Positions 1 to 64,000 of a DNA stretch of 64,000 nucleotides are shown one piece after another; the first letter of the stretch is position 1; the number at the start of each line of letters is the position of its first letter. The position numbers and the translations under genes were made by a program. The DNA comes from Tateyamaria sp. ANG-S1 (lineage in GTDB: Bacteria > Pseudomonadota > Alphaproteobacteria > Rhodobacterales > Rhodobacteraceae). The stretch covers positions 124,001-188,000 of the forward strand of contig NZ_JWLL01000009.1 of NCBI RefSeq assembly GCF_000814025.1. The letters are read 5' to 3'. The notes below the pieces were generated by a model. It worked only from the letters and a program-made list of their open reading frames with translations. It was not told the DNA's origin and ran no database searches.

Positions 1-9074: not shown

Positions 9075-10202
9075 TCACATCCCGCCTGACTTTGAGTCCG
9101 CGATGAGTTGCGCAACCCGATCCCGCAAGGTTGGCGGAATTGCATCACTGTTCAGTGACAAAAAGCCCTTGATGACAAGACCGCGCGCTGCATCTTCACC
9201 GATGCCGGTGGCCATGAGGTAATTGAGTTTTTCGTCATCAATGATACCAACACTGGCCTCATGGCTCAGCATGGCGCCCTCGGCACGGGCCTTGAGTTCG
9301 GGAACTGCCACAATATCACCGCGATCTGTCAGCTTCAGCCCATCGCATCCAAGGAACCCGCTGCTGCCCGCAGCATCGCCAACAAGGCGTGCGACATTGA
9401 TGATGGTCCCCCCGGCTGCAACCATACGCGCCAAGTCTTCGGATGTGGCGCCCACACCCAGCAGATGTGTCTCCGTTTCAATCCGACGTTCGGTGCCATC
9501 CGGGGCGAAAACGATGGCCTGACTTGTGGATTTTGCACCTGCCGCCAGCCTAGAAACAGACAAGCTGACGCTGCGCGCAATAGGTGCCATCATAACGGAC
9601 GTCGCTTGGCTCTGCGCATCTTCGTCGAGCTTTGCGTAGCCATAGGAATGCACCTCCATTCCTTCACCCCAGTGCTCAATCGACACCGATTTGCATGAAG
9701 AGCCTGCGCGCATGTAACACTCACCAATGGAGATATGGCGTCCCTTGTGCACGATGTGTGGCACTGCGGCACCCGATATCATCTCGACCTCCGCGCCCTC
9801 GTCGATCAGCGTGATATCGTGCGTGAATTGCCGCGCCTGAGGCGTTTCCAAAATGGTGAAACTCTGCACCGGCAAAGTCACCTTGGCACCCGGTTTGACC
9901 CAGATGAAATGGCCAAGCGGATCGTGCATATGCTCGGCCACCTTGGCAACATGCTCATTCTCATCAGGTGCAACGAGGCCGAACATGAGGTCCTGAACGA
10001 AATCATAGGTCCGAAGCGCGTCGGCCAGGGGCATGATTTCGACACCGGCATCGCTGGAGCGCGCGATACGCATGGCACGATCAATCAGGATACCTGTGGC
10101 AGCCCGTTTCGATTGATCATCAAACCCTACATCGTACAGGATATTCCGCTGAGAATTGCTCAGGTCCTGCGCGGTGGAAACGGAGTGTTCGGTCGGGATC
10201 AT
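9075..10202 (-). CDS. SufB/SufD family Fe-S assembly scaffold (short, SmsB-like)
   Basis: 375 residues, shorter than the usual proteobacterial SufB (about 480-500). The SufBD core is clear: a central beta-helix region, GFLGCDGLKL with a cysteine at the position of the E. coli SufB catalytic Cys, and SHEASVGIIDDEKLNYLMATGI, matching the SufB His-Glu motif and C-terminal helices. It is the second gene after sufC, 29 bp downstream, and no sufE, sufS, sufA or sufD lies nearby. Known minimal systems of this CB type (SmsCB/archaeal SufBC) assemble Fe-S clusters with one scaffold. Since Rhodobacteraceae normally carry a full suf operon, this is probably an additional system. Role beyond Fe-S assembly is unproven. 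Confidence 0.85.
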   Translation of the reverse strand: MIPTEHSVSTAQDLSNSQRNILYDVGFDDQSKRAATGILIDRAMRIARSSDAGVEIMPLADALRTYDFVQDLMFGLVAPDENEHVAKVAEHMHDPLGHFIWVKPGAKVTLPVQSFTILETPQARQFTHDITLIDEGAEVEMISGAAVPHIVHKGRHISIGECYMRAGSSCKSVSIEHWGEGMEVHSYGYAKLDEDAQSQATSVMMAPIARSVSLSVSRLAAGAKSTSQAIVFAPDGTERRIETETHLLGVGATSEDLARMVAAGGTIINVARLVGDAAGSSGFLGCDGLKLTDRGDIVAVPELKARAEGAMLSHEASVGIIDDEKLNYLMATGIGEDAARGLVIKGFLSLNSDAIPPTLRDRVAQLIADSKSGGM

Positions 10203-10231
10203 GTCACAAAATCCTCATCAGACCCGTGCGT

Positions 10232-10942
10232 TCAAGCTGCGGGTGCGGTGTAGCCAGCGGTTTGGATATGCTCAAATGCCTCTTCGGCATCACCAGAATA
10301 CAGGATGCGCCCATCCCGCATGATATGGGCACAATCGGCCTTCACATATTTCAGGATCATGCCCGTATGCGTGATGACGAGACCGGAGCATATGCGCCCC
10401 TGCTTGTCGGGTGCGCGCACAACCCGTGCGATCGCATCGCCAACAGCGCTCACATGTTCCAGATCAACGCCGCTCTCAGGCTCGTCAAACAGCAAAAGGC
10501 GCGGGTCTTGCAGCACCAGCTTGAGGACTTCCCAGCGCTTGCTCTCGCCTCCGGAAAATCCAACATTCATATCTCGGTGCAAGAATTCTCCAAGGTCCAA
10601 TGCTGCCGCTTCACGCTCCAAACGCTCACCCGCGCCCAATGCTTCTGCGAAACTGCGCACTGAAACGCCACCAAGCCGTGGCGGACGTTGATAGCCCAAC
10701 CCGATGCCCAATCGCGCGCGTTCGTCCAGCGCAAGATCCTGGATCGGTTGTCCGTCAAATAGTATATCGCCGCCCACAACCTCAAAGGGTGGCAATCCCA
10801 TGATCGTTGCAAGCAAGCTTGACTTTCCCGATCCATTTGGACCGAGCAGAACGTGCAGTTGGCCCTCGGGCAAGGTGAGATTGATCGAACTTAGGATCGG
10901 TTTATCCCCGACCGCAACAGAAAGATCCCGTATCTCCAACAT
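10232..10942 (-). CDS. sufC: SufC-type Fe-S assembly ATPase
   Basis: 236 residues with the full ABC ATPase set: Walker A GPNGSGKSS near residue 34, signature FSGGESKRWEVLKL, Walker B LLLFDEPESGVDLEH and an H-loop VITHTG. The signature and the E-S-G-V-D wording after Walker B are specific for SufC rather than importers. It precedes the SufB-like gene on the same strand and would energise remodelling of that scaffold in the cytoplasm. It is the first gene of a two-gene unit; the 386 bases upstream up to the Mrp operon hold the promoter. Confidence 0.9.
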   Translation of the reverse strand: MLEIRDLSVAVGDKPILSSINLTLPEGQLHVLLGPNGSGKSSLLATIMGLPPFEVVGGDILFDGQPIQDLALDERARLGIGLGYQRPPRLGGVSVRSFAEALGAGERLEREAAALDLGEFLHRDMNVGFSGGESKRWEVLKLVLQDPRLLLFDEPESGVDLEHVSAVGDAIARVVRAPDKQGRICSGLVITHTGMILKYVKADCAHIMRDGRILYSGDAEEAFEHIQTAGYTAPAA

Positions 10943-11328
10943 CGCTGCCTCCTTGCTGTTAAAAGCAATCTGAACTTGAGGTCACCAAGACATGGCGTCG
11001 ATCAAGGGTGGCGAGCGGGAGGTGGCAGAGCGTGGTGGCGTGGCTGGTCCTCGCAGCCTTGCAAGTTAGGTTGGTATGCAGGGGGCGTTTTTAAAGGGTT
11101 GCCGCAAACAATTGTGGGGTGTTGCCCGTGCTGCGGCTGCCATTAAGCCTGATTTGAAGCACCACCAGACGACGCGCAGTGATACAGGTTTTCAAAGGTC
11201 GGGACGCGTTCAATGCGCTGCACCAAAGTGGATCTGAGATGCATGGTGAGCGACAGCTTATCAGCCCTCCAACTCTTGCCGCGAGATATCAAGCGGGCCT
11301 TGGCATGTTTTGGCACCAGGGTAAGCCC
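10943..11328. other. Intergenic region between sufC and the Mrp operon end
   Basis: 386 bases. It carries the promoter of the sufC-sufB pair (leftward) and the end of the Mrp operon. Small open frames have no ribosome site or recognisable product. No clear terminator hairpin was found. Confidence 0.45.
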
Positions 11329-13038
11329 TCACAAGCTCGGATATGAAAGCGGTTGGTGGGCCAAAGCTCGCAAATCCGGATGTGCCGCAAGACCAGCGAC
11401 AATGATTGCAACCAAAATGATCAACAAGGCGATGCCGCCATTTGCCCGCTGCACAGTCGCGTGCCGCTGGAACAAGGCCGAAGCAGATAGCCACCAAACT
11501 GCCGGCACCCCGATTGAAAACGTTCCAGCCGAGCGGGTCGGTCGGCGTGAGAACTGAAACAAAGCGAGAATTTCACCGGGTGGGACCTCGCGCACTCTCA
11601 GGCCCGTTCCACGCATCAGAAGCCATAGGCAAATCGTCCCTCCGATGGCGAGCGCGATGGGAACGGCATTCGCCAATTGTTCGTCCTCAAGTTCCGGCGC
11701 GGCGAACGGGGCCAGCCAGACACCGCCAAGGGCCAGCACAGTCATGACCATCCACGGGCCTGTAATCCACGCTGAGAGGTTCGCTTTTGGCTCTTGCCGC
11801 CCCATCAGCGCCAGAAAACGCAGCATCAGCAACGCCGTGCCTAGGCTGCTGAATAGTAGGACCGGATCCAGTGCCTGCCCCCAGAATCCAGGCGCGGTAC
11901 CCAATGCATCCTTTAGACTTGATTTTGCCAGCGCGCCGCTGGTCCAGGGTGCAGCCGACAAGACAGCCGCCGGAAGGATCAGAAGCAAAAGCAGCAGCGT
12001 GCGCGTCAGAGGGCGCTGCATGCTCCAATAGGCAGGAACGCCCAGAAAGAGAGCTGCCTTCGCAAAGGCATGGTGGGCTGCAAAGAGCACAAGCGCTGGT
12101 AGAATTGCACCCCATGCTACGGGCACGGCAAGGCCGGTGCCAAGTGCCATCGCGACAAGACCCATCTGGGCGACACTTGAATAGGCCAGGACAGCCTTGG
12201 GGTTCCGCTGCGACGCGCCAATGAGAGCGGCCAGCACAATAGAGGTGCCGCCCAGAGCGATGATGACCAAACCCGCCTGCTCATGCTGGACGAGCCCGAA
12301 GGGAAGGATGGTCAGCGCACCAAAGAGCCCGGCCTTGATCATGGCCCCGCTCAAAACGGCACTCGCAGGCGCAGGGGCTGCGGCATGGGCAAGCGGCAGC
12401 CACAGGTGCAGGGGCACCACACCCAGCTTGATGCCAAACCCAAGGAGCAGTAGAAGCGTACCAAGTCCGCCCAGCTCAGTCTGCCGAATATCCGCCAAAA
12501 ACAACGACTCCGCCGTATAGGCAGCGATGGTCAGGCCAGAGAACAGGGCAAGCTCCCCCGCAATGGCAAACACGATGTAGCTTCGCCCGGCAAAGAGTGC
12601 GAACCGGCTGCGCTCATGCACCACAAGCCCCCATGAGGCGAGGCTCATCATCGAAAAGAACGTGTAGAATGATGCGACATCGCCTGCGAGGATCAGACCG
12701 AAATTGCCCGCCATAGCCAACAGAAAGAACACGCAAAATCGCGTGCGGCGCGTGTCGTTTTTCAGGTAGGCAACAGCGGACCAGGCCGCCAGCGTCCACA
12801 AAAACGCCGTGAACGCCAGAAAGGCAAGACGGGTCGCATCAAGCTCAAGCCGAACCCCCAACAGCAGGGCAGGCACGTCCTGAGAGATGGGCCCGGCATA
12901 GAGGATGATCAGCAGCAGCGCAGGCGCCGGCGCGACCAGTGCCGCCCAAGGCAAACTCGACCGGAACCCCGGAAAAACCGCGAGCGCAGCGATCAGCAAT
13001 GGGACAAGCGGGACAAGAAGAAGGGGAAACGAGGTCAT
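11329..13038 (-). CDS. Mrp antiporter, third D/NuoL-like proton-channel subunit
   Basis: 569 residues from the ATG at 13038, which overlaps the previous stop by 4 bp (ATGA); the frame is open further upstream but that part is not membrane-like. About 14 membrane segments. The conserved antiporter-like core is present: GIKLGVVPLHLWLPLAHAAAPAPASAVLSG style segment with the key Lys, and a later AHHAFAKAALFLG segment with Lys and His. This protein is more divergent than the two upstream subunits (SFYTFFSMMSLASW resembles HyfB/CooM-type subunits). It would form a proton/cation channel of the Mrp complex in the inner membrane. Last gene of the operon. Confidence 0.85.
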   Translation of the reverse strand: MTSFPLLLVPLVPLLIAALAVFPGFRSSLPWAALVAPAPALLLIILYAGPISQDVPALLLGVRLELDATRLAFLAFTAFLWTLAAWSAVAYLKNDTRRTRFCVFFLLAMAGNFGLILAGDVASFYTFFSMMSLASWGLVVHERSRFALFAGRSYIVFAIAGELALFSGLTIAAYTAESLFLADIRQTELGGLGTLLLLLGFGIKLGVVPLHLWLPLAHAAAPAPASAVLSGAMIKAGLFGALTILPFGLVQHEQAGLVIIALGGTSIVLAALIGASQRNPKAVLAYSSVAQMGLVAMALGTGLAVPVAWGAILPALVLFAAHHAFAKAALFLGVPAYWSMQRPLTRTLLLLLLILPAAVLSAAPWTSGALAKSSLKDALGTAPGFWGQALDPVLLFSSLGTALLMLRFLALMGRQEPKANLSAWITGPWMVMTVLALGGVWLAPFAAPELEDEQLANAVPIALAIGGTICLWLLMRGTGLRVREVPPGEILALFQFSRRPTRSAGTFSIGVPAVWWLSASALFQRHATVQRANGGIALLIILVAIIVAGLAAHPDLRALAHQPLSYPSL

Positions 13039-14513
13039 TGATATTCCAGTGAAACGATGAACTGGGTCCAGCCCAAGGGGCTGAAGGGTGCGTTTGCAAA
13101 GACACCGGCAAGGACGATCAGCAACGCCGTGGCCGCTGGTGGCAGAAGCAACATCCATCCGATACGGCGCACCGGCGTTGCGGTGGCGGCCTGTGGGGGC
13201 AGAAACCACCCGCGATAGACGATGGGCAGAAAATAGGCCGCGTTCAGCAGGCTCGATCCCAAAAGGATCGCAATGACCCACGCCTGACCGGCATCCAGCC
13301 CCCCTGCCCCCAAATACCATTTGCTGACAAACCCGGCCAAGGGCGGCAGTCCGATCATACCAAAGGCGGCAATCGTGAAGAACAGCATACTCAACGGCAT
13401 GAGCTTGCCCATCCCGTTCATCTGACTGATCTTCTTGACGCCGTGACCTTCGGTGAAATTGCCAGCGCACAGAAACAGGGTGATTTTCATGATGCCCTGA
13501 TGGATGAGGTGGACCAGTCCGCCTGTCGCGGCGATGGGCGAGATCAGCGCCACACCCAGCGCGATGTAAGAAACCTGGCTGACCGTCGAAAAGGCAAGCC
13601 GCGACTTCAGGTCGTCTTGGGTGAGCGCGCGCACCGACCCGTAAATGATCGTCGCCGCCGCCGCAGCGGCCAGCGGGGTGGCAAGTCCCAACGCCTGCGT
13701 CGCATCTACGCCGTAAACGTCATAAACGATCCGCATGATCCCGAACGCCCCTGCCTTGACCACGGCAACTGCATGCAACAGCGCGCTCACCGGGGCGGGT
13801 GCCACCATGGAAATCGGCAGCCAGGCATGAAGCGGGATAAGCGCGGCCTTCACCCCAACCCCCATGATCAGCAGAACGAAAATGATCTGGAGCGTTCCGG
13901 CATGGGTGACAGGAAGCTCACCCAGAACGCCCTGAGGCGTAAAGAGGAACGGGCCCGCAAGCGTGTGCAGCCAGACCACGCCAACTGTCAGTGCTAACCC
14001 GCCCCCCAGCGTATAGGCCAGATAGATGCGCCCGGCTCGCAGGGCATCCGCTGTGCCGCGATGGACCACAAGCGGATAGGTGGCAAGCGTGAGAACCTCG
14101 AAGAAGATCAGGAAGGTAAAGAGATTGCCCGACATGGCGATCCCAACTGTCGCCGCCACGCACAGGCTGAAGAAGCCAAAGAACCGGCTGCAGTTCTGCC
14201 CCACCTCGAGATAGCCAATGGCGTAGATCGTGGTCAGCAACCACAGCAGCGCGGAAAGGGCCAGAAACAGGACCGACAACGCATCAACGTAAAGCACGAA
14301 GTCGAGCCCCGGCAACATGGTCAGTCCCACCTGAAAGGTCGCACCGTTGACCACGCCGATTGTCAGCCAAACCACGAGAAAGAGCTTCAGCGCGGCAGCC
14401 CCGAGGTTGATCGCGGTGCGCAAGGCCACGGCGCGCTCGGGCAGCATAAGGATCACCGGTGCGATACACAGCGAGGTGAAGAGAATGGCAAGCGGCAGGA
14501 AGACCTCGGTCAT
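13035..14513 (-). CDS. Mrp antiporter subunit D family protein (second copy)
   Basis: 492 residues, about 14 membrane helices. The proton-conducting core reads GVGVKAALIPLHAWLPISMVAP with the channel Lys, VSALLHAVAVVKAG, and LIHQGIMKITLFLCAGNF. It overlaps the preceding subunit-D gene by 4 bp and the following one by 4 bp, so the three are translationally coupled. Homologous to MrpA N-terminal half/MrpD and NuoL/M/N. Two different D-like proteins plus a third replace the long MrpA of Bacillus-type complexes here. Confidence 0.88.
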   Translation of the reverse strand: MTEVFLPLAILFTSLCIAPVILMLPERAVALRTAINLGAAALKLFLVVWLTIGVVNGATFQVGLTMLPGLDFVLYVDALSVLFLALSALLWLLTTIYAIGYLEVGQNCSRFFGFFSLCVAATVGIAMSGNLFTFLIFFEVLTLATYPLVVHRGTADALRAGRIYLAYTLGGGLALTVGVVWLHTLAGPFLFTPQGVLGELPVTHAGTLQIIFVLLIMGVGVKAALIPLHAWLPISMVAPAPVSALLHAVAVVKAGAFGIMRIVYDVYGVDATQALGLATPLAAAAAATIIYGSVRALTQDDLKSRLAFSTVSQVSYIALGVALISPIAATGGLVHLIHQGIMKITLFLCAGNFTEGHGVKKISQMNGMGKLMPLSMLFFTIAAFGMIGLPPLAGFVSKWYLGAGGLDAGQAWVIAILLGSSLLNAAYFLPIVYRGWFLPPQAATATPVRRIGWMLLLPPAATALLIVLAGVFANAPFSPLGWTQFIVSLEYQ

Positions 14514-16045
14514 AGATCGGCTCCATCAGCGCCATAGGTCACGGCAGGTTCTGCGGCAGTGAAGGTCGGAAAAGGGGCGCCGATCTCGATCAGGTTGAGC
14601 GGCAGATAGGATCCAAAACCCAGAACGAGGGCTACAAGTGCGAGACCCAGCGCCACGCCATCGCCCAAACGCCAGTTGGCAGAGCCGTCCTGACGTTCTG
14701 AAGGCAACACACTACGACGCAGCAACCGGCCAATCACCCGCAGCATGTAGCTGGCACTCAACACGGTGCTGATGAGCACAACAGACACCCAGATCCAGAT
14801 CTCTCCCGCGATCATGCCGTCCAGCAGCAGCCACTTTCCGACAAAGCCCCCCGACGGCGGCAACCCCACCAAGCTTATCGCTGCGATGACAAAGGCAAAA
14901 GCGGCCGGTTTACCCCCAGCAGGCAAGCGGCGCAGGCTTGAAATACGGTCATGCCCCATCTCTTCGATCAACCGGCCGGCGGCCAGAAACATCGCCGCTT
15001 TTGCGATGGCGTGCGCCAGCATCAGAAAGACCGCGCCACGCCAGACGGATGCAGCTTCAATCGTGCCGGTTGCCGCGAAAACCAGCGTGACCAGACCCAC
15101 CTGGGCGACGGTCGAATAGGCCACCAACATCTTCAGCCGCCGCGTCCTGAGCGCTTGGAACGAACCGAAGAAGATCGCCCCGGCCCCCATCACACCGAAG
15201 AGGATCGGCAGAAAGTCTGTCGGCGGTGCAAAGGCCAGCCAAAGCCGCATCGCCATGTAAAGCGCAGCCTTCACCACGAGAGCGGACAGGATGGCACTGG
15301 CAGGGACCGTTGCACTGGAATGCGCATCCGGCATCCAGAAATGCAGCGGAAAGATCGCAGCCTTGATAGCCAGTCCGGCCAGCATGATCAGCAATGCCAG
15401 TGTCGCCGTGATCGAGGTGTCGGCGCTCTGAATACTGCCGAGGTCGACACGGCCATATGCGGTATAGAGGTAGTCCACTCCCAGTAGGATCATCAGGCTC
15501 CCGACAAGGCCGATGATCAGATAACGCAGCGCAGCTTGCAGGGACTGCCTGGTCCCGGCCAGGGCCGTCAGACCGACCGCTGTCAGGCCGACAATCTCAA
15601 GCGTGACAAAAAGATTGAAGATATCAGTCGCCAGATACAGCGCGTTCAGCCCGGCCAGCAAAAGCATCCAAAGCGGCCAGAAATAGGTGCGCGCCCTGAC
15701 ATGGGCTCCGGTATCCTGATCGGACGTCGTGATGCCCCAGGACCCAACGGTAAACAGACCAACCGCAGCACCGATCCACGCGGTCATCAGGATCATGAAG
15801 ACGGCCAGCCCGTCGGCATAAAGCTGGATGCCTAGCGGAGGCGCCCACCCCGCCAGCTGCGTGGCCATGGGTCCATGCTCCATAAGAGTCACGGCCAGCC
15901 CAACCGCTCCGAAAAGGCCGACACCCATGCCCACCAAACCGATGACAGCGGCGGCGCGCTGGAAAAGTACGCTCAGCGTGCCAGCCAGAAGCGGCCCGAG
16001 AAGCAGAACGCTTTTGGGATCAAGTCCAAGAAAATCAGGTGTCAT
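14510..16045 (-). CDS. mrpD: Mrp antiporter subunit D family protein (first copy)
   Basis: 511 residues with about 14 membrane segments and the antiporter core AIKAAIFPLHFWMPDAHS, VPASAILSALVVKAALYMAM and LAHAIAKAAMFLAAG, including the charged Lys and His residues that relay protons. Closest in wording to MrpD proper. Its start (ATG 16045) lies inside the end of mrpC (stop at 16035), an 11-bp overlap. Part of the E-F-G-B-C-D-D-D gene order. Confidence 0.9.
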   Translation of the reverse strand: MTPDFLGLDPKSVLLLGPLLAGTLSVLFQRAAAVIGLVGMGVGLFGAVGLAVTLMEHGPMATQLAGWAPPLGIQLYADGLAVFMILMTAWIGAAVGLFTVGSWGITTSDQDTGAHVRARTYFWPLWMLLLAGLNALYLATDIFNLFVTLEIVGLTAVGLTALAGTRQSLQAALRYLIIGLVGSLMILLGVDYLYTAYGRVDLGSIQSADTSITATLALLIMLAGLAIKAAIFPLHFWMPDAHSSATVPASAILSALVVKAALYMAMRLWLAFAPPTDFLPILFGVMGAGAIFFGSFQALRTRRLKMLVAYSTVAQVGLVTLVFAATGTIEAASVWRGAVFLMLAHAIAKAAMFLAAGRLIEEMGHDRISSLRRLPAGGKPAAFAFVIAAISLVGLPPSGGFVGKWLLLDGMIAGEIWIWVSVVLISTVLSASYMLRVIGRLLRRSVLPSERQDGSANWRLGDGVALGLALVALVLGFGSYLPLNLIEIGAPFPTFTAAEPAVTYGADGADL

Positions 16046-16325
16046 GGTCGTCGTTCATCTCATCAATGCGCCGCACGATGCAGAGGGCCGCAGCGGTCGT
16101 TGCGACAAGCACCACAATGCCCGTCAGAACAAAGGCTTGGGGGACGGGATCGGCCGGAACGCTGGGGCCACGATAAGCCGACGCGATCATGATCGAGCCA
16201 ACGCCCACCGAAATGACGTTCACCGCCACAAGCTGCCAGAGCGCGCTGGAGGACACCGCGAGCCGATACAGTCCGATCCCGATCAGCCCAATGCCCGCGA
16301 ATGCGTAAATCAGATCTGTGGTCAT
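16035..16325 (-). CDS. mrpC: Mrp antiporter subunit C (NuoK-like)
   Basis: 96 residues, three membrane segments, NuoK/MnhC type: IYAFAGIGLIGIGLYRL, VAVNVISVGVGSIM, PQAFVLTGIVVLVATTAAAL. It contains the P-Q-A-F-V-L-T-G-I-V motif typical of MrpC. It overlaps mrpB by 4 bp (ATGA) and mrpD by 11 bp. The C-terminus is unusually acidic (DEMNDDHDT). Confidence 0.9.
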   Translation of the reverse strand: MTTDLIYAFAGIGLIGIGLYRLAVSSSALWQLVAVNVISVGVGSIMIASAYRGPSVPADPVPQAFVLTGIVVLVATTAAALCIVRRIDEMNDDHDT

Positions 16326-17239
16326 GGACGGCCCTCCCTTCTTGTTGCCCCGACGAACAGAGCCGCGAGCGTGGCTGCAACGGACACGGTAAGCGTGGCT
16401 TCGATGATGATGATCCAGATCTTTTCCTGCCCTTGCGGGTAGCGCAGCATGTCTCCGGTCAGGATTTGCGCGCCAATTGCGGCCAGAACGAAACCACCCA
16501 AACCGATCGCGCAGATCAGCCGGATCATACCGCCGTGCCGCTCCTGCGGATCATAGTGACGCCCCAGGATCAGGACGATGCCCCCTGCCCCCAGCACCGC
16601 CGCGGCCTGAAAAGCCCCGCCCGGTCGGCTCGCTCCAAGCCACAGCAGATAGCCCGCGATTATGATGCTGACCGGCACGATCACTTTGGCAAAGGGCACA
16701 AACAACGGCCCCAGCGGACGCAAAGCAATGGGTTTGCTGCCCAGCATCAGCACGATGGTCAGCGCGGCGGCCAACACGACGATCTCAAGCAGCGTGTCGT
16801 AAGAACGGAAGTTCAGCAGCACCGCGGTGACAGGATTGGTGACACCGCTTTGATCCATCCGCGCGCCGACGTCGCGGTCATATCCTGTGGCAAGGTCTGG
16901 CGCCAGGATGAAGGCCACGACCAGCGCGGTGGTGATCATCAAAGACAGCACGCCTGCGATGAAAGCAGTCGGCAAAGCCGTCGAAGGCTCCTTCGGCTCA
17001 TGCCGCAAGGCGCTGAGCGTCCGCAAAAGCAATGCCCCGGTGATGCCCGCACCAACCGCAGCCTCGGCCAGCGCGACATCCGGCGCGTTCAGACGTACCC
17101 AACCCAGTGAAGCCAGAAGACCGAACATCATGAAAAGCACAATCATCCGAAAGGCATCGCGCGACGCCAGCGAAAGCCATGCCACGGCGAGCAGACCCAC
17201 GGCGAGGGTCACGTCGAAAACAATCCAGGGGTCGGTCAT
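16322..17239 (-). CDS. mrpB: Mrp antiporter subunit B fused to the MrpA C-terminal (DUF4040/MbhD) domain
   Basis: 305 residues. Residues 1-80 (LAVAWLSLASRDAFRMIVLF, APDVALAEAAVGAGITGALLL) match the DUF4040/MbhD domain that forms part of the MrpA C-terminus in Bacillus-type complexes. Residues 85-125 bring an MrpA/MbhE-like linker and helix. From about residue 140 the MnhB domain follows (TNPVTAVLLNFRSYDTLLE, PGGAFQAAAVLGAGGIVLIL). The fusion explains why no full-length MrpA is present in the operon. Overlaps mrpG and mrpC by 4 bp each. Confidence 0.87.
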   Translation of the reverse strand: MTDPWIVFDVTLAVGLLAVAWLSLASRDAFRMIVLFMMFGLLASLGWVRLNAPDVALAEAAVGAGITGALLLRTLSALRHEPKEPSTALPTAFIAGVLSLMITTALVVAFILAPDLATGYDRDVGARMDQSGVTNPVTAVLLNFRSYDTLLEIVVLAAALTIVLMLGSKPIALRPLGPLFVPFAKVIVPVSIIIAGYLLWLGASRPGGAFQAAAVLGAGGIVLILGRHYDPQERHGGMIRLICAIGLGGFVLAAIGAQILTGDMLRYPQGQEKIWIIIIEATLTVSVAATLAALFVGATRREGRP

Positions 17240-17520
17240 GTCTTGTCACGCAGGGCATGGCGGGCAATCAGGTGGCCCCCGATTGCTCCGGACACCGCGA
17301 TCAGCAGCCAGACAAGCGCCAATTTGGCCGCAACGAACCCGTCGGCGGTCATAATGCCCGTTCCAGCGGCGACCAGCCCGAGGCCCAGATTGTCGGCCTT
17401 TGTCACCGCATGCAGACGGCTGAACACGTCCGGAAAACGAAGGATACCAACCGTTCCGGCCACAAAGAAAACCGCGCCCAGCCCCATAAGACCGACGCCC
17501 AGCAGCTCAGCCCAACTCAT
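17236..17520 (-). CDS. mrpG: Mrp antiporter subunit G
   Basis: 94 residues with three membrane segments and the MnhG/PhaG pattern: AVFFVAGTVGILRFPDVFSRLHAVTKADNLG is the hallmark segment (shown here in part as LRFPDVFSRLHA). Overlaps mrpF and mrpB by 4 bp, a translationally coupled set. Confidence 0.9.
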   Translation of the reverse strand: MSWAELLGVGLMGLGAVFFVAGTVGILRFPDVFSRLHAVTKADNLGLGLVAAGTGIMTADGFVAAKLALVWLLIAVSGAIGGHLIARHALRDKT

Positions 17521-17777
17521 GACTGCCGCTCCAAACGGGCGGTGGCCAAAAAGGTGGTCAGCGCGATTGCCGCGAGGATGGCAAAGACAAGCGCGACATC
17601 GAAAAGCGCCCGATTGCCGCTGGCGACGCCCATCACCAAAAGGATCGCAACCCCGGACGTTCCGATCAACTGGGCAGCAAGCATACGGTCAGCAGTGGTC
17701 GGACCGCGCAGAATGCGGATCAGCCCCACCAGGGCAGTCAACAATAATAGGGTGGCGATGAAAGGCAAAACGATCAA
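17517..17777 (-). CDS. mrpF: Mrp antiporter subunit F
   Basis: 86 residues, three membrane segments, MrpF/PhaF type: LIRILRGPTTADRMLAAQLIG is the family core (RGPTTADRMLA), followed by an aliphatic helix and ALFDVALVFAILAAIALTTFL. Starts 17 bp after the mrpE stop and overlaps mrpG by 4 bp. Confidence 0.9.
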   Translation of the reverse strand: MIVLPFIATLLLLTALVGLIRILRGPTTADRMLAAQLIGTSGVAILLVMGVASGNRALFDVALVFAILAAIALTTFLATARLERQS

Positions 17778-17794
17778 AGGGTTTTCTCCATTTT

Positions 17795-18367
17795 CTACAA
17801 GGCAAAGAGGTCCCGAACACGGGCTTCGAGCGTCGGAAGGTCGGGGGTAAGATCGCGGTCCAGCAGATTGATCGTCAGGCGCGGCCCGTCGATATCGGCG
17901 GTAAGTGTCCCCGGCAGCAGGGTGACGGTGTTGGCAAACATCCAGCGCGGAGGACCTTCAGGCAGGTCCGTTTCCCAGATCAGAAAGGCTGGTTGCTGGA
18001 CCCAAAACGGATGAAACGCGCGCCGAGCGACATCGACAGCGCCCAGAACGGTCTGAACGATGAAATAGGCAACAAATCGCAATGAACCGGCGACCGAGAT
18101 ATGCTGTGATCGCGCAGGCGGCAGCAACAGCACCGTCCCGGTGCCTAACAGGATCGTCGGCACGCCGATGATCCAGCTCAGCCGATCACCCGGGTTCAGG
18201 ATCCACCACAAAACCGCCAGAACGGCAGCAGCAAGCGCTGTCCGCGCAATCGTCGATGGGTGTGTGTCCCCAACCTTGACCGGCAGGGACGACCGATCCT
18301 GCACAATCACCGGCAGCAAGTCGGGCTTCTGCCGACTTGACCTAGCCTTTTCATCCACACGGACCAT
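17795..18367 (-). CDS. mrpE: Mrp antiporter subunit E
   Basis: 190 residues from the ATG at 18367, chosen because a strong GGAGGTG site lies 5 bases upstream; the frame is open further but that part has low-complexity, non-conserved sequence. Two N-terminal hydrophobic segments (AALAAAVLAVLWWILNPG) are followed by the MnhE core: VAYFIVQTVLGAVDVARRAF, ANTVTLLPGTLTADIDG. First gene of the eight-gene Mrp operon, which exchanges Na+/K+ for protons across the inner membrane. Confidence 0.9.
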   Translation of the reverse strand: MVRVDEKARSSRQKPDLLPVIVQDRSSLPVKVGDTHPSTIARTALAAAVLAVLWWILNPGDRLSWIIGVPTILLGTGTVLLLPPARSQHISVAGSLRFVAYFIVQTVLGAVDVARRAFHPFWVQQPAFLIWETDLPEGPPRWMFANTVTLLPGTLTADIDGPRLTINLLDRDLTPDLPTLEARVRDLFAL

Positions 18368-18551
18368 GGGCACCTCCGGAGCAGCATCGCGTTGCCAATG
18401 AAGGTTCCGACATCGCAACCTGCTGCCCAAGGTTGCCAGAGGGGCCCGGATCCGTGTTCCAGCAGGATTTGCTGGCAAGAGCAGTACGGTCCGTCACATC
18501 GACCGCCCTTTGGATCACATACGCGCGAGCTGGAATTTTCATCCCGGAAAA

Positions 18552-18583
18552 GAAAAAGGGGCTGTCCTGCAAGACAGCCCCCC
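18552..18583 (-). terminator. Intrinsic terminator of the small membrane-protein gene
   Basis: On the minus strand a 9-bp perfect stem (GGGGCTGTC / GACAGCCCC, loop of 6) is followed by TTTTTCTTTTCC. It lies 28 bases past the stop of the 18612-19034 gene and separates it from the Mrp operon. Confidence 0.88.
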
Positions 18584-18611
18584 GGCTCTCAGTCCAATGC
18601 TGGCGTTCCGT

Positions 18612-19034
18612 TTAGGACGGCTCAATGGCCTCCTGTTTCATCTTCCCGGCAGCATTGTCGATCCCGAGGCTCTCCTCCGGCGGATTGACAGTGACCCAGC
18701 GCTTCCAGAACCCGGCCAGTGTCATGGTCACACCAATGATCACCATGAGCCATTTCACCGTCTCGAATGGCAGCGCCGCCGCTGCAAAGAATGGGGCAAG
18801 GCCAAGACCGATGCCGAAAAGCACGAAGCCAAGCCAATCGGATTGGTGCGGGCGTAAGAGACTGTTCACAGCAAGTACTGCGCTGACAGCCCCAAGAAAG
18901 TGCGCGGCCTGTGCCACCGGCGCAGCAAGCTGCACAAAGAAGGGGGCCATGCCGATGATGATACCAGCGATAAGGGCAAGCAGGACAGGGTGGCTTGCAC
19001 GGTCGCTAAAATTGATGTTTTTCATTTTGATCAT
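18612..19034 (-). CDS. Small inner-membrane protein of unknown function
   Basis: 140 residues, ATG at 19034 with AAGGGA 7 bases upstream. Four hydrophobic segments at about 18-36, 42-60, 66-85 and 90-108; the C-terminal 30 residues are soluble and charged. No catalytic motif is visible. It stands alone, ended by the terminator at 18.55 kb, upstream of the Mrp operon and downstream of the sigma/anti-sigma pair. It could take part in ion or envelope-stress physiology, but only position suggests this. Confidence 0.72.
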   Translation of the reverse strand: MIKMKNINFSDRASHPVLLALIAGIIIGMAPFFVQLAAPVAQAAHFLGAVSAVLAVNSLLRPHQSDWLGFVLFGIGLGLAPFFAAAALPFETVKWLMVIIGVTMTLAGFWKRWVTVNPPEESLGIDNAAGKMKQEAIEPS

Positions 19035-19190
19035 GTCGTTTTCCCTTTCTAGGTCATAGGATGTCGACAGACCCGGTTTCGCTTGAACTCCTTCGTTTCG
19101 GATCGGTCAAAAGAATAACGCTTTATATTGCCGACCCATCCCCGCTTATTTCGACTACACGGATACGTGATTTCAAAAATGCCCTAAAAA

Positions 19191-19233
19191 CAAAAAAGGG
19201 AGCGCAAAAGTCTGCGCTCCTTTTCCCATTTTT
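19191..19233 (-). terminator. Bidirectional-looking intrinsic terminator
   Basis: Hairpin 19199-19220 with an 8-bp stem (GGAGCGCA / TGCGCTCC). Read on the minus strand it is followed by CCTTTTTTG, ending the sigma/anti-sigma transcript 26 bases after its last stop; on the plus strand it is followed by TTTTCCCATTTTT. Confidence 0.88.
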
Positions 19234-19245
19234 ATTTTACTCGAA

Positions 19246-20016
19246 CTAATTCATCATTATCGCGATTTGAGTAAAGTCCACCGAATTTGACTGGGAAACA
19301 ATCGCGTAATCCAGATCACTATTCCGCCAATATGCCACATCACGATTGGGATAATTCACCACTTCAAGCGCATGTAGGGGCAAATGCTCGGGATGGTCTG
19401 CGACCACAAGCGAAACACGCCCCCCCTCTTGGTCTTCGTAGAGAAACTGCGCAAATGGTCCCACTTCGCTGCCCAGAAGCCGCGCGCCAACCAGGTCCAG
19501 GCCAAGGGCTTCCAATCCGGGAACGCCAAGCGTGTGACCGGTATTTTCCGCAAACCAGTTTGCCACCAAACCCGCCGAGGCGGCATCGAATTCTAATGGA
19601 TAAGGCCCGCTTTCGGCAAACACGCGGTGCGCGCCGACAGCATCGGAAACGTACCCCGGAACACCCGCAGTGGCCGACGCCGAAAAATAATCATGGCCCA
19701 CCCAGCCGAAACTGACCAGCGCGAGAGCGGCCGCCATCTGAACCATCCAGCCCGCTGGCTGAAAAGGTTTCGATGGAGCCACTCTTTTGTGCAGCGCATC
19801 AGTCAACTCCTGCTCAAGCCGCGCTGTGCGCAGATTTGCGGGTGCGCGGTCCAGCGCCTCGGCTGCTTCGGCGATCAAGGCTTTCTGCCGGGCCATGGCC
19901 TCGAATGTTTCACGTTGCTCTGGATCTTCATCCAGAAGCGCTTCGATGTCTGCCGCTTCTTCCGGTCCAAGTTGGCCGTCAAGATAGGCATGCAGTGACG
20001 TGTTATCCTTGCCCAT
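19246..20016 (-). CDS. Membrane anti-sigma factor
   Basis: 256 residues. The N-terminus (LHAYLDGQLGPEEAADIEALL) is the classical anti-sigma domain start with a short zinc-finger-like helix bundle lacking the HxxxCxxC set. A single membrane segment lies at about 88-106 (MVQMAAALALVSFGWVGH) and the remaining 150 residues are periplasmic (contains a region ending NSDLDYAIVSQS). It overlaps the ECF sigma gene by one base (TAATG), so both are made in a fixed ratio. It would hold the sigma factor at the membrane until an envelope signal releases it. Confidence 0.88.
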   Translation of the reverse strand: MGKDNTSLHAYLDGQLGPEEAADIEALLDEDPEQRETFEAMARQKALIAEAAEALDRAPANLRTARLEQELTDALHKRVAPSKPFQPAGWMVQMAAALALVSFGWVGHDYFSASATAGVPGYVSDAVGAHRVFAESGPYPLEFDAASAGLVANWFAENTGHTLGVPGLEALGLDLVGARLLGSEVGPFAQFLYEDQEGGRVSLVVADHPEHLPLHALEVVNYPNRDVAYWRNSDLDYAIVSQSNSVDFTQIAIMMN

Positions 20017-20540
20017 TATTTGTGTTCTCCTAACCGGATGACCTTGGGGTCAGCTTCTTTTTTTTGATCCAGAATTTTGCGAAGTGCTGCCCTGCCGCGA
20101 CCAAGGCGGCTGTAAAGCGTGCCCATCGGGATATCGAGGACCGAGGCCGCCTCCGCATAGCTCATGTCCTCAAGTGCGACCAAGATGATGGGACGCCGTT
20201 GCGCTTCGGGCAACTGACCGAGGGCGTCGAGAACCTGATTGAGTTCCACGCGCACCGTCGGATCGGTGTGATCGACAGGCTCTGGCAGATCAGGCTTGGC
20301 CGCGTCCCGAACCTTGGTCTTGCGGATCGCGCTGATATGCGTGTTATGCATGATGCGGAACAACCAGACACGCAGGTTGCTTTCCGGATCCCAGCTGTCG
20401 GCCGCCGCAATGGCCTTGACCAGCGTTTCCTGCACAAGATCCTCGGCCGCATCGCGATTTCGCGTCAAAACCAGCGCGTATCGCCGCAGGGCGCTCACGT
20501 AATCCTGCATCTTGTCGCTCAGTTCCGCGATGACAGCCAT
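20016..20540 (-). CDS. RNA polymerase sigma factor, ECF family
   Basis: 174 residues from the ATG at 20540 (AAAGGAG site 6 bases upstream); the open frame runs 59 codons further but lacks conservation. Region 2: ALVLTRNRDAAEDLVQETLVKA and LRVWLFRIMHNTHI. Region 4: LPEAQRRPIILVALEDMSYAEAA followed by MGTLYSRLGRGRAALR. Co-translated with the anti-sigma factor. Its promoter region is shared with the divergent DUF2333 gene, a plausible regulatory target. Confidence 0.93.
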   Translation of the reverse strand: MAVIAELSDKMQDYVSALRRYALVLTRNRDAAEDLVQETLVKAIAAADSWDPESNLRVWLFRIMHNTHISAIRKTKVRDAAKPDLPEPVDHTDPTVRVELNQVLDALGQLPEAQRRPIILVALEDMSYAEAASVLDIPMGTLYSRLGRGRAALRKILDQKKEADPKVIRLGEHK

Positions 20541-20684
20541 GGTTGCTCCTTTCCTCTTTGGCCAAACAAACGCGCCCGCCGGGAAATTCATCCCTGAGAT
20601 AAGTACATTTCTCGGCCATGTCGGTTTTCGTGGATGAATGTCAGACCTCCCGCGTTTTTCAGAAAACATCGGGAGGCGAGAGCA

Positions 20685-21740
20685 ATGACGATCAACCACG
20701 CAGACCCAAACTCTCATGGCGGGTCCGGTCGGGCCACGGCGGGTGCGTTGATCCCTGTTCCGCGTGACGCGCTTTCGGATTTGGACGGCCCCGGTGGCCT
20801 CAGGCGCTTTCTTTCATTCCGCCCACGTCTTTCCCTGCGCATGCTGCGCAACGGAGCGGTCTTACTGGTGCTCTTAGCCACGCTCAACTGGACCGTGGGT
20901 GCGCTGATGGTGCACCGCATTGACAACGATCTCACCTTTTCGCCCCCCGCCCATCTGACAGGCGGCAGCAGAGCCGTATCGATGGCAGCCGCCCTGATCG
21001 ACCGTGAGGTCAACGAAAATGCCTGGACACCGAATGATCCGTGGTTCGCGCCCAGCACGTTCTTGGACAATATGCCCAGTTACCAGACGGGCGTGATGCG
21101 GGCCGTCGCACGGTTCAGCTTTGAACTTTTGGACGGCATCGCGCGCACACGCGGATCATCCAGCAACGATCCCGACCTTGAGCGGGCGGCGGGATTTCTT
21201 CAGTTCCCGCCGGATTTCTGGATATTCAACTTCGAGAAATCGTTGCTGCCCATGGTGCCAAGCGAAGATCAGTACCGGTCCGGCCTGAACTTCCTGACGC
21301 GCTACAACCAACGTCTGGCCAATGGCAACGCCATATTCGAGCGGCGCGCAGATGCCTTCGGACGCACGATCCAGCAGGTCTCGCTCGACCTCGGGGCGCA
21401 GACCGCAGCGATCGAGCGTACCCGTCAGGGCGGCTGGTGGATCTTCAACACCTCTGCGGACGATGTATTCTATCAGAACAAGGGGATGCTCTACGCCTAC
21501 TACATGATCCTCAGCGAGCTCGGGCACGATTTCGAACATCTCATCCGTGAGCGTGGCCTGACCCTTGTCTGGACACGCGCGTTGCAAAACCTGGAACGCG
21601 CAACCCAGTTGCGGCCGACGGTTGTCCTGAACGGCAACAGCGACAGGAGCATCTTCGCCAATCACCTCATGTTGCAAGGGTTTTATCTGAAAAGAGCGAT
21701 CCTGCAATTGGAAGAAGCCGTCAGCGTGCTGGCGGTCTGA
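20685..21740 (+). CDS. DUF2333 family membrane-anchored protein
   Basis: 351 residues from the ATG at 20685 (GGGAGG site 8 bases upstream). One membrane segment at about residues 54-75 (AVLLVLLATLNWTVGALMV) and a large helical domain with the family pattern: AAALIDREVNENAWTPNDPW, PPDFWIFNFEKSLLPMVPSE, QYRSGLNFLTRYNQRLANG. Function of the family is not known; it is often linked to envelope processes. Divergent from the ECF sigma operon and followed 38 bp later by a small co-directional gene. Confidence 0.85.
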   Translation: MTINHADPNSHGGSGRATAGALIPVPRDALSDLDGPGGLRRFLSFRPRLSLRMLRNGAVLLVLLATLNWTVGALMVHRIDNDLTFSPPAHLTGGSRAVSMAAALIDREVNENAWTPNDPWFAPSTFLDNMPSYQTGVMRAVARFSFELLDGIARTRGSSSNDPDLERAAGFLQFPPDFWIFNFEKSLLPMVPSEDQYRSGLNFLTRYNQRLANGNAIFERRADAFGRTIQQVSLDLGAQTAAIERTRQGGWWIFNTSADDVFYQNKGMLYAYYMILSELGHDFEHLIRERGLTLVWTRALQNLERATQLRPTVVLNGNSDRSIFANHLMLQGFYLKRAILQLEEAVSVLAV

Positions 21741-21778
21741 TCCCGAAACCTTGGACCAACACATAGAAGGAGACCACG

Positions 21779-22162
21779 ATGCTGTTTGGAAAACACAGAC
21801 GCGCGAATGGCTTTGAAAATGGGCGTGCACGGGGTGGCGTTTGGCGTCGTCTAAGCCGGGAGATTCAATATCTTGCACATGAGTGGCGCGAAGATCGGGA
21901 CACGCTTGCGATCAAACGCGCGCTGTCAAAGCTGTCGGATCGGCGGCTACATCTGATCGGCCTGCGCCGCCGCACGCTGGAACAAGATATCCGGCGGATG
22001 ATGTGGGATATCCAAGCCGGTCGGACCATCGAAGCCGAAGTCCTGCAAATCCTGGATGAGGCAGACCGGCGCGACACCTCGGCAGACGTTCTCATGCTGC
22101 CAAAACCGGGCAGTAAAACGCGCCCCGGTGCGGTCATCCAATTTGATGCAGCGCGATCATAA
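21779..22162 (+). CDS. Small basic helical protein of unknown function
   Basis: 127 residues, ATG with AGAAGGAG 6 bases upstream. Predicted mostly alpha-helical and highly charged (RRLSREIQYLAHEWREDRDT; LRRRTLEQDIRRMMWDIQAG). No membrane segment. It probably forms one transcript with the DUF2333 gene 38 bp upstream. Not assignable to a known family from sequence alone. Confidence 0.72.
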   Translation: MLFGKHRRANGFENGRARGGVWRRLSREIQYLAHEWREDRDTLAIKRALSKLSDRRLHLIGLRRRTLEQDIRRMMWDIQAGRTIEAEVLQILDEADRRDTSADVLMLPKPGSKTRPGAVIQFDAARS

Positions 22163-22259
22163 CGTCACGGTGCCGCGGGTCCTGAACGCAGCGGAAGGCT
22201 GTCGTCCAGGCCCGTCCAGCTTTGGGGGCGGAACATCCCGCAGCCGATACAATCAGTGT

Positions 22260-22290
22260 TGGGGGTCACGTCATGGCTACGTGACCCCCA
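22260..22290. repeat. Strong perfect hairpin upstream of the AI-2E family gene
   Basis: Perfect inverted repeat with 11-bp arms (GGGGGTCACGT at 22261-22271 and its complement at 22279-22289, extendable by one T-A pair) around a 7-base loop. No T-run follows, so it is not a standard intrinsic terminator; it may be a transcript end, a leader structure or a protein-binding dyad. Confidence 0.8.
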
Positions 22291-22393
22291 GTCGGACGGC
22301 ATCCCGGTCTGACCGCAAACCTGGCGTTGATATATGCGCTTCAAACCTGCGCGCGTCTTCACGCAAGATCGTCAAGGACGGCAAGGAACCCCT

Positions 22394-23548
22394 ATGAAGT
22401 CATCGACGTCGGTCCACGTATCAAACACGCTCCCGCGCCCTCGGTACGCTCACGAGAGCCAGCATGTGGTTGGGGCCGCGACCGACGAAGGTGCATCGCC
22501 CCCGCAGCGCATGCAGATCAGTGCCGTCTGTTACGGGGTGGCGTTGGTCATCATGATCGGCTGGCTACTTTGGATCGGCCAACCGGTGCTTTTGCCGGTC
22601 ATCGCCGCCTTGATCTCTGTTTATATCCTCTCAACCACAGCAACCAACATGGAGCGGTTTCCGCTCCTTCGGCGGTTTCCACTTTGGGCGCGCCATACCC
22701 TCGTTTTGATTGCATTTGCAGGCGGCCTCGCCCTGCTGTTCGCGCTGGTCACAAACAACATCGCTCAGGTTATGACCGCCCTTGTGCGATATGAGGCCAA
22801 TCTGGACGCGCTCGTCACCCGGTCAGCCGGTCTTCTGGGCATCCAGGACGAACCGACATGGTCAAATCTCAGGCGCATGACCTTTGACGAGATCGACATC
22901 AGATCCTGGATCGCGCCAGCGCTCGTCTCCCTTCAGGGCCTTGGAAAATTCCTGTTTCTCGTGATCCTCTTCGCGACATTCTTCATGGCTGAGAGAGGCA
23001 GTCTTGCCAAAAAGCTGCTTCTGGCGTTCGGCAATGACGGCTCCGGCGAAAAGGCCCTGGAACTGCTGCGGCGTATCAATGACCGCATCGGGGGGTATCT
23101 GTCCGTCAAAACAGCCGCGAACATCATACTTGGCGCAATCTCCTACGCTATCATGCTGGCCTTGGGGATCGAGTTTGCATTGTTCTGGGCGGTGTTGATC
23201 GCGTTCCTGAACTATGTCCCCTATCTCGGCTCGCTCATCGGTGTGATCTTTCCCGTCCTGCTAAGCCTCGCGCAGTTCGGTACGCTCTCAATGGCCGGTT
23301 TGGTGTTTGTTTCACTAACAGCAGCGCAGATGTTCGTGGGCGGCTATCTTGAACCGCGCATGATGGGGCGGGCATTCAACCTCAGTCCCTTCATGATCCT
23401 GCTTGCGCTTCTGTTCTGGAGCACACTGTGGGGGCTTCCCGGTGCCGTTCTGGCGGTCCCCATGACGACAAGCCTCGTGCTTGTGCTCGCGGAAATCAGG
23501 TCGACTCGGCCTTTGGCCATCATGTTGTCGAGCAGTGGCAAGGTGTAG
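22394..23548 (+). CDS. AI-2E family transporter (PerM/YhhT-like permease)
   Basis: 384 residues from the ATG at 22394 (AAGGA 7 bases upstream); an upstream ATG in frame would add 20 non-hydrophobic residues. Membrane segments start near residue 38 and the C-terminal half has the family signature: GGYLSVKTAANIILGAISY, LIAFLNYVPYLGSLIGVIFP, and GYLEPRMMGRAFNLSPFMIL. Family members export small signals or act as Na+/H+ exchangers; substrate is not predictable here. Gene stands alone. Confidence 0.9.
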   Translation: MKSSTSVHVSNTLPRPRYAHESQHVVGAATDEGASPPQRMQISAVCYGVALVIMIGWLLWIGQPVLLPVIAALISVYILSTTATNMERFPLLRRFPLWARHTLVLIAFAGGLALLFALVTNNIAQVMTALVRYEANLDALVTRSAGLLGIQDEPTWSNLRRMTFDEIDIRSWIAPALVSLQGLGKFLFLVILFATFFMAERGSLAKKLLLAFGNDGSGEKALELLRRINDRIGGYLSVKTAANIILGAISYAIMLALGIEFALFWAVLIAFLNYVPYLGSLIGVIFPVLLSLAQFGTLSMAGLVFVSLTAAQMFVGGYLEPRMMGRAFNLSPFMILLALLFWSTLWGLPGAVLAVPMTTSLVLVLAEIRSTRPLAIMLSSSGKV

Positions 23549-24035
23549 ATTTTGCTGGCTCACATCAGTGGCAGTTCAGCTGACATTGGCTACAAATTGC
23601 CCCACACTCGGTTCAGTCGAGGTTGAGGTCACCGGCTGCTTCGACGGTGTTCGTGTCGCCGCGAACAAATACTGTGAGCCTTCATCCGTAAGCGCAGCCA
23701 CTTTGGTTCATTTGTACTCTCACCCGACCTCTATGTTCCGACGACATGCCGGTTGGGTCATTGCTACACTTGGCAGATAACCACTCAAATTGTAGGCTTT
23801 CACGGCACGCACCATGTGATCATCTACGGCCTGCAAAACTTAGCAGATTTTCCAGCAATAAAAGTCCGCCAGATCTGCGGGCCCCATCTTGTAATCCAGA
23901 GTAAATCCATCAACTGATAATATGGTGGCAGACATGAAGGCACTATGCCTTCGTCTGTCGGCTGCCGTCCCGAGTGTTCCAAAAGCCCAGGCTTCTTGGG
24001 ATCGACGAACGCATGGCAGCCTTGGTGGACTACTC
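23549..24035. other. Intergenic region upstream of the CPA2 antiporter
   Basis: 487 bases. I see no convincing gene, repeat or RNA. The last 114 bases are an open N-terminal extension of the antiporter frame (ATG at 23922) that does not resemble the family. Confidence 0.4.
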
Positions 24036-25760
24036 GTGATCGCAGTTATCGAAGACTACATTTTTTACGAGATTGCAGCACTCCTTGTTTTGGCGGCAGG
24101 GGTTGGCTTTCTCGGACTTCTTCTAAGACAGCCCCTCATCGTGAGCTTTATCGCGGTGGGGATACTGGCCGGTCCGTCGATTCTGGATATTGCGCGGTCG
24201 GATGAGCAGATTGATCTGCTCGCCGAGTTGGGCATAGCTGTGCTCCTCTTCCTTGTCGGCCTCAAGCTTGATTTCAACCTCGTGCGGTCGCTCGGCCCGG
24301 TGGCGCTTGTCACCGGGCTAGGTCAGGTTGTGTTTACCACTGTCTTCGGGTTCCTGATTGCGCTCGCGCTCGGCCTTGATGCTGTAACGGCGATCTACGT
24401 GGCCATTGCGCTGACATTTTCCTCAACGATCATCATCGTGAAGCTTCTGTCGGACAAGCGCGAGATCGACGCGCTTCACGGGCGTATCGCGCTAGGGTTT
24501 CTCATCGTTCAGGATATCGTTGTTGTCGTTGCAATGATCGCATTGTCGGCGATCGGTGTGGGAGGTGCGGCCGAGGGTGAAGGTGCGCTCGTGGATGTGT
24601 TGCGGGTGCTCGGCTATGGGTTGGCTATGTTGACCTTTGTGGTCGTGTTCATCCGGTATGTCGCAAATCCACTGGTCGAACGTCTGTCTCGCGTGCCGGA
24701 ATTGCTGGTCTCGTTTGCCATCGGTTGGGCGGCGCTTCTGGCAGCGGTCGGTTACTATCTTGGGTTCGGCAAAGAACTCGGCGGGCTTCTTGCTGGCGTC
24801 TCCCTCGCATCGACACCGTTTCGCGAAGCCATCGCGGCGCGGCTGGCGAGCTTGCGTGACTTTCTGCTGCTCTTCTTCTTCATTGCACTTGGCGCGTCCC
24901 TCGACCTGTCCGTCTTGGGCGACAGCGTCGGGCCAGCGCTTGTCCTGTCTCTCTTTGTTCTGATTGGCAATCCGCTGATCGTGCTCACGATTATGGGGGC
25001 GATGGGGTACCGAAAGCGGACGGGTTTCCTGGCTGGTCTGACCGTCGCACAAATCAGCGAGTTTTCACTGATCTTCATGGCAATGAGTGTCACCATTGGG
25101 CATGCCACAGATGAAGCGCTTGGCCTGGTCACTCTTGTTGGTCTCGTCACTATCGCGGCGTCGACATACATGATCACCTATTCCCATCAGCTCTACAGCT
25201 TTTTTGAACCCGTCCTCGGCGTTTTCGAACGCCGGCATCCGCAGGCGGAAGACACCGACGCATCCGATACGGCCCGCTCCCACGATGTGGTGCTCTTTGG
25301 TCTCGGCCGCTATGGGCTCGGCATCGCCTCGTCTTTGCAGGACAGTGGCAAAAGCATCCTCGGCGTCGACTTCAGCCCAAGAGCGGTGCGTCATGCCCGT
25401 GAACAAGGTTTCGACGTCGTTTTTGGAGATGCGACCGATCCTGAATTTCTCGGCCACCTCCCGCTTCAACAGGCCGATTGGCTGGTCATGGCGGTGCCGG
25501 AACACGAAACCGGTCTGACCCATGATGATCCGCGCCATGCGCTGTTGAAAGCAGCGCGCGATCTAGGCTTTGGCGGCAAGGTCGCCGTCGCCGCGCATCA
25601 GGATGCAACGGCAGAAGCACTGCGGGCGGATTGCGCTGATCTGGTTCTCATGCCCTACCGCGACGCAGCCTTTGCGGCAGCTCGGATGATTGCCGGAGAC
25701 GCGCGTGTTCCTGAAACCGTCATCGAAGATCCTGAAGGTCAGAAGGAGTTTTTGCCGTGA
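24036..25760 (+). CDS. CPA2 cation:proton antiporter with TrkA-N domain (KefB/YbaL-like)
   Basis: 574 residues if started at the GTG at 24036, which has GGTGG 7 bases upstream and puts the first residues at the family's normal beginning (YEIAALLVLAAGVGFLGLLL). An ATG at 23922 would add 38 poorly conserved residues. Twelve or so membrane segments with IVSFIAVGILAGPSIL, ALTFSSTIIIVKLL and FGKELGGLLAGVSLAS, then a cytosolic NAD-binding TrkA-N domain (VVLFGLGRYGLGIASSL; VVFGDATDPEFLGHL). Likely exchanges K+ or Na+ for H+ and is gated by nucleotide binding. No ancillary KefF/G gene adjoins. Confidence 0.88.
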   Translation: MIAVIEDYIFYEIAALLVLAAGVGFLGLLLRQPLIVSFIAVGILAGPSILDIARSDEQIDLLAELGIAVLLFLVGLKLDFNLVRSLGPVALVTGLGQVVFTTVFGFLIALALGLDAVTAIYVAIALTFSSTIIIVKLLSDKREIDALHGRIALGFLIVQDIVVVVAMIALSAIGVGGAAEGEGALVDVLRVLGYGLAMLTFVVVFIRYVANPLVERLSRVPELLVSFAIGWAALLAAVGYYLGFGKELGGLLAGVSLASTPFREAIAARLASLRDFLLLFFFIALGASLDLSVLGDSVGPALVLSLFVLIGNPLIVLTIMGAMGYRKRTGFLAGLTVAQISEFSLIFMAMSVTIGHATDEALGLVTLVGLVTIAASTYMITYSHQLYSFFEPVLGVFERRHPQAEDTDASDTARSHDVVLFGLGRYGLGIASSLQDSGKSILGVDFSPRAVRHAREQGFDVVFGDATDPEFLGHLPLQQADWLVMAVPEHETGLTHDDPRHALLKAARDLGFGGKVAVAAHQDATAEALRADCADLVLMPYRDAAFAAARMIAGDARVPETVIEDPEGQKEFLP

Positions 25761-25891
25761 TGTTGCGCGTCACAAATGAACCGAGCCTACCGAGTGCGGG
25801 ACGTTTCATGACGATCCGCTTCCGGTGGCGATATAAGATAGTTGAAAGCCTCCACTATCCACAATGAAAGACCGACAGGCGGCCCGCCCCT

Positions 25892-26893
25892 TCAAGCAGA
25901 CGCTCCGGGGATCAGTTTGAAGCCGACATCAATGAAGCGCGACGTGTCCTCTCCTGCCAGTCGCTTTAGGATCTGGTCCGCTGCTGCTGTGCCGATCTCG
26001 CCGCGACGCGATCCGACGGTCGTCAGCGGGATGGGAGCGGCCTGCCCCAGATCGAGGCCGTTGAAGCTTGCCAGAGCGAGCGTATCTGGCACCGCCATTC
26101 CCCGCGCAAGTGCTTCGAACTGACCGCCCATCGCCATGTCATCATTGGAGTAGTAGATGAGGCGCGGCGCGCCCATGCTTAGCATTTCTGCAGTCAACTG
26201 CCGTCCCAACGTGACTGAAGAGGTGCCTCCTGCTTCCAGCACCTGGTCGAACTCAAAACCTGCCTCCTGGAGAGCGGATCGAAAACCTGCGCGTCTGGCC
26301 GCGGCCCTTCTGTCGCGTGTCAGGTCATGGCCAATATACCCAAAGCTCGTGTAGCCACGCCCAAGCAGGTAATAGGCGATCGATTTGCCCGCCTGAACTT
26401 GTGAGATACCCACCGCCATGTCCACGGGATCGGTGTCGATCTCCATGATTTCCACAACGGGGCAAGGCGCCCGCGTCAATAGTATTCGGGCCCGTTGCGA
26501 CAGGTTGGCGGTGGCGATTACGATCCCGGCTGGCTGCCATTCAAGCAGGCTCGCGATCAGCCGCGTCTCGCGCTCCGCATCATAGTTCGAGATGCCAAGG
26601 ATCGGGTGATAGCCTGATGCATCAAGCCGTTCTTCCAACCCGTAAAGCACATCTGGAAACACGATGTTCGACAGTGATGGCAGGATCACGGCGATCTGGT
26701 TCGACGTTCGTCCACCAAATGATCCGGCAAGTCGATTGCGGACATAGCCCGTTTGTTCGAGCGCCTTTTCAACGCGCTGCACCGTTTCAGGAGAAACGTT
26801 GGCCGCGCCACGCACGACCCGCGACACAGTGATTTCGCTCACCTGCGCGAGCTGTGCGACTTCGGCCAATCTAACTTTTGATGACGCGCTCAT
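25892..26893 (-). CDS. LacI-family transcriptional repressor (GntR-like subgroup)
   Basis: 333 residues. The HTH at 8-55 reads LAEVAQLAQVSEITVSRVVRG with the hinge helix VRNRLAGSF, then a periplasmic-binding-protein-like effector domain (IAVILPSLSNIVFPDVLYGL, YIGHDLTRDRRAAARRAGF, LIYYSNDDMAMGGQFEA). This wording is that of the GntR/gluconate-type LacI branch. It is divergent from denD-dctPQM with a perfect operator between them, so it most likely represses that operon and is released by a sugar acid such as a tetronate. Confidence 0.92.
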   Translation of the reverse strand: MSASSKVRLAEVAQLAQVSEITVSRVVRGAANVSPETVQRVEKALEQTGYVRNRLAGSFGGRTSNQIAVILPSLSNIVFPDVLYGLEERLDASGYHPILGISNYDAERETRLIASLLEWQPAGIVIATANLSQRARILLTRAPCPVVEIMEIDTDPVDMAVGISQVQAGKSIAYYLLGRGYTSFGYIGHDLTRDRRAAARRAGFRSALQEAGFEFDQVLEAGGTSSVTLGRQLTAEMLSMGAPRLIYYSNDDMAMGGQFEALARGMAVPDTLALASFNGLDLGQAAPIPLTTVGSRRGEIGTAAADQILKRLAGEDTSRFIDVGFKLIPGASA

Positions 26894-26925
26894 CTTTCAT
26901 TTTCCGCAAGGCTACCCATATGGGA

Positions 26926-26942
26926 ATGATAACGACGATCAT
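26926..26942. promoter_or_regulatory. Secondary dyad, possible LacI-family operator
   Basis: ATGAT at 26926-26930 and its inverse ATCAT at 26938-26942 flank AACGACG. It shares the outer ATGA with the better operator 38 bp downstream and lies nearer to the regulator gene, so it may serve autoregulation or looping. Confidence 0.45.
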
Positions 26943-26979
26943 GTTTTCAGAATAGAGCAAAAATGTATGGCTTTTCGGT

Positions 26980-26995
26980 ATGACAGCGCTGTCAT
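26980..26995. promoter_or_regulatory. LacI-family operator upstream of denD
   Basis: ATGACAGCGCTGTCAT is a perfect 16-bp palindrome with the central CG-rich core typical of LacI-family operators. It lies 33 bp upstream of the denD start, between the divergent regulator and its presumed target operon. Confidence 0.85.
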
Positions 26996-27028
26996 CTCCG
27001 TAGAGGACATGGCTAAGGGAGGAGCGCT

Positions 27029-28015
27029 ATGCGCGTTGCCATCACGGGTTCGGCCGGCTTTCTGGGTGGTTTGCTGGTCGAGCGTTTTGCATCTGCCGGT
27101 GAGGTCAGTGTCGACGGTCAGTTTCGCCCGGTCGACGAAATCCTGGCCTGTGATGTTGTCGAAGCGCCGCTGGCGAGGCTGGCCGCGCAACACCCCGTCG
27201 TGCGCCCGATACTGGGCGAGATCGGACAACGGGACGTTTTGGCGGAAGTCGTGAGTGCCAAACCAGATCTGATCGTGCATTTGGCAGCCGTCGTGTCGAG
27301 CGCAGCGGAGGAGGACCTCGGTCTTGGCCTGCGAGTGAATGTTGACGCGACTATGGCGCTGATCCAGTCACTTGAAGCGCATCCAATCCCGCCAGTCTTC
27401 ATCTTTGCATCGTCCGTGGCGGTCTTTGCCTGCGATAGCAACGAGGTCATTCACGAGACCCAACAACCAGCCCCTCGCAGCAGCTATGGCGCCCAGAAAC
27501 TAATAGGTGAAATCCTGGTTCGAGATGCAAGCCGCCGTGGGATCATTCGAGGTCGCAGTTTGCGGGTGCCGACAATTTCCGTGCGCCCAGGTCGGCCAAA
27601 TCGCGCAGCGTCTTCGTTTGCCAGTGGTATCATTCGCGAGCCCATGACTGGCGAAGCGGCGGATCTGCCGGTTGGGCGGGATGTGCGCCTGCATCTGGCC
27701 TCGCCCGCGCAGGCGATTGACAATGTTCTTCATGCCATCGGCTTGCAGCAGGGCGCATTGGACGGTGAGACGACCATCACATTGCCGGGCCTGTCCGTTT
27801 CGGTCGATAACATGCTCAAAACGCTGCGCGCTGAAGAAGGTGATGTGGTTGCAGACCGTGTCCGGCACGTTCCGGATGCTGCAATAGAAGCCATCGTGAA
27901 AACGTGGCCCGGCGGGATAGAGACCCCGCGCGCAGAAAGACTTGGCTTTGCAAAGGATCACTCATTTCGCGACCTGCTGGATCAGTTTCGGCAGACGCTT
28001 TCGACGCCGGTTTGA
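27029..28015 (+). CDS. denD: D-erythronate dehydrogenase-like NAD-dependent oxidoreductase
   Basis: 328 residues, extended SDR/epimerase fold: N-terminal GSAGFLGGLL nucleotide-binding motif, LIVHLAAVVSSAAEEDL, FASSVAVFA, and the catalytic YxxxK in SSYGAQKLIGE. The segment RGRSLRVPTISVRPGRPNRAAS followed by FASGIIREPM is characteristic of the DenD family, which oxidises D-erythronate to 2-oxo-tetronate. GGAGG ribosome site 5 bases upstream of ATG. First gene of an operon with a TRAP transporter, which would bring in the acid. The isomerase, kinase and other tetronate genes are not adjacent. Confidence 0.8.
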   Translation: MRVAITGSAGFLGGLLVERFASAGEVSVDGQFRPVDEILACDVVEAPLARLAAQHPVVRPILGEIGQRDVLAEVVSAKPDLIVHLAAVVSSAAEEDLGLGLRVNVDATMALIQSLEAHPIPPVFIFASSVAVFACDSNEVIHETQQPAPRSSYGAQKLIGEILVRDASRRGIIRGRSLRVPTISVRPGRPNRAASSFASGIIREPMTGEAADLPVGRDVRLHLASPAQAIDNVLHAIGLQQGALDGETTITLPGLSVSVDNMLKTLRAEEGDVVADRVRHVPDAAIEAIVKTWPGGIETPRAERLGFAKDHSFRDLLDQFRQTLSTPV

Positions 28016-28044
28016 CCGGCATTCACGACCAAGGGAGGACGACC

Positions 28045-29007
28045 ATGAGACTGAAGTTACTCGCCGCTGTCGCGGCTACTATGATCGCGGGAACCGCGCA
28101 CGCGAACCAAATCACCATCGGCCATACGGTATCGGCTGACAGCCACTACGGCGTTGGCGCACAGGCCTTTTTGGATACGCTTTCGGAGCTGTCGGGTGGG
28201 GAATGGTCAGGAAAGCAGGCACCGGCCGGTCAACTTGGCGGTGAGCGCGACATGATCGAAGGGCTTCAGATCGGCTCGGTCGACATGGTGATCACATCCA
28301 CCGGCCCCTTGGGCAATTTCGTGCCAGAGGTCTATGCGCTGGACCTGCCGTTTCTGTTCCGCGACTACGATCATGCCCGCGCCGTCTTGGATGGAGAGAT
28401 CGGTCAGGAACTGCTGGAGAAAATGCGTGACGCTGACCTTGTGGGCCTCGCATGGAGCGAGAATGGCTTTCGCCACGTCACAAACTCGCAGCGCCCAGTA
28501 ACCTCACCTGATGACCTCGCCGGACTTAAACTGCGGACGATGGAAAACCGGGTACACATGGAGGCGTTCCAGAACATGGGCGCCGCGCCAACTCCCATGG
28601 CCTTTCCGGAACTCTTTTCCGCCTTGCAACAAGGCGTTGTGGACGGTCAGGAAAACCCGGTGGTTGTGATCACCACCTCGAATTTCTGGGAAGTGCAGAA
28701 CTATGTCTCGCTGACAGGTCATGTCTATTCCCCAGCCATCTTGCTTGTATCGCCCATTCTTTGGGACGGGCTGAGCGAGGAAGAGCAAGGCTGGTTCCGC
28801 GAAGCCAGTAAAGCGTCCGTCGCCGCGACAAGGGCTGAGGTTTTGCGGCTGGAAGAAGAAGGCGTCGAACTGATGCGTGAGCGCGGTATGGAAGTCATCA
28901 CTGACATCGACAAGGCGCCGTTCCAGGAATTGGCCGAAGCTGCTTACGCGGTCTTCACCGCGCAACACGGAACTGAAATGGTTGAGCGCATTCAGGCGTT
29001 CGAATGA
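28045..29007 (+). CDS. TRAP transporter solute-binding protein (DctP family)
   Basis: 320 residues from the ATG at 28045 (GGGAGGAC upstream). Signal peptide MRLKLLAAVAATMIAGTAHA. The DctP fold is clear: ITIGHTVSADSHYGVGAQAF, GGERDMIEGLQIGSVDMV, LPFLFRDYDHA, a conserved Arg in LAGLKLRTMENRVHMEAFQ (carboxylate clamp) and PELFSALQQGVVDGQENP. It would capture an organic acid in the periplasm; context suggests a tetronate. Followed by a strong hairpin before the membrane subunits. Confidence 0.92.
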   Translation: MRLKLLAAVAATMIAGTAHANQITIGHTVSADSHYGVGAQAFLDTLSELSGGEWSGKQAPAGQLGGERDMIEGLQIGSVDMVITSTGPLGNFVPEVYALDLPFLFRDYDHARAVLDGEIGQELLEKMRDADLVGLAWSENGFRHVTNSQRPVTSPDDLAGLKLRTMENRVHMEAFQNMGAAPTPMAFPELFSALQQGVVDGQENPVVVITTSNFWEVQNYVSLTGHVYSPAILLVSPILWDGLSEEEQGWFREASKASVAATRAEVLRLEEEGVELMRERGMEVITDIDKAPFQELAEAAYAVFTAQHGTEMVERIQAFE

Positions 29008-29009
29008 GA

Positions 29010-29050
29010 CAATGCGGCGGATTCTATGGGATCCGCCGCATTGCTTTTGA
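29010..29050 (+). terminator. Attenuating intrinsic terminator between dctP and dctQ
   Basis: A perfect 13-bp stem (CAATGCGGCGGAT at 29010-29022; complement at 29031-29043) with an 8-base loop is followed by CTTTTGA. It begins 3 bases after the dctP stop. Placement within the operon suggests partial termination so that the binding protein is made in excess over the membrane subunits; it could also protect the dctP transcript from decay. Confidence 0.85.
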
Positions 29051-29080
29051 ACGGGCGAAGCCCCCGAAGGACATTGCAGA

Positions 29081-29602
29081 ATGCAGCATTTCTTGACGTT
29101 TGAGCGCTGGAGCACTGGGCTCGCGCTGACACTTGCCATCGCGTTTCTGATCATCGCGGCCAGTCTTGCCATGTGGCAGGTGACGACCCGGTTCGTGATC
29201 GGTGTGCCATCAACTTGGTCGGAGGTCATCACCAGATCGGCCATGATATGGTCAGTCTTTCTGGGTGTGGCAGCCACCTATCGGCACGGGTCGATGATCG
29301 CGATGGAAATTGTGCAGCGGGCGCTACCGGGCAGGCTCGGTCTCTGGCTCTACCTTGGAGCGAATGGCTTGTCCGTCACGTTCTTCGCGATCCTCTTCTG
29401 GCAGGGGTGGGGCATGACCGAACGGGTTGCACGACAGACGCTGGCCGCGCTCGAAGTTTCGATTGCCTGGGTTTACGCCGCACTTCCGGTGGGTGCGGTT
29501 TTCGCAATCATCGCAATTCTTGGCTGCTCGCTGCGCGCTTGGTCTGCGGGATCGAGCACAGCCGCCGTTGAACCCATACCGGACTACGAGGTATCGAAAT
29601 GA
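29081..29602 (+). CDS. TRAP transporter small permease (DctQ family)
   Basis: 173 residues with four membrane segments (LALTLAIAFLIIAASLAMWQV; EVITRSAMIWSVFLGVAAT; LYLGANGLSVTFFAILFW; WVYAALPVGAVFAIIAIL). The W-S-E-V-I-T-R and Y-A-A-L-P-V-G segments are DctQ hallmarks. Starts 73 bp after dctP, with the attenuator hairpin between, and overlaps dctM by 4 bp. Confidence 0.9.
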   Translation: MQHFLTFERWSTGLALTLAIAFLIIAASLAMWQVTTRFVIGVPSTWSEVITRSAMIWSVFLGVAATYRHGSMIAMEIVQRALPGRLGLWLYLGANGLSVTFFAILFWQGWGMTERVARQTLAALEVSIAWVYAALPVGAVFAIIAILGCSLRAWSAGSSTAAVEPIPDYEVSK

Positions 29603-30879
29603 ACGGGGCCATTGCCGTTTCGCTTGCGATCTTTTTTCTGATCGGCGTCCCTATCGCCGTCGCCATTGGGCTTGCCGCAATTGTCGGGATTTCCGCACAA
29701 GAACGTTTGCCACTGCTGTTGGTGGCACAGCGCATGTTTGCCGGTATCGACAGTTTTCCCCTGATGGCGATCCCACTTTTCATCCTTGCTGGCAACCTGA
29801 TGAGCGCAGGGGGTATTTCCCGCCGATTGGTCGATTTGGCCAAGGCGCTTGTGGGCGGCATACAGGGGGGACTGGCCTGTTCATGTGTTCTGACATGTAT
29901 GATGTTCGCGTCGGTCTCTGGCTCTTCCGTGGCCACGACCTTTGCCATTGGTGCGATCCTTATCCCGGCGATGGCACGGCACGGATATCCCAAGCCACTC
30001 GCCGCCTCGATTCAGGCCAGTTCGGCCGAATTGGGTGTGCTTATCCCACCTTCGATTCCGCTGATCCTGTATGGGGTATCCACCAATACATCGATCGAGC
30101 AGCTCTTTATTGCGGGTATTGGGCCGGGGCTTTTGGTGGCGGCGGCACTGATGGTGACAGTGATTGTTATCTGTCGCATGCGAGGGCTTGGCCTTGAGGA
30201 TGGCAAAGATCGCCCATCTCTGCGGGCTGCACTCTTTGCGGCTTTGCCCGCACTTCTGGTCCCCTTTGTCATCATTGGCGGGATTTATTCCGGGGTCTTT
30301 ACCCCGACCGAGGCCAGCGCAGCCGCCGTTGCCGCAGCTATCCTGGTCAGCGTGGTTTTCTATCGTGAACTGCCGCTGCGCGCGCTGCCCAGCATTCTTA
30401 AGCGTACTGTCGTGTCTTCGACGGCCATTATGCTGATCATCTCGGCGGCAGCTCTGTTTTCGTTCCTCATCACCCGTTCCGGGTTGCCGAATGATATTGC
30501 GGCATGGTTCAGCGCCGTTTTCGAAAGCCGTTTCGCATTTCTTCTTGTGGTCAATCTTCTGTTGCTGCTGGTCGGAATGTTCATCGAAACGTCGGCTGCA
30601 ATCCTCGTGCTCGCACCGATCCTTGCACCGATCGCCATCGCCTATGGCGTAGATCCCGTGCATTTCGGACTGATTGTTGTAGTTAACCTGGCTCTTGGAA
30701 TGATCACGCCACCGCTTGGTGTGAACCTGTTTGCGGCCTGCTCTGTGGCCGGCATACCGGTCGAGCGTATCATTCCGCAGTTGGTCTGGTTCGTTCTTGT
30801 TGTCTTTGGATGCCTGATGCTGATCACGTATGTGCCGATGATCACATTGGGGCCAGTTGAGCTGTTGGTGGGCAGATAG
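29599..30879 (+). CDS. TRAP transporter large permease (DctM family)
   Basis: 426 residues, about 12 membrane segments. DctM/SiaM motifs: FPLMAIPLFILAGNLMSAGG, SGSSVATTFAIGAILIPAM, ASSAELGVLIPPSIPLILYG and MITPPLGVNLFAACSVAG. It forms the Na+-driven translocation pathway with DctQ. ATGA overlap with dctQ. Last gene of the denD-dctPQM unit. Confidence 0.93.
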   Translation: MNGAIAVSLAIFFLIGVPIAVAIGLAAIVGISAQERLPLLLVAQRMFAGIDSFPLMAIPLFILAGNLMSAGGISRRLVDLAKALVGGIQGGLACSCVLTCMMFASVSGSSVATTFAIGAILIPAMARHGYPKPLAASIQASSAELGVLIPPSIPLILYGVSTNTSIEQLFIAGIGPGLLVAAALMVTVIVICRMRGLGLEDGKDRPSLRAALFAALPALLVPFVIIGGIYSGVFTPTEASAAAVAAAILVSVVFYRELPLRALPSILKRTVVSSTAIMLIISAAALFSFLITRSGLPNDIAAWFSAVFESRFAFLLVVNLLLLLVGMFIETSAAILVLAPILAPIAIAYGVDPVHFGLIVVVNLALGMITPPLGVNLFAACSVAGIPVERIIPQLVWFVLVVFGCLMLITYVPMITLGPVELLVGR

Positions 30880-31279
30880 CATGCGGAGGTGATTGCCATC
30901 AGTGGTTCAAGTACGTGTGTGTGCAGGCGATGCCTTGTGTCAGAACGCTTTAATTTTTACGTGCGTTGAAAAGACTGGCGCAAAAAGCAGAAGCGGAGCA
31001 AAGCAACTTACTTTTGTAAGAGTGCGGCGCTTCGCCTTTGCTCTTGGATCCGCAGCGAGACCAACTTAAAAAACACGACAACTAGCGCTGAAAACCGCAG
31101 ATTTACCCAAAGCTGCCATTGATTTGGCAGTGTCGTGGGGCTGAACCTGGTGTCAAAGGTGATCAAATTTCGCACCAATTTCCGTGCGACGCTCAAATTT
31201 TCAGCGCTTTCCCGCAACACGGGTAAGACCTCGATCTCAACAATTGATTTAGACAGGCCCACTTGCTCCACTTAGTTTG
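30880..31279. other. Intergenic region before the guanidine riboswitch
   Basis: 400 bases between the TRAP operon and the riboswitch. It has lower GC than its flanks. The only sizeable frame is the doubtful 87-residue one on the minus strand listed separately. The promoter of the guanidine operon should lie in its last 100 bases. Confidence 0.4.
31008..31271 (-). CDS. Doubtful small open frame of unknown function
   Basis: 87 residues from a GTG near 31271. The C-terminal half contains a hydrophobic segment (LRFSALVVVFFKLVSL) after NQWQLW. No ribosome site was recognised and the frame would run against the guanidine operon. It could be a remnant of a mobile-element gene or a chance frame. Low confidence. 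Confidence 0.25.
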   Translation of the reverse strand: MEQVGLSKSIVEIEVLPVLRESAENLSVARKLVRNLITFDTRFSPTTLPNQWQLWVNLRFSALVVVFFKLVSLRIQEQRRSAALLQK

Positions 31280-31384
31280 CAGGATGTCTAGGGTTCCGTT
31301 TGCATTTGCAAAGTCTGGTCCGAGAGATATCGCCCGGCGGCACATCCGTTGGGTACACGGCGGGGCAAAATCCCGGGAGGCTAC
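31280..31384 (+). promoter_or_regulatory. Guanidine-I (ykkC) riboswitch
   Basis: The conserved blocks of the guanidine-I aptamer appear in order: CTAGGGTTCCG (31288-31298), CTGGTCCGAGAG (31315-31326), then ACACGG (31355-31360), GGGGCAAAA and CCCGGGAGG (31372-31380). A short hairpin (TTTGCATTTGCAAA region) sits between the first two blocks where P1b belongs. It lies 76 bases upstream of the first gene of the ABC importer/GdmH operon. Known function: binding guanidinium switches on downstream expression. The expression platform was not resolved; no clear terminator is visible between aptamer and start codon. Confidence 0.94.
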
Positions 31385-31460
31385 TGCGCTGGTTTGACCC
31401 GCGCTCCGCATCTGCCCTCCACGCGGTCAATCCACAACCTGGAACTGAAGGGGATTGACG

Positions 31461-32507
31461 ATGAAAAAACTCGCAACAACAACGGCTTTGGCACTTGGCC
31501 TTGCAACGGGCGCGTTCGCACAAGAAAAGACCGACTTTAAAGTGGCTTGGTCGATCTATGTCGGATGGATGCCGTGGGGATACCTCGAAGACAGTGGCAT
31601 CATGGACAAATGGGCCGACAAGTACGGCATTGATGTCGAAATCGTGCAGATCAACGACTACGTCGAATCCATCAACCAATACACAGCCGGTCAGTTTGAC
31701 GGTGTATCCGCCACGAACATGGACACCCTGTCGATCCCGGCGGGCGGCGGTGTGGACACAACGGCGTTGATCGTCGGCGACTACTCCAACGGCAATGACG
31801 CGCTGATCGTCAAGGGCGATGGCAACATCGCCGATCTGGCGGGTAAACCGGTCAACTTGGTTGAGCTTTCGGTCTCTCACTACCTTTTGGCACGTGCGCT
31901 GGATTCAGTAGGTTTGGCTGAACGAGATCTGGGGGGCGTGATCAACACCTCTGACGCAGACATGATTGCAGCCTATGCGACGGACGAGGTTGAGGCGGTG
32001 GTCACTTGGAACCCGCTGGTGTCAACGATCATGGAAGGCCCGGACGCCAAAAAGCTGTTCGACAGCTCGGATATCGAGGGCGAGATCATCGACCTGATGG
32101 TTGTGAACACCGAAACACTGGCCGCCAACCCGAATTTCGGCAAGGCGATGGCGGGCGCATGGTACGAAGTGATGTCTCTGATGGCGGCGGGCGATGTCGA
32201 AGTTCTAACCGCCATGGCTGAAGCCTCGGGTACGGATCTTGACGGGTACAAAGCACAATTGGCCTCGACCGAGATGTTCTTTGACCCCGCTGCCGCCGTC
32301 GCCTTTACCTCAAGCGACGAGTTGCCCAAGACCATGGTCAGCGTGGCAGAGTTCCTGTTCGACAAGGGGATCCTGGGTGAAGGCGCACCATCGGCGGACT
32401 TTATCGGCGTGGAATATCCGGGGGGTGCGACGACCGGCGATGCGGGCAATGTGAAGTTCCGCTTTGATACGACGTTCATGCAAATGGCTGCCGACGGCAA
32501 GCTGTAA
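31461..32507 (+). CDS. ABC transporter solute-binding protein for guanidine/urea-like substrate
   Basis: 348 residues from the ATG at 31461 (AAGGGG 8 bases upstream). Signal peptide MKKLATTTALALGLATGAFA. Mature part is of the NMT1/taurine-nitrate class: KVAWSIYVGWMPWGYLEDSG, TAGQFDGVSATNMDTLSIP, VNLVELSVSHYLLARAL, and VEAVVTWNPLVSTIM. Relatives are annotated as putative urea-transport binding proteins next to urea carboxylase genes. Here the guanidine-I riboswitch and the GdmH-like enzyme downstream make guanidinium the likely ligand. First gene of a six-gene operon. Confidence 0.9.
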   Translation: MKKLATTTALALGLATGAFAQEKTDFKVAWSIYVGWMPWGYLEDSGIMDKWADKYGIDVEIVQINDYVESINQYTAGQFDGVSATNMDTLSIPAGGGVDTTALIVGDYSNGNDALIVKGDGNIADLAGKPVNLVELSVSHYLLARALDSVGLAERDLGGVINTSDADMIAAYATDEVEAVVTWNPLVSTIMEGPDAKKLFDSSDIEGEIIDLMVVNTETLAANPNFGKAMAGAWYEVMSLMAAGDVEVLTAMAEASGTDLDGYKAQLASTEMFFDPAAAVAFTSSDELPKTMVSVAEFLFDKGILGEGAPSADFIGVEYPGGATTGDAGNVKFRFDTTFMQMAADGKL

Positions 32508-32552
32508 GCCCAAAAGGTGGGCCGCGATGGGCGACTGTCGCGGCCAGATGTC

Positions 32553-33365
32553 ATGCGTCTGATCAACCGAAAACCTGGCCGTCCCCTGGCGCTGTTTCTG
32601 GCGTTGCTGCCTTTCGTTGTGGTGTTTGTGGCTTATGCCATCGGCTCGGACATCCGATTGGCGGAAAATCCGTCGGACAAATTGCTACCTGCGCCTTCGA
32701 CGATTTGGGACACGGCTGCGCGGTTGATCACCGAGCCTGACCTTCGGTCAGGGCGCATCCTGTTCTGGCATGACACCACAGCCAGCCTGGGGCGGCTGGC
32801 AATGGGCATCGGCATCTCGGCCTTGCTGGGGCTGGTCTTTGGTTTGCTCATTGGTCTTTTGCCGATCATGCGCAGCTTTCTGGCGCAGTTTGTCGCCGTT
32901 CTTTCGATGATCCCGCCGCTGGCGTTGCTGCCCATATTGTTTATCGTTTTTGGCCTGGGGGAGTTGTCCAAGGTTGTTTTGATTGTGGTTGGCACATTGC
33001 CTTTCATTATCCGTGATCTCAGCCAGCGGGTGCTGGAAATCCCCCAAGAGCTTCTGATCAAGGCGCAGACACTGGGCGCGTCAACCTGGGTCATCACCCT
33101 GCGCGTTGCGATACCACAGGTCTTGCCGCGGCTGATCCAGGCCGTGCGCCTGTCGCTGGGCCCCGCGTGGCTGTTCCTGATTGCAGCAGAGGCGATTGCC
33201 TCGGATCTGGGGCTGGGCTACCGCATCTTCCTTGTGCGTCGCTTCCTCGCCATGGACGTGATCCTGACCTATGTGATCTGGATCACCATCCTTGCCTTTC
33301 TGATGGATTGGGCCCTGCGCACCCTGTCGCGCCGTCTCTTCCCTTGGGCGGAGGATGGGTTATGA
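32553..33365 (+). CDS. ABC transporter permease (guanidine importer)
   Basis: 270 residues from the ATG at 32553; a GTG at 32517 in frame would add 12 residues, and neither has a strong ribosome site. Six membrane segments and the BPD_transp_1 loop EAA-like motif (LLIKAQTLGASTWVITLRVAIPQ) of nitrate/taurine-type permeases. C-terminal end MDWALRTLSRRLFPW is typical. Overlaps the ATPase gene by 4 bp. Confidence 0.88.
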   Translation: MRLINRKPGRPLALFLALLPFVVVFVAYAIGSDIRLAENPSDKLLPAPSTIWDTAARLITEPDLRSGRILFWHDTTASLGRLAMGIGISALLGLVFGLLIGLLPIMRSFLAQFVAVLSMIPPLALLPILFIVFGLGELSKVVLIVVGTLPFIIRDLSQRVLEIPQELLIKAQTLGASTWVITLRVAIPQVLPRLIQAVRLSLGPAWLFLIAAEAIASDLGLGYRIFLVRRFLAMDVILTYVIWITILAFLMDWALRTLSRRLFPWAEDGL

Positions 33366-34135
33366 GCTTTGTCACGGTCACAAACATCTTTCAGAGCTAC
33401 GATGGCCGCCCGATCCTTGAACGGGTGAATGTCAGCGTGGACGAAAGCCAGTTCATCTCGATCGTCGGTGCTTCGGGCTGTGGCAAATCAACTTTTCTGC
33501 GCCTGCTGCTTGCGCAAGAACAACCGACCCGCGGAGACGTGCAAATCGCAGGTGCCCCTCCGGCACGGGAACCGGGGCTCGACCGGGGTGTCGTGTTCCA
33601 GAAATACTCGGTCTTTCCCCATATGACCGTGCGCCAGAACATTGTGGCAGGCGAAAGCCTGCGGCGGGGATGGGGCACCTTTTGGGGCGCAGAGGCCAAA
33701 GACGCCCGCAAACGGGCCGATGCGACCCTTGCGCGCATCGGGCTGGACCACGTGGCGGACCAATATCCGGCAACGCTGTCTGGTGGGATGCAGCAACGGC
33801 TGGCCATTGGTCAGGCACTTGTTGCAAAACCGCGTGTCCTGCTGCTCGATGAGCCCTTTGGCGCGCTCGACCCCGGCACACGACTGGCGATGCACGATTT
33901 CCTGATGGAGTTGCGGGCCGAGACCGGCATGACCGTCTTTATGGTTACGCACGACCTCGAAGAGGCGTTCAAGCTGGGCGATCGCGTGCTGGTTTTCGAC
34001 AAACCGCGCTGGGACCCACATGACCCGTCACTCTACGGGGCAACGATCACATACGACTTTGACGCCCGCGATGGCGGCATCCCTTTCCAAAGGCTAAAGG
34101 AAGACACTCATGTTCTGCACGAAACACGATCGTAG
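33362..34135 (+). CDS. ABC transporter ATP-binding protein (guanidine importer)
   Basis: 257 residues from the ATG at 33362 (ATGA overlap with the permease stop; the open frame further upstream is the permease in another frame). Walker A GASGCGKSTFLRLLL at about residue 39, Q-loop VVFQKYSVFPHMT, signature LSGGMQQRLAIGQAL, Walker B VLLLDEPFGALD, switch MVTHDLEEAF. NrtD/TauB/SsuB class. The gene end overlaps the GdmH start by 26 bp, linking import and hydrolysis. Confidence 0.92.
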   Translation: MSFVTVTNIFQSYDGRPILERVNVSVDESQFISIVGASGCGKSTFLRLLLAQEQPTRGDVQIAGAPPAREPGLDRGVVFQKYSVFPHMTVRQNIVAGESLRRGWGTFWGAEAKDARKRADATLARIGLDHVADQYPATLSGGMQQRLAIGQALVAKPRVLLLDEPFGALDPGTRLAMHDFLMELRAETGMTVFMVTHDLEEAFKLGDRVLVFDKPRWDPHDPSLYGATITYDFDARDGGIPFQRLKEDTHVLHETRS

Positions 34136-35354
34136 CCGATCCCATCACCCGATGGATCACCGCCACAGCGAAGAACGCCACCACCATCCCGACCTGACCA
34201 AGCTGCTGGGCTGGAAAGCCATGCACGCCGAAAAAGACATTCCCGGAAGCCGTTGGGAAGAAGAGCGCAAATGGGCCCTGCGCATGGGCCTGACCGGCGC
34301 AGACAGCATCGAGGACAAGTCCATTCCCACATTCGCCCGTGGGGAACTGCCCCATTACGCGGGCATCAACACGTTCCTGAAGGCGCCCTATGCCGAGGAC
34401 GTGACCGAGGTGGGCGATTATGATGCGACGGTGCTTGGGATCCCTTTTGACGGTGGCACAACCTACCGGGCAGGCACACGCTTTGGTCCGCAAGGCGTGC
34501 GCAAGATCTCGGCGCTCTATACGCCGTATAACTATGAAATGGGTGTGGACCTGCGCGAACAGATGACCCTGTGTGACGCGGGCGACGTGTTTACCATCCC
34601 TGCAAATATCGAAAAGACATTCGACCAGATCAGCCGTGCAGTCAGCCACGTGGCCTCGTCTGGCTCATTGCCCATCATGATCGGTGGCGATCACTCCATC
34701 GGCTTTCCGTGTGTGCGTGGCATCGCCGAATGCACGTCCAAGAAAATCGGCATCGTCCACTTTGACCGCCACGCCGACATACAGGAAAAAGATCTGGACG
34801 AACGGATGCACACCACCCCGTGGTTCCATTCAACCAACCTGCCCAATGTGCCAGCCAAGAACCTTGTCCAGGTCGGCATCGGCGGCTGGCAGGTCCCCCG
34901 CGAAGCCGTCGCTGTTGCGCGCGAGCGCGAGACCAACATCATCACGATGTCCGATATGGAAAAGATGGGCGTCGACAAAACCGCCGAAATGGCGCTGGAA
35001 ATGGCGTGGGACGGGGTCGATATGGTCTATATGTCCTTTGACATCGACAGTATCGACTGCGGCTTTGTTCCAGGCACAGGCTGGCCCGAACCGGGCGGCT
35101 TCCTACCGCGCGAGGCGCTTGCTCTGGCCTCGAAAGTTGCGGCCGAAGGTATCTGCGGCATGGAGCTGGTCGAGGTTGCGCCGCCCTATGACCAGTCCGA
35201 AATCACAGCCCTCATGGGGACGCGCGTGATCGTGGATGTGCTCGGCAGCCTCGTGGCCTCGGGCAATCTGGGCAAGCACAAACGGCACATCGACAAGCCC
35301 GTCACCATCCCCCACGGCGATTTTGAAGGAAAGCGGTGGTCCAATGCCACATGA
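34110..35354 (+). CDS. gdmH: Ureohydrolase, GdmH-type guanidine hydrolase
   Basis: 414 residues, arginase/agmatinase fold. The six metal ligands are visible: H195 (IGGDHSIGFP), D219, H221, D223 (HFDRHADIQ) and D311, D313 (SFDIDSIDCGF). Compared with agmatinases it has an approximately 80-residue N-terminal extension, DRHAD in place of DAHxD, and the stretch MHTTPWFH then GIGGWQVPRE, which I recall as typical of the Ni-dependent guanidine hydrolase group. The first 26 residues contain eight histidines (HHPMDHRH, RHHH), suggesting metal handling. Expected reaction: guanidine + water to urea + ammonium. The riboswitch and transporter context strongly support guanidine over agmatine. Usual HypA/HypB accessory homologues are absent. 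Confidence 0.85.
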   Translation: MFCTKHDRSRSHHPMDHRHSEERHHHPDLTKLLGWKAMHAEKDIPGSRWEEERKWALRMGLTGADSIEDKSIPTFARGELPHYAGINTFLKAPYAEDVTEVGDYDATVLGIPFDGGTTYRAGTRFGPQGVRKISALYTPYNYEMGVDLREQMTLCDAGDVFTIPANIEKTFDQISRAVSHVASSGSLPIMIGGDHSIGFPCVRGIAECTSKKIGIVHFDRHADIQEKDLDERMHTTPWFHSTNLPNVPAKNLVQVGIGGWQVPREAVAVARERETNIITMSDMEKMGVDKTAEMALEMAWDGVDMVYMSFDIDSIDCGFVPGTGWPEPGGFLPREALALASKVAAEGICGMELVEVAPPYDQSEITALMGTRVIVDVLGSLVASGNLGKHKRHIDKPVTIPHGDFEGKRWSNAT

Positions 35355-35772
35355 TATCGTGAACGGCCACATCGGCCACAACCACAGCCACGGCGATCAC
35401 CTGCACAGCCACTTGCCGGATGCAGACAAAGCCGAAGAGTTACTTGTCCTGACCACTCAATTCATCGACGGTTTTGTCGCCGCCAAAGACAAGATGTCGT
35501 ACCTGCGGCTCATGGGTGTGCCCCTGGAAATCGATGCCCCGGATGGGGGACCAAAGATGAAGTTGGTCGATGTGCAACTCACAACCGAATGGCAGGTGGG
35601 CACAGCGTCGCCGTCATTCGGGTCGCAAGAGCTGTCATATCTGCCCTATCCCGGCGACATGGTAACCGAGCGCACCAACATGGGCTTTGTGTATGTCTCA
35701 CTCAAAGCCAAGCAGGTGAATGATCTGAGAGATGTCTTGCAGAAACACCCAGCGGCAAGGGATGTGACGTGA
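35344..35772 (+). CDS. Small His-rich protein, candidate nickel-delivery partner of GdmH
   Basis: 142 residues. The ATG at 35344 overlaps the gdmH stop by 11 bp. Residues 3-23 contain eight histidines (GHIGHNHSHGDHLHSHLP), a typical Ni/Co/Zn-binding tract. The rest is a compact alpha/beta domain (AEELLVLTTQFIDGFVAAKD, MKLVDVQLTTEWQVG, MGFVYVSLKAKQVNDLRDVL) that I cannot assign to a known family; it is not HypA (no CxxC pairs) or HypB (no P-loop). Translational coupling to a Ni-type hydrolase suggests metal insertion or storage. This is inference from composition and position. Confidence 0.8.
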   Translation: MPHDIVNGHIGHNHSHGDHLHSHLPDADKAEELLVLTTQFIDGFVAAKDKMSYLRLMGVPLEIDAPDGGPKMKLVDVQLTTEWQVGTASPSFGSQELSYLPYPGDMVTERTNMGFVYVSLKAKQVNDLRDVLQKHPAARDVT

Positions 35773-35939
35773 AACGCCTTTTCCTGATCATGATGACGGC
35801 GCTGATGGCGTCTCAGGCACATGCGCATCACGAGGTGGCGATGACCACCTCCATGATGCCGTTGATCGTGGCAACGGCCCCCGTTCTGATCTTGGCAGCG
35901 GCGAGATGGCGACGGTGGAGACGGAGGCACAAAAGGTGA
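35769..35939 (+). CDS. 56-residue membrane or exported peptide with His/Met-rich start
   Basis: GTG at 35769 overlaps the previous stop (GTGA), so it is the last cistron of the guanidine operon. The sequence starts with a signal-peptide-like segment (MTALMASQAHA), then HHEVAMTTSMMP, a membrane segment (LIVATAPVLILAAA) and a strongly basic tail (RWRRWRRRHKR). The HH and four nearby Met residues could bind a metal at the periplasmic face. Too short for most gene finders. No family recognised. Possible role in nickel supply to GdmH or in the transporter is inference. Confidence 0.62.
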   Translation: MKRLFLIMMTALMASQAHAHHEVAMTTSMMPLIVATAPVLILAAARWRRWRRRHKR

Positions 35940-36135
35940 CCCCGGCTTGAGTACGCATGCGCTCGCGGTTTTGCTGATAGACAGGTTGGGGCGATTTTAT
36001 CCCAGTATTGTGGCTACTGCGGTCATAAAACGTATGAGCGCAGCTTTCATTTCTCAAAGCAGTCGTACCGTGCGGGTTCCGAAGACCATCGTACGGCAGC
36101 AATGCTGGCTCCAAACGCGACACCTTGACCGGTAG

Positions 36136-36387
36136 GAGAAAGGCAGGTTTCACGACGCAAAGATCAAAGTCATCCGACGTTCAACTCTGAGGGTGGGTAT
36201 TCAGAACTTTATGTCCCGTTCTGCGGCCACGCGATGCTGGAAGAAATGTCCGGTTCAAACATCCGCGCAGAAGACCCTTTGAAAGCGCGTATCACAGGCC
36301 AGCAGCCGGACGAATACGCCGACGCCTTCCATGCGTCAGTTGTCACGCGGCTTGACGAAGAGTTGCGTGCGAACGGAGTTCTATAAT
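36136..36387 (+). pseudogene. C-terminal fragment of an unidentified gene
   Basis: An open stretch of 83 codons without a start codon: KVIRRFNSEGGYSELYVPF, CGHAMLEEMSG, LKARITGQQPDEYADAF, ending RLDEELRANGVL. The amino acid composition and codon use look like real coding sequence. A ribosome-site-like AGGAG lies just upstream but no initiation codon follows, so it is more likely a truncated remnant. Its stop overlaps the end of the convergent LysR gene. Parent family not recognised. Confidence 0.45.
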
Positions 36388-37325
36388 TTCGGTGCAGGAA
36401 AGAGGAGTTCATCGGTATCCGCGTCTCGCGTCACCGCAAACGCGCTCGGTCCAAGCTCAACGAAATAGCTGTGCAACTCTTTGATAAAGGCCGTCACCGC
36501 TGCAGGCTTTTGAGCACCGTAAGGGTCAGCCGCGAACAAGGTTGGCTGGCGCACAAGGTTGGGGTTATCAGGAATGGTCTCAGGCGTTGGCCGGATATTG
36601 AGGATCGACACGCCAAGCCCATTTGAGACTGCCGATCGGACCGTCTCATAGGAATGGGTCCGCAACCCAATCCTGGGACGGCTGGAAACGCTATCGAATA
36701 GCCCCAAAAGGTAGACCCCGGTTTCCGGCAGGTCGAGCAGGATCAGCGGATGGTCAACGAGTGACTTCAAGGACACCACGTCTAGCTTGGCAAGCGCGCT
36801 GTCGCGATGGACCAAGGCGTGGGTCGGAAACCTGCAGATCGGGATCGTGTTGCTGCCAAATTCCTGACCGATGTCATAGGTCACGACCACATCCACCTCA
36901 CCTGCGGACAACCAGGCGCGCAGCTGGGTTTGATTTCCCTCCAGAAGAGTTATCTCGCAATCGCCATAGCTGTCGCGGAAGCGGCGCAGCACAGGCGGGA
37001 TCAGCAATGCACCAAACGGCAGGAAACACCCGATCCGGAGGGAGGTGCCCGCCGCGCCCGAGAATTGCTCCAACGATCGTGTGAACTCTTCACCGGACGC
37101 CAGAAAGTGGTTGGCAGAAATCAGGAAGACACGGCCTGCGGGCGTGAGGGAAATCCCGTGGCGCTTGCGCCGCGTAAATAGCTGCGTGCCGGTGGCGTCC
37201 TCAGCGGCGTCAATCGCAGCCAGAACAGAAGACTGCGAAATCGCCAAAACCTTGCACGCTGCTGCGATGCTGTCTTGGCGCGCAACCTCCCTAAGTTACT
37301 GAACTTGTTTGTAAGTGAGCCTCAT
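36381..37325 (-). pseudogene. LysR-type regulator with an in-frame stop at codon 10
   Basis: From the ATG at 37325 the frame reads MRLTYKQVQ, then TAA (37298-37296), then LREVARQDSIAAACKVLAIS and on through the rest of a full LysR protein with no further interruption. The first nine residues plus the following text match the family start (KQ-QY-L-EVAR), so a Tyr codon probably mutated to TAA. A TTG at 37247 would start a 288-residue product lacking the first half of the DNA-binding helix-turn-helix. The substrate-binding domain (FFPFGALLIPPVLRRFRD-like region, SYETVRSAVSNGLGVSIL) is intact. Divergent from the GNAT gene. Confidence 0.8.
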
Positions 37326-37433
37326 GCTCGCTTTTACATTTTCTGACGCTGCGAAGTCAAAATATACATTTTATCGCAACGTAAAAATGCGGTTTAAGAG
37401 CGGACCAATGAGTACCGAAAGGGGTCAAGCGCA

Positions 37434-37919
37434 ATGATCACGTTCCGAGATGCAACCGAACAAGATGCACCAGCGATTTGCGCGCTGAATGATGCGGTTG
37501 TCGAGGTGACCTCGCCCATGGATACCGACCGGTTCAAGCATCTTTTGGGCCTGAGCAACCCCTGCATCGCCGCAGAGAAGGACGGGCAGGTAATCGGCTT
37601 CGTCCTCGCCATGCAGATCGGCGCAGGCTACGCGAACGATAATTTCAACTGGTTCGCTGCACGTCTGAACAGTTTCGTCTACATCGACCGCGTCGTGATC
37701 GGAGCTGCAGGTCAACGACAGGGCCTCGGCGTGAAACTCTATGAAGCCGTCGCCGAAGCTGCCCGTGCCCAAGGGCATCTGGTCATGTGCGCAGAGATGG
37801 ATTTGGATCCGCCGAATGAGCAGTCCCTGGCATTCCATGCGAAATCAGGTTTTGTCCCCCTTGGCACGCGGACATATGACACAGGCAAGGTCGTCTCGAT
37901 GCAGATCAAAGGCCTGTAA
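37434..37919 (+). CDS. GNAT-family N-acetyltransferase
   Basis: 161 residues, ATG with AAAGGGG 8 bases upstream. GNAT motif A reads IDRVVIGAAGQRQGLGVKLYEAV (acetyl-CoA loop RQGLGV). The N-terminus ITFRDATEQDAPAICALND is typical of amino-acid or ribosomal-protein type GNATs, and PPNEQSLAFHAKSGF is the usual motif B. Divergent from the broken LysR gene, which may have been its regulator. Substrate unknown. Confidence 0.88.
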   Translation: MITFRDATEQDAPAICALNDAVVEVTSPMDTDRFKHLLGLSNPCIAAEKDGQVIGFVLAMQIGAGYANDNFNWFAARLNSFVYIDRVVIGAAGQRQGLGVKLYEAVAEAARAQGHLVMCAEMDLDPPNEQSLAFHAKSGFVPLGTRTYDTGKVVSMQIKGL

Positions 37920-37966
37920 AGGGCCAGCTCAAAGCATCTATAGCCGCATCCAGAGACCAGTCTTTC

Positions 37967-38188
37967 GCAGAGCGGCGCGCATCAGAACAGGATGCCGATA
38001 GTATCGCGGAGCTGATCGACGCGGCATATGCGCGGTCGGAGCCCATTCTTGGGCGAACACCATTGCCGATGCTCGCAGACTATCGCAGTGCGCTAACTGA
38101 AGATCTCTTTGACATATTGGAAAGCGAGGGAACTTTGGCGGCGTTGTCGTCGGCTGCGCCTGCGGGCCGCACCACCTCTGTCCAATAG
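37967..38188 (+). pseudogene. Truncated GNAT-family acetyltransferase remnant
   Basis: A startless frame reads RRASEQDADSIAELIDAAY, RSEPILGRTPLPMLADYRSA, FDILESEGTLAAL and then leaves the family pattern to stop at 38186-38188. This is the N-terminal third of a GNAT protein lacking the acetyl-CoA-binding motif A. It lies just left of the recombinase unit, so the break may mark where foreign DNA entered. Confidence 0.55.
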
Positions 38189-38526
38189 CATTGCCTCGCC
38201 CCCTCCCGCGTTTACCACGTAGCAGATCAGCAGGAACAGGCGGCTTCGCTGTCTGAACCTGCAAATCAGCCCTGATTTTCCGTAAATGAAGTCAGATCAA
38301 TGCAACAGCCTTCAGGAGTAAAACGAGATGCTAGGTCAACGTCGTGGCGGAAAAGCCAAACATCTCAGGAGTTTACATGTTGTGGAGCGGCACATAGTTT
38401 TTCCTTTTTGGGGATTTTGGACTATTGATTTTAAAAGGAAATCTCTTAACGCTGCGCAGCAAACTTACCTTTTGTGGCTCAAAGGCTTTCCATTCCAGGC
38501 GCCGGCCCGGTTTTGGGACTATGCTC

Positions 38527-38907
38527 TTACTCCGCTCTTTGATTGTCCTCAGCGGCGCAGATCACATCCAAAGTGGTGAGAACGTCTGCCAACTCTTCCT
38601 TAATTCGTTTGAGGCGTTCAGTCGTCATCGCTTCATTGCGGCCTGCCAGTTCCAACACTACGGCAAGCACGGTGTCTGAATGCCGCATCAGTTCGATCAG
38701 ATGTTCGGCTGTTGGTCCGTATGAAGCAGAGAGCCAGTTCTTCACCGTTCGCTCACTCGCTCCAGTCCACCGCATGGTTGCTTTTGCCGCTTGGCCTGCA
38801 CCGCCGAGCTCTTGAGACAGCGCCAAACTGATCGCCTGTCGGTATTCTGACGCGGAAACACGCCCTGCGCATTCTCGATGAAACGACTTGCCCTTCTTAT
38901 GCAACAT
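38527..38907 (-). CDS. Small HTH-like protein of the recombinase unit
   Basis: 126 residues, ATG at 38907 with AGAGGGG 7 bases upstream. A helix-turn-helix-like segment reads AAKATMRWTGASERTVKNWL, followed by AEHLIELMRHSDTVLAVVLE and a coiled C-terminus. Phage- and plasmid-type small regulators have this shape. It is divergent from the serine recombinase gene 88 bp away and probably controls it. Confidence 0.72.
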   Translation of the reverse strand: MLHKKGKSFHRECAGRVSASEYRQAISLALSQELGGAGQAAKATMRWTGASERTVKNWLSASYGPTAEHLIELMRHSDTVLAVVLELAGRNEAMTTERLKRIKEELADVLTTLDVICAAEDNQRAE

Positions 38908-38995
38908 GTTTCCGCCCCTCTCTCGTTAAGATTGAGAAAGGAATCGCAAAGATCCCGAGCAGATTTGCGAATTTGGATGATGGAGGGCGGCAACA

Positions 38996-40552
38996 TTGAG
39001 CTGGTCAGATGCTGATCAAAAGGAGGAAAATCGTCGCAAAGCTGCACAGTATGTCCGCATGTCAACAGAGCATCAGCGTTACTCGACTGAAAACCAGGCA
39101 GACGCGATCCGACGATACGCTGATGAGCGCGGGTATGAGATTATCCAGACATATTCTGATGCTGGGAAAAGCGGTTTGCGCATTCAAGGTCGCGCTGGTC
39201 TCACTCAACTAATCGAAGACATCGAAGCTGGGCAAACAGCATTCAAGACGGTTCTGGTCTACGATATCAGCCGTTGGGGTCGCTTTCAGGACGCGGATGA
39301 AAGCGCATATTATGAGTACATCTGCAAACGGGCAGGAATGTCTGTCGAGTACTGTGCGGAACAGTTCGAAAACGATGGCAGCCCAGTTTCAACGATTGTC
39401 AAAGGCGTCAAGCGGGCGATGGCCGGCGAATATAGTCGCGAGCTCTCTCAGAAGGTCTTTGCGGGTCAATGCCGCTTGATTGAACTGGGTTACCGGCAAG
39501 GTGGAGCGCCGGGGTTTGGTCTGAGACGGATGCTGATTGATGAAGCTGGCCACAGGAAAGGCATCCTATCCCGCGGTGAGCATAAGAGCATTCAGACCGA
39601 TCGTGTGACTCTCGTGCCAGGGCCGGACAACGAGATCGCGGTTGTAAATCAGATCTTCGAGGAATTCGTCCAAGATGGCCGATCAGAGGCTGAAATCGCC
39701 GCGGATCTTAATGCGCGCGGGATCAGAACCGATTTGGACCGAAGTTGGACGCCAACCGTCGTGCGCCAAATCCTCACTAACGAAAAGTACATCGGCAACA
39801 ACATCTGGAACCGCAACTCCTTCAAACTGAAGAAACGCCACGTCCGCAATGATCCCAGCAATTGGGTGCGCGCTGTCGGTGCGTTTGAAGCGATTGTGAG
39901 TTCAGACCTTTTCGAGGCTGCAGGTGCGATTATCGGTGCCCGGTCTCAACGGATGTCTGATGCGGAAATGCTTGAAGGTCTAAAAGAAACGCTGGAACAA
40001 CACGGATTTCTCTCCGGCTTCGTGATCGACGAGGCCGCCGGCCTGCCGTCGAGTGGCGCGTATCAAAGCCGGTTTGGCAGCCTCCTGCGGGCCTACAGTC
40101 TTGTCGATTTCAAACCGGACCGAGACTATCGCTACATTGAAATCAACAAACGCCTACAAGGTGTACATGCGGATATCGTTCGTGACGTTGTCGCCGGTGT
40201 CGACGCGGTCGGTGGACTGGCTGATCGCGATCCAAAAACAGATATCGTCACCATCAATGATGAGTTCACTGTTTCCATCGTTATCACGCGGTGCATGCAG
40301 ACGGGCGCCGGTGCATTTCGATGGAACATTCGCCTCGATATCGGGCGCTTGCCCGATATGACAATCGTCGTGCGGATGGGAAAGATGAATGAACTGCCAC
40401 TGGATTACTATTTGCTGCCGACCTTCGACATGAACCAATCCAAGTTGCGCCTGTCAGAGAACAATGGCCTGTCTCTTGACGCATTCCGTTTCGATGACTT
40501 GTCACATTTCTTCGCAATGGCGGCACGCGCACCGCTTCTGGAGGTAGCGTGA
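38996..40552 (+). CDS. Large serine recombinase
   Basis: 518 residues from a TTG at 38996, supported by GGAGGG 8 bases upstream. Resolvase domain with catalytic Ser23 (YVRMSTEHQRYSTENQ), Arg-rich active site (YDISRWGRFQDADES), then a Recombinase domain (ILTNEKYIGNNIWNR) and a C-terminal region without the usual zinc-ribbon cysteines. It is translationally coupled (TGATG) to two ParB-like genes. The trio recurs in alphaproteobacteria as a mobile unit; the recombinase would catalyse integration and excision. Confidence 0.9.
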   Translation: MSWSDADQKEENRRKAAQYVRMSTEHQRYSTENQADAIRRYADERGYEIIQTYSDAGKSGLRIQGRAGLTQLIEDIEAGQTAFKTVLVYDISRWGRFQDADESAYYEYICKRAGMSVEYCAEQFENDGSPVSTIVKGVKRAMAGEYSRELSQKVFAGQCRLIELGYRQGGAPGFGLRRMLIDEAGHRKGILSRGEHKSIQTDRVTLVPGPDNEIAVVNQIFEEFVQDGRSEAEIAADLNARGIRTDLDRSWTPTVVRQILTNEKYIGNNIWNRNSFKLKKRHVRNDPSNWVRAVGAFEAIVSSDLFEAAGAIIGARSQRMSDAEMLEGLKETLEQHGFLSGFVIDEAAGLPSSGAYQSRFGSLLRAYSLVDFKPDRDYRYIEINKRLQGVHADIVRDVVAGVDAVGGLADRDPKTDIVTINDEFTVSIVITRCMQTGAGAFRWNIRLDIGRLPDMTIVVRMGKMNELPLDYYLLPTFDMNQSKLRLSENNGLSLDAFRFDDLSHFFAMAARAPLLEVA

Positions 40553-41451
40553 TGAGCGACACCGATCTCAAACAGACGGTACTTGTTCCGATCGACGCGA
40601 TCACCGTCGTGAATCCAAGGGTTCGCAATCAAAAGGTCTTCAACGAGATCAAGGCCAATATCGCTGAACTCGGGTTAAAGCGGCCGATCACGGTCGCGGT
40701 CCGAGAAATCAAGGATGGAAACGAGCCAAACTATGAGTTGGTGTGTGGTCAGGGGCGCATGGAGGCTTTCAAAGCTCTCGGCAAATCCGAGATCCCAGCG
40801 ATCGTCATCAACGCAAGCAGCGAAGACTGCCTTGTGATGAGCCTCGTCGAAAATGTCGCACGCCGTCAGCACCATTCGCTCGACTTACTGAGAGACATTC
40901 GGCGGCTGAAAGAAGAAGGTTATTCGGAACAGAAGATCGCGGCTAAAACACAGCTTTCCGCCAAATACGTGCATGGCGTCATCAAGCTGTTGGAAAGCCA
41001 TGAACATCGCCTGTTACGCGCGGTCGAAAGTGGAAGGATCCCGGTCAGTGTTGCAGTCGATATCGCCGATGCGGATGACGTCGAAGTACAGTCGGTTCTC
41101 AGGCAGGCTTATGAGAAAAAGCTTCTGCGAGGCGGAAGCCTGTTGAGGGCCAAGCGCCTTGTCGAAGCCCGCCAGAAGCACGGGAAAGGGCGAGCATCGT
41201 CCGATGGCCGTTCACGCAAGAACCTGTCGGTTGAGAGCCTACTGAAGACCTACGAGAACGATGTCGAAAAGAAGAAGATGCTGTTGCGCAAGGCGCATGC
41301 CACGCGCAGTGAAATGCTTTTTCTCACGCAATCGCTCAAAACACTGATGGCAGATGAGAACTTTGTCACGCTTTTGCGTGCCGAAGGATTGGCCAGCCTG
41401 CCAAAGACAATTGCCGATCGGCTTTCGCATGCTGAAAGTGCGCCGACATGA
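40552..41451 (+). CDS. ParB/RepB-like nuclease-fold protein (first)
   Basis: 299 residues. ParB N-terminal domain: VLVPIDAITVVNPRVRNQKV, ELGLKRPITVAVRE, YELVCGQGRMEAFKALG (GxGRxxA box) and IVINASSEDCLVMSLVENVARR. An HTH follows (YSEQKIAAKTQLSAKYVHGV). The C-terminal half is helical. Overlaps the recombinase stop (TGATG) and the next gene by 4 bp. Not accompanied by ParA, so plasmid partition is unlikely; a role with the recombinase is inferred. Confidence 0.87.
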   Translation: MSDTDLKQTVLVPIDAITVVNPRVRNQKVFNEIKANIAELGLKRPITVAVREIKDGNEPNYELVCGQGRMEAFKALGKSEIPAIVINASSEDCLVMSLVENVARRQHHSLDLLRDIRRLKEEGYSEQKIAAKTQLSAKYVHGVIKLLESHEHRLLRAVESGRIPVSVAVDIADADDVEVQSVLRQAYEKKLLRGGSLLRAKRLVEARQKHGKGRASSDGRSRKNLSVESLLKTYENDVEKKKMLLRKAHATRSEMLFLTQSLKTLMADENFVTLLRAEGLASLPKTIADRLSHAESAPT

Positions 41452-42347
41452 CCACAAACTCAGTTGCAAAAGAGGTCGTCGCTGCCTTTGAACAGGAACT
41501 ACTGACGGTTCGCTTTGATCAGATCGCGCCACTTTATGTTGTCACCCCACAAAAGAAGGCGAGCACAAAGTACAAACAGATCGCCGCGTCCGTTCACGAG
41601 ATCGGTCTTGTTGAACCCATCGTGGTGGTGCCGGACAAACATGAGCCGAACCAATACACATTGCTGGATGGCCACCTGCGCCTGGAGGTGCTGAAAGATC
41701 ATGGCCATGTCGAGACGCAATGCTTGATTTCGACCGATGATGAAGCCTTCACGTACAACAAGCGGATCAGCCGTCTTGCGACCATTCAGGAGCATAAGAT
41801 GATCTTGCGGGCGCTGTCCTTGGGCGTCCCCGAGGAGCGCCTGGCCAGTGCGCTGAACGTCAATATCAAAACGATCAAAGAAAAACGGCGCTTGCTCGAC
41901 GACATCTGCGACGAGGCCGCAGAACTTCTGAAAGACAAACAAGTTGCCCTGACCAGCTTTCAAATTCTCAAGAAGATGAAGCCCATACGTCAGATCGAGG
42001 CGGCACAGCTGATGGTCGCCATGAACAAATTCACCATCAACTACGCCCGGTCTCTTTTGGCAGCGACACCAGAAAACCTGCTGTTGTCAGCAGCAACGCC
42101 GAAGAAGATCAAAGGGATTTCGCGTGAACAGCTGGACCTGATGGAACGCGAGTCCGCCAACCTGGAACGAGAGGTTCGGCTTGTCGAAGACAGTTACGGC
42201 GCGGACCATCTCGATCTGGTTCTGGCGCGCGGCTACATCTCGAAGCTGATGAGCAGCGAGCGAGTGACGCGATACTTGTCTCTGCATCACGAAGAGTTCT
42301 TGCCCGCATTTGAGAAAATCACTGAAACGGAGGCTTTCGCGTCCTGA
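41448..42347 (+). CDS. ParB-like protein with RepB C-terminal domain (second)
   Basis: 299 residues. Divergent ParB N-terminal domain (QIAPLYVVTPQKKASTKYKQ, IGLVEPIVVVPD, YTLLDGHLRLEVLKDHG), an HTH (GVPEERLASALNVNIKTIKE) and a RepB-type C-terminal domain (AAQLMVAMNKFTINYARSLL and GISREQLDLMERESANLERE). ATGA overlap with the first ParB-like gene. Two non-identical ParB-like proteins plus a serine recombinase form a compact operon. Confidence 0.85.
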   Translation: MTTNSVAKEVVAAFEQELLTVRFDQIAPLYVVTPQKKASTKYKQIAASVHEIGLVEPIVVVPDKHEPNQYTLLDGHLRLEVLKDHGHVETQCLISTDDEAFTYNKRISRLATIQEHKMILRALSLGVPEERLASALNVNIKTIKEKRRLLDDICDEAAELLKDKQVALTSFQILKKMKPIRQIEAAQLMVAMNKFTINYARSLLAATPENLLLSAATPKKIKGISREQLDLMERESANLEREVRLVEDSYGADHLDLVLARGYISKLMSSERVTRYLSLHHEEFLPAFEKITETEAFAS

Positions 42348-42962
42348 TTGCCAACTTCGGCCATAACGATTTGGGGACCCGGACCCATGAAGCGCGGGGA
42401 CCGCAGGAGAAGCCACACTGTGAGGCGGATCAAGTGCGGTGATGGGAATGGCGGCGAACCCGTCGGGGCCCATCAAGCCGGGCCAGATGCCCGGCACCCC
42501 CTTTCGGGGGGATGAAAGAAATAATCAGCAACCTCGAAACGGTAAAGGCTGAACCTGGTTTGAGCCTGTATCGATTACCGTGGCCTTGCTATGCCTTCTA
42601 CTTTCGCAGCGGGTTGACATGACAGCGACCTCGAAAGCCGAACCCGCCTGGGTGCTCACATAGATGCGCAACCTGGCCAAGTCGATGTTGAACAAGGTCA
42701 AATTTCCAAAATCACTTTAATTCGATGAAAGAACCTCCATCGAGCTCGACCAATGCGCTTGCTATCGAAACCGCGGAGGCCTTGCTGGAGACAGCTTTTG
42801 CCGTTTTTGAACAGCGACGGATCAGCGGATGAGGCGATTGTCTTGCACAATCGATGACTTCCAGCGATAAACTGACTGTGACAACATGAACGTTCTCCAT
42901 TCAGCCGCGCTCAAAACGGACTTCTCCGTGACACTTGAGTTGCGCGTTTGAAAGGAACACAC
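42348..42962. other. Gene-poor region at the right side of the recombinase unit
   Basis: 615 bases. It contains the paired hairpins at 42477-42511 and a short frame at 42725-42832 (MKEPPSSSTNALAIETAEAL and on, 35 residues) that may be a remnant. No complete gene is supported. Confidence 0.45.
42477..42511. repeat. Two adjacent GC-rich hairpins
   Basis: GCCGGGC and its complement (42477-42483 / 42489-42495, 5-base loop) are followed at once by CCCCC-TTTC-GGGGG (42497-42510). They lie 130 bases after the last ParB-like gene and may be a transcript end or recombination-site structure. Confidence 0.65.
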
Positions 42963-43187
42963 ATGAAACGCCCAAACCTCCCCCCGATCCAAGGCAAACG
43001 CTTCGACTTCGAAACGCTTCAATACAATGCCATCAGCCTGATGAAACAGGCCCATGATGGTCCAACTTTCCTGCGGCACGCAGGGCGCGTGACCCACGTG
43101 GTCATGACCGAAGAACTGTTCGACAAGCTTTGGCCAGACCCGCGGCGGGCCTGGAGCGTCTATGAAATGCCACTCCGGATAGAGTAG
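42963..43187 (+). CDS. Small protein of unknown function
   Basis: 74 residues, ATG with AAAGGA 7 bases upstream. Soluble, no cysteine. FETLQYNAISLMKQAHDGPT and GRVTHVVMTEELFDKLWP vaguely resemble Phd/YefM-type antitoxin folds, but no toxin gene follows; the next frame is a short remnant. Function not assigned. Confidence 0.55.
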   Translation: MKRPNLPPIQGKRFDFETLQYNAISLMKQAHDGPTFLRHAGRVTHVVMTEELFDKLWPDPRRAWSVYEMPLRIE

Positions 43188-43346
43188 CTCCTCTTCGAGG
43201 TCATAGACAAATCGCTTGCCGAAAGTGAGGAAGACGACATCCGGGAATCTGATGTCGATCCGGGCGCAGGAGATCCGTCACAGCGCCTCGTTCATCACAA
43301 CCCATGGGTGTTTCGCGATGCCGTAACAAAATGCGAACGTCGCTGA
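43188..43346 (+). pseudogene. Short remnant frame
   Basis: Directly after the 74-residue gene a startless frame reads LLFEVIDKSLAESEEDDIRE, DPSQRLVHHNPWVFRDAV and stops at 43344-43346. The composition is protein-like. It is probably the 3' end of a larger gene lost by deletion. Parent not recognised. Confidence 0.35.
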
Positions 43347-43497
43347 ACGGGTGTTATATCAACCGCCCTTAGGTTGAGTCAGTGCGGTTCTCAGGAGTCA
43401 CCGACATCCTTCAACACATCAAAGATCTAAGCGTCCTCATACGTCAGGTCCGGCTTATGCTGTATACTTGTTATCCACTGTTTCGAGAGTGACATCG

Positions 43498-44170
43498 CTA
43501 CTTGGCTCCCGCCGCGATCAGTTCACGTTCATAGATACGCACGTATCCAGCAGCACATTCAATCGTCGACACACTATGCCTATCCAGCCTTCTGGCCACA
43601 TGTATCGGCGCGTTCCCCTCTCGATGAGCGATCTGGCCAAGAGTCAGATACCGGCTTTCAAAGTTCACAATACTGTCACGCGAGATATAGCCCTTCTGAA
43701 AATTGGTATCCCGATTACGCCGTGTTACCTGTTCAAGCAGGCCTGCGTCGCGCAGCTTACGGATCGAGATTATGCTGCTGCGCAGCTAGCGCGCTGCCTC
43801 CGCGAGACTCATGTCGCCGACGAACACCATATCGCTTCGTCGGAATGCTATACCTCGATCAATCAAGAGCCCTTGCAGACCGCCGACCTTTGGATCGCGC
43901 AAAACCATGCTCAACCGCGCCTCGCTCCAATCCGTGACAATGCGAAACAGCGGAACGCGTTCGAAACGGCAGTATTGCTTGAGCGACAAGATATTAGGGG
44001 ACGGCTGGGCCTCAGGCAACGACGCTACCTTTTCAGAAAGGCGTCGAGCAGATTATTTATTCACGGGGCGTAAACTAGTACCAAACGTCTGCGCCTCAAG
44101 CACACCGGCATCAATCAGTGATTTTATTTGTTGCGCCGAAACATTCAGTTCATCGGCTGTCGAATTGGGG
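43498..44170 (-). pseudogene. Decayed transposition-type gene (TniQ-like?)
   Basis: On the minus strand protein-like sequence runs through several frames broken by stops and shifts: NVSAQQIKSLIDAGVLEAQT, then SLKQYCRFERVPLFRIVTDW (43786-44019), then LRDAGLLEQVTRRNRDTNFQ and FESRYLTLGQIAHREGNAP ending at 43498. The repeated helix-turn-helix text and the LTLGQIAHREG phrase recall TniQ-type proteins of Tn7/Tn5053-like transposons, but I cannot be sure. At least one TAA and one frameshift prevent a full product. Confidence 0.5.
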
Positions 44171-44619
44171 AAAGTCTGTCCGGCGCAAAGGTCAACAAGG
44201 TCATTAGTTCGCCGCGCGTGTGGTGGCCGCAAACCGTGGCGCGGGCCTTGGGCAAGGCGGTACCAGCCTGCAAACCGCTCAAATGGCGTCTAGTCGTGTT
44301 CGGGATATGCCGACGGGTCTAACAACAAACCGAGCATCACGCTTGATGGCAGAGGCGGTCGCCGACCCAGAGCCGTTCAAGTCGCTTTTGATGAATGTCA
44401 GTGCTCCTAAGGCAGAAGCAAGGGTTGCAAGCCGCCTTTGGCCATATCTGGTCGGCAGCGTCTCAGCGTCGACACTCAGCGAGTAGGGTTTAGTGATTTC
44501 TGGGGATGTAACGAACTTCGCCCAGAAGCGACGGTGGATATGGTAGACCAGATTGCTGTCGCAAGCGACGTGGGCGCTCACCGGTTCAACGCTTTGTCCA
44601 TGTATGCGCTGGCGCAAGG
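44171..44619. other. Degraded sequence between two mobile-element remnants
   Basis: About 450 bases with no intact gene. Minus-strand frames (for example one from 44656 to 44279) show no recognisable family. Likely scrambled transposon debris. Confidence 0.35.
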
Positions 44620-45060
44620 TCAGCTTTTTTGAGTGTGGCATGCAGTGTGGCTGCACGCAATCTGCGACAGCCAGGGAAGATCGGTTGACCTGTTTGTCAC
44701 TGCCGGGCAGGTAAGCGACTGTATCGGCGCACGGAGGGTCTGGTCCGGCTTAGTGGTCTGCTTGACGTCAAATGGCTTCTCGGGGATCGCGGCCATGACG
44801 CTGACTGGTTCCAAGAAGCGTTGAAAGACAAAGGGATACGCGCCGGCATCCCGGGTCGCAAGCAACGCAAGAAGACCGTAAAATACGACAAGCACCGCTA
44901 CAAACGGCGCAACCGGTTCGAAATCATGTTCGGTAAGCCGAAAGACTGGCGGCGTGTCGCAACCCGATATGACAGGTGCCCGAAAGTCTTCTTGTCCGAT
45001 ATCGCAATCTCAGCACCCGTCATTTGCTGGCTAGGAGTCTTGCCCCTAGCCAACCGCCAT
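44620..45060 (+). mobile_element. IS5-family transposase remnant
   Basis: Plus-strand pieces in more than one frame match an IS5-family transposase: LHAICDSQGRSVDLFVTAGQ then VSDCIGA (from about 44648), a frameshift, GDRGHDADWFQEALKDKGIR (from about 44787) and KKTVKYDKHRYKRRNRFEIM with KDWRRVATRYDRCPKVFLS. The DRG and the E of the final R-N-x-x-E-x-x-F motif are present, but the N-terminal half and reading frame are lost. No terminal inverted repeats were identified. Confidence 0.75.
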
Positions 45061-45168
45061 ACTCAAAAACCTTGCATAAAAGTCACCATCATCTAAACCA
45101 GCAATAGCAAGAGTGCGAACCTTATTTTAGTATAAACTTAAAGACGGTAAGTAGAGAGGATATCTCTT

Positions 45169-46434
45169 ATGACGACCACTTACACGATCGAGGGCGTTGC
45201 AATCTCCGGTGATTTTGATGACGATATTGGAGGCAGCATTACCCCTGCAACATTATCGATCACTTTTGCAGACGAAGTCGCATCGCTTTTATATGCTTTC
45301 TCAGGCTTTGACGACTTCCTGCCCGGTATAGAATTTACTTCACCCGCGGCAATTTCCGCGACATTGAACGGCGTCGAGCTTGACGATATTGAAGCGGGTG
45401 GCTTTTCCTTCGCAGAAACCCTGCTAGGCCAGTTGGATTGGAGTCAGGGTAGGAGCACTTTGCTGGATTTTTTCTTTGAGAATCCGAGTACTGAACAGTT
45501 CGTTGACTATATTTTTGTGATCAGTGGACCAGATATTCCCTTCGGTACAAGCGAAGACGATTTCTTTAGCTTTTTGACCTCTGAGTTTCCACAGCTCGAC
45601 AACCCAAACCTTACAGACGATCAGTTGGATGACCTTTTTGATGATCTATTTGCCCCTGCGGCCGGAGCATTTGCACAGGGTGTCGAAATTCCGTTGGATA
45701 TCATATCTTGGGACAGTGTTCTGAACAACGCAGTTCCAATTGACTTAACTGGTACAAGCGGAGATGACGAGCTTGTAGGTGATAGCGCAGCGGACCGTCT
45801 GGACGGTCTTGCGGGGGACGACACTCTGAACGGGGGTGATGGGGCTGACACGCTTATCGGAGGCGCGGGCAACGACAGTATCACGGGCGGCACCAGCACT
45901 GATGACTTGCGCGATATTGTCTTTGGCGGTGCTGGCGATGACACGATTGACGGCGGCTATGGCAATGACGAGCTGCGCGGAGACGCGGGCAATGACAGCA
46001 TTGCAGGGGGCTTTGGCGCTGACACAGTTATCGGCGGCGCGGGAGACGATACGCTAACAGGCAGCGCCTTTGGAGACCTGATCTTTGGCAGCGATGGGTT
46101 TGATTTCATCAACGGGGGCTTTGGCTCGGACCGGGTGAATGGCGGCGCGGATGGGGACCGGTTCTTTCATCTGGGTATCGCGGACCATGGCTCGGACTGG
46201 ATCCAGGATTACAATGCGGCGGAAGGTGACGTGTTGGTCTACGGCGGGAATGCGACGCGGGATCAGTTCCAGGTAAATGTGACGAACACCGCGAATGCCG
46301 GTGCTGATGATGTTGACGAAGCGTTTGTCATTTACCGGCCCACCGGACAGATCCTGTGGGCCCTTGTGGATGGTGATGGGCAGTCAGAGATCAACATTCG
46401 GATCGGCGGCCAGGAATTTGATCTGCTCGCCTGA
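45169..46434 (+). CDS. RTX calcium-binding repeat protein
   Basis: 421 residues, no Sec signal peptide. Residues 1-190 are an acidic, non-repeated domain (TYTIEGVAISGDFDDDIGGS; FGTSEDDFFSFLTSEFPQLD) of unknown function. From about 195 to 330 RTX nonapeptides follow (GDDTLNGGDGADTLIGGAGND, shown in part) with one 9-residue insert (TSTDDLRDI). The C-terminal 90 residues have the PVIDYNAAEGD-like segment QDYNAAEGDVLVYGG that also occurs in the next protein (TDYNAAEGNVLVLDG), the usual end of type I secreted RTX proteins. Ends at a strong terminator. Confidence 0.87.
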   Translation: MTTTYTIEGVAISGDFDDDIGGSITPATLSITFADEVASLLYAFSGFDDFLPGIEFTSPAAISATLNGVELDDIEAGGFSFAETLLGQLDWSQGRSTLLDFFFENPSTEQFVDYIFVISGPDIPFGTSEDDFFSFLTSEFPQLDNPNLTDDQLDDLFDDLFAPAAGAFAQGVEIPLDIISWDSVLNNAVPIDLTGTSGDDELVGDSAADRLDGLAGDDTLNGGDGADTLIGGAGNDSITGGTSTDDLRDIVFGGAGDDTIDGGYGNDELRGDAGNDSIAGGFGADTVIGGAGDDTLTGSAFGDLIFGSDGFDFINGGFGSDRVNGGADGDRFFHLGIADHGSDWIQDYNAAEGDVLVYGGNATRDQFQVNVTNTANAGADDVDEAFVIYRPTGQILWALVDGDGQSEINIRIGGQEFDLLA

Positions 46435-46500
46435 TCACCCGTTTTCGCACCGTCCAGACGAAATGGCTCAGCGATTGATACTGAGCATTACCCCAAGACT

Positions 46501-46528
46501 GCCGCGGTTCTAACGAACTGCGGCGTTT
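46501..46528 (+). terminator. Intrinsic terminator after the first RTX gene of this pair
   Basis: GCCGCGGTTC and GAACTGCGGC (46501-46510 / 46515-46524) pair over 10 bp with one G-T wobble around a TAAC loop and are followed by GTTTAA. Confidence 0.7.
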
Positions 46529-46712
46529 AACATGTGAACAAGAGCCTTTCCGTACAAATACAAATCATCATTCGCGCGTCTTGGCCCAAACCGGAACTTG
46601 CGATTTTTGCCTATTACGAATCGTTGCGCAGTGTAACGATGCCGTAGGGTGCGCTACCGGAGCTTGATTTCAAGCTGTGCCCATTTTTAGAAGGAAAACG
46701 TAGGGACACGCC

Positions 46713-48770
46713 ATGTCAATTGATCATTCCGTCGTAGCCGATAATTCTCTTTTGCCCTTTGCGACCGAGGACGCGTATCGGGTCCCTCTGGGTGATGACA
46801 ATTACGGAGCAGGCATCGACCTCGCACCGGTTTTCGAGAACGGGTTTTCATTTTTCACGTTCGATTATGACTTTCTACGCGTCAATACGAACGGAAACAT
46901 CCAACTGGGTCGTGAGGGCCAATGGCGTAGCGCGTTTATCGATGCGCTGACGTTTGACCAGGATGCGCGAGTGGCGCCCCCAGGTGTGACCAACCACGGG
47001 GTTTGGGTGGATTTGAATACGGACCGCGATTCCGTGGTCATCACTTGGAACGGGGTTGGGCAATTCTTTCAGAACGTCCAGACGCCCAGCACATACCAGA
47101 TCGAAATTATTGATCGCGGCGATGGCGATGCGGAAATCATTTATCGCTTTCAAGACATATCAACGGGTCGGACAGGCAACGGTGATTTCAGAAACTTCGA
47201 ACGGGGCGATACTTTCCTTGATCTGGATATGCCATGGGCGGGTTTTTCGGCTCCGATCAGGCCAAGTCTTCTCGATGAAATCGAAGGCAACACAGGCGTC
47301 ACGGGCGTTTGGCAAATTCGCGTCGAAGATGGATTTATTCGGCAAGCCGACCTGCAATTTGCGGGCGTGAACCCCACTGCGACCGCGCAGGATGACATTT
47401 TGGTCGGCGGATTTGGTGACGACACACTGCGCGGGCTTGAGGGTGACGATAGCCTGTCCGGTGGTTTTGGCGACGATGGTATGATCGGCGACGCTGGCAA
47501 TGACACAATCGACGGCGGTGATGGCAACGACAGCATTAACGCTGGGTCCGGCGACGATTCTGTTCGCGGCGGGGCGGGCAATGACAGCATCGGCACAGCG
47601 GATGGTGATGACTTTGTCGATGGTGGATTTGGCGACGACATCATTTTCGCCGGAGAAGGCGAAAACCGCATCATCGGCGAGAATGGACGAGACGTTATCA
47701 CGACCGGCAATGGCAATGACAACATTGCCGGAGACACTGCAGAAGAGGACCTCACGTTCGACTATTTCGGGGGCAGCGATGTCATCAACACGGGTGGCGG
47801 AGACGACACTGTTTCTGCCGGGGCTGGAAACGACACAGTCCATGGCAGCGATGGAAACGATTTGATCTTGGGCCACACTGGTCAGGATTACCTGACCGGT
47901 GGCGACGGCAACGACACGATCAATGGCGGCATCGACAATGATAGTATTCTGGGCTCGACCGGTGACGATGTCCTGAACGGTCAATCAGGTAGGGACACAG
48001 TCAACGGTGGCGAAGGTGACGACCTGATCATGGTGACTGACATCACCTTTGAACGTTTCGGATCGTTCGGGTCCGAATTCAACGGCCGAAATATCCTGAA
48101 TGGGGGGAGCGGCCAGGACACGATCACCGGCTCCTCGCGGAATGATACGATTGGAGGGCAGGACGGCGACGACCTAATCGATGGCAACGGCGGCGGCGAC
48201 CGGATCGGTGGCGGCGCTGGTAACGATACCTTGCGCGCGGGCGACTGGAACACGCAAGGCAACGACTGGTTCTTTGGCGGCGAAGGCGACGACAGCATCT
48301 TTGGCGGCGGAGGCAACGACACGTTGTTTGGTGAAGAAGGCAATGACACACTGATCGGCAGTTGGGGCCGGGATGTCATCCTGGGCGGAGACGGCGACGA
48401 TTTTATCTTTGCCTCGGAAGGGTTTGACGAAGTGACAGGTGGTTTAGGCGCAGACACGTTCTTTGCTTCGACCGAGTTCACTGACGTCACGATTGTCACC
48501 GACTACAACGCGGCCGAAGGCAATGTCCTGGTGCTGGACGGCACCGTGTTCGACTTTGAAAACTTCCGGTTGCGCGGTGACCGTCTGACGGACTTGAACG
48601 GCAACCCGGCTGAGTTCCGGAGCCTCGAACTGGTGTATCTTGGCGATGACGGCACGTTGGAGCAGACGCCCTTTGCCATCGCGAATGCGACCGAGGTGGA
48701 CCGGCTGGTCATTCGCCTTCCCGAACCGGGCGAGGCTGGTCGGATCATCGAACTGGATTTGTTGGGATAA
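46713..48770 (+). CDS. Nidogen-like / RTX calcium-binding secreted protein
   Basis: 685 residues. Residues 10-215 resemble a nidogen (NIDO) extracellular domain: LPFATEDAYRVPLGDDNYGA, FDYDFLRVNTNGNIQLG, VVITWNGVGQFF and YQIEIIDRGDGDAEIIYRF. From 225 to about 610 there are more than 20 RTX nonapeptides in three blocks, separated by short non-repeat inserts. The C-terminus (TDYNAAEGNVLVLDG; RLVIRLPEPGEAGRIIELDL) fits a type I secretion signal. Shares its end domain with the upstream RTX gene, so the two are probably secreted by the same, unlinked exporter. Likely an adhesive or matrix protein. Confidence 0.87.
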   Translation: MSIDHSVVADNSLLPFATEDAYRVPLGDDNYGAGIDLAPVFENGFSFFTFDYDFLRVNTNGNIQLGREGQWRSAFIDALTFDQDARVAPPGVTNHGVWVDLNTDRDSVVITWNGVGQFFQNVQTPSTYQIEIIDRGDGDAEIIYRFQDISTGRTGNGDFRNFERGDTFLDLDMPWAGFSAPIRPSLLDEIEGNTGVTGVWQIRVEDGFIRQADLQFAGVNPTATAQDDILVGGFGDDTLRGLEGDDSLSGGFGDDGMIGDAGNDTIDGGDGNDSINAGSGDDSVRGGAGNDSIGTADGDDFVDGGFGDDIIFAGEGENRIIGENGRDVITTGNGNDNIAGDTAEEDLTFDYFGGSDVINTGGGDDTVSAGAGNDTVHGSDGNDLILGHTGQDYLTGGDGNDTINGGIDNDSILGSTGDDVLNGQSGRDTVNGGEGDDLIMVTDITFERFGSFGSEFNGRNILNGGSGQDTITGSSRNDTIGGQDGDDLIDGNGGGDRIGGGAGNDTLRAGDWNTQGNDWFFGGEGDDSIFGGGGNDTLFGEEGNDTLIGSWGRDVILGGDGDDFIFASEGFDEVTGGLGADTFFASTEFTDVTIVTDYNAAEGNVLVLDGTVFDFENFRLRGDRLTDLNGNPAEFRSLELVYLGDDGTLEQTPFAIANATEVDRLVIRLPEPGEAGRIIELDLLG

Positions 48771-48812
48771 ATACCGCTGGGCCGGGCAAGGCGCTGGGCC
48801 ATGTGCTACGAA

Positions 48813-48845
48813 AAGCCCCCGGCAAATTGCCGGTGGCTTGTGTAT
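48813..48845 (+). terminator. Intrinsic terminator after the nidogen/RTX gene
   Basis: AAGCCCCCGGC (48813-48823) pairs with GCCGGTGGCTT (48829-48839) with one mismatch and a 5-base AAATT loop, 43 bases after the stop codon; the tail TTGTGTATT is only moderately T-rich. Confidence 0.65.
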
Positions 48846-49057
48846 TCAGACGAAGTCGTGCATCGGCTGCGCAGTGACGCGAAGCGCGCTGGCCGCTGCT
48901 ATGGCGTTTGCGAGCGCTGGGGCCAGACTGCAACCGGCGCTCTGCAAAGGCTGACAGGCATGTTGGCGACCTGCAACACACCGCTGTCGTTGAAGAAAGA
49001 TGGTAACAAACTCTGCACAGCCTTGGGTGGAAATTCTCTCATAAGAAGACGCAGCCC

Positions 49058-49531
49058 GCTGAGCAGTCTCAGGGCACCGTCGAAGTTGACAGTAACCGCG
49101 GTTTTGGCACGGTCGTCAGCCTAGTCTTGCCGTCAACTGATCAAATCCCGCAAAAGGTTCAAGGCCCAGCAGTTATCGACCTGAACACTATCGGCACGCC
49201 GCAATTGTTCTCGGTTATGTTGGTTGATGATAACAAGCAATTGCTTCGCGCAATGGCCATCATGCTTGAGCGGGAAGGCTATAGTGTATCAATCTTTGAA
49301 AGCGGGTCAGATGCACTGGAAGCCATGGCCAACAATTGGTTCCCGGACTTGGTCTTGACTGATGCGGTTATGCCTGGCCCAGTCCAAGGTTGGAACGTTA
49401 TTCAGCACGTCCAAACGCATGCCCCACAAGTACCGACAACTCTTATAACGGCCCGCGTACGGCGTCCAAGCTATGCAGAACGCTTCCCGCATCAATTTAC
49501 CATACGCGCAGAGTCACGCTTTGGAGCGTGA
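49058..49531 (+). pseudogene. Truncated hybrid histidine kinase / receiver fragment
   Basis: The frame opens inside a histidine-kinase ATPase domain (SQGTVEVDSNRGFGTVVSLV is the G2 box and last strand), followed by a linker and a receiver domain: MLVDDNKQLLRAMAIMLERE, LVLTDAVMPGPVQGWNVIQ with the phospho-acceptor Asp, and LITAR. After that it drifts into unrelated sequence and stops. The sensor, dimerisation and most of the ATPase domain are missing. A receiver alone might still be made from the in-frame TTG near 49127, but no ribosome site supports it. Confidence 0.7.
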
Positions 49532-49701
49532 GACAGATCTGGCCAAGATAGTGAACGGCAAGGGCGACTAGATGTTCTACGGCCACGCCCTTCAGTCTGG
49601 TGACGGCTTGGCAAGTTGGTGTCTGCTGGATCTGAGGGCTTTCAGGGCTGGCCTGATCCGGCATGCACAGAATGGCTAGGCACGTACAATGAGCGCAGAT
49701 C

Positions 49702-50523
49702 TTGGACGGTTTTCCACTATGGAGCTTCACCAAAACCGTTATCTCAATCTGCGCTCTCAGACTGGTGGAGAACGGTCAGTTTTGCCTAGATGAGAAGCTG
49801 GACGGAGAAACCTTCACGTTAAGACAGATATTAGGTCACACATTGGGTTTGCCCGACTATGGCACACTGGAGAGTTATCATGCCGCTGTGGCTCGGGCTG
49901 ACCCGCCCTGGTCTCGTGAAGAGCTCCTAAATGCGACCATGGAACAAGGGATGCGGTTCGTCCCTGGTCAGGGCTGGTCCTATTCGAACATTGGCTACAT
50001 GTTCGTGCGCGAGCTCATTGAAGAACGAACTGGTCAATCACTCGCGGACGCAATTTCCACATTCATTCCAGAGCCGTTGGGCCTGTCTGGCATCGAGTTC
50101 TGGGACTGCTCTGTTCAGTCATCGAGACTGCACTGGGACGCCGCCGACCGCTGCGATCCAAATTGGGTTTATCATGGGTGTCTGATCGGCACCGCATCCG
50201 AAGCAGCGCGTTTGCTGGATGCTCTCTTTCGAGGCCAGCTGCTTGGATCGGAAGCCTTGAGGGAAATGCTCGAACGACGAACTCTCGGTGGCCCTATTCA
50301 AGGCCGTCCTTGGTCCGAATGCGGGTATGGCCTCGGTCTTATGTCAGGGTCTATGGATAACGTGGGTCGCGCGATTGGTCACTCTGGTGGTGGTCCGTTC
50401 AGCGTGAACGCCGTGTATCACTTTCCAGATTTACCCGAGCCAATCACTGTAGCCTGCTTCACTGATAGGACGGACGAAGGCATCGCCGAAAATGCGGCGG
50501 TAACAATCGCGCAGTGGGAATGA
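49702..50523 (+). CDS. Beta-lactamase-fold serine hydrolase, N-terminus missing
   Basis: 273 residues from a TTG; the next codons already encode the catalytic SxxK (WSFTKTVIS), so about 35-60 residues that normally precede it are absent and an in-frame TGA lies 12 bases upstream. The rest is well kept: ILGHTLGLPDYG, the YSN triad element (WSYSNIGYMFVRELIEERTG), and HSGGGPF near residue 230 replacing the KTG box. Class C beta-lactamase/peptidase S12 family. Probably a 5'-truncated gene following the broken kinase gene. Confidence 0.72.
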   Translation: MDGFPLWSFTKTVISICALRLVENGQFCLDEKLDGETFTLRQILGHTLGLPDYGTLESYHAAVARADPPWSREELLNATMEQGMRFVPGQGWSYSNIGYMFVRELIEERTGQSLADAISTFIPEPLGLSGIEFWDCSVQSSRLHWDAADRCDPNWVYHGCLIGTASEAARLLDALFRGQLLGSEALREMLERRTLGGPIQGRPWSECGYGLGLMSGSMDNVGRAIGHSGGGPFSVNAVYHFPDLPEPITVACFTDRTDEGIAENAAVTIAQWE

Positions 50524-50619
50524 CGGCTTTGTCCGCGTTGCCGACATCGCCTGGGCCGGTGTGATAGGTCTGGTCCGCGGACTTTGCTGCCGTTTGCCTT
50601 TCAAAACCGAAGGTCCGCA

Positions 50620-51483
50620 TCACTCGAATTCAGACGCAATCCAGTCAACGATCCGCCTTATGCGCATCTGTCCCAAATGGTCCTTGGACCATGAGACATA
50701 GAGCCCATCATCAGACGGGTCGGGATCGACCCAAATCTCCACAAGTTTCTTCGTTTGTAGATCATTCTCCACCATGTATGTCGGTGCGATTGCAACGCCA
50801 TGGCCGCCGATGGCAGCATCGAGCGCTAAGGCAGATCGGTCGAAGTTGAGCAGCTTGTGTGTGTCTCCATGCCCGGTTTCCTGAATCAGCTTTTCCCACC
50901 GTCGGTGCGCATCCTGAAGGAGCGGCAGCTTCAGCAAAGTCTCTAGTCCGATTGGCCAATCCGGTCGCAGAAAATCAGGGCTGCATACAGCGACCAGCCG
51001 GATGTCCGCGAGGCGGCGCGATCCGTGAGCTGCATTCGTGTCGTGCGCTTTGCCAGGCCAGATTGCGATCTCATTCCGGCCCAGACTGCGCGCCAGAACC
51101 TGCTCGTGGACCTGTGTGGTGAGGAACACGTTCGGAAACTTGGCCGCGAAAGCGTCCATCCGGGGCATCAGCCATTTCGTCGCTGTGGAAGACCCAAGGT
51201 GAAGTGTGACACGATCAACGTCCTCGCCAATGCTCACAAAGGCAGTGTCGAGGATCGCCAAAGCGTCTTCCATCGCTGCGTGACAGCGCTCACCTTCCGG
51301 CGTCAGCGAGACACCGCGTGCGCCGCGCACAAGAAGAACCACCCCCAACTCGATTTCGAGCTGCTTGATCCGCTGGGAGACTGCGCCACGCGATAGGTTC
51401 AGATCCTCAGCCGCGCGTTGCAGGTTCCCATGCGATGCGACGATAGAGAACACACGGAGCGCGTTCAGGTTCACGTTCTTCAT
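50620..51483 (-). CDS. LysR-family transcriptional regulator (GcvA-like)
   Basis: 287 residues. HTH: LNALRVFSIVASHGNLQRAA and LNLSRGAVSQRIKQLEIELG. Effector domain of the GcvA type (KWLMPRMDAFAAKFPNVFL; LDAAIGGHGVAIAPTYMVEN). Divergent from the double-GNAT gene, start codons 124 bp apart, so it may control that gene. Intact, unlike the LysR at 37 kb. Confidence 0.9.
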   Translation of the reverse strand: MKNVNLNALRVFSIVASHGNLQRAAEDLNLSRGAVSQRIKQLEIELGVVLLVRGARGVSLTPEGERCHAAMEDALAILDTAFVSIGEDVDRVTLHLGSSTATKWLMPRMDAFAAKFPNVFLTTQVHEQVLARSLGRNEIAIWPGKAHDTNAAHGSRRLADIRLVAVCSPDFLRPDWPIGLETLLKLPLLQDAHRRWEKLIQETGHGDTHKLLNFDRSALALDAAIGGHGVAIAPTYMVENDLQTKKLVEIWVDPDPSDDGLYVSWSKDHLGQMRIRRIVDWIASEFE

Positions 51484-51607
51484 TCGATACCTTGGAGGCG
51501 ATAGTTTTTCTAAACGCTGATAGAATTATCCCGCTTTGTCAATTTGCTGCAGGTGGCCGATACAAGCGGGCACGCAGCACTCAACGATAGCTAAACGAGA
51601 TCGAGGG

Positions 51608-52603
51608 ATGACCCAAACAATCCGACCAGTGAGACCCGATGACATGCCGCGCCTGGTCGAGCTCCTTATGCTGGATGCGCGGGAGCGCCATGCAAAGAAT
51701 GCCATCCTCTGGAAGATGGCGGACGACGCGCCCGCGCAAATCGAAAAGGCGCTGACATTTGCGCTAACGGCCGAGCAACAACCTTTTCGACAGTTTTGGC
51801 ATGTCGCGGACGATGGGGGTCAGATCACGGGTGTTATTCATTCGATGATGCTGCCGGTTCCCCCAATCTATGCAGGCCCGTTCGGCGAGCCGGGACTGAT
51901 CCTGCCCGACTCTTTTGTGGCAACCGATGCACCAAGCGGCACTGTAGAGGGCCTGTTGGCCGCAGCCGAGGACGCCCTTCACGAAGCCAGTGCCCGGATC
52001 AAACTGGCATCCTATGTGCCGGGCGAAGCTTTGCGAACCGCGTTTGAGGCAAGCGGTTATGAGCCCCTGACACTTTATCTGTCGTGCAGTGACCTTGGCG
52101 CTCAGGGAATGCCTGATGTTGTTCGACAAGCGACGGAGGACGATATTGCAGGTATCGTTGAACGCAGCGCCGAGAACCGGCAGGTTCTCTTTGACATCGA
52201 CCCTTTCTGGGAAATTCATCCTGACGCTGATCCACGTTTTTCGGCCTGGATGACGCGGAGCCTAACACTTCGGGATCGGGACATGATGGTCCTGGGAGCG
52301 CCCGAGGGTTTGCAGGGCTACATCATCGCACAGCCCGCCTCACGGCTGCACTTTCCCCCGGCCCACGACATCACGGGAACGGGTGTGATCGATGACTACT
52401 ACCATCCCGAGCTGGCCAACCCGGCTGCGCTTGACCGAGGAAGTGAGGGTTCCAATGCGCTGTTGCGCGCGGCCGAGGTGGCGTTCGCCAATCGTGGTGT
52501 GGGCGCCGCCTTTGTCGTCTGTCCGGCGGGATGGACGTCCAAAATCGAGTTGCTGGAAGCTGCTGGCTACGAGACCGCGATGGTCTGGTCCATCAAGCGA
52601 TAG
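51608..52603 (+). CDS. GNAT-family acetyltransferase (two-domain)
   Basis: 331 residues from the ATG at 51608; an upstream start in frame would add 24 non-conserved residues. N-terminal half: TIRPVRPDDMPRLVELLMLD with HVADDGGQITGVIHSMMLP. C-terminal half: IVERSAENRQVLFDIDPFWE, GVIDDYYHPELANPAALDRG, and AFANRGVGAAFVVCPAGWTSKIE. Both halves look like degenerate GNAT folds; the acetyl-CoA loop is not obvious in the first. Substrate unknown. Divergent from the GcvA-like regulator. Confidence 0.72.
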   Translation: MTQTIRPVRPDDMPRLVELLMLDARERHAKNAILWKMADDAPAQIEKALTFALTAEQQPFRQFWHVADDGGQITGVIHSMMLPVPPIYAGPFGEPGLILPDSFVATDAPSGTVEGLLAAAEDALHEASARIKLASYVPGEALRTAFEASGYEPLTLYLSCSDLGAQGMPDVVRQATEDDIAGIVERSAENRQVLFDIDPFWEIHPDADPRFSAWMTRSLTLRDRDMMVLGAPEGLQGYIIAQPASRLHFPPAHDITGTGVIDDYYHPELANPAALDRGSEGSNALLRAAEVAFANRGVGAAFVVCPAGWTSKIELLEAAGYETAMVWSIKR

Positions 52604-52691
52604 CACCCGCCATACCGCTCTAGTTGCAGCCCTCAACGGCTTCTTTACGTCGCTGAAGTGCGAACCTGTATGCCTTTGAAAGGAAAAGCTC

Positions 52692-53495
52692 ATGAAGTCA
52701 GAGCAAGTCATAGAGACGATCAGCAACGCACTACGCGATCATTCCGCCGTTCGCGGCCTTTTCCTGAGCGGCAGCTTCGGCAATGGACGGGCAGATGCCT
52801 ATAGCGACATCGACTTCGTGCTGGTGTCGGAAGACGGACTAACCGACGAGGTTGCCGAAGCATGGAAGGCCGCCGTCGCGCGGACCGGCGATATCGTGAT
52901 GTGGTGGGATCGGAATGTTCGTACTGCTCTGATCAACGCCATCACCGCAGACTGGACACGCACGGATGTGATCATCCTGAAGCCTGAACAGTTTGCGGCA
53001 CACAACAAGGCAAGCCTTCGGCCTCTCTTCGATCATGCCGGTCTTTACGACCAGCTACCGAAAGAGCGATCACAACCGCAGGCTTCACCGGCGCGCATGT
53101 TCCGTCGGATCGAGGAGTTCATTCGCATACTGGGGCTTCTGCATCTTGCGGCAGGCCGCGAAGAATACATCAACGGTGTCGCGGGTATCTTCAACCTGCG
53201 CACCAAACTGATCGACCTCATGATTGAAGAAACCGCTTCGCCGGATCGAGGCGGAGCGCTTCACCTGAACCGCCTGCTGACCGAAGAACAGAAAGCGTCG
53301 ATCACGGCCTTGCCCGCGCCTGTAGCAGAACGGGAGGCGATGATTACAACACACCTTGCCTATGCGAAGGCCTATCTGCCGCGCGCGCGGCGACTCGCGA
53401 AACAGCGTGGCGTGGACTGGCCAGAAAAGTTTGAAGCCGCAACCTGGGAGAAGTTGAACGAGGCTTTGGGTGTTGAGCGACCCTACGAATTGTAG
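52692..53495 (+). CDS. Nucleotidyltransferase-fold protein
   Basis: 267 residues, GAAAGGAA site 8 bases upstream of ATG. Pol-beta-type nucleotidyltransferase signature GLFLSGSFGNGRADAYSDID gives GSxxxGRADxxSDID with both metal-binding Asp. The remaining part is helical (FRRIEEFIRILGLLHLAAGR) as in aminoglycoside or lincosamide nucleotidyltransferase-like proteins. Substrate not predictable. Lies left of the relaxase remnant and may be the last chromosomal gene before the island. Confidence 0.85.
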   Translation: MKSEQVIETISNALRDHSAVRGLFLSGSFGNGRADAYSDIDFVLVSEDGLTDEVAEAWKAAVARTGDIVMWWDRNVRTALINAITADWTRTDVIILKPEQFAAHNKASLRPLFDHAGLYDQLPKERSQPQASPARMFRRIEEFIRILGLLHLAAGREEYINGVAGIFNLRTKLIDLMIEETASPDRGGALHLNRLLTEEQKASITALPAPVAEREAMITTHLAYAKAYLPRARRLAKQRGVDWPEKFEAATWEKLNEALGVERPYEL

Positions 53496-53720
53496 AGCTG
53501 ACGCTCTTCATCATGTGGCATTCTCAATACACATCGAGCGTGAGGCGCCCCAAAAGCTGACATTCGCGGCAATGCAGAAATCGAGAAGTCTGGGCTCGCT
53601 ACGGACATCCGCCGCGATCTTCATGATCGGCCGCTTTGCGGTCTGGGTCAGAAATGCTTGACGTTAGGGCCAGATTTGCGTGACGCGGCCCGTTGATCGG
53701 ACTCGAAAAAATCTTCCGCT

Positions 53721-54270
53721 ATGAGCGAACGCGCGGCGTCCTGGAACCGCAGTGACCTGGAGGTGCAGGCGTTGCAATGGGGCAAAGGTGTCAGCCCTGA
53801 TCAGATCCTTGCGGAAGTGGATCGCCGCATCGACGAGGGCAGCCTCTTTGTGACGGACGCGCACACCATCACCGACAAAGCGTCCGTCGCCTTGGAAAGC
53901 TCGATCCTGATGACCTTCCACGCCGCAAAGGAGACACCTGCCCTCGACCTGGCGACGGAACCAGATCGCACACCTGAGGCGTTGCTTGCACGGCGCCTTG
54001 CTGTTTCTCGCACTCTGACAGAGGGACAAAAAGAGGCGATCACAACGTCGCTCACGGGTGCAGGGCGCTATGTCGGGGTGCAAGGCTTTGCAGGAACCGG
54101 CAAGACCTTCATGCTTGAGCGCGTCAACGCCTATGCAAAAGAGAGCGACTATGAAGTGGCGGGCTATGCGCCGTCCCACCAGGCTGTCTCTGAGTTTAAG
54201 AGTGTTCTCGGCGATGCTGCCACCCTGGCCAGCTTGATTGCAGCTGAACGTCATTCGCCTGAATGCAGCT
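53721..54270 (+). pseudogene. Truncated conjugative relaxase/helicase (TraA/MobF type)
   Basis: The frame opens at 53721 in the middle of a TraA-type protein and keeps its pattern for about 180 residues: LAEVDRRIDEGSLFVTDAHT, RLAVSRTLTEGQKEAITTSL, and the helicase Walker A VQGFAGTGKTFMLERVNAYA, then VAGYAPSHQAVSEFKSVLG. After about residue 180 the sequence becomes unrelated and Arg-rich. Relaxase catalytic N-terminus and helicase C-terminus are missing. This marks a conjugative element that was deleted where the peptide-modification island now begins. Confidence 0.78.
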
Positions 54271-54376
54271 GTGGTATGCACATCTATCGGCGGTGTGCAT
54301 GTCGCTCGCGAACTGGATCGGATTGCCGAATTGCGCGGCTAAGTGTCTACTGGTTGAGACGTTTTTTGGAATTGCC

Positions 54377-55381
54377 TCAAAGAGCGCGTGCTAGTCTGAC
54401 GGCCGCATAGGTATCTCCACGCGCGCGTCGCAAGCCCAAAATCGGAATATTTTCCAAGCTGCGCGAAAGAGTTGCGTCACTTGATCGACCCACATCCAGA
54501 AACTCTAGCCAAGCTGGACGGACATAGCCTTGGCAGTCAACCAAAGCTTGCCGAAGAACGTCATCATTTAAGCTAAGCATGGACAACGTGCCTCCTTTTG
54601 GCGCCGTCGCATCAAAGGCGCAGACAACAATCGCGCTTAACGCACCGCTTAGAATGATCCGCTCAGGCAGCAACGAGGCAACCTCCGACAGATATATGCG
54701 CGTCTTTCCGTCATCCCCATAGCCGCGCCCGATACTTGCCACCAAGCCGCGTAGTTCAGCGTGCTGCTGGACCGTTCCGAAGCCGATCCGCAGCGTCTCT
54801 GGCAGCGCGACAACCTGAGCGGGAGTCCCGGCCTTTAGCAGAACATGGTCATTGGCAACAAACGACCAATTCTGGGAAAGAACAAAATCCATACAAAGGC
54901 TTGTTTTACCTGCACCTTTGGGGCCGACGAAGGCAACAATCTGCCCGTCGTGAAACACTGCCGAAGCATGCAATTCTCCCCCACCCGCGGCCAGTATACG
55001 AGCCTTAAGCGTAGTTGAGATCACCCGGTAAAGCGCCACAAATGCAGGCAATGGCCCCGCAGGTAGTGACAAGGTGATCCGGGTCGGTGACCTACAGGTC
55101 ATCGTCATCGACTGGCAACCCCAGGTCGGGACTTCCCGCTGCAGGCGCTTGCCGAAGATCGCATTTTCGCCAATGCCGAACATTGGTTCGGTTCCTGGCT
55201 CCCAAACGTCGGGCGCCTCGCTGACAGAGAGTTCAATCGTCAAATCTGCGACCCGGTCGGTTTGCTGCGCCCAGGAGTTTTCGGTTTCCTGCTGGATGAA
55301 AGCGACAAGCTCAGGGTCTGCATTCGATACATCGAACCGCAGGCCGCCAACTTCGAATGGTACTACCGCTGTATGGCTCAT
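54377..55381 (-). CDS. HPr-kinase-like peptide/protein kinase
   Basis: 334 residues from the ATG at 55381, overlapping the methyltransferase stop by 4 bp. The N-terminal 120 residues are a HprK-related accessory domain (VPFEVGGLRFDVSNADPELV). The C-terminal domain has an HprK-type P-loop (IVAFVGPKGAGKTSLCMDFV) followed by FVANDHVLLKAG, corresponding to the conserved acidic/His part of HPr kinases. Relatives phosphorylate serine residues of RiPP precursors such as the C-terminal Ser of some lasso peptides. Here the polyserine peptide at 59.7 kb is the obvious candidate substrate. Last gene of the five-gene leftward operon. Confidence 0.8.
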   Translation of the reverse strand: MSHTAVVPFEVGGLRFDVSNADPELVAFIQQETENSWAQQTDRVADLTIELSVSEAPDVWEPGTEPMFGIGENAIFGKRLQREVPTWGCQSMTMTCRSPTRITLSLPAGPLPAFVALYRVISTTLKARILAAGGGELHASAVFHDGQIVAFVGPKGAGKTSLCMDFVLSQNWSFVANDHVLLKAGTPAQVVALPETLRIGFGTVQQHAELRGLVASIGRGYGDDGKTRIYLSEVASLLPERIILSGALSAIVVCAFDATAPKGGTLSMLSLNDDVLRQALVDCQGYVRPAWLEFLDVGRSSDATLSRSLENIPILGLRRARGDTYAAVRLARAL

Positions 55382-56139
55382 TTTTCGAAAACCAGATGTA
55401 GAAAGGCAGGCGCAACATTGCGCCAACGCCGCAGATGCCCATTCTGCGCTACGGCTTCGGCACTAGGTACAGGTTCATGCAGTGCACTAAGCCTGAGACC
55501 TGCGGACAGAAAAGGTCGCAGGGTGTCTTCCAGCGTCCGCTCCTGCCGCTTAACCGAAAATCCGGCACGACCCGCTTCCCGCGCTGTCTGAAACCTGACC
55601 ACGCCGGGCACATCAGACCGAGAGGAATATCGAAAAAGATTGATAGCATGTGCCCCGTCGCACTTGGCCCATTCCATTCCGCCATGACTGAAACATGGGT
55701 GCAGCAGAGCCAAACATAGACGACCGCCTGGCCGCAAAGCGCGCTCTGCACCAAAAGCGACCGGCTCGAGACGTCGTGTGCTCATTAGCAGCATGAAGCC
55801 TACGATCAGATCCGCGCTTTCGCGCTGCTGCAACGCAAACGGCGCGTCCGCACACACGACATCGTATCGAATGTTTGGTGCGGCGTTTTCTCTTTGCGCC
55901 GACACTATCATTTTGCGCGATGTATCCAGCCCGGTGACCCGAGAGGCGTGGGTTGCAAGACGGCGGGTCATCGCTCCGTTCCCGCATCCCAAGTCAATCA
56001 CATCACGGCCATCAAGCGGACCCAGCAGGTCTACGAATGCAGGCCAGTTGTACTCCTCGCGGACCCTATCAAACCCCGCGTTGAGCTGTCTGCTCCAGTC
56101 GTCTGCGGCAGTATCCCAGTCTGTTGAATCTGCGCACAT
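55378..56139 (-). CDS. SAM-dependent methyltransferase, class I
   Basis: 253 residues from the ATG at 56139, which overlaps the glycosyltransferase stop by one base (TAATG). Motif I VIDLGCGNGAMTRRLA, acidic post-I VTGLDTSRKMI, and VVCADAPFALQQRESADLIV are the standard SAM fold. The C-terminal third (RALRPGGRLCLALLHPCFSH; GFSVKRQERTLEDTLRPFLS) resembles UbiE/MerR-type small-molecule methyltransferases. In this operon it may methylate a sugar, phosphate or carboxyl group of the product. Confidence 0.87.
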   Translation of the reverse strand: MCADSTDWDTAADDWSRQLNAGFDRVREEYNWPAFVDLLGPLDGRDVIDLGCGNGAMTRRLATHASRVTGLDTSRKMIVSAQRENAAPNIRYDVVCADAPFALQQRESADLIVGFMLLMSTRRLEPVAFGAERALRPGGRLCLALLHPCFSHGGMEWAKCDGAHAINLFRYSSRSDVPGVVRFQTAREAGRAGFSVKRQERTLEDTLRPFLSAGLRLSALHEPVPSAEAVAQNGHLRRWRNVAPAFLHLVFEK

Positions 56140-56945
56140 TAAAGCTGTCCAGCCGCCACTTGATAGGATGCCTTCCACAGCACATCCGCTTCGGACAATG
56201 GGGTATGCAGATGCCATGGCTTTGGCCGCTTCTCCTCGCGCCCTGCCCAGTGCACCAGACGAATGAATGGCCTTAGCGCCTGGAAGTCTTTGTCATCGTC
56301 CAGTTCCGGATGACCGGCGATATACATGAAGTTGTAAATCTCCGGTAAGGTCTCTACCCGAAGGTCCGAATGGCACTCGAGATATGCATTGATCAAGGGT
56401 TGATCCGCCCAATACCCTCCCGCATCGCTGTCGAGACGCAGCATCTCGTCCGCAACGCTCTCTGACAAAAGCCGCGAACCAATAACCATTAGTCCCGAGT
56501 TGAAGTGCCCAGCCTTTGGCCTTCGACAAGGCACCGCCGCAAAGTCACAGTCAAGAAACAGCAGCTCGCTCAGATCTCCTAGGCAAAGCGTATCGCTGTC
56601 CAAGTAGATTACCCGTTCGACATCTGTCTGGCGGAAGCTTTCCAGAGCAAGGAAGGCAGGCCTGTGCTTATCCGCTTCCAAAGCCTCGTCATAGGCGTCG
56701 CGCCAAAGGCAGTCGACGAAAGTGACGTTTTCATGCCGCGTCAAAATGCGCGCGCGCGCGTCGTCACTCACGCGTGCGTGATCCTGATTCTGCAAGATTC
56801 GGACAGGCAATTGCGAGAAGCCTGACATCTTAGCACCAAGCGAGTGAAGCAATGTCTCGAGGCCAGGTAAAAACCGGTCGTCGCATACGGTGCAGATCGC
56901 TGCGCGTGGGGTTCGAATGCCAAGCGGGCGCATTGTGTCGATCAT
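56139..56945 (-). CDS. Glycosyltransferase, GT8-like
   Basis: 268 residues. GT-A fold with DxD at VIYLDSDTLCLGDLSELLF, AAVPCRRPK, and HFNSGLMVIGSRL, the GT8 (LPS galactosyltransferase/glycogenin-like) set. WADQPLINAYLE and LVHWAGREEKRPKPWH complete the family end (HxxGxxKPW-like, here HWAGREEKRPKPW). Retaining transfer of a sugar from a nucleotide sugar is expected. ATGA overlap with the upstream ATP-grasp gene. In context it may glycosylate the modified serine peptide. Confidence 0.85.
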   Translation of the reverse strand: MIDTMRPLGIRTPRAAICTVCDDRFLPGLETLLHSLGAKMSGFSQLPVRILQNQDHARVSDDARARILTRHENVTFVDCLWRDAYDEALEADKHRPAFLALESFRQTDVERVIYLDSDTLCLGDLSELLFLDCDFAAVPCRRPKAGHFNSGLMVIGSRLLSESVADEMLRLDSDAGGYWADQPLINAYLECHSDLRVETLPEIYNFMYIAGHPELDDDKDFQALRPFIRLVHWAGREEKRPKPWHLHTPLSEADVLWKASYQVAAGQL

Positions 56946-57739
56946 GACGGCTGTACCAATGGTGTTGTAACAGGACGCGATTGAAGCAGAGTTAGGTATT
57001 CCTCACCGGTCCGTGTGTCATCGGCGAAAGCGAACTCTATGTCGTGCCGCAGCCCGAATTCCGCATCATGGCGCAGGGCCACCTCCAGAAGCGCATCGAT
57101 ACGTCGAGGGGGCAGTATGCGGCCATCCTCACCTGAAACCATCCGTGCACCTGTAAGACGGTCGACCACCGTCTTGACCATCGCGTAACCATCTACAACC
57201 TGCCGACACGCACCATATGCGGCCTCGATCCGGACTTGCGACGGGTCACCTGTCAATGGATCGCAGGTAAACAACACTCCAGAAACAGTTGGATGAATCA
57301 TTTCTTGCAAAATCACCGTACCTTCGCTGTCGTCGTTCGGTGGGCTGGCAGCGCGTTTGCGATAGGAACGAAGACTGTCGCATCTAAGACTGTCAGCCAC
57401 CCTACGCATTGCGCGCAGTATTGCGCGTCGGCCGGTGACATTGAGAAGGCTTAGGCCAAGTCCCGCACCCGCCGCCCCTGCGGTATCCTCAAGCACCGAA
57501 CTCGATCGGACAGCCAGGGGCGCAGAGTTCATCCTATCCGATATGAAAGCTTCGGCGGCGCGACCCAGATTATCCTCGCGGGCAGCCGCCACATCATCGG
57601 TAGGTACAATCGCGAAATCCGGTGTGGTAAATCCGCGATGCCGCAGTGCCAGGAGGCCTGCGGCTTTTCCGCCCAAAGTGCGCCAGCAAGAAGTCCGCTG
57701 AGCAAAGTAACAATCAGAGATGGCAACAGTCTGGTGCAT
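56942..57739 (-). CDS. PEP-synthase/rifampin-phosphotransferase-type ATP-grasp subunit
   Basis: 265 residues forming only the PPDK_N ATP-binding domain: TLGGKAAGLLALRHRGFTTP with the nucleotide Lys, LAVRSSSVLEDTAGAAGAG, VILQEMIHPTVSGVLFTCDP and EYLTLLQSRPVT. The swivelling phospho-His domain is on the separate upstream gene (6 bp gap). In rifampin phosphotransferase both are one chain: ATP phosphorylates the His, which then passes the phosphate to a hydroxyl. So this is half of a split dikinase. Confidence 0.85.
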   Translation of the reverse strand: MHQTVAISDCYFAQRTSCWRTLGGKAAGLLALRHRGFTTPDFAIVPTDDVAAAREDNLGRAAEAFISDRMNSAPLAVRSSSVLEDTAGAAGAGLGLSLLNVTGRRAILRAMRRVADSLRCDSLRSYRKRAASPPNDDSEGTVILQEMIHPTVSGVLFTCDPLTGDPSQVRIEAAYGACRQVVDGYAMVKTVVDRLTGARMVSGEDGRILPPRRIDALLEVALRHDAEFGLRHDIEFAFADDTRTGEEYLTLLQSRPVTTPLVQPS

Positions 57740-57745
57740 TGCCGT

Positions 57746-59566
57746 TCAGTCCTTCTTGTCCAATAGGTTGATTCTTCCTGTCTTGCCGTCGATCTCCACC
57801 ATTTCGCTGGGTTGAAACCTGGTCATCGCGTCCGGTACACCAATCACTGCGGGCTTGCCGAACTCACGGCACAGGATCGCGGCATGGGACAGCACGCCCC
57901 CGTACTCACAGATTACGCCTCCAATGCCCGACAGGCTGACGCACCAGGACGGCGGCAAAATACTGCAAACGACTATAGCGCCTTCGGGCGCGTGGCTGAG
58001 ATCTTCAGCACACGTGGCAAAGTAAAGCGGCCCGCGCACAACACCAATCGAAGCTCCTTGTCCGCAGATCGTGCCCCCGCGTTCTGAAACTTGTCTCGCC
58101 GCAGCGACATTTTTATCTGTGATACCGAACAGGCAGATCAGTATGGGGTCGCTGATATGATCCGGTACGTCGCCGAGGAAGCGTTCCGGCGGACGCGCTG
58201 CCTCGTAGCGCGCCATTGCGCTGCGAGCGCGATCCAGTCGGTCTGTCCAGTATTGCGGCCGAGCACTTTTCGTTCCAGCCGCCCAATCAGCAGCTACTTC
58301 ATACAGCATTTCACCTAGAGACCAACGATCCAATAGAACGATATCATCAACCGAATCCAACCATCCCAAATCGTGCAAGACCCTCCCCAAGGCCCGCAGA
58401 CGTCGCCAAAACACAGCCTGAAAACGATGCTCAATGTATAGGTTGTGGTTCTCCAGATACGGCGTCACCCGCCGCGCGCGATCATAGGCGGCCTCAAAGC
58501 GCGTTCGCATCTCTGAATTGTCGATCAGCGAAAGGCTGCGCGACAAGATCTCTGCCGGGTCAGGTTCCTGTTTGTCTAACTTTGGCCCCCGGCGAAGCGC
58601 GTCCTTTATTCGGTCCAGAATGATCGACGGGTGGTCATTCCAGACCTTGTCGAAATACGAAAAGCCGATGCCGTCAGAATAGTCGAACCAATCCGCCCGC
58701 GCTGCATCAAGCTCGGCGCACCAAAGGCCGGTGTTCCGGTCTTCCTCACCGCGGACGGCAATCGCCTCAAGGCTTTCCGCTTTCAGCACCTTATCAACAA
58801 GCTCCAAGCGCTCCGCCAAACGCGCAAGAGCGTCGATTTGCCGTTGCGGCTCGTAAAGCTCCAGATCTCCACAACGGAGCAACGTATTGACTGTGGCTGG
58901 ATCGGCCGACGGAAACGCTTGCTCAAACACTTCGGAAAACTGCAACAACGCTAGATAGCCGATGTTGAGCAATTCGAAATGGTACTGGTATGCTTGGAAC
59001 AGCCCCTCCACTAACTTGGACAGAAATTGGCAAAGATCGTGTCCTGACGATAGGCCACCTCCATCAAGTGCCCGGCCCTCATTTTCCAAGTCGTCAAGCC
59101 TTGGCAACGGTAAATGATTGAGCGACGCAATGAGGCTATTCACTTTCAGGCGCCAGTTGCTCTCGTAGTCCTCAAAACGCTCAAACATATGCGCGGTGCG
59201 TTTTTCGAAAACGGGTGCCCGCCGGTCAGCTTCTGCCGCATGCGGCGGCGCGACCGGTGAGAAATAGACGCGCCCGTGGTGCACGCGGATGTCGAGGCCG
59301 TTGGACATAGGAAAGGCCAGCATCCGTGTATTGACCTGCCCCAGACCAAGTTTGATCGCCTCCGGCACGATTGCTTCGAATGGGTAGATGGGACGAGGGT
59401 GATGTACATCTTCGCGGAACCAAAAGACGTCCGCATCAATACCTTCGAGATCGAGATTCAGATGTCGTGTGTATACGTCGTCAAATGACCGCGACCACGT
59501 CCCGGAGCTTTGTGAGGTGAAGATCGCATTTTTGTTTGTCTGAGCCATGGCCTCACCATGGCGCAT
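57746..59566 (-). CDS. Substrate-binding plus phospho-histidine subunit of a split dikinase
   Basis: 606 residues (600 from the alternative ATG at 59548). Residues 1-500 form a helical region without close known domain, comparable in position to the drug-binding domain of rifampin phosphotransferase. The C-terminal 90 residues are the PEP-utilising mobile domain: IVVCSILPPSWCVSLSGIGG and YGGVLSHAAILCREFGKPAV with the phospho-acceptor His at about 561. The partner ATP-grasp subunit is encoded 6 bp downstream. First gene of the leftward operon, divergent from the polyserine precursor. Its specific substrate is not known; a serine-rich peptide or a sugar are candidates. Confidence 0.82.
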   Translation of the reverse strand: MRHGEAMAQTNKNAIFTSQSSGTWSRSFDDVYTRHLNLDLEGIDADVFWFREDVHHPRPIYPFEAIVPEAIKLGLGQVNTRMLAFPMSNGLDIRVHHGRVYFSPVAPPHAAEADRRAPVFEKRTAHMFERFEDYESNWRLKVNSLIASLNHLPLPRLDDLENEGRALDGGGLSSGHDLCQFLSKLVEGLFQAYQYHFELLNIGYLALLQFSEVFEQAFPSADPATVNTLLRCGDLELYEPQRQIDALARLAERLELVDKVLKAESLEAIAVRGEEDRNTGLWCAELDAARADWFDYSDGIGFSYFDKVWNDHPSIILDRIKDALRRGPKLDKQEPDPAEILSRSLSLIDNSEMRTRFEAAYDRARRVTPYLENHNLYIEHRFQAVFWRRLRALGRVLHDLGWLDSVDDIVLLDRWSLGEMLYEVAADWAAGTKSARPQYWTDRLDRARSAMARYEAARPPERFLGDVPDHISDPILICLFGITDKNVAAARQVSERGGTICGQGASIGVVRGPLYFATCAEDLSHAPEGAIVVCSILPPSWCVSLSGIGGVICEYGGVLSHAAILCREFGKPAVIGVPDAMTRFQPSEMVEIDGKTGRINLLDKKD

Positions 59567-59747
59567 CCCATCTGGTAGCGGATTGGCAATAGTGCTGCGG
59601 CTGCAAAATCGGCGTCAGATCGCGCATCGTTGAATTGCGCGTTGGCCGATAACTGCGCATTGGGTGGCCCTCGGGACAAGCCTAGTGACAGCCGAAAACC
59701 TAGCCCGTTCTCTGACTGAGAAACCGAAATTGCAAAAGGATGAAAAA

Positions 59748-59951
59748 ATGAAACAAACCAGTTTTGTAGCGGTCGGCCTTGGGCTTGTCGCGGGAGGTCT
59801 GACGTATGCTGACACGGCGCCATTGCAGTCGTTGTCCACGGTTGACATCGCACCGGATGCGTCTTCTGAAGCACCACTTCTGAAAACCGAGGAACGCATC
59901 TATATCGTTGCTTCTGCCTCCTCCTCCTCTTCTTCCTCGTCGTTCGCATAG
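59748..59951 (+). CDS. Polyserine-tailed precursor peptide (candidate RiPP substrate)
   Basis: 67 residues, ATG with AAGGA 7 bases upstream (an earlier in-frame start is not supported). Residues 1-21 look like a Sec signal peptide (MKQTSFVAVGLGLVAGGLTYA). A short acidic spacer follows and the peptide ends in VASA, eight serines (58-65), Phe, Ala. The eight Ser codons are mixed (four TCC, two TCT, two TCG), so the run is kept by selection rather than by repeat slippage. It sits between two divergent groups of genes for a kinase, split dikinase, glycosyl-, methyl- and nucleotidyltransferases. Best reading: leader peptide plus a core that is phosphorylated and further decorated. No cysteine. Confidence 0.75.
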   Translation: MKQTSFVAVGLGLVAGGLTYADTAPLQSLSTVDIAPDASSEAPLLKTEERIYIVASASSSSSSSSFA

Positions 59952-59969
59952 CTTGCATCTGGCAAAAAA

Positions 59970-59998
59970 GTGTCGGGCCTGGATTGGCCCGACGCACT
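59970..59998. terminator. Hairpin between precursor and nucleotidyltransferase genes
   Basis: GTCGGGCC (59972-59979) and GGCCCGAC (59986-59993) form a perfect 8-bp stem with a 6-base loop, 20 bases past the precursor stop. On the plus strand only GTTTG follows, so termination would be partial; on the minus strand it is followed by CTTTTTT, a proper terminator. A partly terminating hairpin right after a precursor gene is common in peptide clusters and keeps the peptide in excess. Confidence 0.65.
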
Positions 59999-60023
59999 GT
60001 TTGACCCGCTTGGGGACTACACA

Positions 60024-61016
60024 ATGGCTCCGCTTTCTCCTCACCTCCCGCTCGCCCTAGAGGCCCTCGGCAGCTGGGCAACCGGCAAAACGCATATCGT
60101 CGAACTCACGGCGTCTGAGCGCGAGGCGATGGCGCGGTGGCGGATAGAGACCGCATTTGAGGATTTGTCAGCTCCGACAGTGTTTCAAACGCTCTATCGA
60201 GAGGTTTTTCAACGTCAGAAAAAGGCGATCGAAGCCGTGCGTGATGATTTGGCGTATTTGGATGTCGCCTCGCGTTACTACAAGGGTGCCGCAGTCATAC
60301 AGACTGTCCTGAAGGGAGAACCCTTCAGCGTCATGCGCGACATCGATATTCTGGTTCCACCTGAGCGGGCTTCACTGGCGCGCGCACTGCTCCTGCGTCA
60401 TGGCTTTGAACAATCGGATTTCGACATAACAAGCAAAAACCTGCGTTCCACTGAGCCGGCCCGTATTGCTGCTTACGAAAGCGGGAGCTACGAGCTATAT
60501 GCGTTCTCGAAGATTGAGCGCTTCAAAGCTCCGCCGGAGCTGGTTCGATGCCCCGATCTATGGCAACGGGCCCCAATCTGGCTCGACAATGACGAGGTGG
60601 TCCTTTTGATCACCGTTGACGTCCACCTAAGAGCAGCGAACGATATTCCGGTAGAACCTCTCTGGACGGGCTCTCCTGATCGACCCTTTGTCGATCCATC
60701 TGTGGAAGCTTGGCTCTTGGCAACGCGCTATTATCTCGATTTGGTCCGCCAGCAGCCTCGCCCCGTGCTGCGGGATCTTTTCTATCTTGCACGCTTGTTT
60801 CCAAAGGCGGACCTTAGTCGCTGCTTGGACTTGGCGACACGCTACGAGACGCTACCGGCACTTTTCTACACCTACGAAACGCTTCGCCAGTTTGGCATGC
60901 CGGGCGCTCCTATGGATGAACGTTGTCTGACCCTTGGAGATCGGCGAAATGACTTTGGTTGGCAGTATGGTCGTCTGTGCGGGCGGCTGGATGGCCCGCC
61001 CGCCTTTGTCGCCTGA
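60024..61016 (+). CDS. Nucleotidyltransferase family protein (NTP_transf_5 type)
   Basis: 330 residues from the ATG at 60024 (GGGGA 7 bases upstream); a GTG at 59970 lies inside the hairpin. The family core is YYKGAAVIQTVLKGEPFSVM followed by RDIDILVPPERASLARALLL and HGFE, i.e. KG(A)xxxxx...RDIDILV with the two catalytic Asp. Members occur in RiPP clusters beside HprK-like kinases and transfer nucleotidyl or glycosyl-phosphate groups to phosphoserine. The C-terminal region is helical. Same direction as the precursor, so normally expressed with it. Confidence 0.84.
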   Translation: MAPLSPHLPLALEALGSWATGKTHIVELTASEREAMARWRIETAFEDLSAPTVFQTLYREVFQRQKKAIEAVRDDLAYLDVASRYYKGAAVIQTVLKGEPFSVMRDIDILVPPERASLARALLLRHGFEQSDFDITSKNLRSTEPARIAAYESGSYELYAFSKIERFKAPPELVRCPDLWQRAPIWLDNDEVVLLITVDVHLRAANDIPVEPLWTGSPDRPFVDPSVEAWLLATRYYLDLVRQQPRPVLRDLFYLARLFPKADLSRCLDLATRYETLPALFYTYETLRQFGMPGAPMDERCLTLGDRRNDFGWQYGRLCGRLDGPPAFVA

Positions 61017-61031
61017 GGCGAAGCAAACGGT

Positions 61032-61625
61032 ATGACACAAACCTTCTATGTAGTTGTCGACATCGAGACGGATGGCCCGGAACCCGGGACACACGCCATG
61101 CGGAACCTTTCGGCTGTCGCGACGGATGACGCTGGTTTCGAAGTAAGTTCTCTCTCATTGAATCTCATTCCGCCGGACCACACTTTGCCAGACCAAGGAA
61201 CGTTGGAATGGTGGCAGACTGAGCAGTCGGAAATCTGGGAACAGATCACAGCAGACCCGATATCTGCCAAAACTGGAATGGAGCGGTTTGAACGCTTTGT
61301 ACGAGATCTGGATGGCCGGCGGCTATTCGTAGGGCACCCGCTGGCTTTTGATGGGCATTGGGTCAGCCACTATATGGAGCAATACCTGGGACAGGGTCTG
61401 ATGGCGTTTCCGGGGACGGATGATCCGCTGTTTTTTGGTGCGGGTATTGATCTTCCGTCTTTTGTGTCGGGTGCGCTAAACATCGACTACGGATTGTGTC
61501 GGCATGGGCGCTACCCGCCTGAGGTTTCCACTGAGCTTCCGCACACACATCATGGGCTGGATGACGCCCGCGGCCACGCAGACGTCCTGCGCAAAACCAT
61601 CGGGATCCTGAGGCATAGAGGGTGA
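61032..61625 (+). CDS. DEDDh 3'-5' exonuclease (DnaQ-like)
   Basis: 197 residues. First acidic pair in YVVVDIETDGPEPG (D10, E12), a middle LFVGHPLAFDGHWVSHYME (Asp of motif II), and the C-terminal HTHHGLDDARGHADVLRK, which supplies the His and Asp of the DEDDh set. It looks catalytically complete but has no polymerase fused. It overlaps the following gene by 4 bp (GTGA), so the two proteins probably act together. Role in the island unclear: nucleic acid, oligonucleotide or nucleotide-conjugate cleavage are possible. Confidence 0.85.
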   Translation: MTQTFYVVVDIETDGPEPGTHAMRNLSAVATDDAGFEVSSLSLNLIPPDHTLPDQGTLEWWQTEQSEIWEQITADPISAKTGMERFERFVRDLDGRRLFVGHPLAFDGHWVSHYMEQYLGQGLMAFPGTDDPLFFGAGIDLPSFVSGALNIDYGLCRHGRYPPEVSTELPHTHHGLDDARGHADVLRKTIGILRHRG

Positions 61626-62755
61626 GCCTGCGCACACAAGTGGGAAGGTTGGCCGAGGCGGTATCGGCGCATTTGGAACGCCCTGTTTCCGAAAAGATGC
61701 TAGCGCGAGCCCTCAAACAACTCGGCATCTCTTCATGCACGCTTCTATGGGAAGCAGACCTTGCTACAACCTGTGGTCCCCACAATGCGACTTCAGAGAG
61801 CGTCCTTGATCTCCCTAAAGTGACACGGTCGATGATCGCAGGTGAGATCATTCCGGCTTCAATAGCAGTGGCTCTCTGCTCCGCGTTGGTAGAGCTTGAA
61901 AATAGTCCGGCAACTGTCGCCATGTGCTCGCTAAAAGGGCTACGCGGTGTCCTGCACCCCGAACAGGATGAAACGGCGACAATTGGCAGAGCGCTTTTCA
62001 GGTATCGCCAAGCCGCCGGCCTGACCGAAGCGGCGCTACATACGGCGCGGGAGGCGGCGAGTATCGGCACTCATCGGATACTCTTTCTTGGCATGGGCCG
62101 TTTCGACTTAGTCGTCACCGAAAAAGAGGCATATGCTTGTAGGAACGCCTTGGCGTTATGGCCACCGGCGGAGATGATCGCAGCCCAGATGTATTGGAGA
62201 CCGCCTGAGATGGATCGCACACGTCTGTGCCGCGACCCGCGCAACGCCGAGGCACGGTTGCACAAGATAAGGGATCGCAGTTACTTTGCGACCACAGCGC
62301 CCTCCAGCATCAATCTCACAGATCATTGCCTGCCACAGTCCCAATGGCTTACAGGCGCAGCGTTGGATGGCCAGCTGCATGTACGCGACGAGACCGGTCT
62401 AGCGCGCGGGCGCTTGGACATTCGGGGGTGCAGTGCCTTTCTCCGCGGGTGCGGCCCAAAGTTAGCAACTATGCAAACCCGCGGCGCTCTACTTTCCGCG
62501 TTTTTCCGGCAGCGGATTCCGAGAATCTGTGAAGATTGGCCAGACATAGCAGTTCTGTTCAGCGGCACAGACGATGCTATTCTGGAAGGACCATCGTGTG
62601 ACCTTCAGGCTTGTCTGTCAAAGATTTCAAGCGCGGCAAGATCTATATTTGGGATTGAAGCGCATTATTCAGTGGCGCCGATACGGCCAGGCTATCCAGC
62701 GGAGACAGCTCGCGCCGTAGCCAAGGACGCCCGAAATCACGCGCCTTCTGGCTAA
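61622..62755 (+). CDS. Protein with Cas10/GGDEF-like palm domain, function unknown
   Basis: 377 residues from a GTG overlapping the exonuclease stop. Residues 1-255 are not recognisable. Residues 262-377 follow the order of a Cas10/GGDEF palm: first strand with Asp266 (RGRLDIRGCSAFLR), a long helix, the hairpin VLFSGTDDAILEG with Asp317 and Asp318 where Cas10 has GGDD, another helix, then HYSVAPIRPGYP and AKDARNHA matching the S-A-G-I ... K-x-P ... A-K end of those domains. The second Gly of GGDD is Thr. The protein stops just after this segment, close to an IS3 remnant. It may make a nucleotide signal or product, or be an inactive relative. Confidence 0.62.
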   Translation: MSLRTQVGRLAEAVSAHLERPVSEKMLARALKQLGISSCTLLWEADLATTCGPHNATSESVLDLPKVTRSMIAGEIIPASIAVALCSALVELENSPATVAMCSLKGLRGVLHPEQDETATIGRALFRYRQAAGLTEAALHTAREAASIGTHRILFLGMGRFDLVVTEKEAYACRNALALWPPAEMIAAQMYWRPPEMDRTRLCRDPRNAEARLHKIRDRSYFATTAPSSINLTDHCLPQSQWLTGAALDGQLHVRDETGLARGRLDIRGCSAFLRGCGPKLATMQTRGALLSAFFRQRIPRICEDWPDIAVLFSGTDDAILEGPSCDLQACLSKISSAARSIFGIEAHYSVAPIRPGYPAETARAVAKDARNHAPSG

Positions 62756-62862
62756 CTAGAAATGACAATAGACAGCGTACTTGCGTTCTTTTTAGCCCAA
62801 TTCCTTGCAAGTCTTGGGCTCCTGCGCTGACGGTTCAAGGCGTAATCTGGATCGGGTCATTC
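62756..62862. other. Junction between the island and IS3 debris
   Basis: 107 bases with no gene. AGCCCAA and its complement lie 13 bases apart near 62800, but no convincing terminator or inverted repeat of an insertion sequence was found. Confidence 0.3.
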
Positions 62863-63189
62863 ATGGGGTTACGATCTGAACAGATGAAGGAGAATTTGCG
62901 GATGTCTCGAACGCAGGCGGTTCGGGATTGGATTGGAGCCGTTGGCGCTAAGACGGCTTACATCGAACGAGGTAGCCCTTGGGAGAACGGACATGTCGAG
63001 AGCTTTAACGCGCGGTTCCGCGACGAACTGTTGAACAGAGAAATCTTCTACTCGCTCAGAGAAGCGCAGATCATCATTGAAGCATGGAGAAAACACTACA
63101 ACACCAAGCGGCCACACAGTGCCCTAGGATACCGGCCGCCAGCACCCGAAACCATCGTCCACATGGACCCAAGGCCAGTCATGCACTAA
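62863..63189 (+). mobile_element. IS3-family transposase fragment (C-terminal part of OrfB)
   Basis: From about 62905 the frame matches the end of an IS3-family rve transposase: AVRDWIGAVGAKTAYIERGS, PWENGHVESFNARFRDELLN with the catalytic Glu, YSLREAQIIIEAWRKHYNTK and RPHSALGYRPPAPE. The first two catalytic Asp and OrfA are missing. The fragment forms the right edge of the 54-63 kb island. Confidence 0.85.
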
Positions 63190-63269
63190 CAATCAAACCG
63201 GACCAGTCAGATCAGGCTCCCCACGGCTGCACCAACGACTGCATTGGTTCAAACTTCACCCTATTCGCC

Positions 63270-63515
63270 TTATCCAGCACCACTCAAGTTAAGGACGGCA
63301 TACACGCATAGCAGGGTAAAATACACGGGCAGCAATACGAGATATAGGCGTCCCATGAACCTAATGAACGATGAAGAGTTGAGCTGTTCTTCGCTGTTAC
63401 GTGAGAACAGCGCCATCGTCCGCCCTGTTAACAGGCAAAAAACGACTATGATCGTTACGGGCACAAATCCCGCTACTAAAGCTCCCAGCAAAATGACGCT
63501 TTGGTATTCGTTCAT
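63270..63515 (-). CDS. Small two-helix membrane protein
   Basis: 81 residues from the ATG at 63515, with GCAGG 7 bases upstream. Two membrane segments (VILLGALVAGFVPVTIIVVFCL; LYLVLLPVYFTLLCVYAVL, each shown in part) joined by a charged loop (RNSEEQLNSSS). Overlaps the preceding small gene by 4 bp. No family recognised. Confidence 0.55.
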   Translation of the reverse strand: MNEYQSVILLGALVAGFVPVTIIVVFCLLTGRTMALFSRNSEEQLNSSSFIRFMGRLYLVLLPVYFTLLCVYAVLNLSGAG

Positions 63516-63736
63516 CTGCAAACCTGCACAAGCTCAAATATCCATGAAAAGATCAGCATTAAGCTGAGTCTGGTCGATGTCGCAGCATTTCGCAATGTGG
63601 GCTCATTAGGTAGGTTCGCAGCTTGAAGCACCTGTGCCGGCTTCGCGACGGCGCTGCAATTGAGCATAGCACCGGTAGGTGGGGCGGTTGCGGCCTCGGC
63701 ATCATCAGTATGACTTTCAACGGACAACTCTTTCAT
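63512..63736 (-). CDS. Small protein of unknown function
   Basis: 74 residues. The first 50 are soluble (KELSVESHTDDAEAATAPPT) and the last 20 hydrophobic (LSLMLIFSWIFELVQV), possibly a tail anchor. It overlaps both neighbours (20 bp upstream, 4 bp downstream), which supports an operon, although it may also be a chance frame. Confidence 0.4.
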   Translation of the reverse strand: MKELSVESHTDDAEAATAPPTGAMLNCSAVAKPAQVLQAANLPNEPTLRNAATSTRLSLMLIFSWIFELVQVCR

Positions 63737-63941
63737 AAACAGACAGGCATGCAGAGCAAAAGCTATCCTCCATGCAAGTAGGAATTGGCTCGTATCCCTG
63801 ACTAGAGTCCGCCCACTGGATCATAACGTCAGACACTGACGGACGTGCTGGGTCATAGTTACATTCTTGGTTAGAAAAACCTGTATACATCCCGCAATCA
63901 CGGGGCACGCTGTACCAAAGCGTTTCCGCTCGGACGTTCAT
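63717..63941 (-). CDS. Small cysteine-containing protein of unknown function
   Basis: 74 residues with five cysteines (RDCGMY, NQECNY, PTCMED, SFCSACLS) and several Trp/Tyr, but no signal peptide. First of three overlapping small leftward genes at the right edge. The start has no clear ribosome site. No family recognised. Confidence 0.4.
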   Translation of the reverse strand: MNVRAETLWYSVPRDCGMYTGFSNQECNYDPARPSVSDVMIQWADSSQGYEPIPTCMEDSFCSACLSVYERVVR

Positions 63942-64000
63942 AAAATTGACGGCGGCAGGATGACCCCCAAGCGTTTGAAGCCAGTTTGCTCTTCCTTGAA

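Follow-up and report, generated by a model that had tools for sequence, protein, structure and literature searches.

We found that a locus in Tateyamaria sp. ANG-S1 carries a coupled five-gene minus-strand operon encoding the two subunits of a putative dikinase, a GT8 glycosyltransferase, a methyltransferase, and an HprK-like kinase. The operon lies to the left of a small gene for a serine-rich peptide, and a nucleotidyltransferase gene (NTP_transf_5-like) lies to the right on the plus strand. The locus is part of a 64,000-nucleotide stretch of DNA (the window). Our tentative preference, which we would not put quite as high as an even chance, is that the minus-strand operon makes a phosphorylated, glycosylated, methylated small product and that the serine tail of the peptide is not the main substrate of the enzymes. 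A small-molecule phospho-glycoconjugate pathway is thereby ranked slightly ahead of a RiPP. In the RiPP reading, which we consider possible but doubtful, the HprK-like kinase, the dikinase, or both would phosphorylate several serines of the tail, GT8 and the nucleotidyltransferase would add sugar, and the hydrophobic N terminus of the peptide would be its leader. The features of the locus are:

54377..55381, minus strand: HprK-like kinase, with P-loop GPKGAGKT and residues H138-K159-N177-D178
55378..56139, minus strand: class I SAM methyltransferase, start corrected from 56217
56139..56945, minus strand: GT8 glycosyltransferase, by family match
56942..57739, minus strand: dikinase small subunit, the ATP-grasp half (PPDK_N), with the RSS..ED, DIE, and Q.RP motifs kept
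57746..59566, minus strand: dikinase large subunit, a substrate domain and a swivel domain with a catalytic-type His
59748..59951, plus strand: 67-aa peptide gene, encoding a hydrophobic stretch (residues 6-18), an ERIYIV segment, ASA, eight Ser, and Phe-Ala
59970..59995, no strand assigned: strong hairpin between the peptide gene and the nucleotidyltransferase gene, with a T-tract on the minus strand only
60024..61016, plus strand: nucleotidyltransferase, NTP_transf_5-like, with the KG...DxD residues kept and an alternative GTG start at 59970

ORF and family scans bore out the layout described in the first-pass annotation, with an HprK-like kinase, a two-protein dikinase, a GT8 enzyme, and a methyltransferase around the peptide gene in divergent operons. 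The five minus-strand genes are one tightly coupled operon, joined by stop/start overlaps (ATGA, TAATG, and ATGA) and one 6-base gap. The methyltransferase probably starts at 56139, and the nucleotidyltransferase probably at 60024. The family scan (Pfam/NCBIfam) covered ten proteins (53721-62755), among which no small-molecule scaffold gene was recognized; no leader-binding, protease, or transporter family was found among them either, which counts against a RiPP. No known RNA reached the Rfam gathering threshold between 54000 and 62000. We rejected a phage-like or defense origin of the locus, because none of 4 proteins matched PHROGs and PADLOC matched only 2 of 7 proteins, a downstream exonuclease and a Cas10-like protein. 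The exonuclease (relatives in 6 plasmid records) was also rejected as a member of the pathway, because the two plasmid neighborhoods of relatives that we examined were unrelated.

Judged by sequence, the large and small subunits form a two-component dikinase of the HpeHI/PpsAB type. As in PpsAB phenylphosphate synthase and HpeHI, the ATP-grasp domain and the swivel/substrate domains (with the catalytic-type His) sit on two adjacent genes, which is the mark of a two-component dikinase. Each subunit could be aligned along most of its length with its PpsAB-type counterparts, at 28-33% identity to three pairs (the window sequences lacked the first Met in both subunit alignments), and the swivel His (in a GGxxSH context) and the RSS..ED, DIE, and Q.RP motifs are conserved across four aligned pairs, the window included. 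The large subunit is 31% identical to an Azoarcus KH32C protein that is itself encoded beside phenylphosphate carboxylase genes. According to the portions of PMC12167813 that deal with these enzymes, the dikinase subfamily of PpsAB-type pairs phosphorylates small phenols and the swivel motif is T/SxxGGxxxH, the T/S position of which is Cys in the window dikinase. Unlike PpsAB/HpeHI, the window pair has an ATP-grasp subunit of 265 aa (354-375 in the three aligned pairs), has no recognized aromatic-catabolism gene beside it, and shares its operon with genes for GT8, a methyltransferase, and an HprK-like kinase. Rifampin phosphotransferase has the same three domain types, but on one chain; we rejected a rifampin resistance enzyme because the window has two subunits, closer to PpsAB. 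The small subunit matched 145 plasmid records (83 covering 80%, all below 60% identity), and a search of viral contigs with the large subunit found no relative. The best solved relatives of GT8 by sequence were Skp1 galactosyltransferase and glycogenin, and GT8 had no match in plasmids.

Pfam yielded no HprK match for the kinase. In NCBIfam it came closest to HprK_rel_B, at 31.2 bits where the cut-off is 200, and HprK_rel_A (TIGR04352) scored 16.7 bits, below its cut-off of 200; across the whole genome, the only HprK_rel_A match at E <= 0.001 lies elsewhere. Lasso-type peptide kinases have the catalytic set His-Lys-Asp-Asp in the part of PMC9266682 that describes them, and two from the same genus (L033 and L034) have H-K-D-D, whereas the window kinase has H-K-N-D, a difference that argues against a RiPP. 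The N-D pair is common to the window kinase, a GAK-type HprK_rel_B (L007), and a Streptomyces protein (L010). In contrast to the GAK system, however, none of the ten scanned proteins of the window matched a GAK ATP-grasp, CofD-like, or amphi-Trp family, and the HprK_rel_B score is far under the cut-off. When the kinase was compared with solved structures, a single-sequence search gave 4 weak matches to a tRNA methyltransferase, and a profile search gave 205 weak matches, chiefly to P-loop stretches; the best 60 included one PEP carboxykinase but no HPr kinase.

The assignment of the nucleotidyltransferase to NTP_transf_5 in the first-pass annotation stood as regards the KG...DxD residues (K87, G88, D106, and D108 are invariant in five aligned nucleotidyltransferases) but fell short of the Pfam cut-off (29.5 bits, against 31.2 for PF14907); the relatives L006, L013, and L016 score 52.4-52.8 bits. 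The enzyme is closer to a nucleotidyltransferase (E 3e-28) whose gene neighbors encode PEP mutase, PRPP synthase, and phosphoribosyltransferase than to that of the same-genus lasso cluster, which matches it at E 4e-4 only. A more distant pair (L024/L025) also adjoins PRPP synthase; in all, PRPP synthase genes adjoin two of four distinct related loci. In each of these four loci, a small ORF immediately precedes the nucleotidyltransferase gene, which favors a RiPP, although the count is purely descriptive and three of the small proteins are mutually related; none of the four ORFs has a serine tail, which speaks against one. No solved structure matched the enzyme. A single-sequence search of genome contigs found nothing, an alignment search of them found two loci (one being the G293 place found before), and an alignment search of viral contigs found no relative.

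The 67-residue ORF that had been proposed at 59748-59951 reads as a real gene, by its codon usage and by a Shine-Dalgarno-like AAAAGGA ahead of the ATG. Codon usage without the serine tail scored 0.263 bits per codon (0.144 for the full ORF), compared with a mean of 0.231 for real-gene chunks (133 of 248 at or below 0.263), and was reached by 2 of 159 shadow ORFs (5 of 159 reach 0.144); the training set of the underlying model was a greedy selection of long window ORFs, some of which may be on the wrong strand. This coding signal favors a RiPP. The run of eight serines and its mixed codons (TCC/TCT/TCG) are as claimed, but the peptide had also been said to end in them, and the sequence instead ends ...SSSSSSSSFA, so that serine is not the C terminus, which weighs against a RiPP. 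With independent residues, and ignoring triplet slippage, 1.3 million codons would be expected to contain 0.00035 runs of eight or more serines. Five ORFs of 25-400 aa in the window, the peptide included, have at least four serines near the C terminus, and only the peptide has eight. The (TCN)8 pattern occurs three times in the 4.4 Mb genome; the two sites outside the peptide gene lie opposite acidic runs of 110-aa and 661-aa ORFs, and one of them is also read as serine by a mechanical 153-aa ORF. By hydropathy, the hydrophobic stretch (FVAVGLGLVAGGL) gives the peptide a signal-like start, and we infer that it is a small protein belonging to this locus, probably exported or anchored in the membrane; a start resembling an export signal counts against a RiPP. 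The peptide had no family match (Pfam/NCBIfam, PHROGs) and no match in plasmids with the low-complexity filter on.

In the small-molecule pathway that we prefer, for which we infer both the substrates and the order of steps, the two-component dikinase would move the ATP β-phosphate via histidine to a hydroxyl, probably phenolic or similar. GT8 would add a sugar to the product, the methyltransferase would add a methyl group, the HprK-like kinase would add a second phosphate, and the divergent nucleotidyltransferase would transfer either a nucleotidyl or a glycosyl group, with a phosphate as the probable acceptor. The operon overlaps, the likeness of the dikinase to PpsAB-type pairs, the nearer PRPP-linked relative of the nucleotidyltransferase, the N-D pair of the kinase, and the hydrophobic start of the peptide argue for this pathway. 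The lasso precedent for a kinase and a nucleotidyltransferase, the lack of a scaffold gene among the ten scanned proteins, a real serine-rich gene directly ahead of the nucleotidyltransferase, and the resemblance of GT8 to protein glycosyltransferases argue against it.

The RiPP reading draws on the presence in one locus of the kinase, the nucleotidyltransferase, and a real serine-rich small gene placed just before that of the nucleotidyltransferase, and on lasso systems, in which, according to the published excerpts, a kinase and nucleotidyltransferase pair acts on a peptide serine and (poly)phosphorylation and hexose addition have been reported there. Phosphoglycosylated lasso clusters (pseudomycoidin, paeninodin, and L034 from the same genus) share with the window an HprK-like kinase, an NTP_transf_5-type protein, and a small serine-containing gene. 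The window differs from these clusters in that none of its ten scanned proteins is an Asn synthetase, PqqD, or B2 protein, in agreement with the earlier statement that lasso cyclase and PqqD are absent; the same library detected PqqD and Asn synthetase in L034. The modified serine is the last precursor residue in the lasso clusters, whereas Phe-Ala follows the run in the window. Because of the missing machinery, the H-K-N-D set, and this residue order, we rejected a lasso peptide. A new RiPP class without a lasso fold, in which the poly-serine tail would be multiply phosphorylated, partly by a two-component phosphohistidine dikinase that would have shifted from small phenols to a peptide, and sugar-capped by GT8 and the nucleotidyltransferase, is unlikely.

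It is very unlikely that the peptide gene is a regulatory or incidental small ORF, either an attenuator-type leader whose serine codons respond to the charging of tRNA-Ser or a secreted protein with a function of its own. The succession of a single-amino-acid run, a strong hairpin, and a downstream gene, together with the signal-like start, is consistent with such an ORF, but at 67 residues the peptide would be long for a leader. The hairpin, which had been described as partly terminating, is present (the stretch that holds it folds at -30.6 kcal/mol, z -3.2), but its T-tract is on the minus strand only, and partial termination of the peptide transcript is therefore unsupported. There is thus no forward terminator, and a longer fold of the region kept the same hairpin with no clear competing antiterminator. 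About as unlikely is that the peptide is a carrier, on which a small molecule would be assembled and from which it would then be set free, as neighbors of related nucleotidyltransferases may be: three related loci do have a homologous protein of ~75 aa directly upstream (one modeled as β-α-β-α-β with a low-confidence C-terminal tail, mean pLDDT 67), but the window peptide shows no recognizable relation to these proteins (a forced alignment gave 10-19%) and has the look of a low-complexity, exported protein.

We found no second copy of the cluster in the genomes, plasmids, and viral contigs sampled, which, if anything, counts against a RiPP. The kinase and the peptide were each present in 1 of 198 family genomes, the window's own, and the genomes sampled contained no close relative of the kinase. 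In plasmids, the kinase matched 9 records (0 covering 80%), and the DNA of the locus had no DNA-level match. An alignment search with the kinase found one locus in viral contigs, where a scan showed no serine-tailed ORF. In the open-licence literature, we found no paper that joins a PpsAB/HpeHI-type dikinase with an HprK-like kinase, GT8, a methyltransferase, and a nucleotidyltransferase.

If the product is a peptide, the locus would specify a phosphate-and-sugar RiPP without any RiPP core enzyme recognized there. If the product is the small molecule that we prefer, two-component dikinases would be extended from catabolism to biosynthesis.

We consider here whether the serine-rich peptide encoded beside the dikinase operon is the substrate of the neighbouring enzymes. 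The gene content is as the first-pass annotation had read it, apart from the corrections described below.

From 59566 downwards, minus strand: the two dikinase subunits (large before small), GT8 glycosyltransferase, methyltransferase and HprK-like kinase, in that order
59748–59951, plus strand: 67-residue serine-rich peptide
59970–59995: stem-loop
60024–61016, plus strand: NTP_transf_5-like nucleotidyltransferase

The peptide ORF is preceded by a Shine-Dalgarno-like site, and its codon usage resembles that of neighbouring genes. Its run of eight serines is as first described, but the serines are not the C-terminal end, because the tail reads A-S-A-S8-F-A. Residues 6–18 are strongly hydrophobic (mean Kyte-Doolittle 2.2) and are followed by a Thr-Tyr-Ala/Asp step, which by resemblance is a candidate export-signal cleavage site. 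The serine run is rare, as the (TCN)8 pattern occurs three times in the whole genome; the other two sites lie opposite acidic runs of a 110-aa ORF and a 661-aa ORF. Five mechanical ORFs of the window have at least four serines near the C terminus, and only the peptide ORF has eight. A 37-aa mechanical ORF (9526–9639, plus strand) likewise ends in SSSSFA, probably by chance.

The hairpin close behind the peptide stop codon was confirmed, and the 72-base stretch that holds it folds at -30.6 kcal/mol (z -3.2). Its proposed role as a partial terminator of the peptide transcript is unsupported, because the terminator scan made a call on the minus strand only, with six T after the stem-loop. An attenuator responding to the serine codons would draw on the same run and hairpin, and is a weak explanation of them.

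The nucleotidyltransferase retains the KG...DxD residues expected of NTP_transf_5, but scores 29.5 bits against PF14907, below the cut-off of 31.2. The relatives found fall into four distinct loci:

L006 (Bradyrhizobium plasmid): beside PEP mutase family, aconitase-like, PRPP synthase and phosphoribosyltransferase genes
L013 (genome G293; same place as L015): beside PLP-enzyme-like ORFs, judged by eye
L016 (Streptomyces zaomyceticus): beside a glutamate-cysteine ligase gene
L024/L025 (near-identical pair from one genus, counted as one locus): PRPP synthase gene beside L024

All four have a same-strand small ORF directly upstream of the nucleotidyltransferase gene, 4 to 120 bases away, encoding 74 aa, 75 aa, about 79 aa (assuming a GTG start within a 102-aa ORF) and 109 aa. 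None of these four ORFs has a serine tail. Scanning the whole stretches of L006, L016, L024 and L025 for serine runs returned nothing, and the L013 scan returned one 34-aa minus-strand ORF some 3.5 kb distant. Judged by sequence, the three shorter proteins look mutually related (E 1e-6 for one pair, 34% identity for another), and sequence comparison revealed no apparent relation of the window peptide to them. A structure model of one of the upstream small proteins shows a beta-alpha-beta-alpha-beta arrangement, with a mean pLDDT of 67.

The pairing of a roughly 75-aa protein with a following NTP_transf_5 protein recurs in three places: on a plasmid from a rhizobium (L006:7512–8909), in a MAG of the Alphaproteobacteria (L013:10238–11530) and in a Streptomyces (L016:7592–8945). 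These small proteins have no Pfam match and share a C-terminal SAxIxLxGxRPA-like motif. In L025:269–5197 (reverse complement, genome G631), the NTP_transf_5 gene is followed by PRPP synthase and has ahead of it a radical-SAM-like ORF (by eye) and two small ORFs; Pfam was run on near-identical L024, and the gene set is possibly another uncharacterised pathway.

The window kinase carries the P-loop and His typical of HprK-like kinases and may work like a Ser kinase. It scores below the cut-offs of both HprK_rel_A and HprK_rel_B, and was absent from the matches of a whole-genome HprK_rel_A search. According to a review (PMC9266682), His-Lys-Asp-Asp is conserved among lasso kinases and its role is supported by mutations; the window kinase did not match this motif as tested. 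We aligned it with five other kinases. It has N-D, in common with a GAK HprK_rel_B protein (L007) and a Streptomyces protein (L010), where the kinases of L034 and L033 have D-D and that of a PqqD system (L035) has D-E. L034 is a lasso-type cluster of the window's genus, and L033 a lasso-like locus judged by eye, with no cyclase on its 4.2-kb contig. Both are from genome G488. In L034:1–7751 the HprK-like kinase is accompanied by PqqD, Asn synthetase, an NTP_transf_5 protein and an ORF resembling ABC transporters; L033:1–4169 holds a precursor-like ORF, the kinase and a PRMT-like methyltransferase.

The five operon genes are joined by one 6-base gap and three stop/start overlaps. The dikinase halves match the PRK08296/PEP-utiliser and PPDK_N families, and catalytic-type residues are kept in all four aligned dikinase pairs, the window's included (the third comparison pair is from genome G440). 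In the two-component dikinase subfamily described in PMC12167813, small phenols receive the ATP phosphate via a swivel-domain histidine. In ten of 118 matching plasmid records the match spans 80% or more of the large subunit, always at below 60% identity. In the two of these ten whose neighbourhoods we examined, the relative adjoins phenylphosphate carboxylase genes (Azoarcus KH32C) or lies near a biotin-carboxylase gene (Rhizobium leguminosarum). The top solved relatives of the GT8 protein by sequence are Skp1 galactosyltransferase (E 2.5e-8) and glycogenin.

A 229-aa fragment like the middle of TraI relaxase/helicase (53721–54410) abuts the kinase gene, which suggests a mobile-element setting. 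Fifteen bases beyond the nucleotidyltransferase begins a gene pair with a four-base overlap (61032–62755), encoding a DEDDh exonuclease, with relatives in six plasmid records, and a 377-aa protein whose C-terminal part is weakly similar to the Cas10/Csm1 palm (FSGTDD) and which has no relative in the plasmid collection.

In the genome counts that follow, all from samples and all including the window's own genome, the kinase was found in 1 of 198 from the family and 2 of 398 from the phylum; the other phylum genome, G731, gave a match that is short, has 30% identity and adjoins a phosphatase-like ORF (by eye). The nucleotidyltransferase was found in 1/20 genus and 2/385 class genomes, and by profile search in 3/349 phylum genomes; the large dikinase subunit occurred in 2/289 class genomes. 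The peptide was found in 1 of 198 family genomes and had no match in plasmids (BLAST with the low-complexity filter on).

In the open-licence literature searched, no paper joined polyserine with RiPPs and precursor peptides, and none brought together three or more of the four subjects dikinase, GT8, HPr kinase and gene cluster. The presence of a serine-rich gene in place leans towards the RiPP originally proposed, in which the serine tail would be phosphorylated and decorated with sugar. The type of the dikinase leans towards a pathway that would make a small-molecule phospho-glycoconjugate, as do the N-D pair of the kinase and the nearest nucleotidyltransferase relatives.
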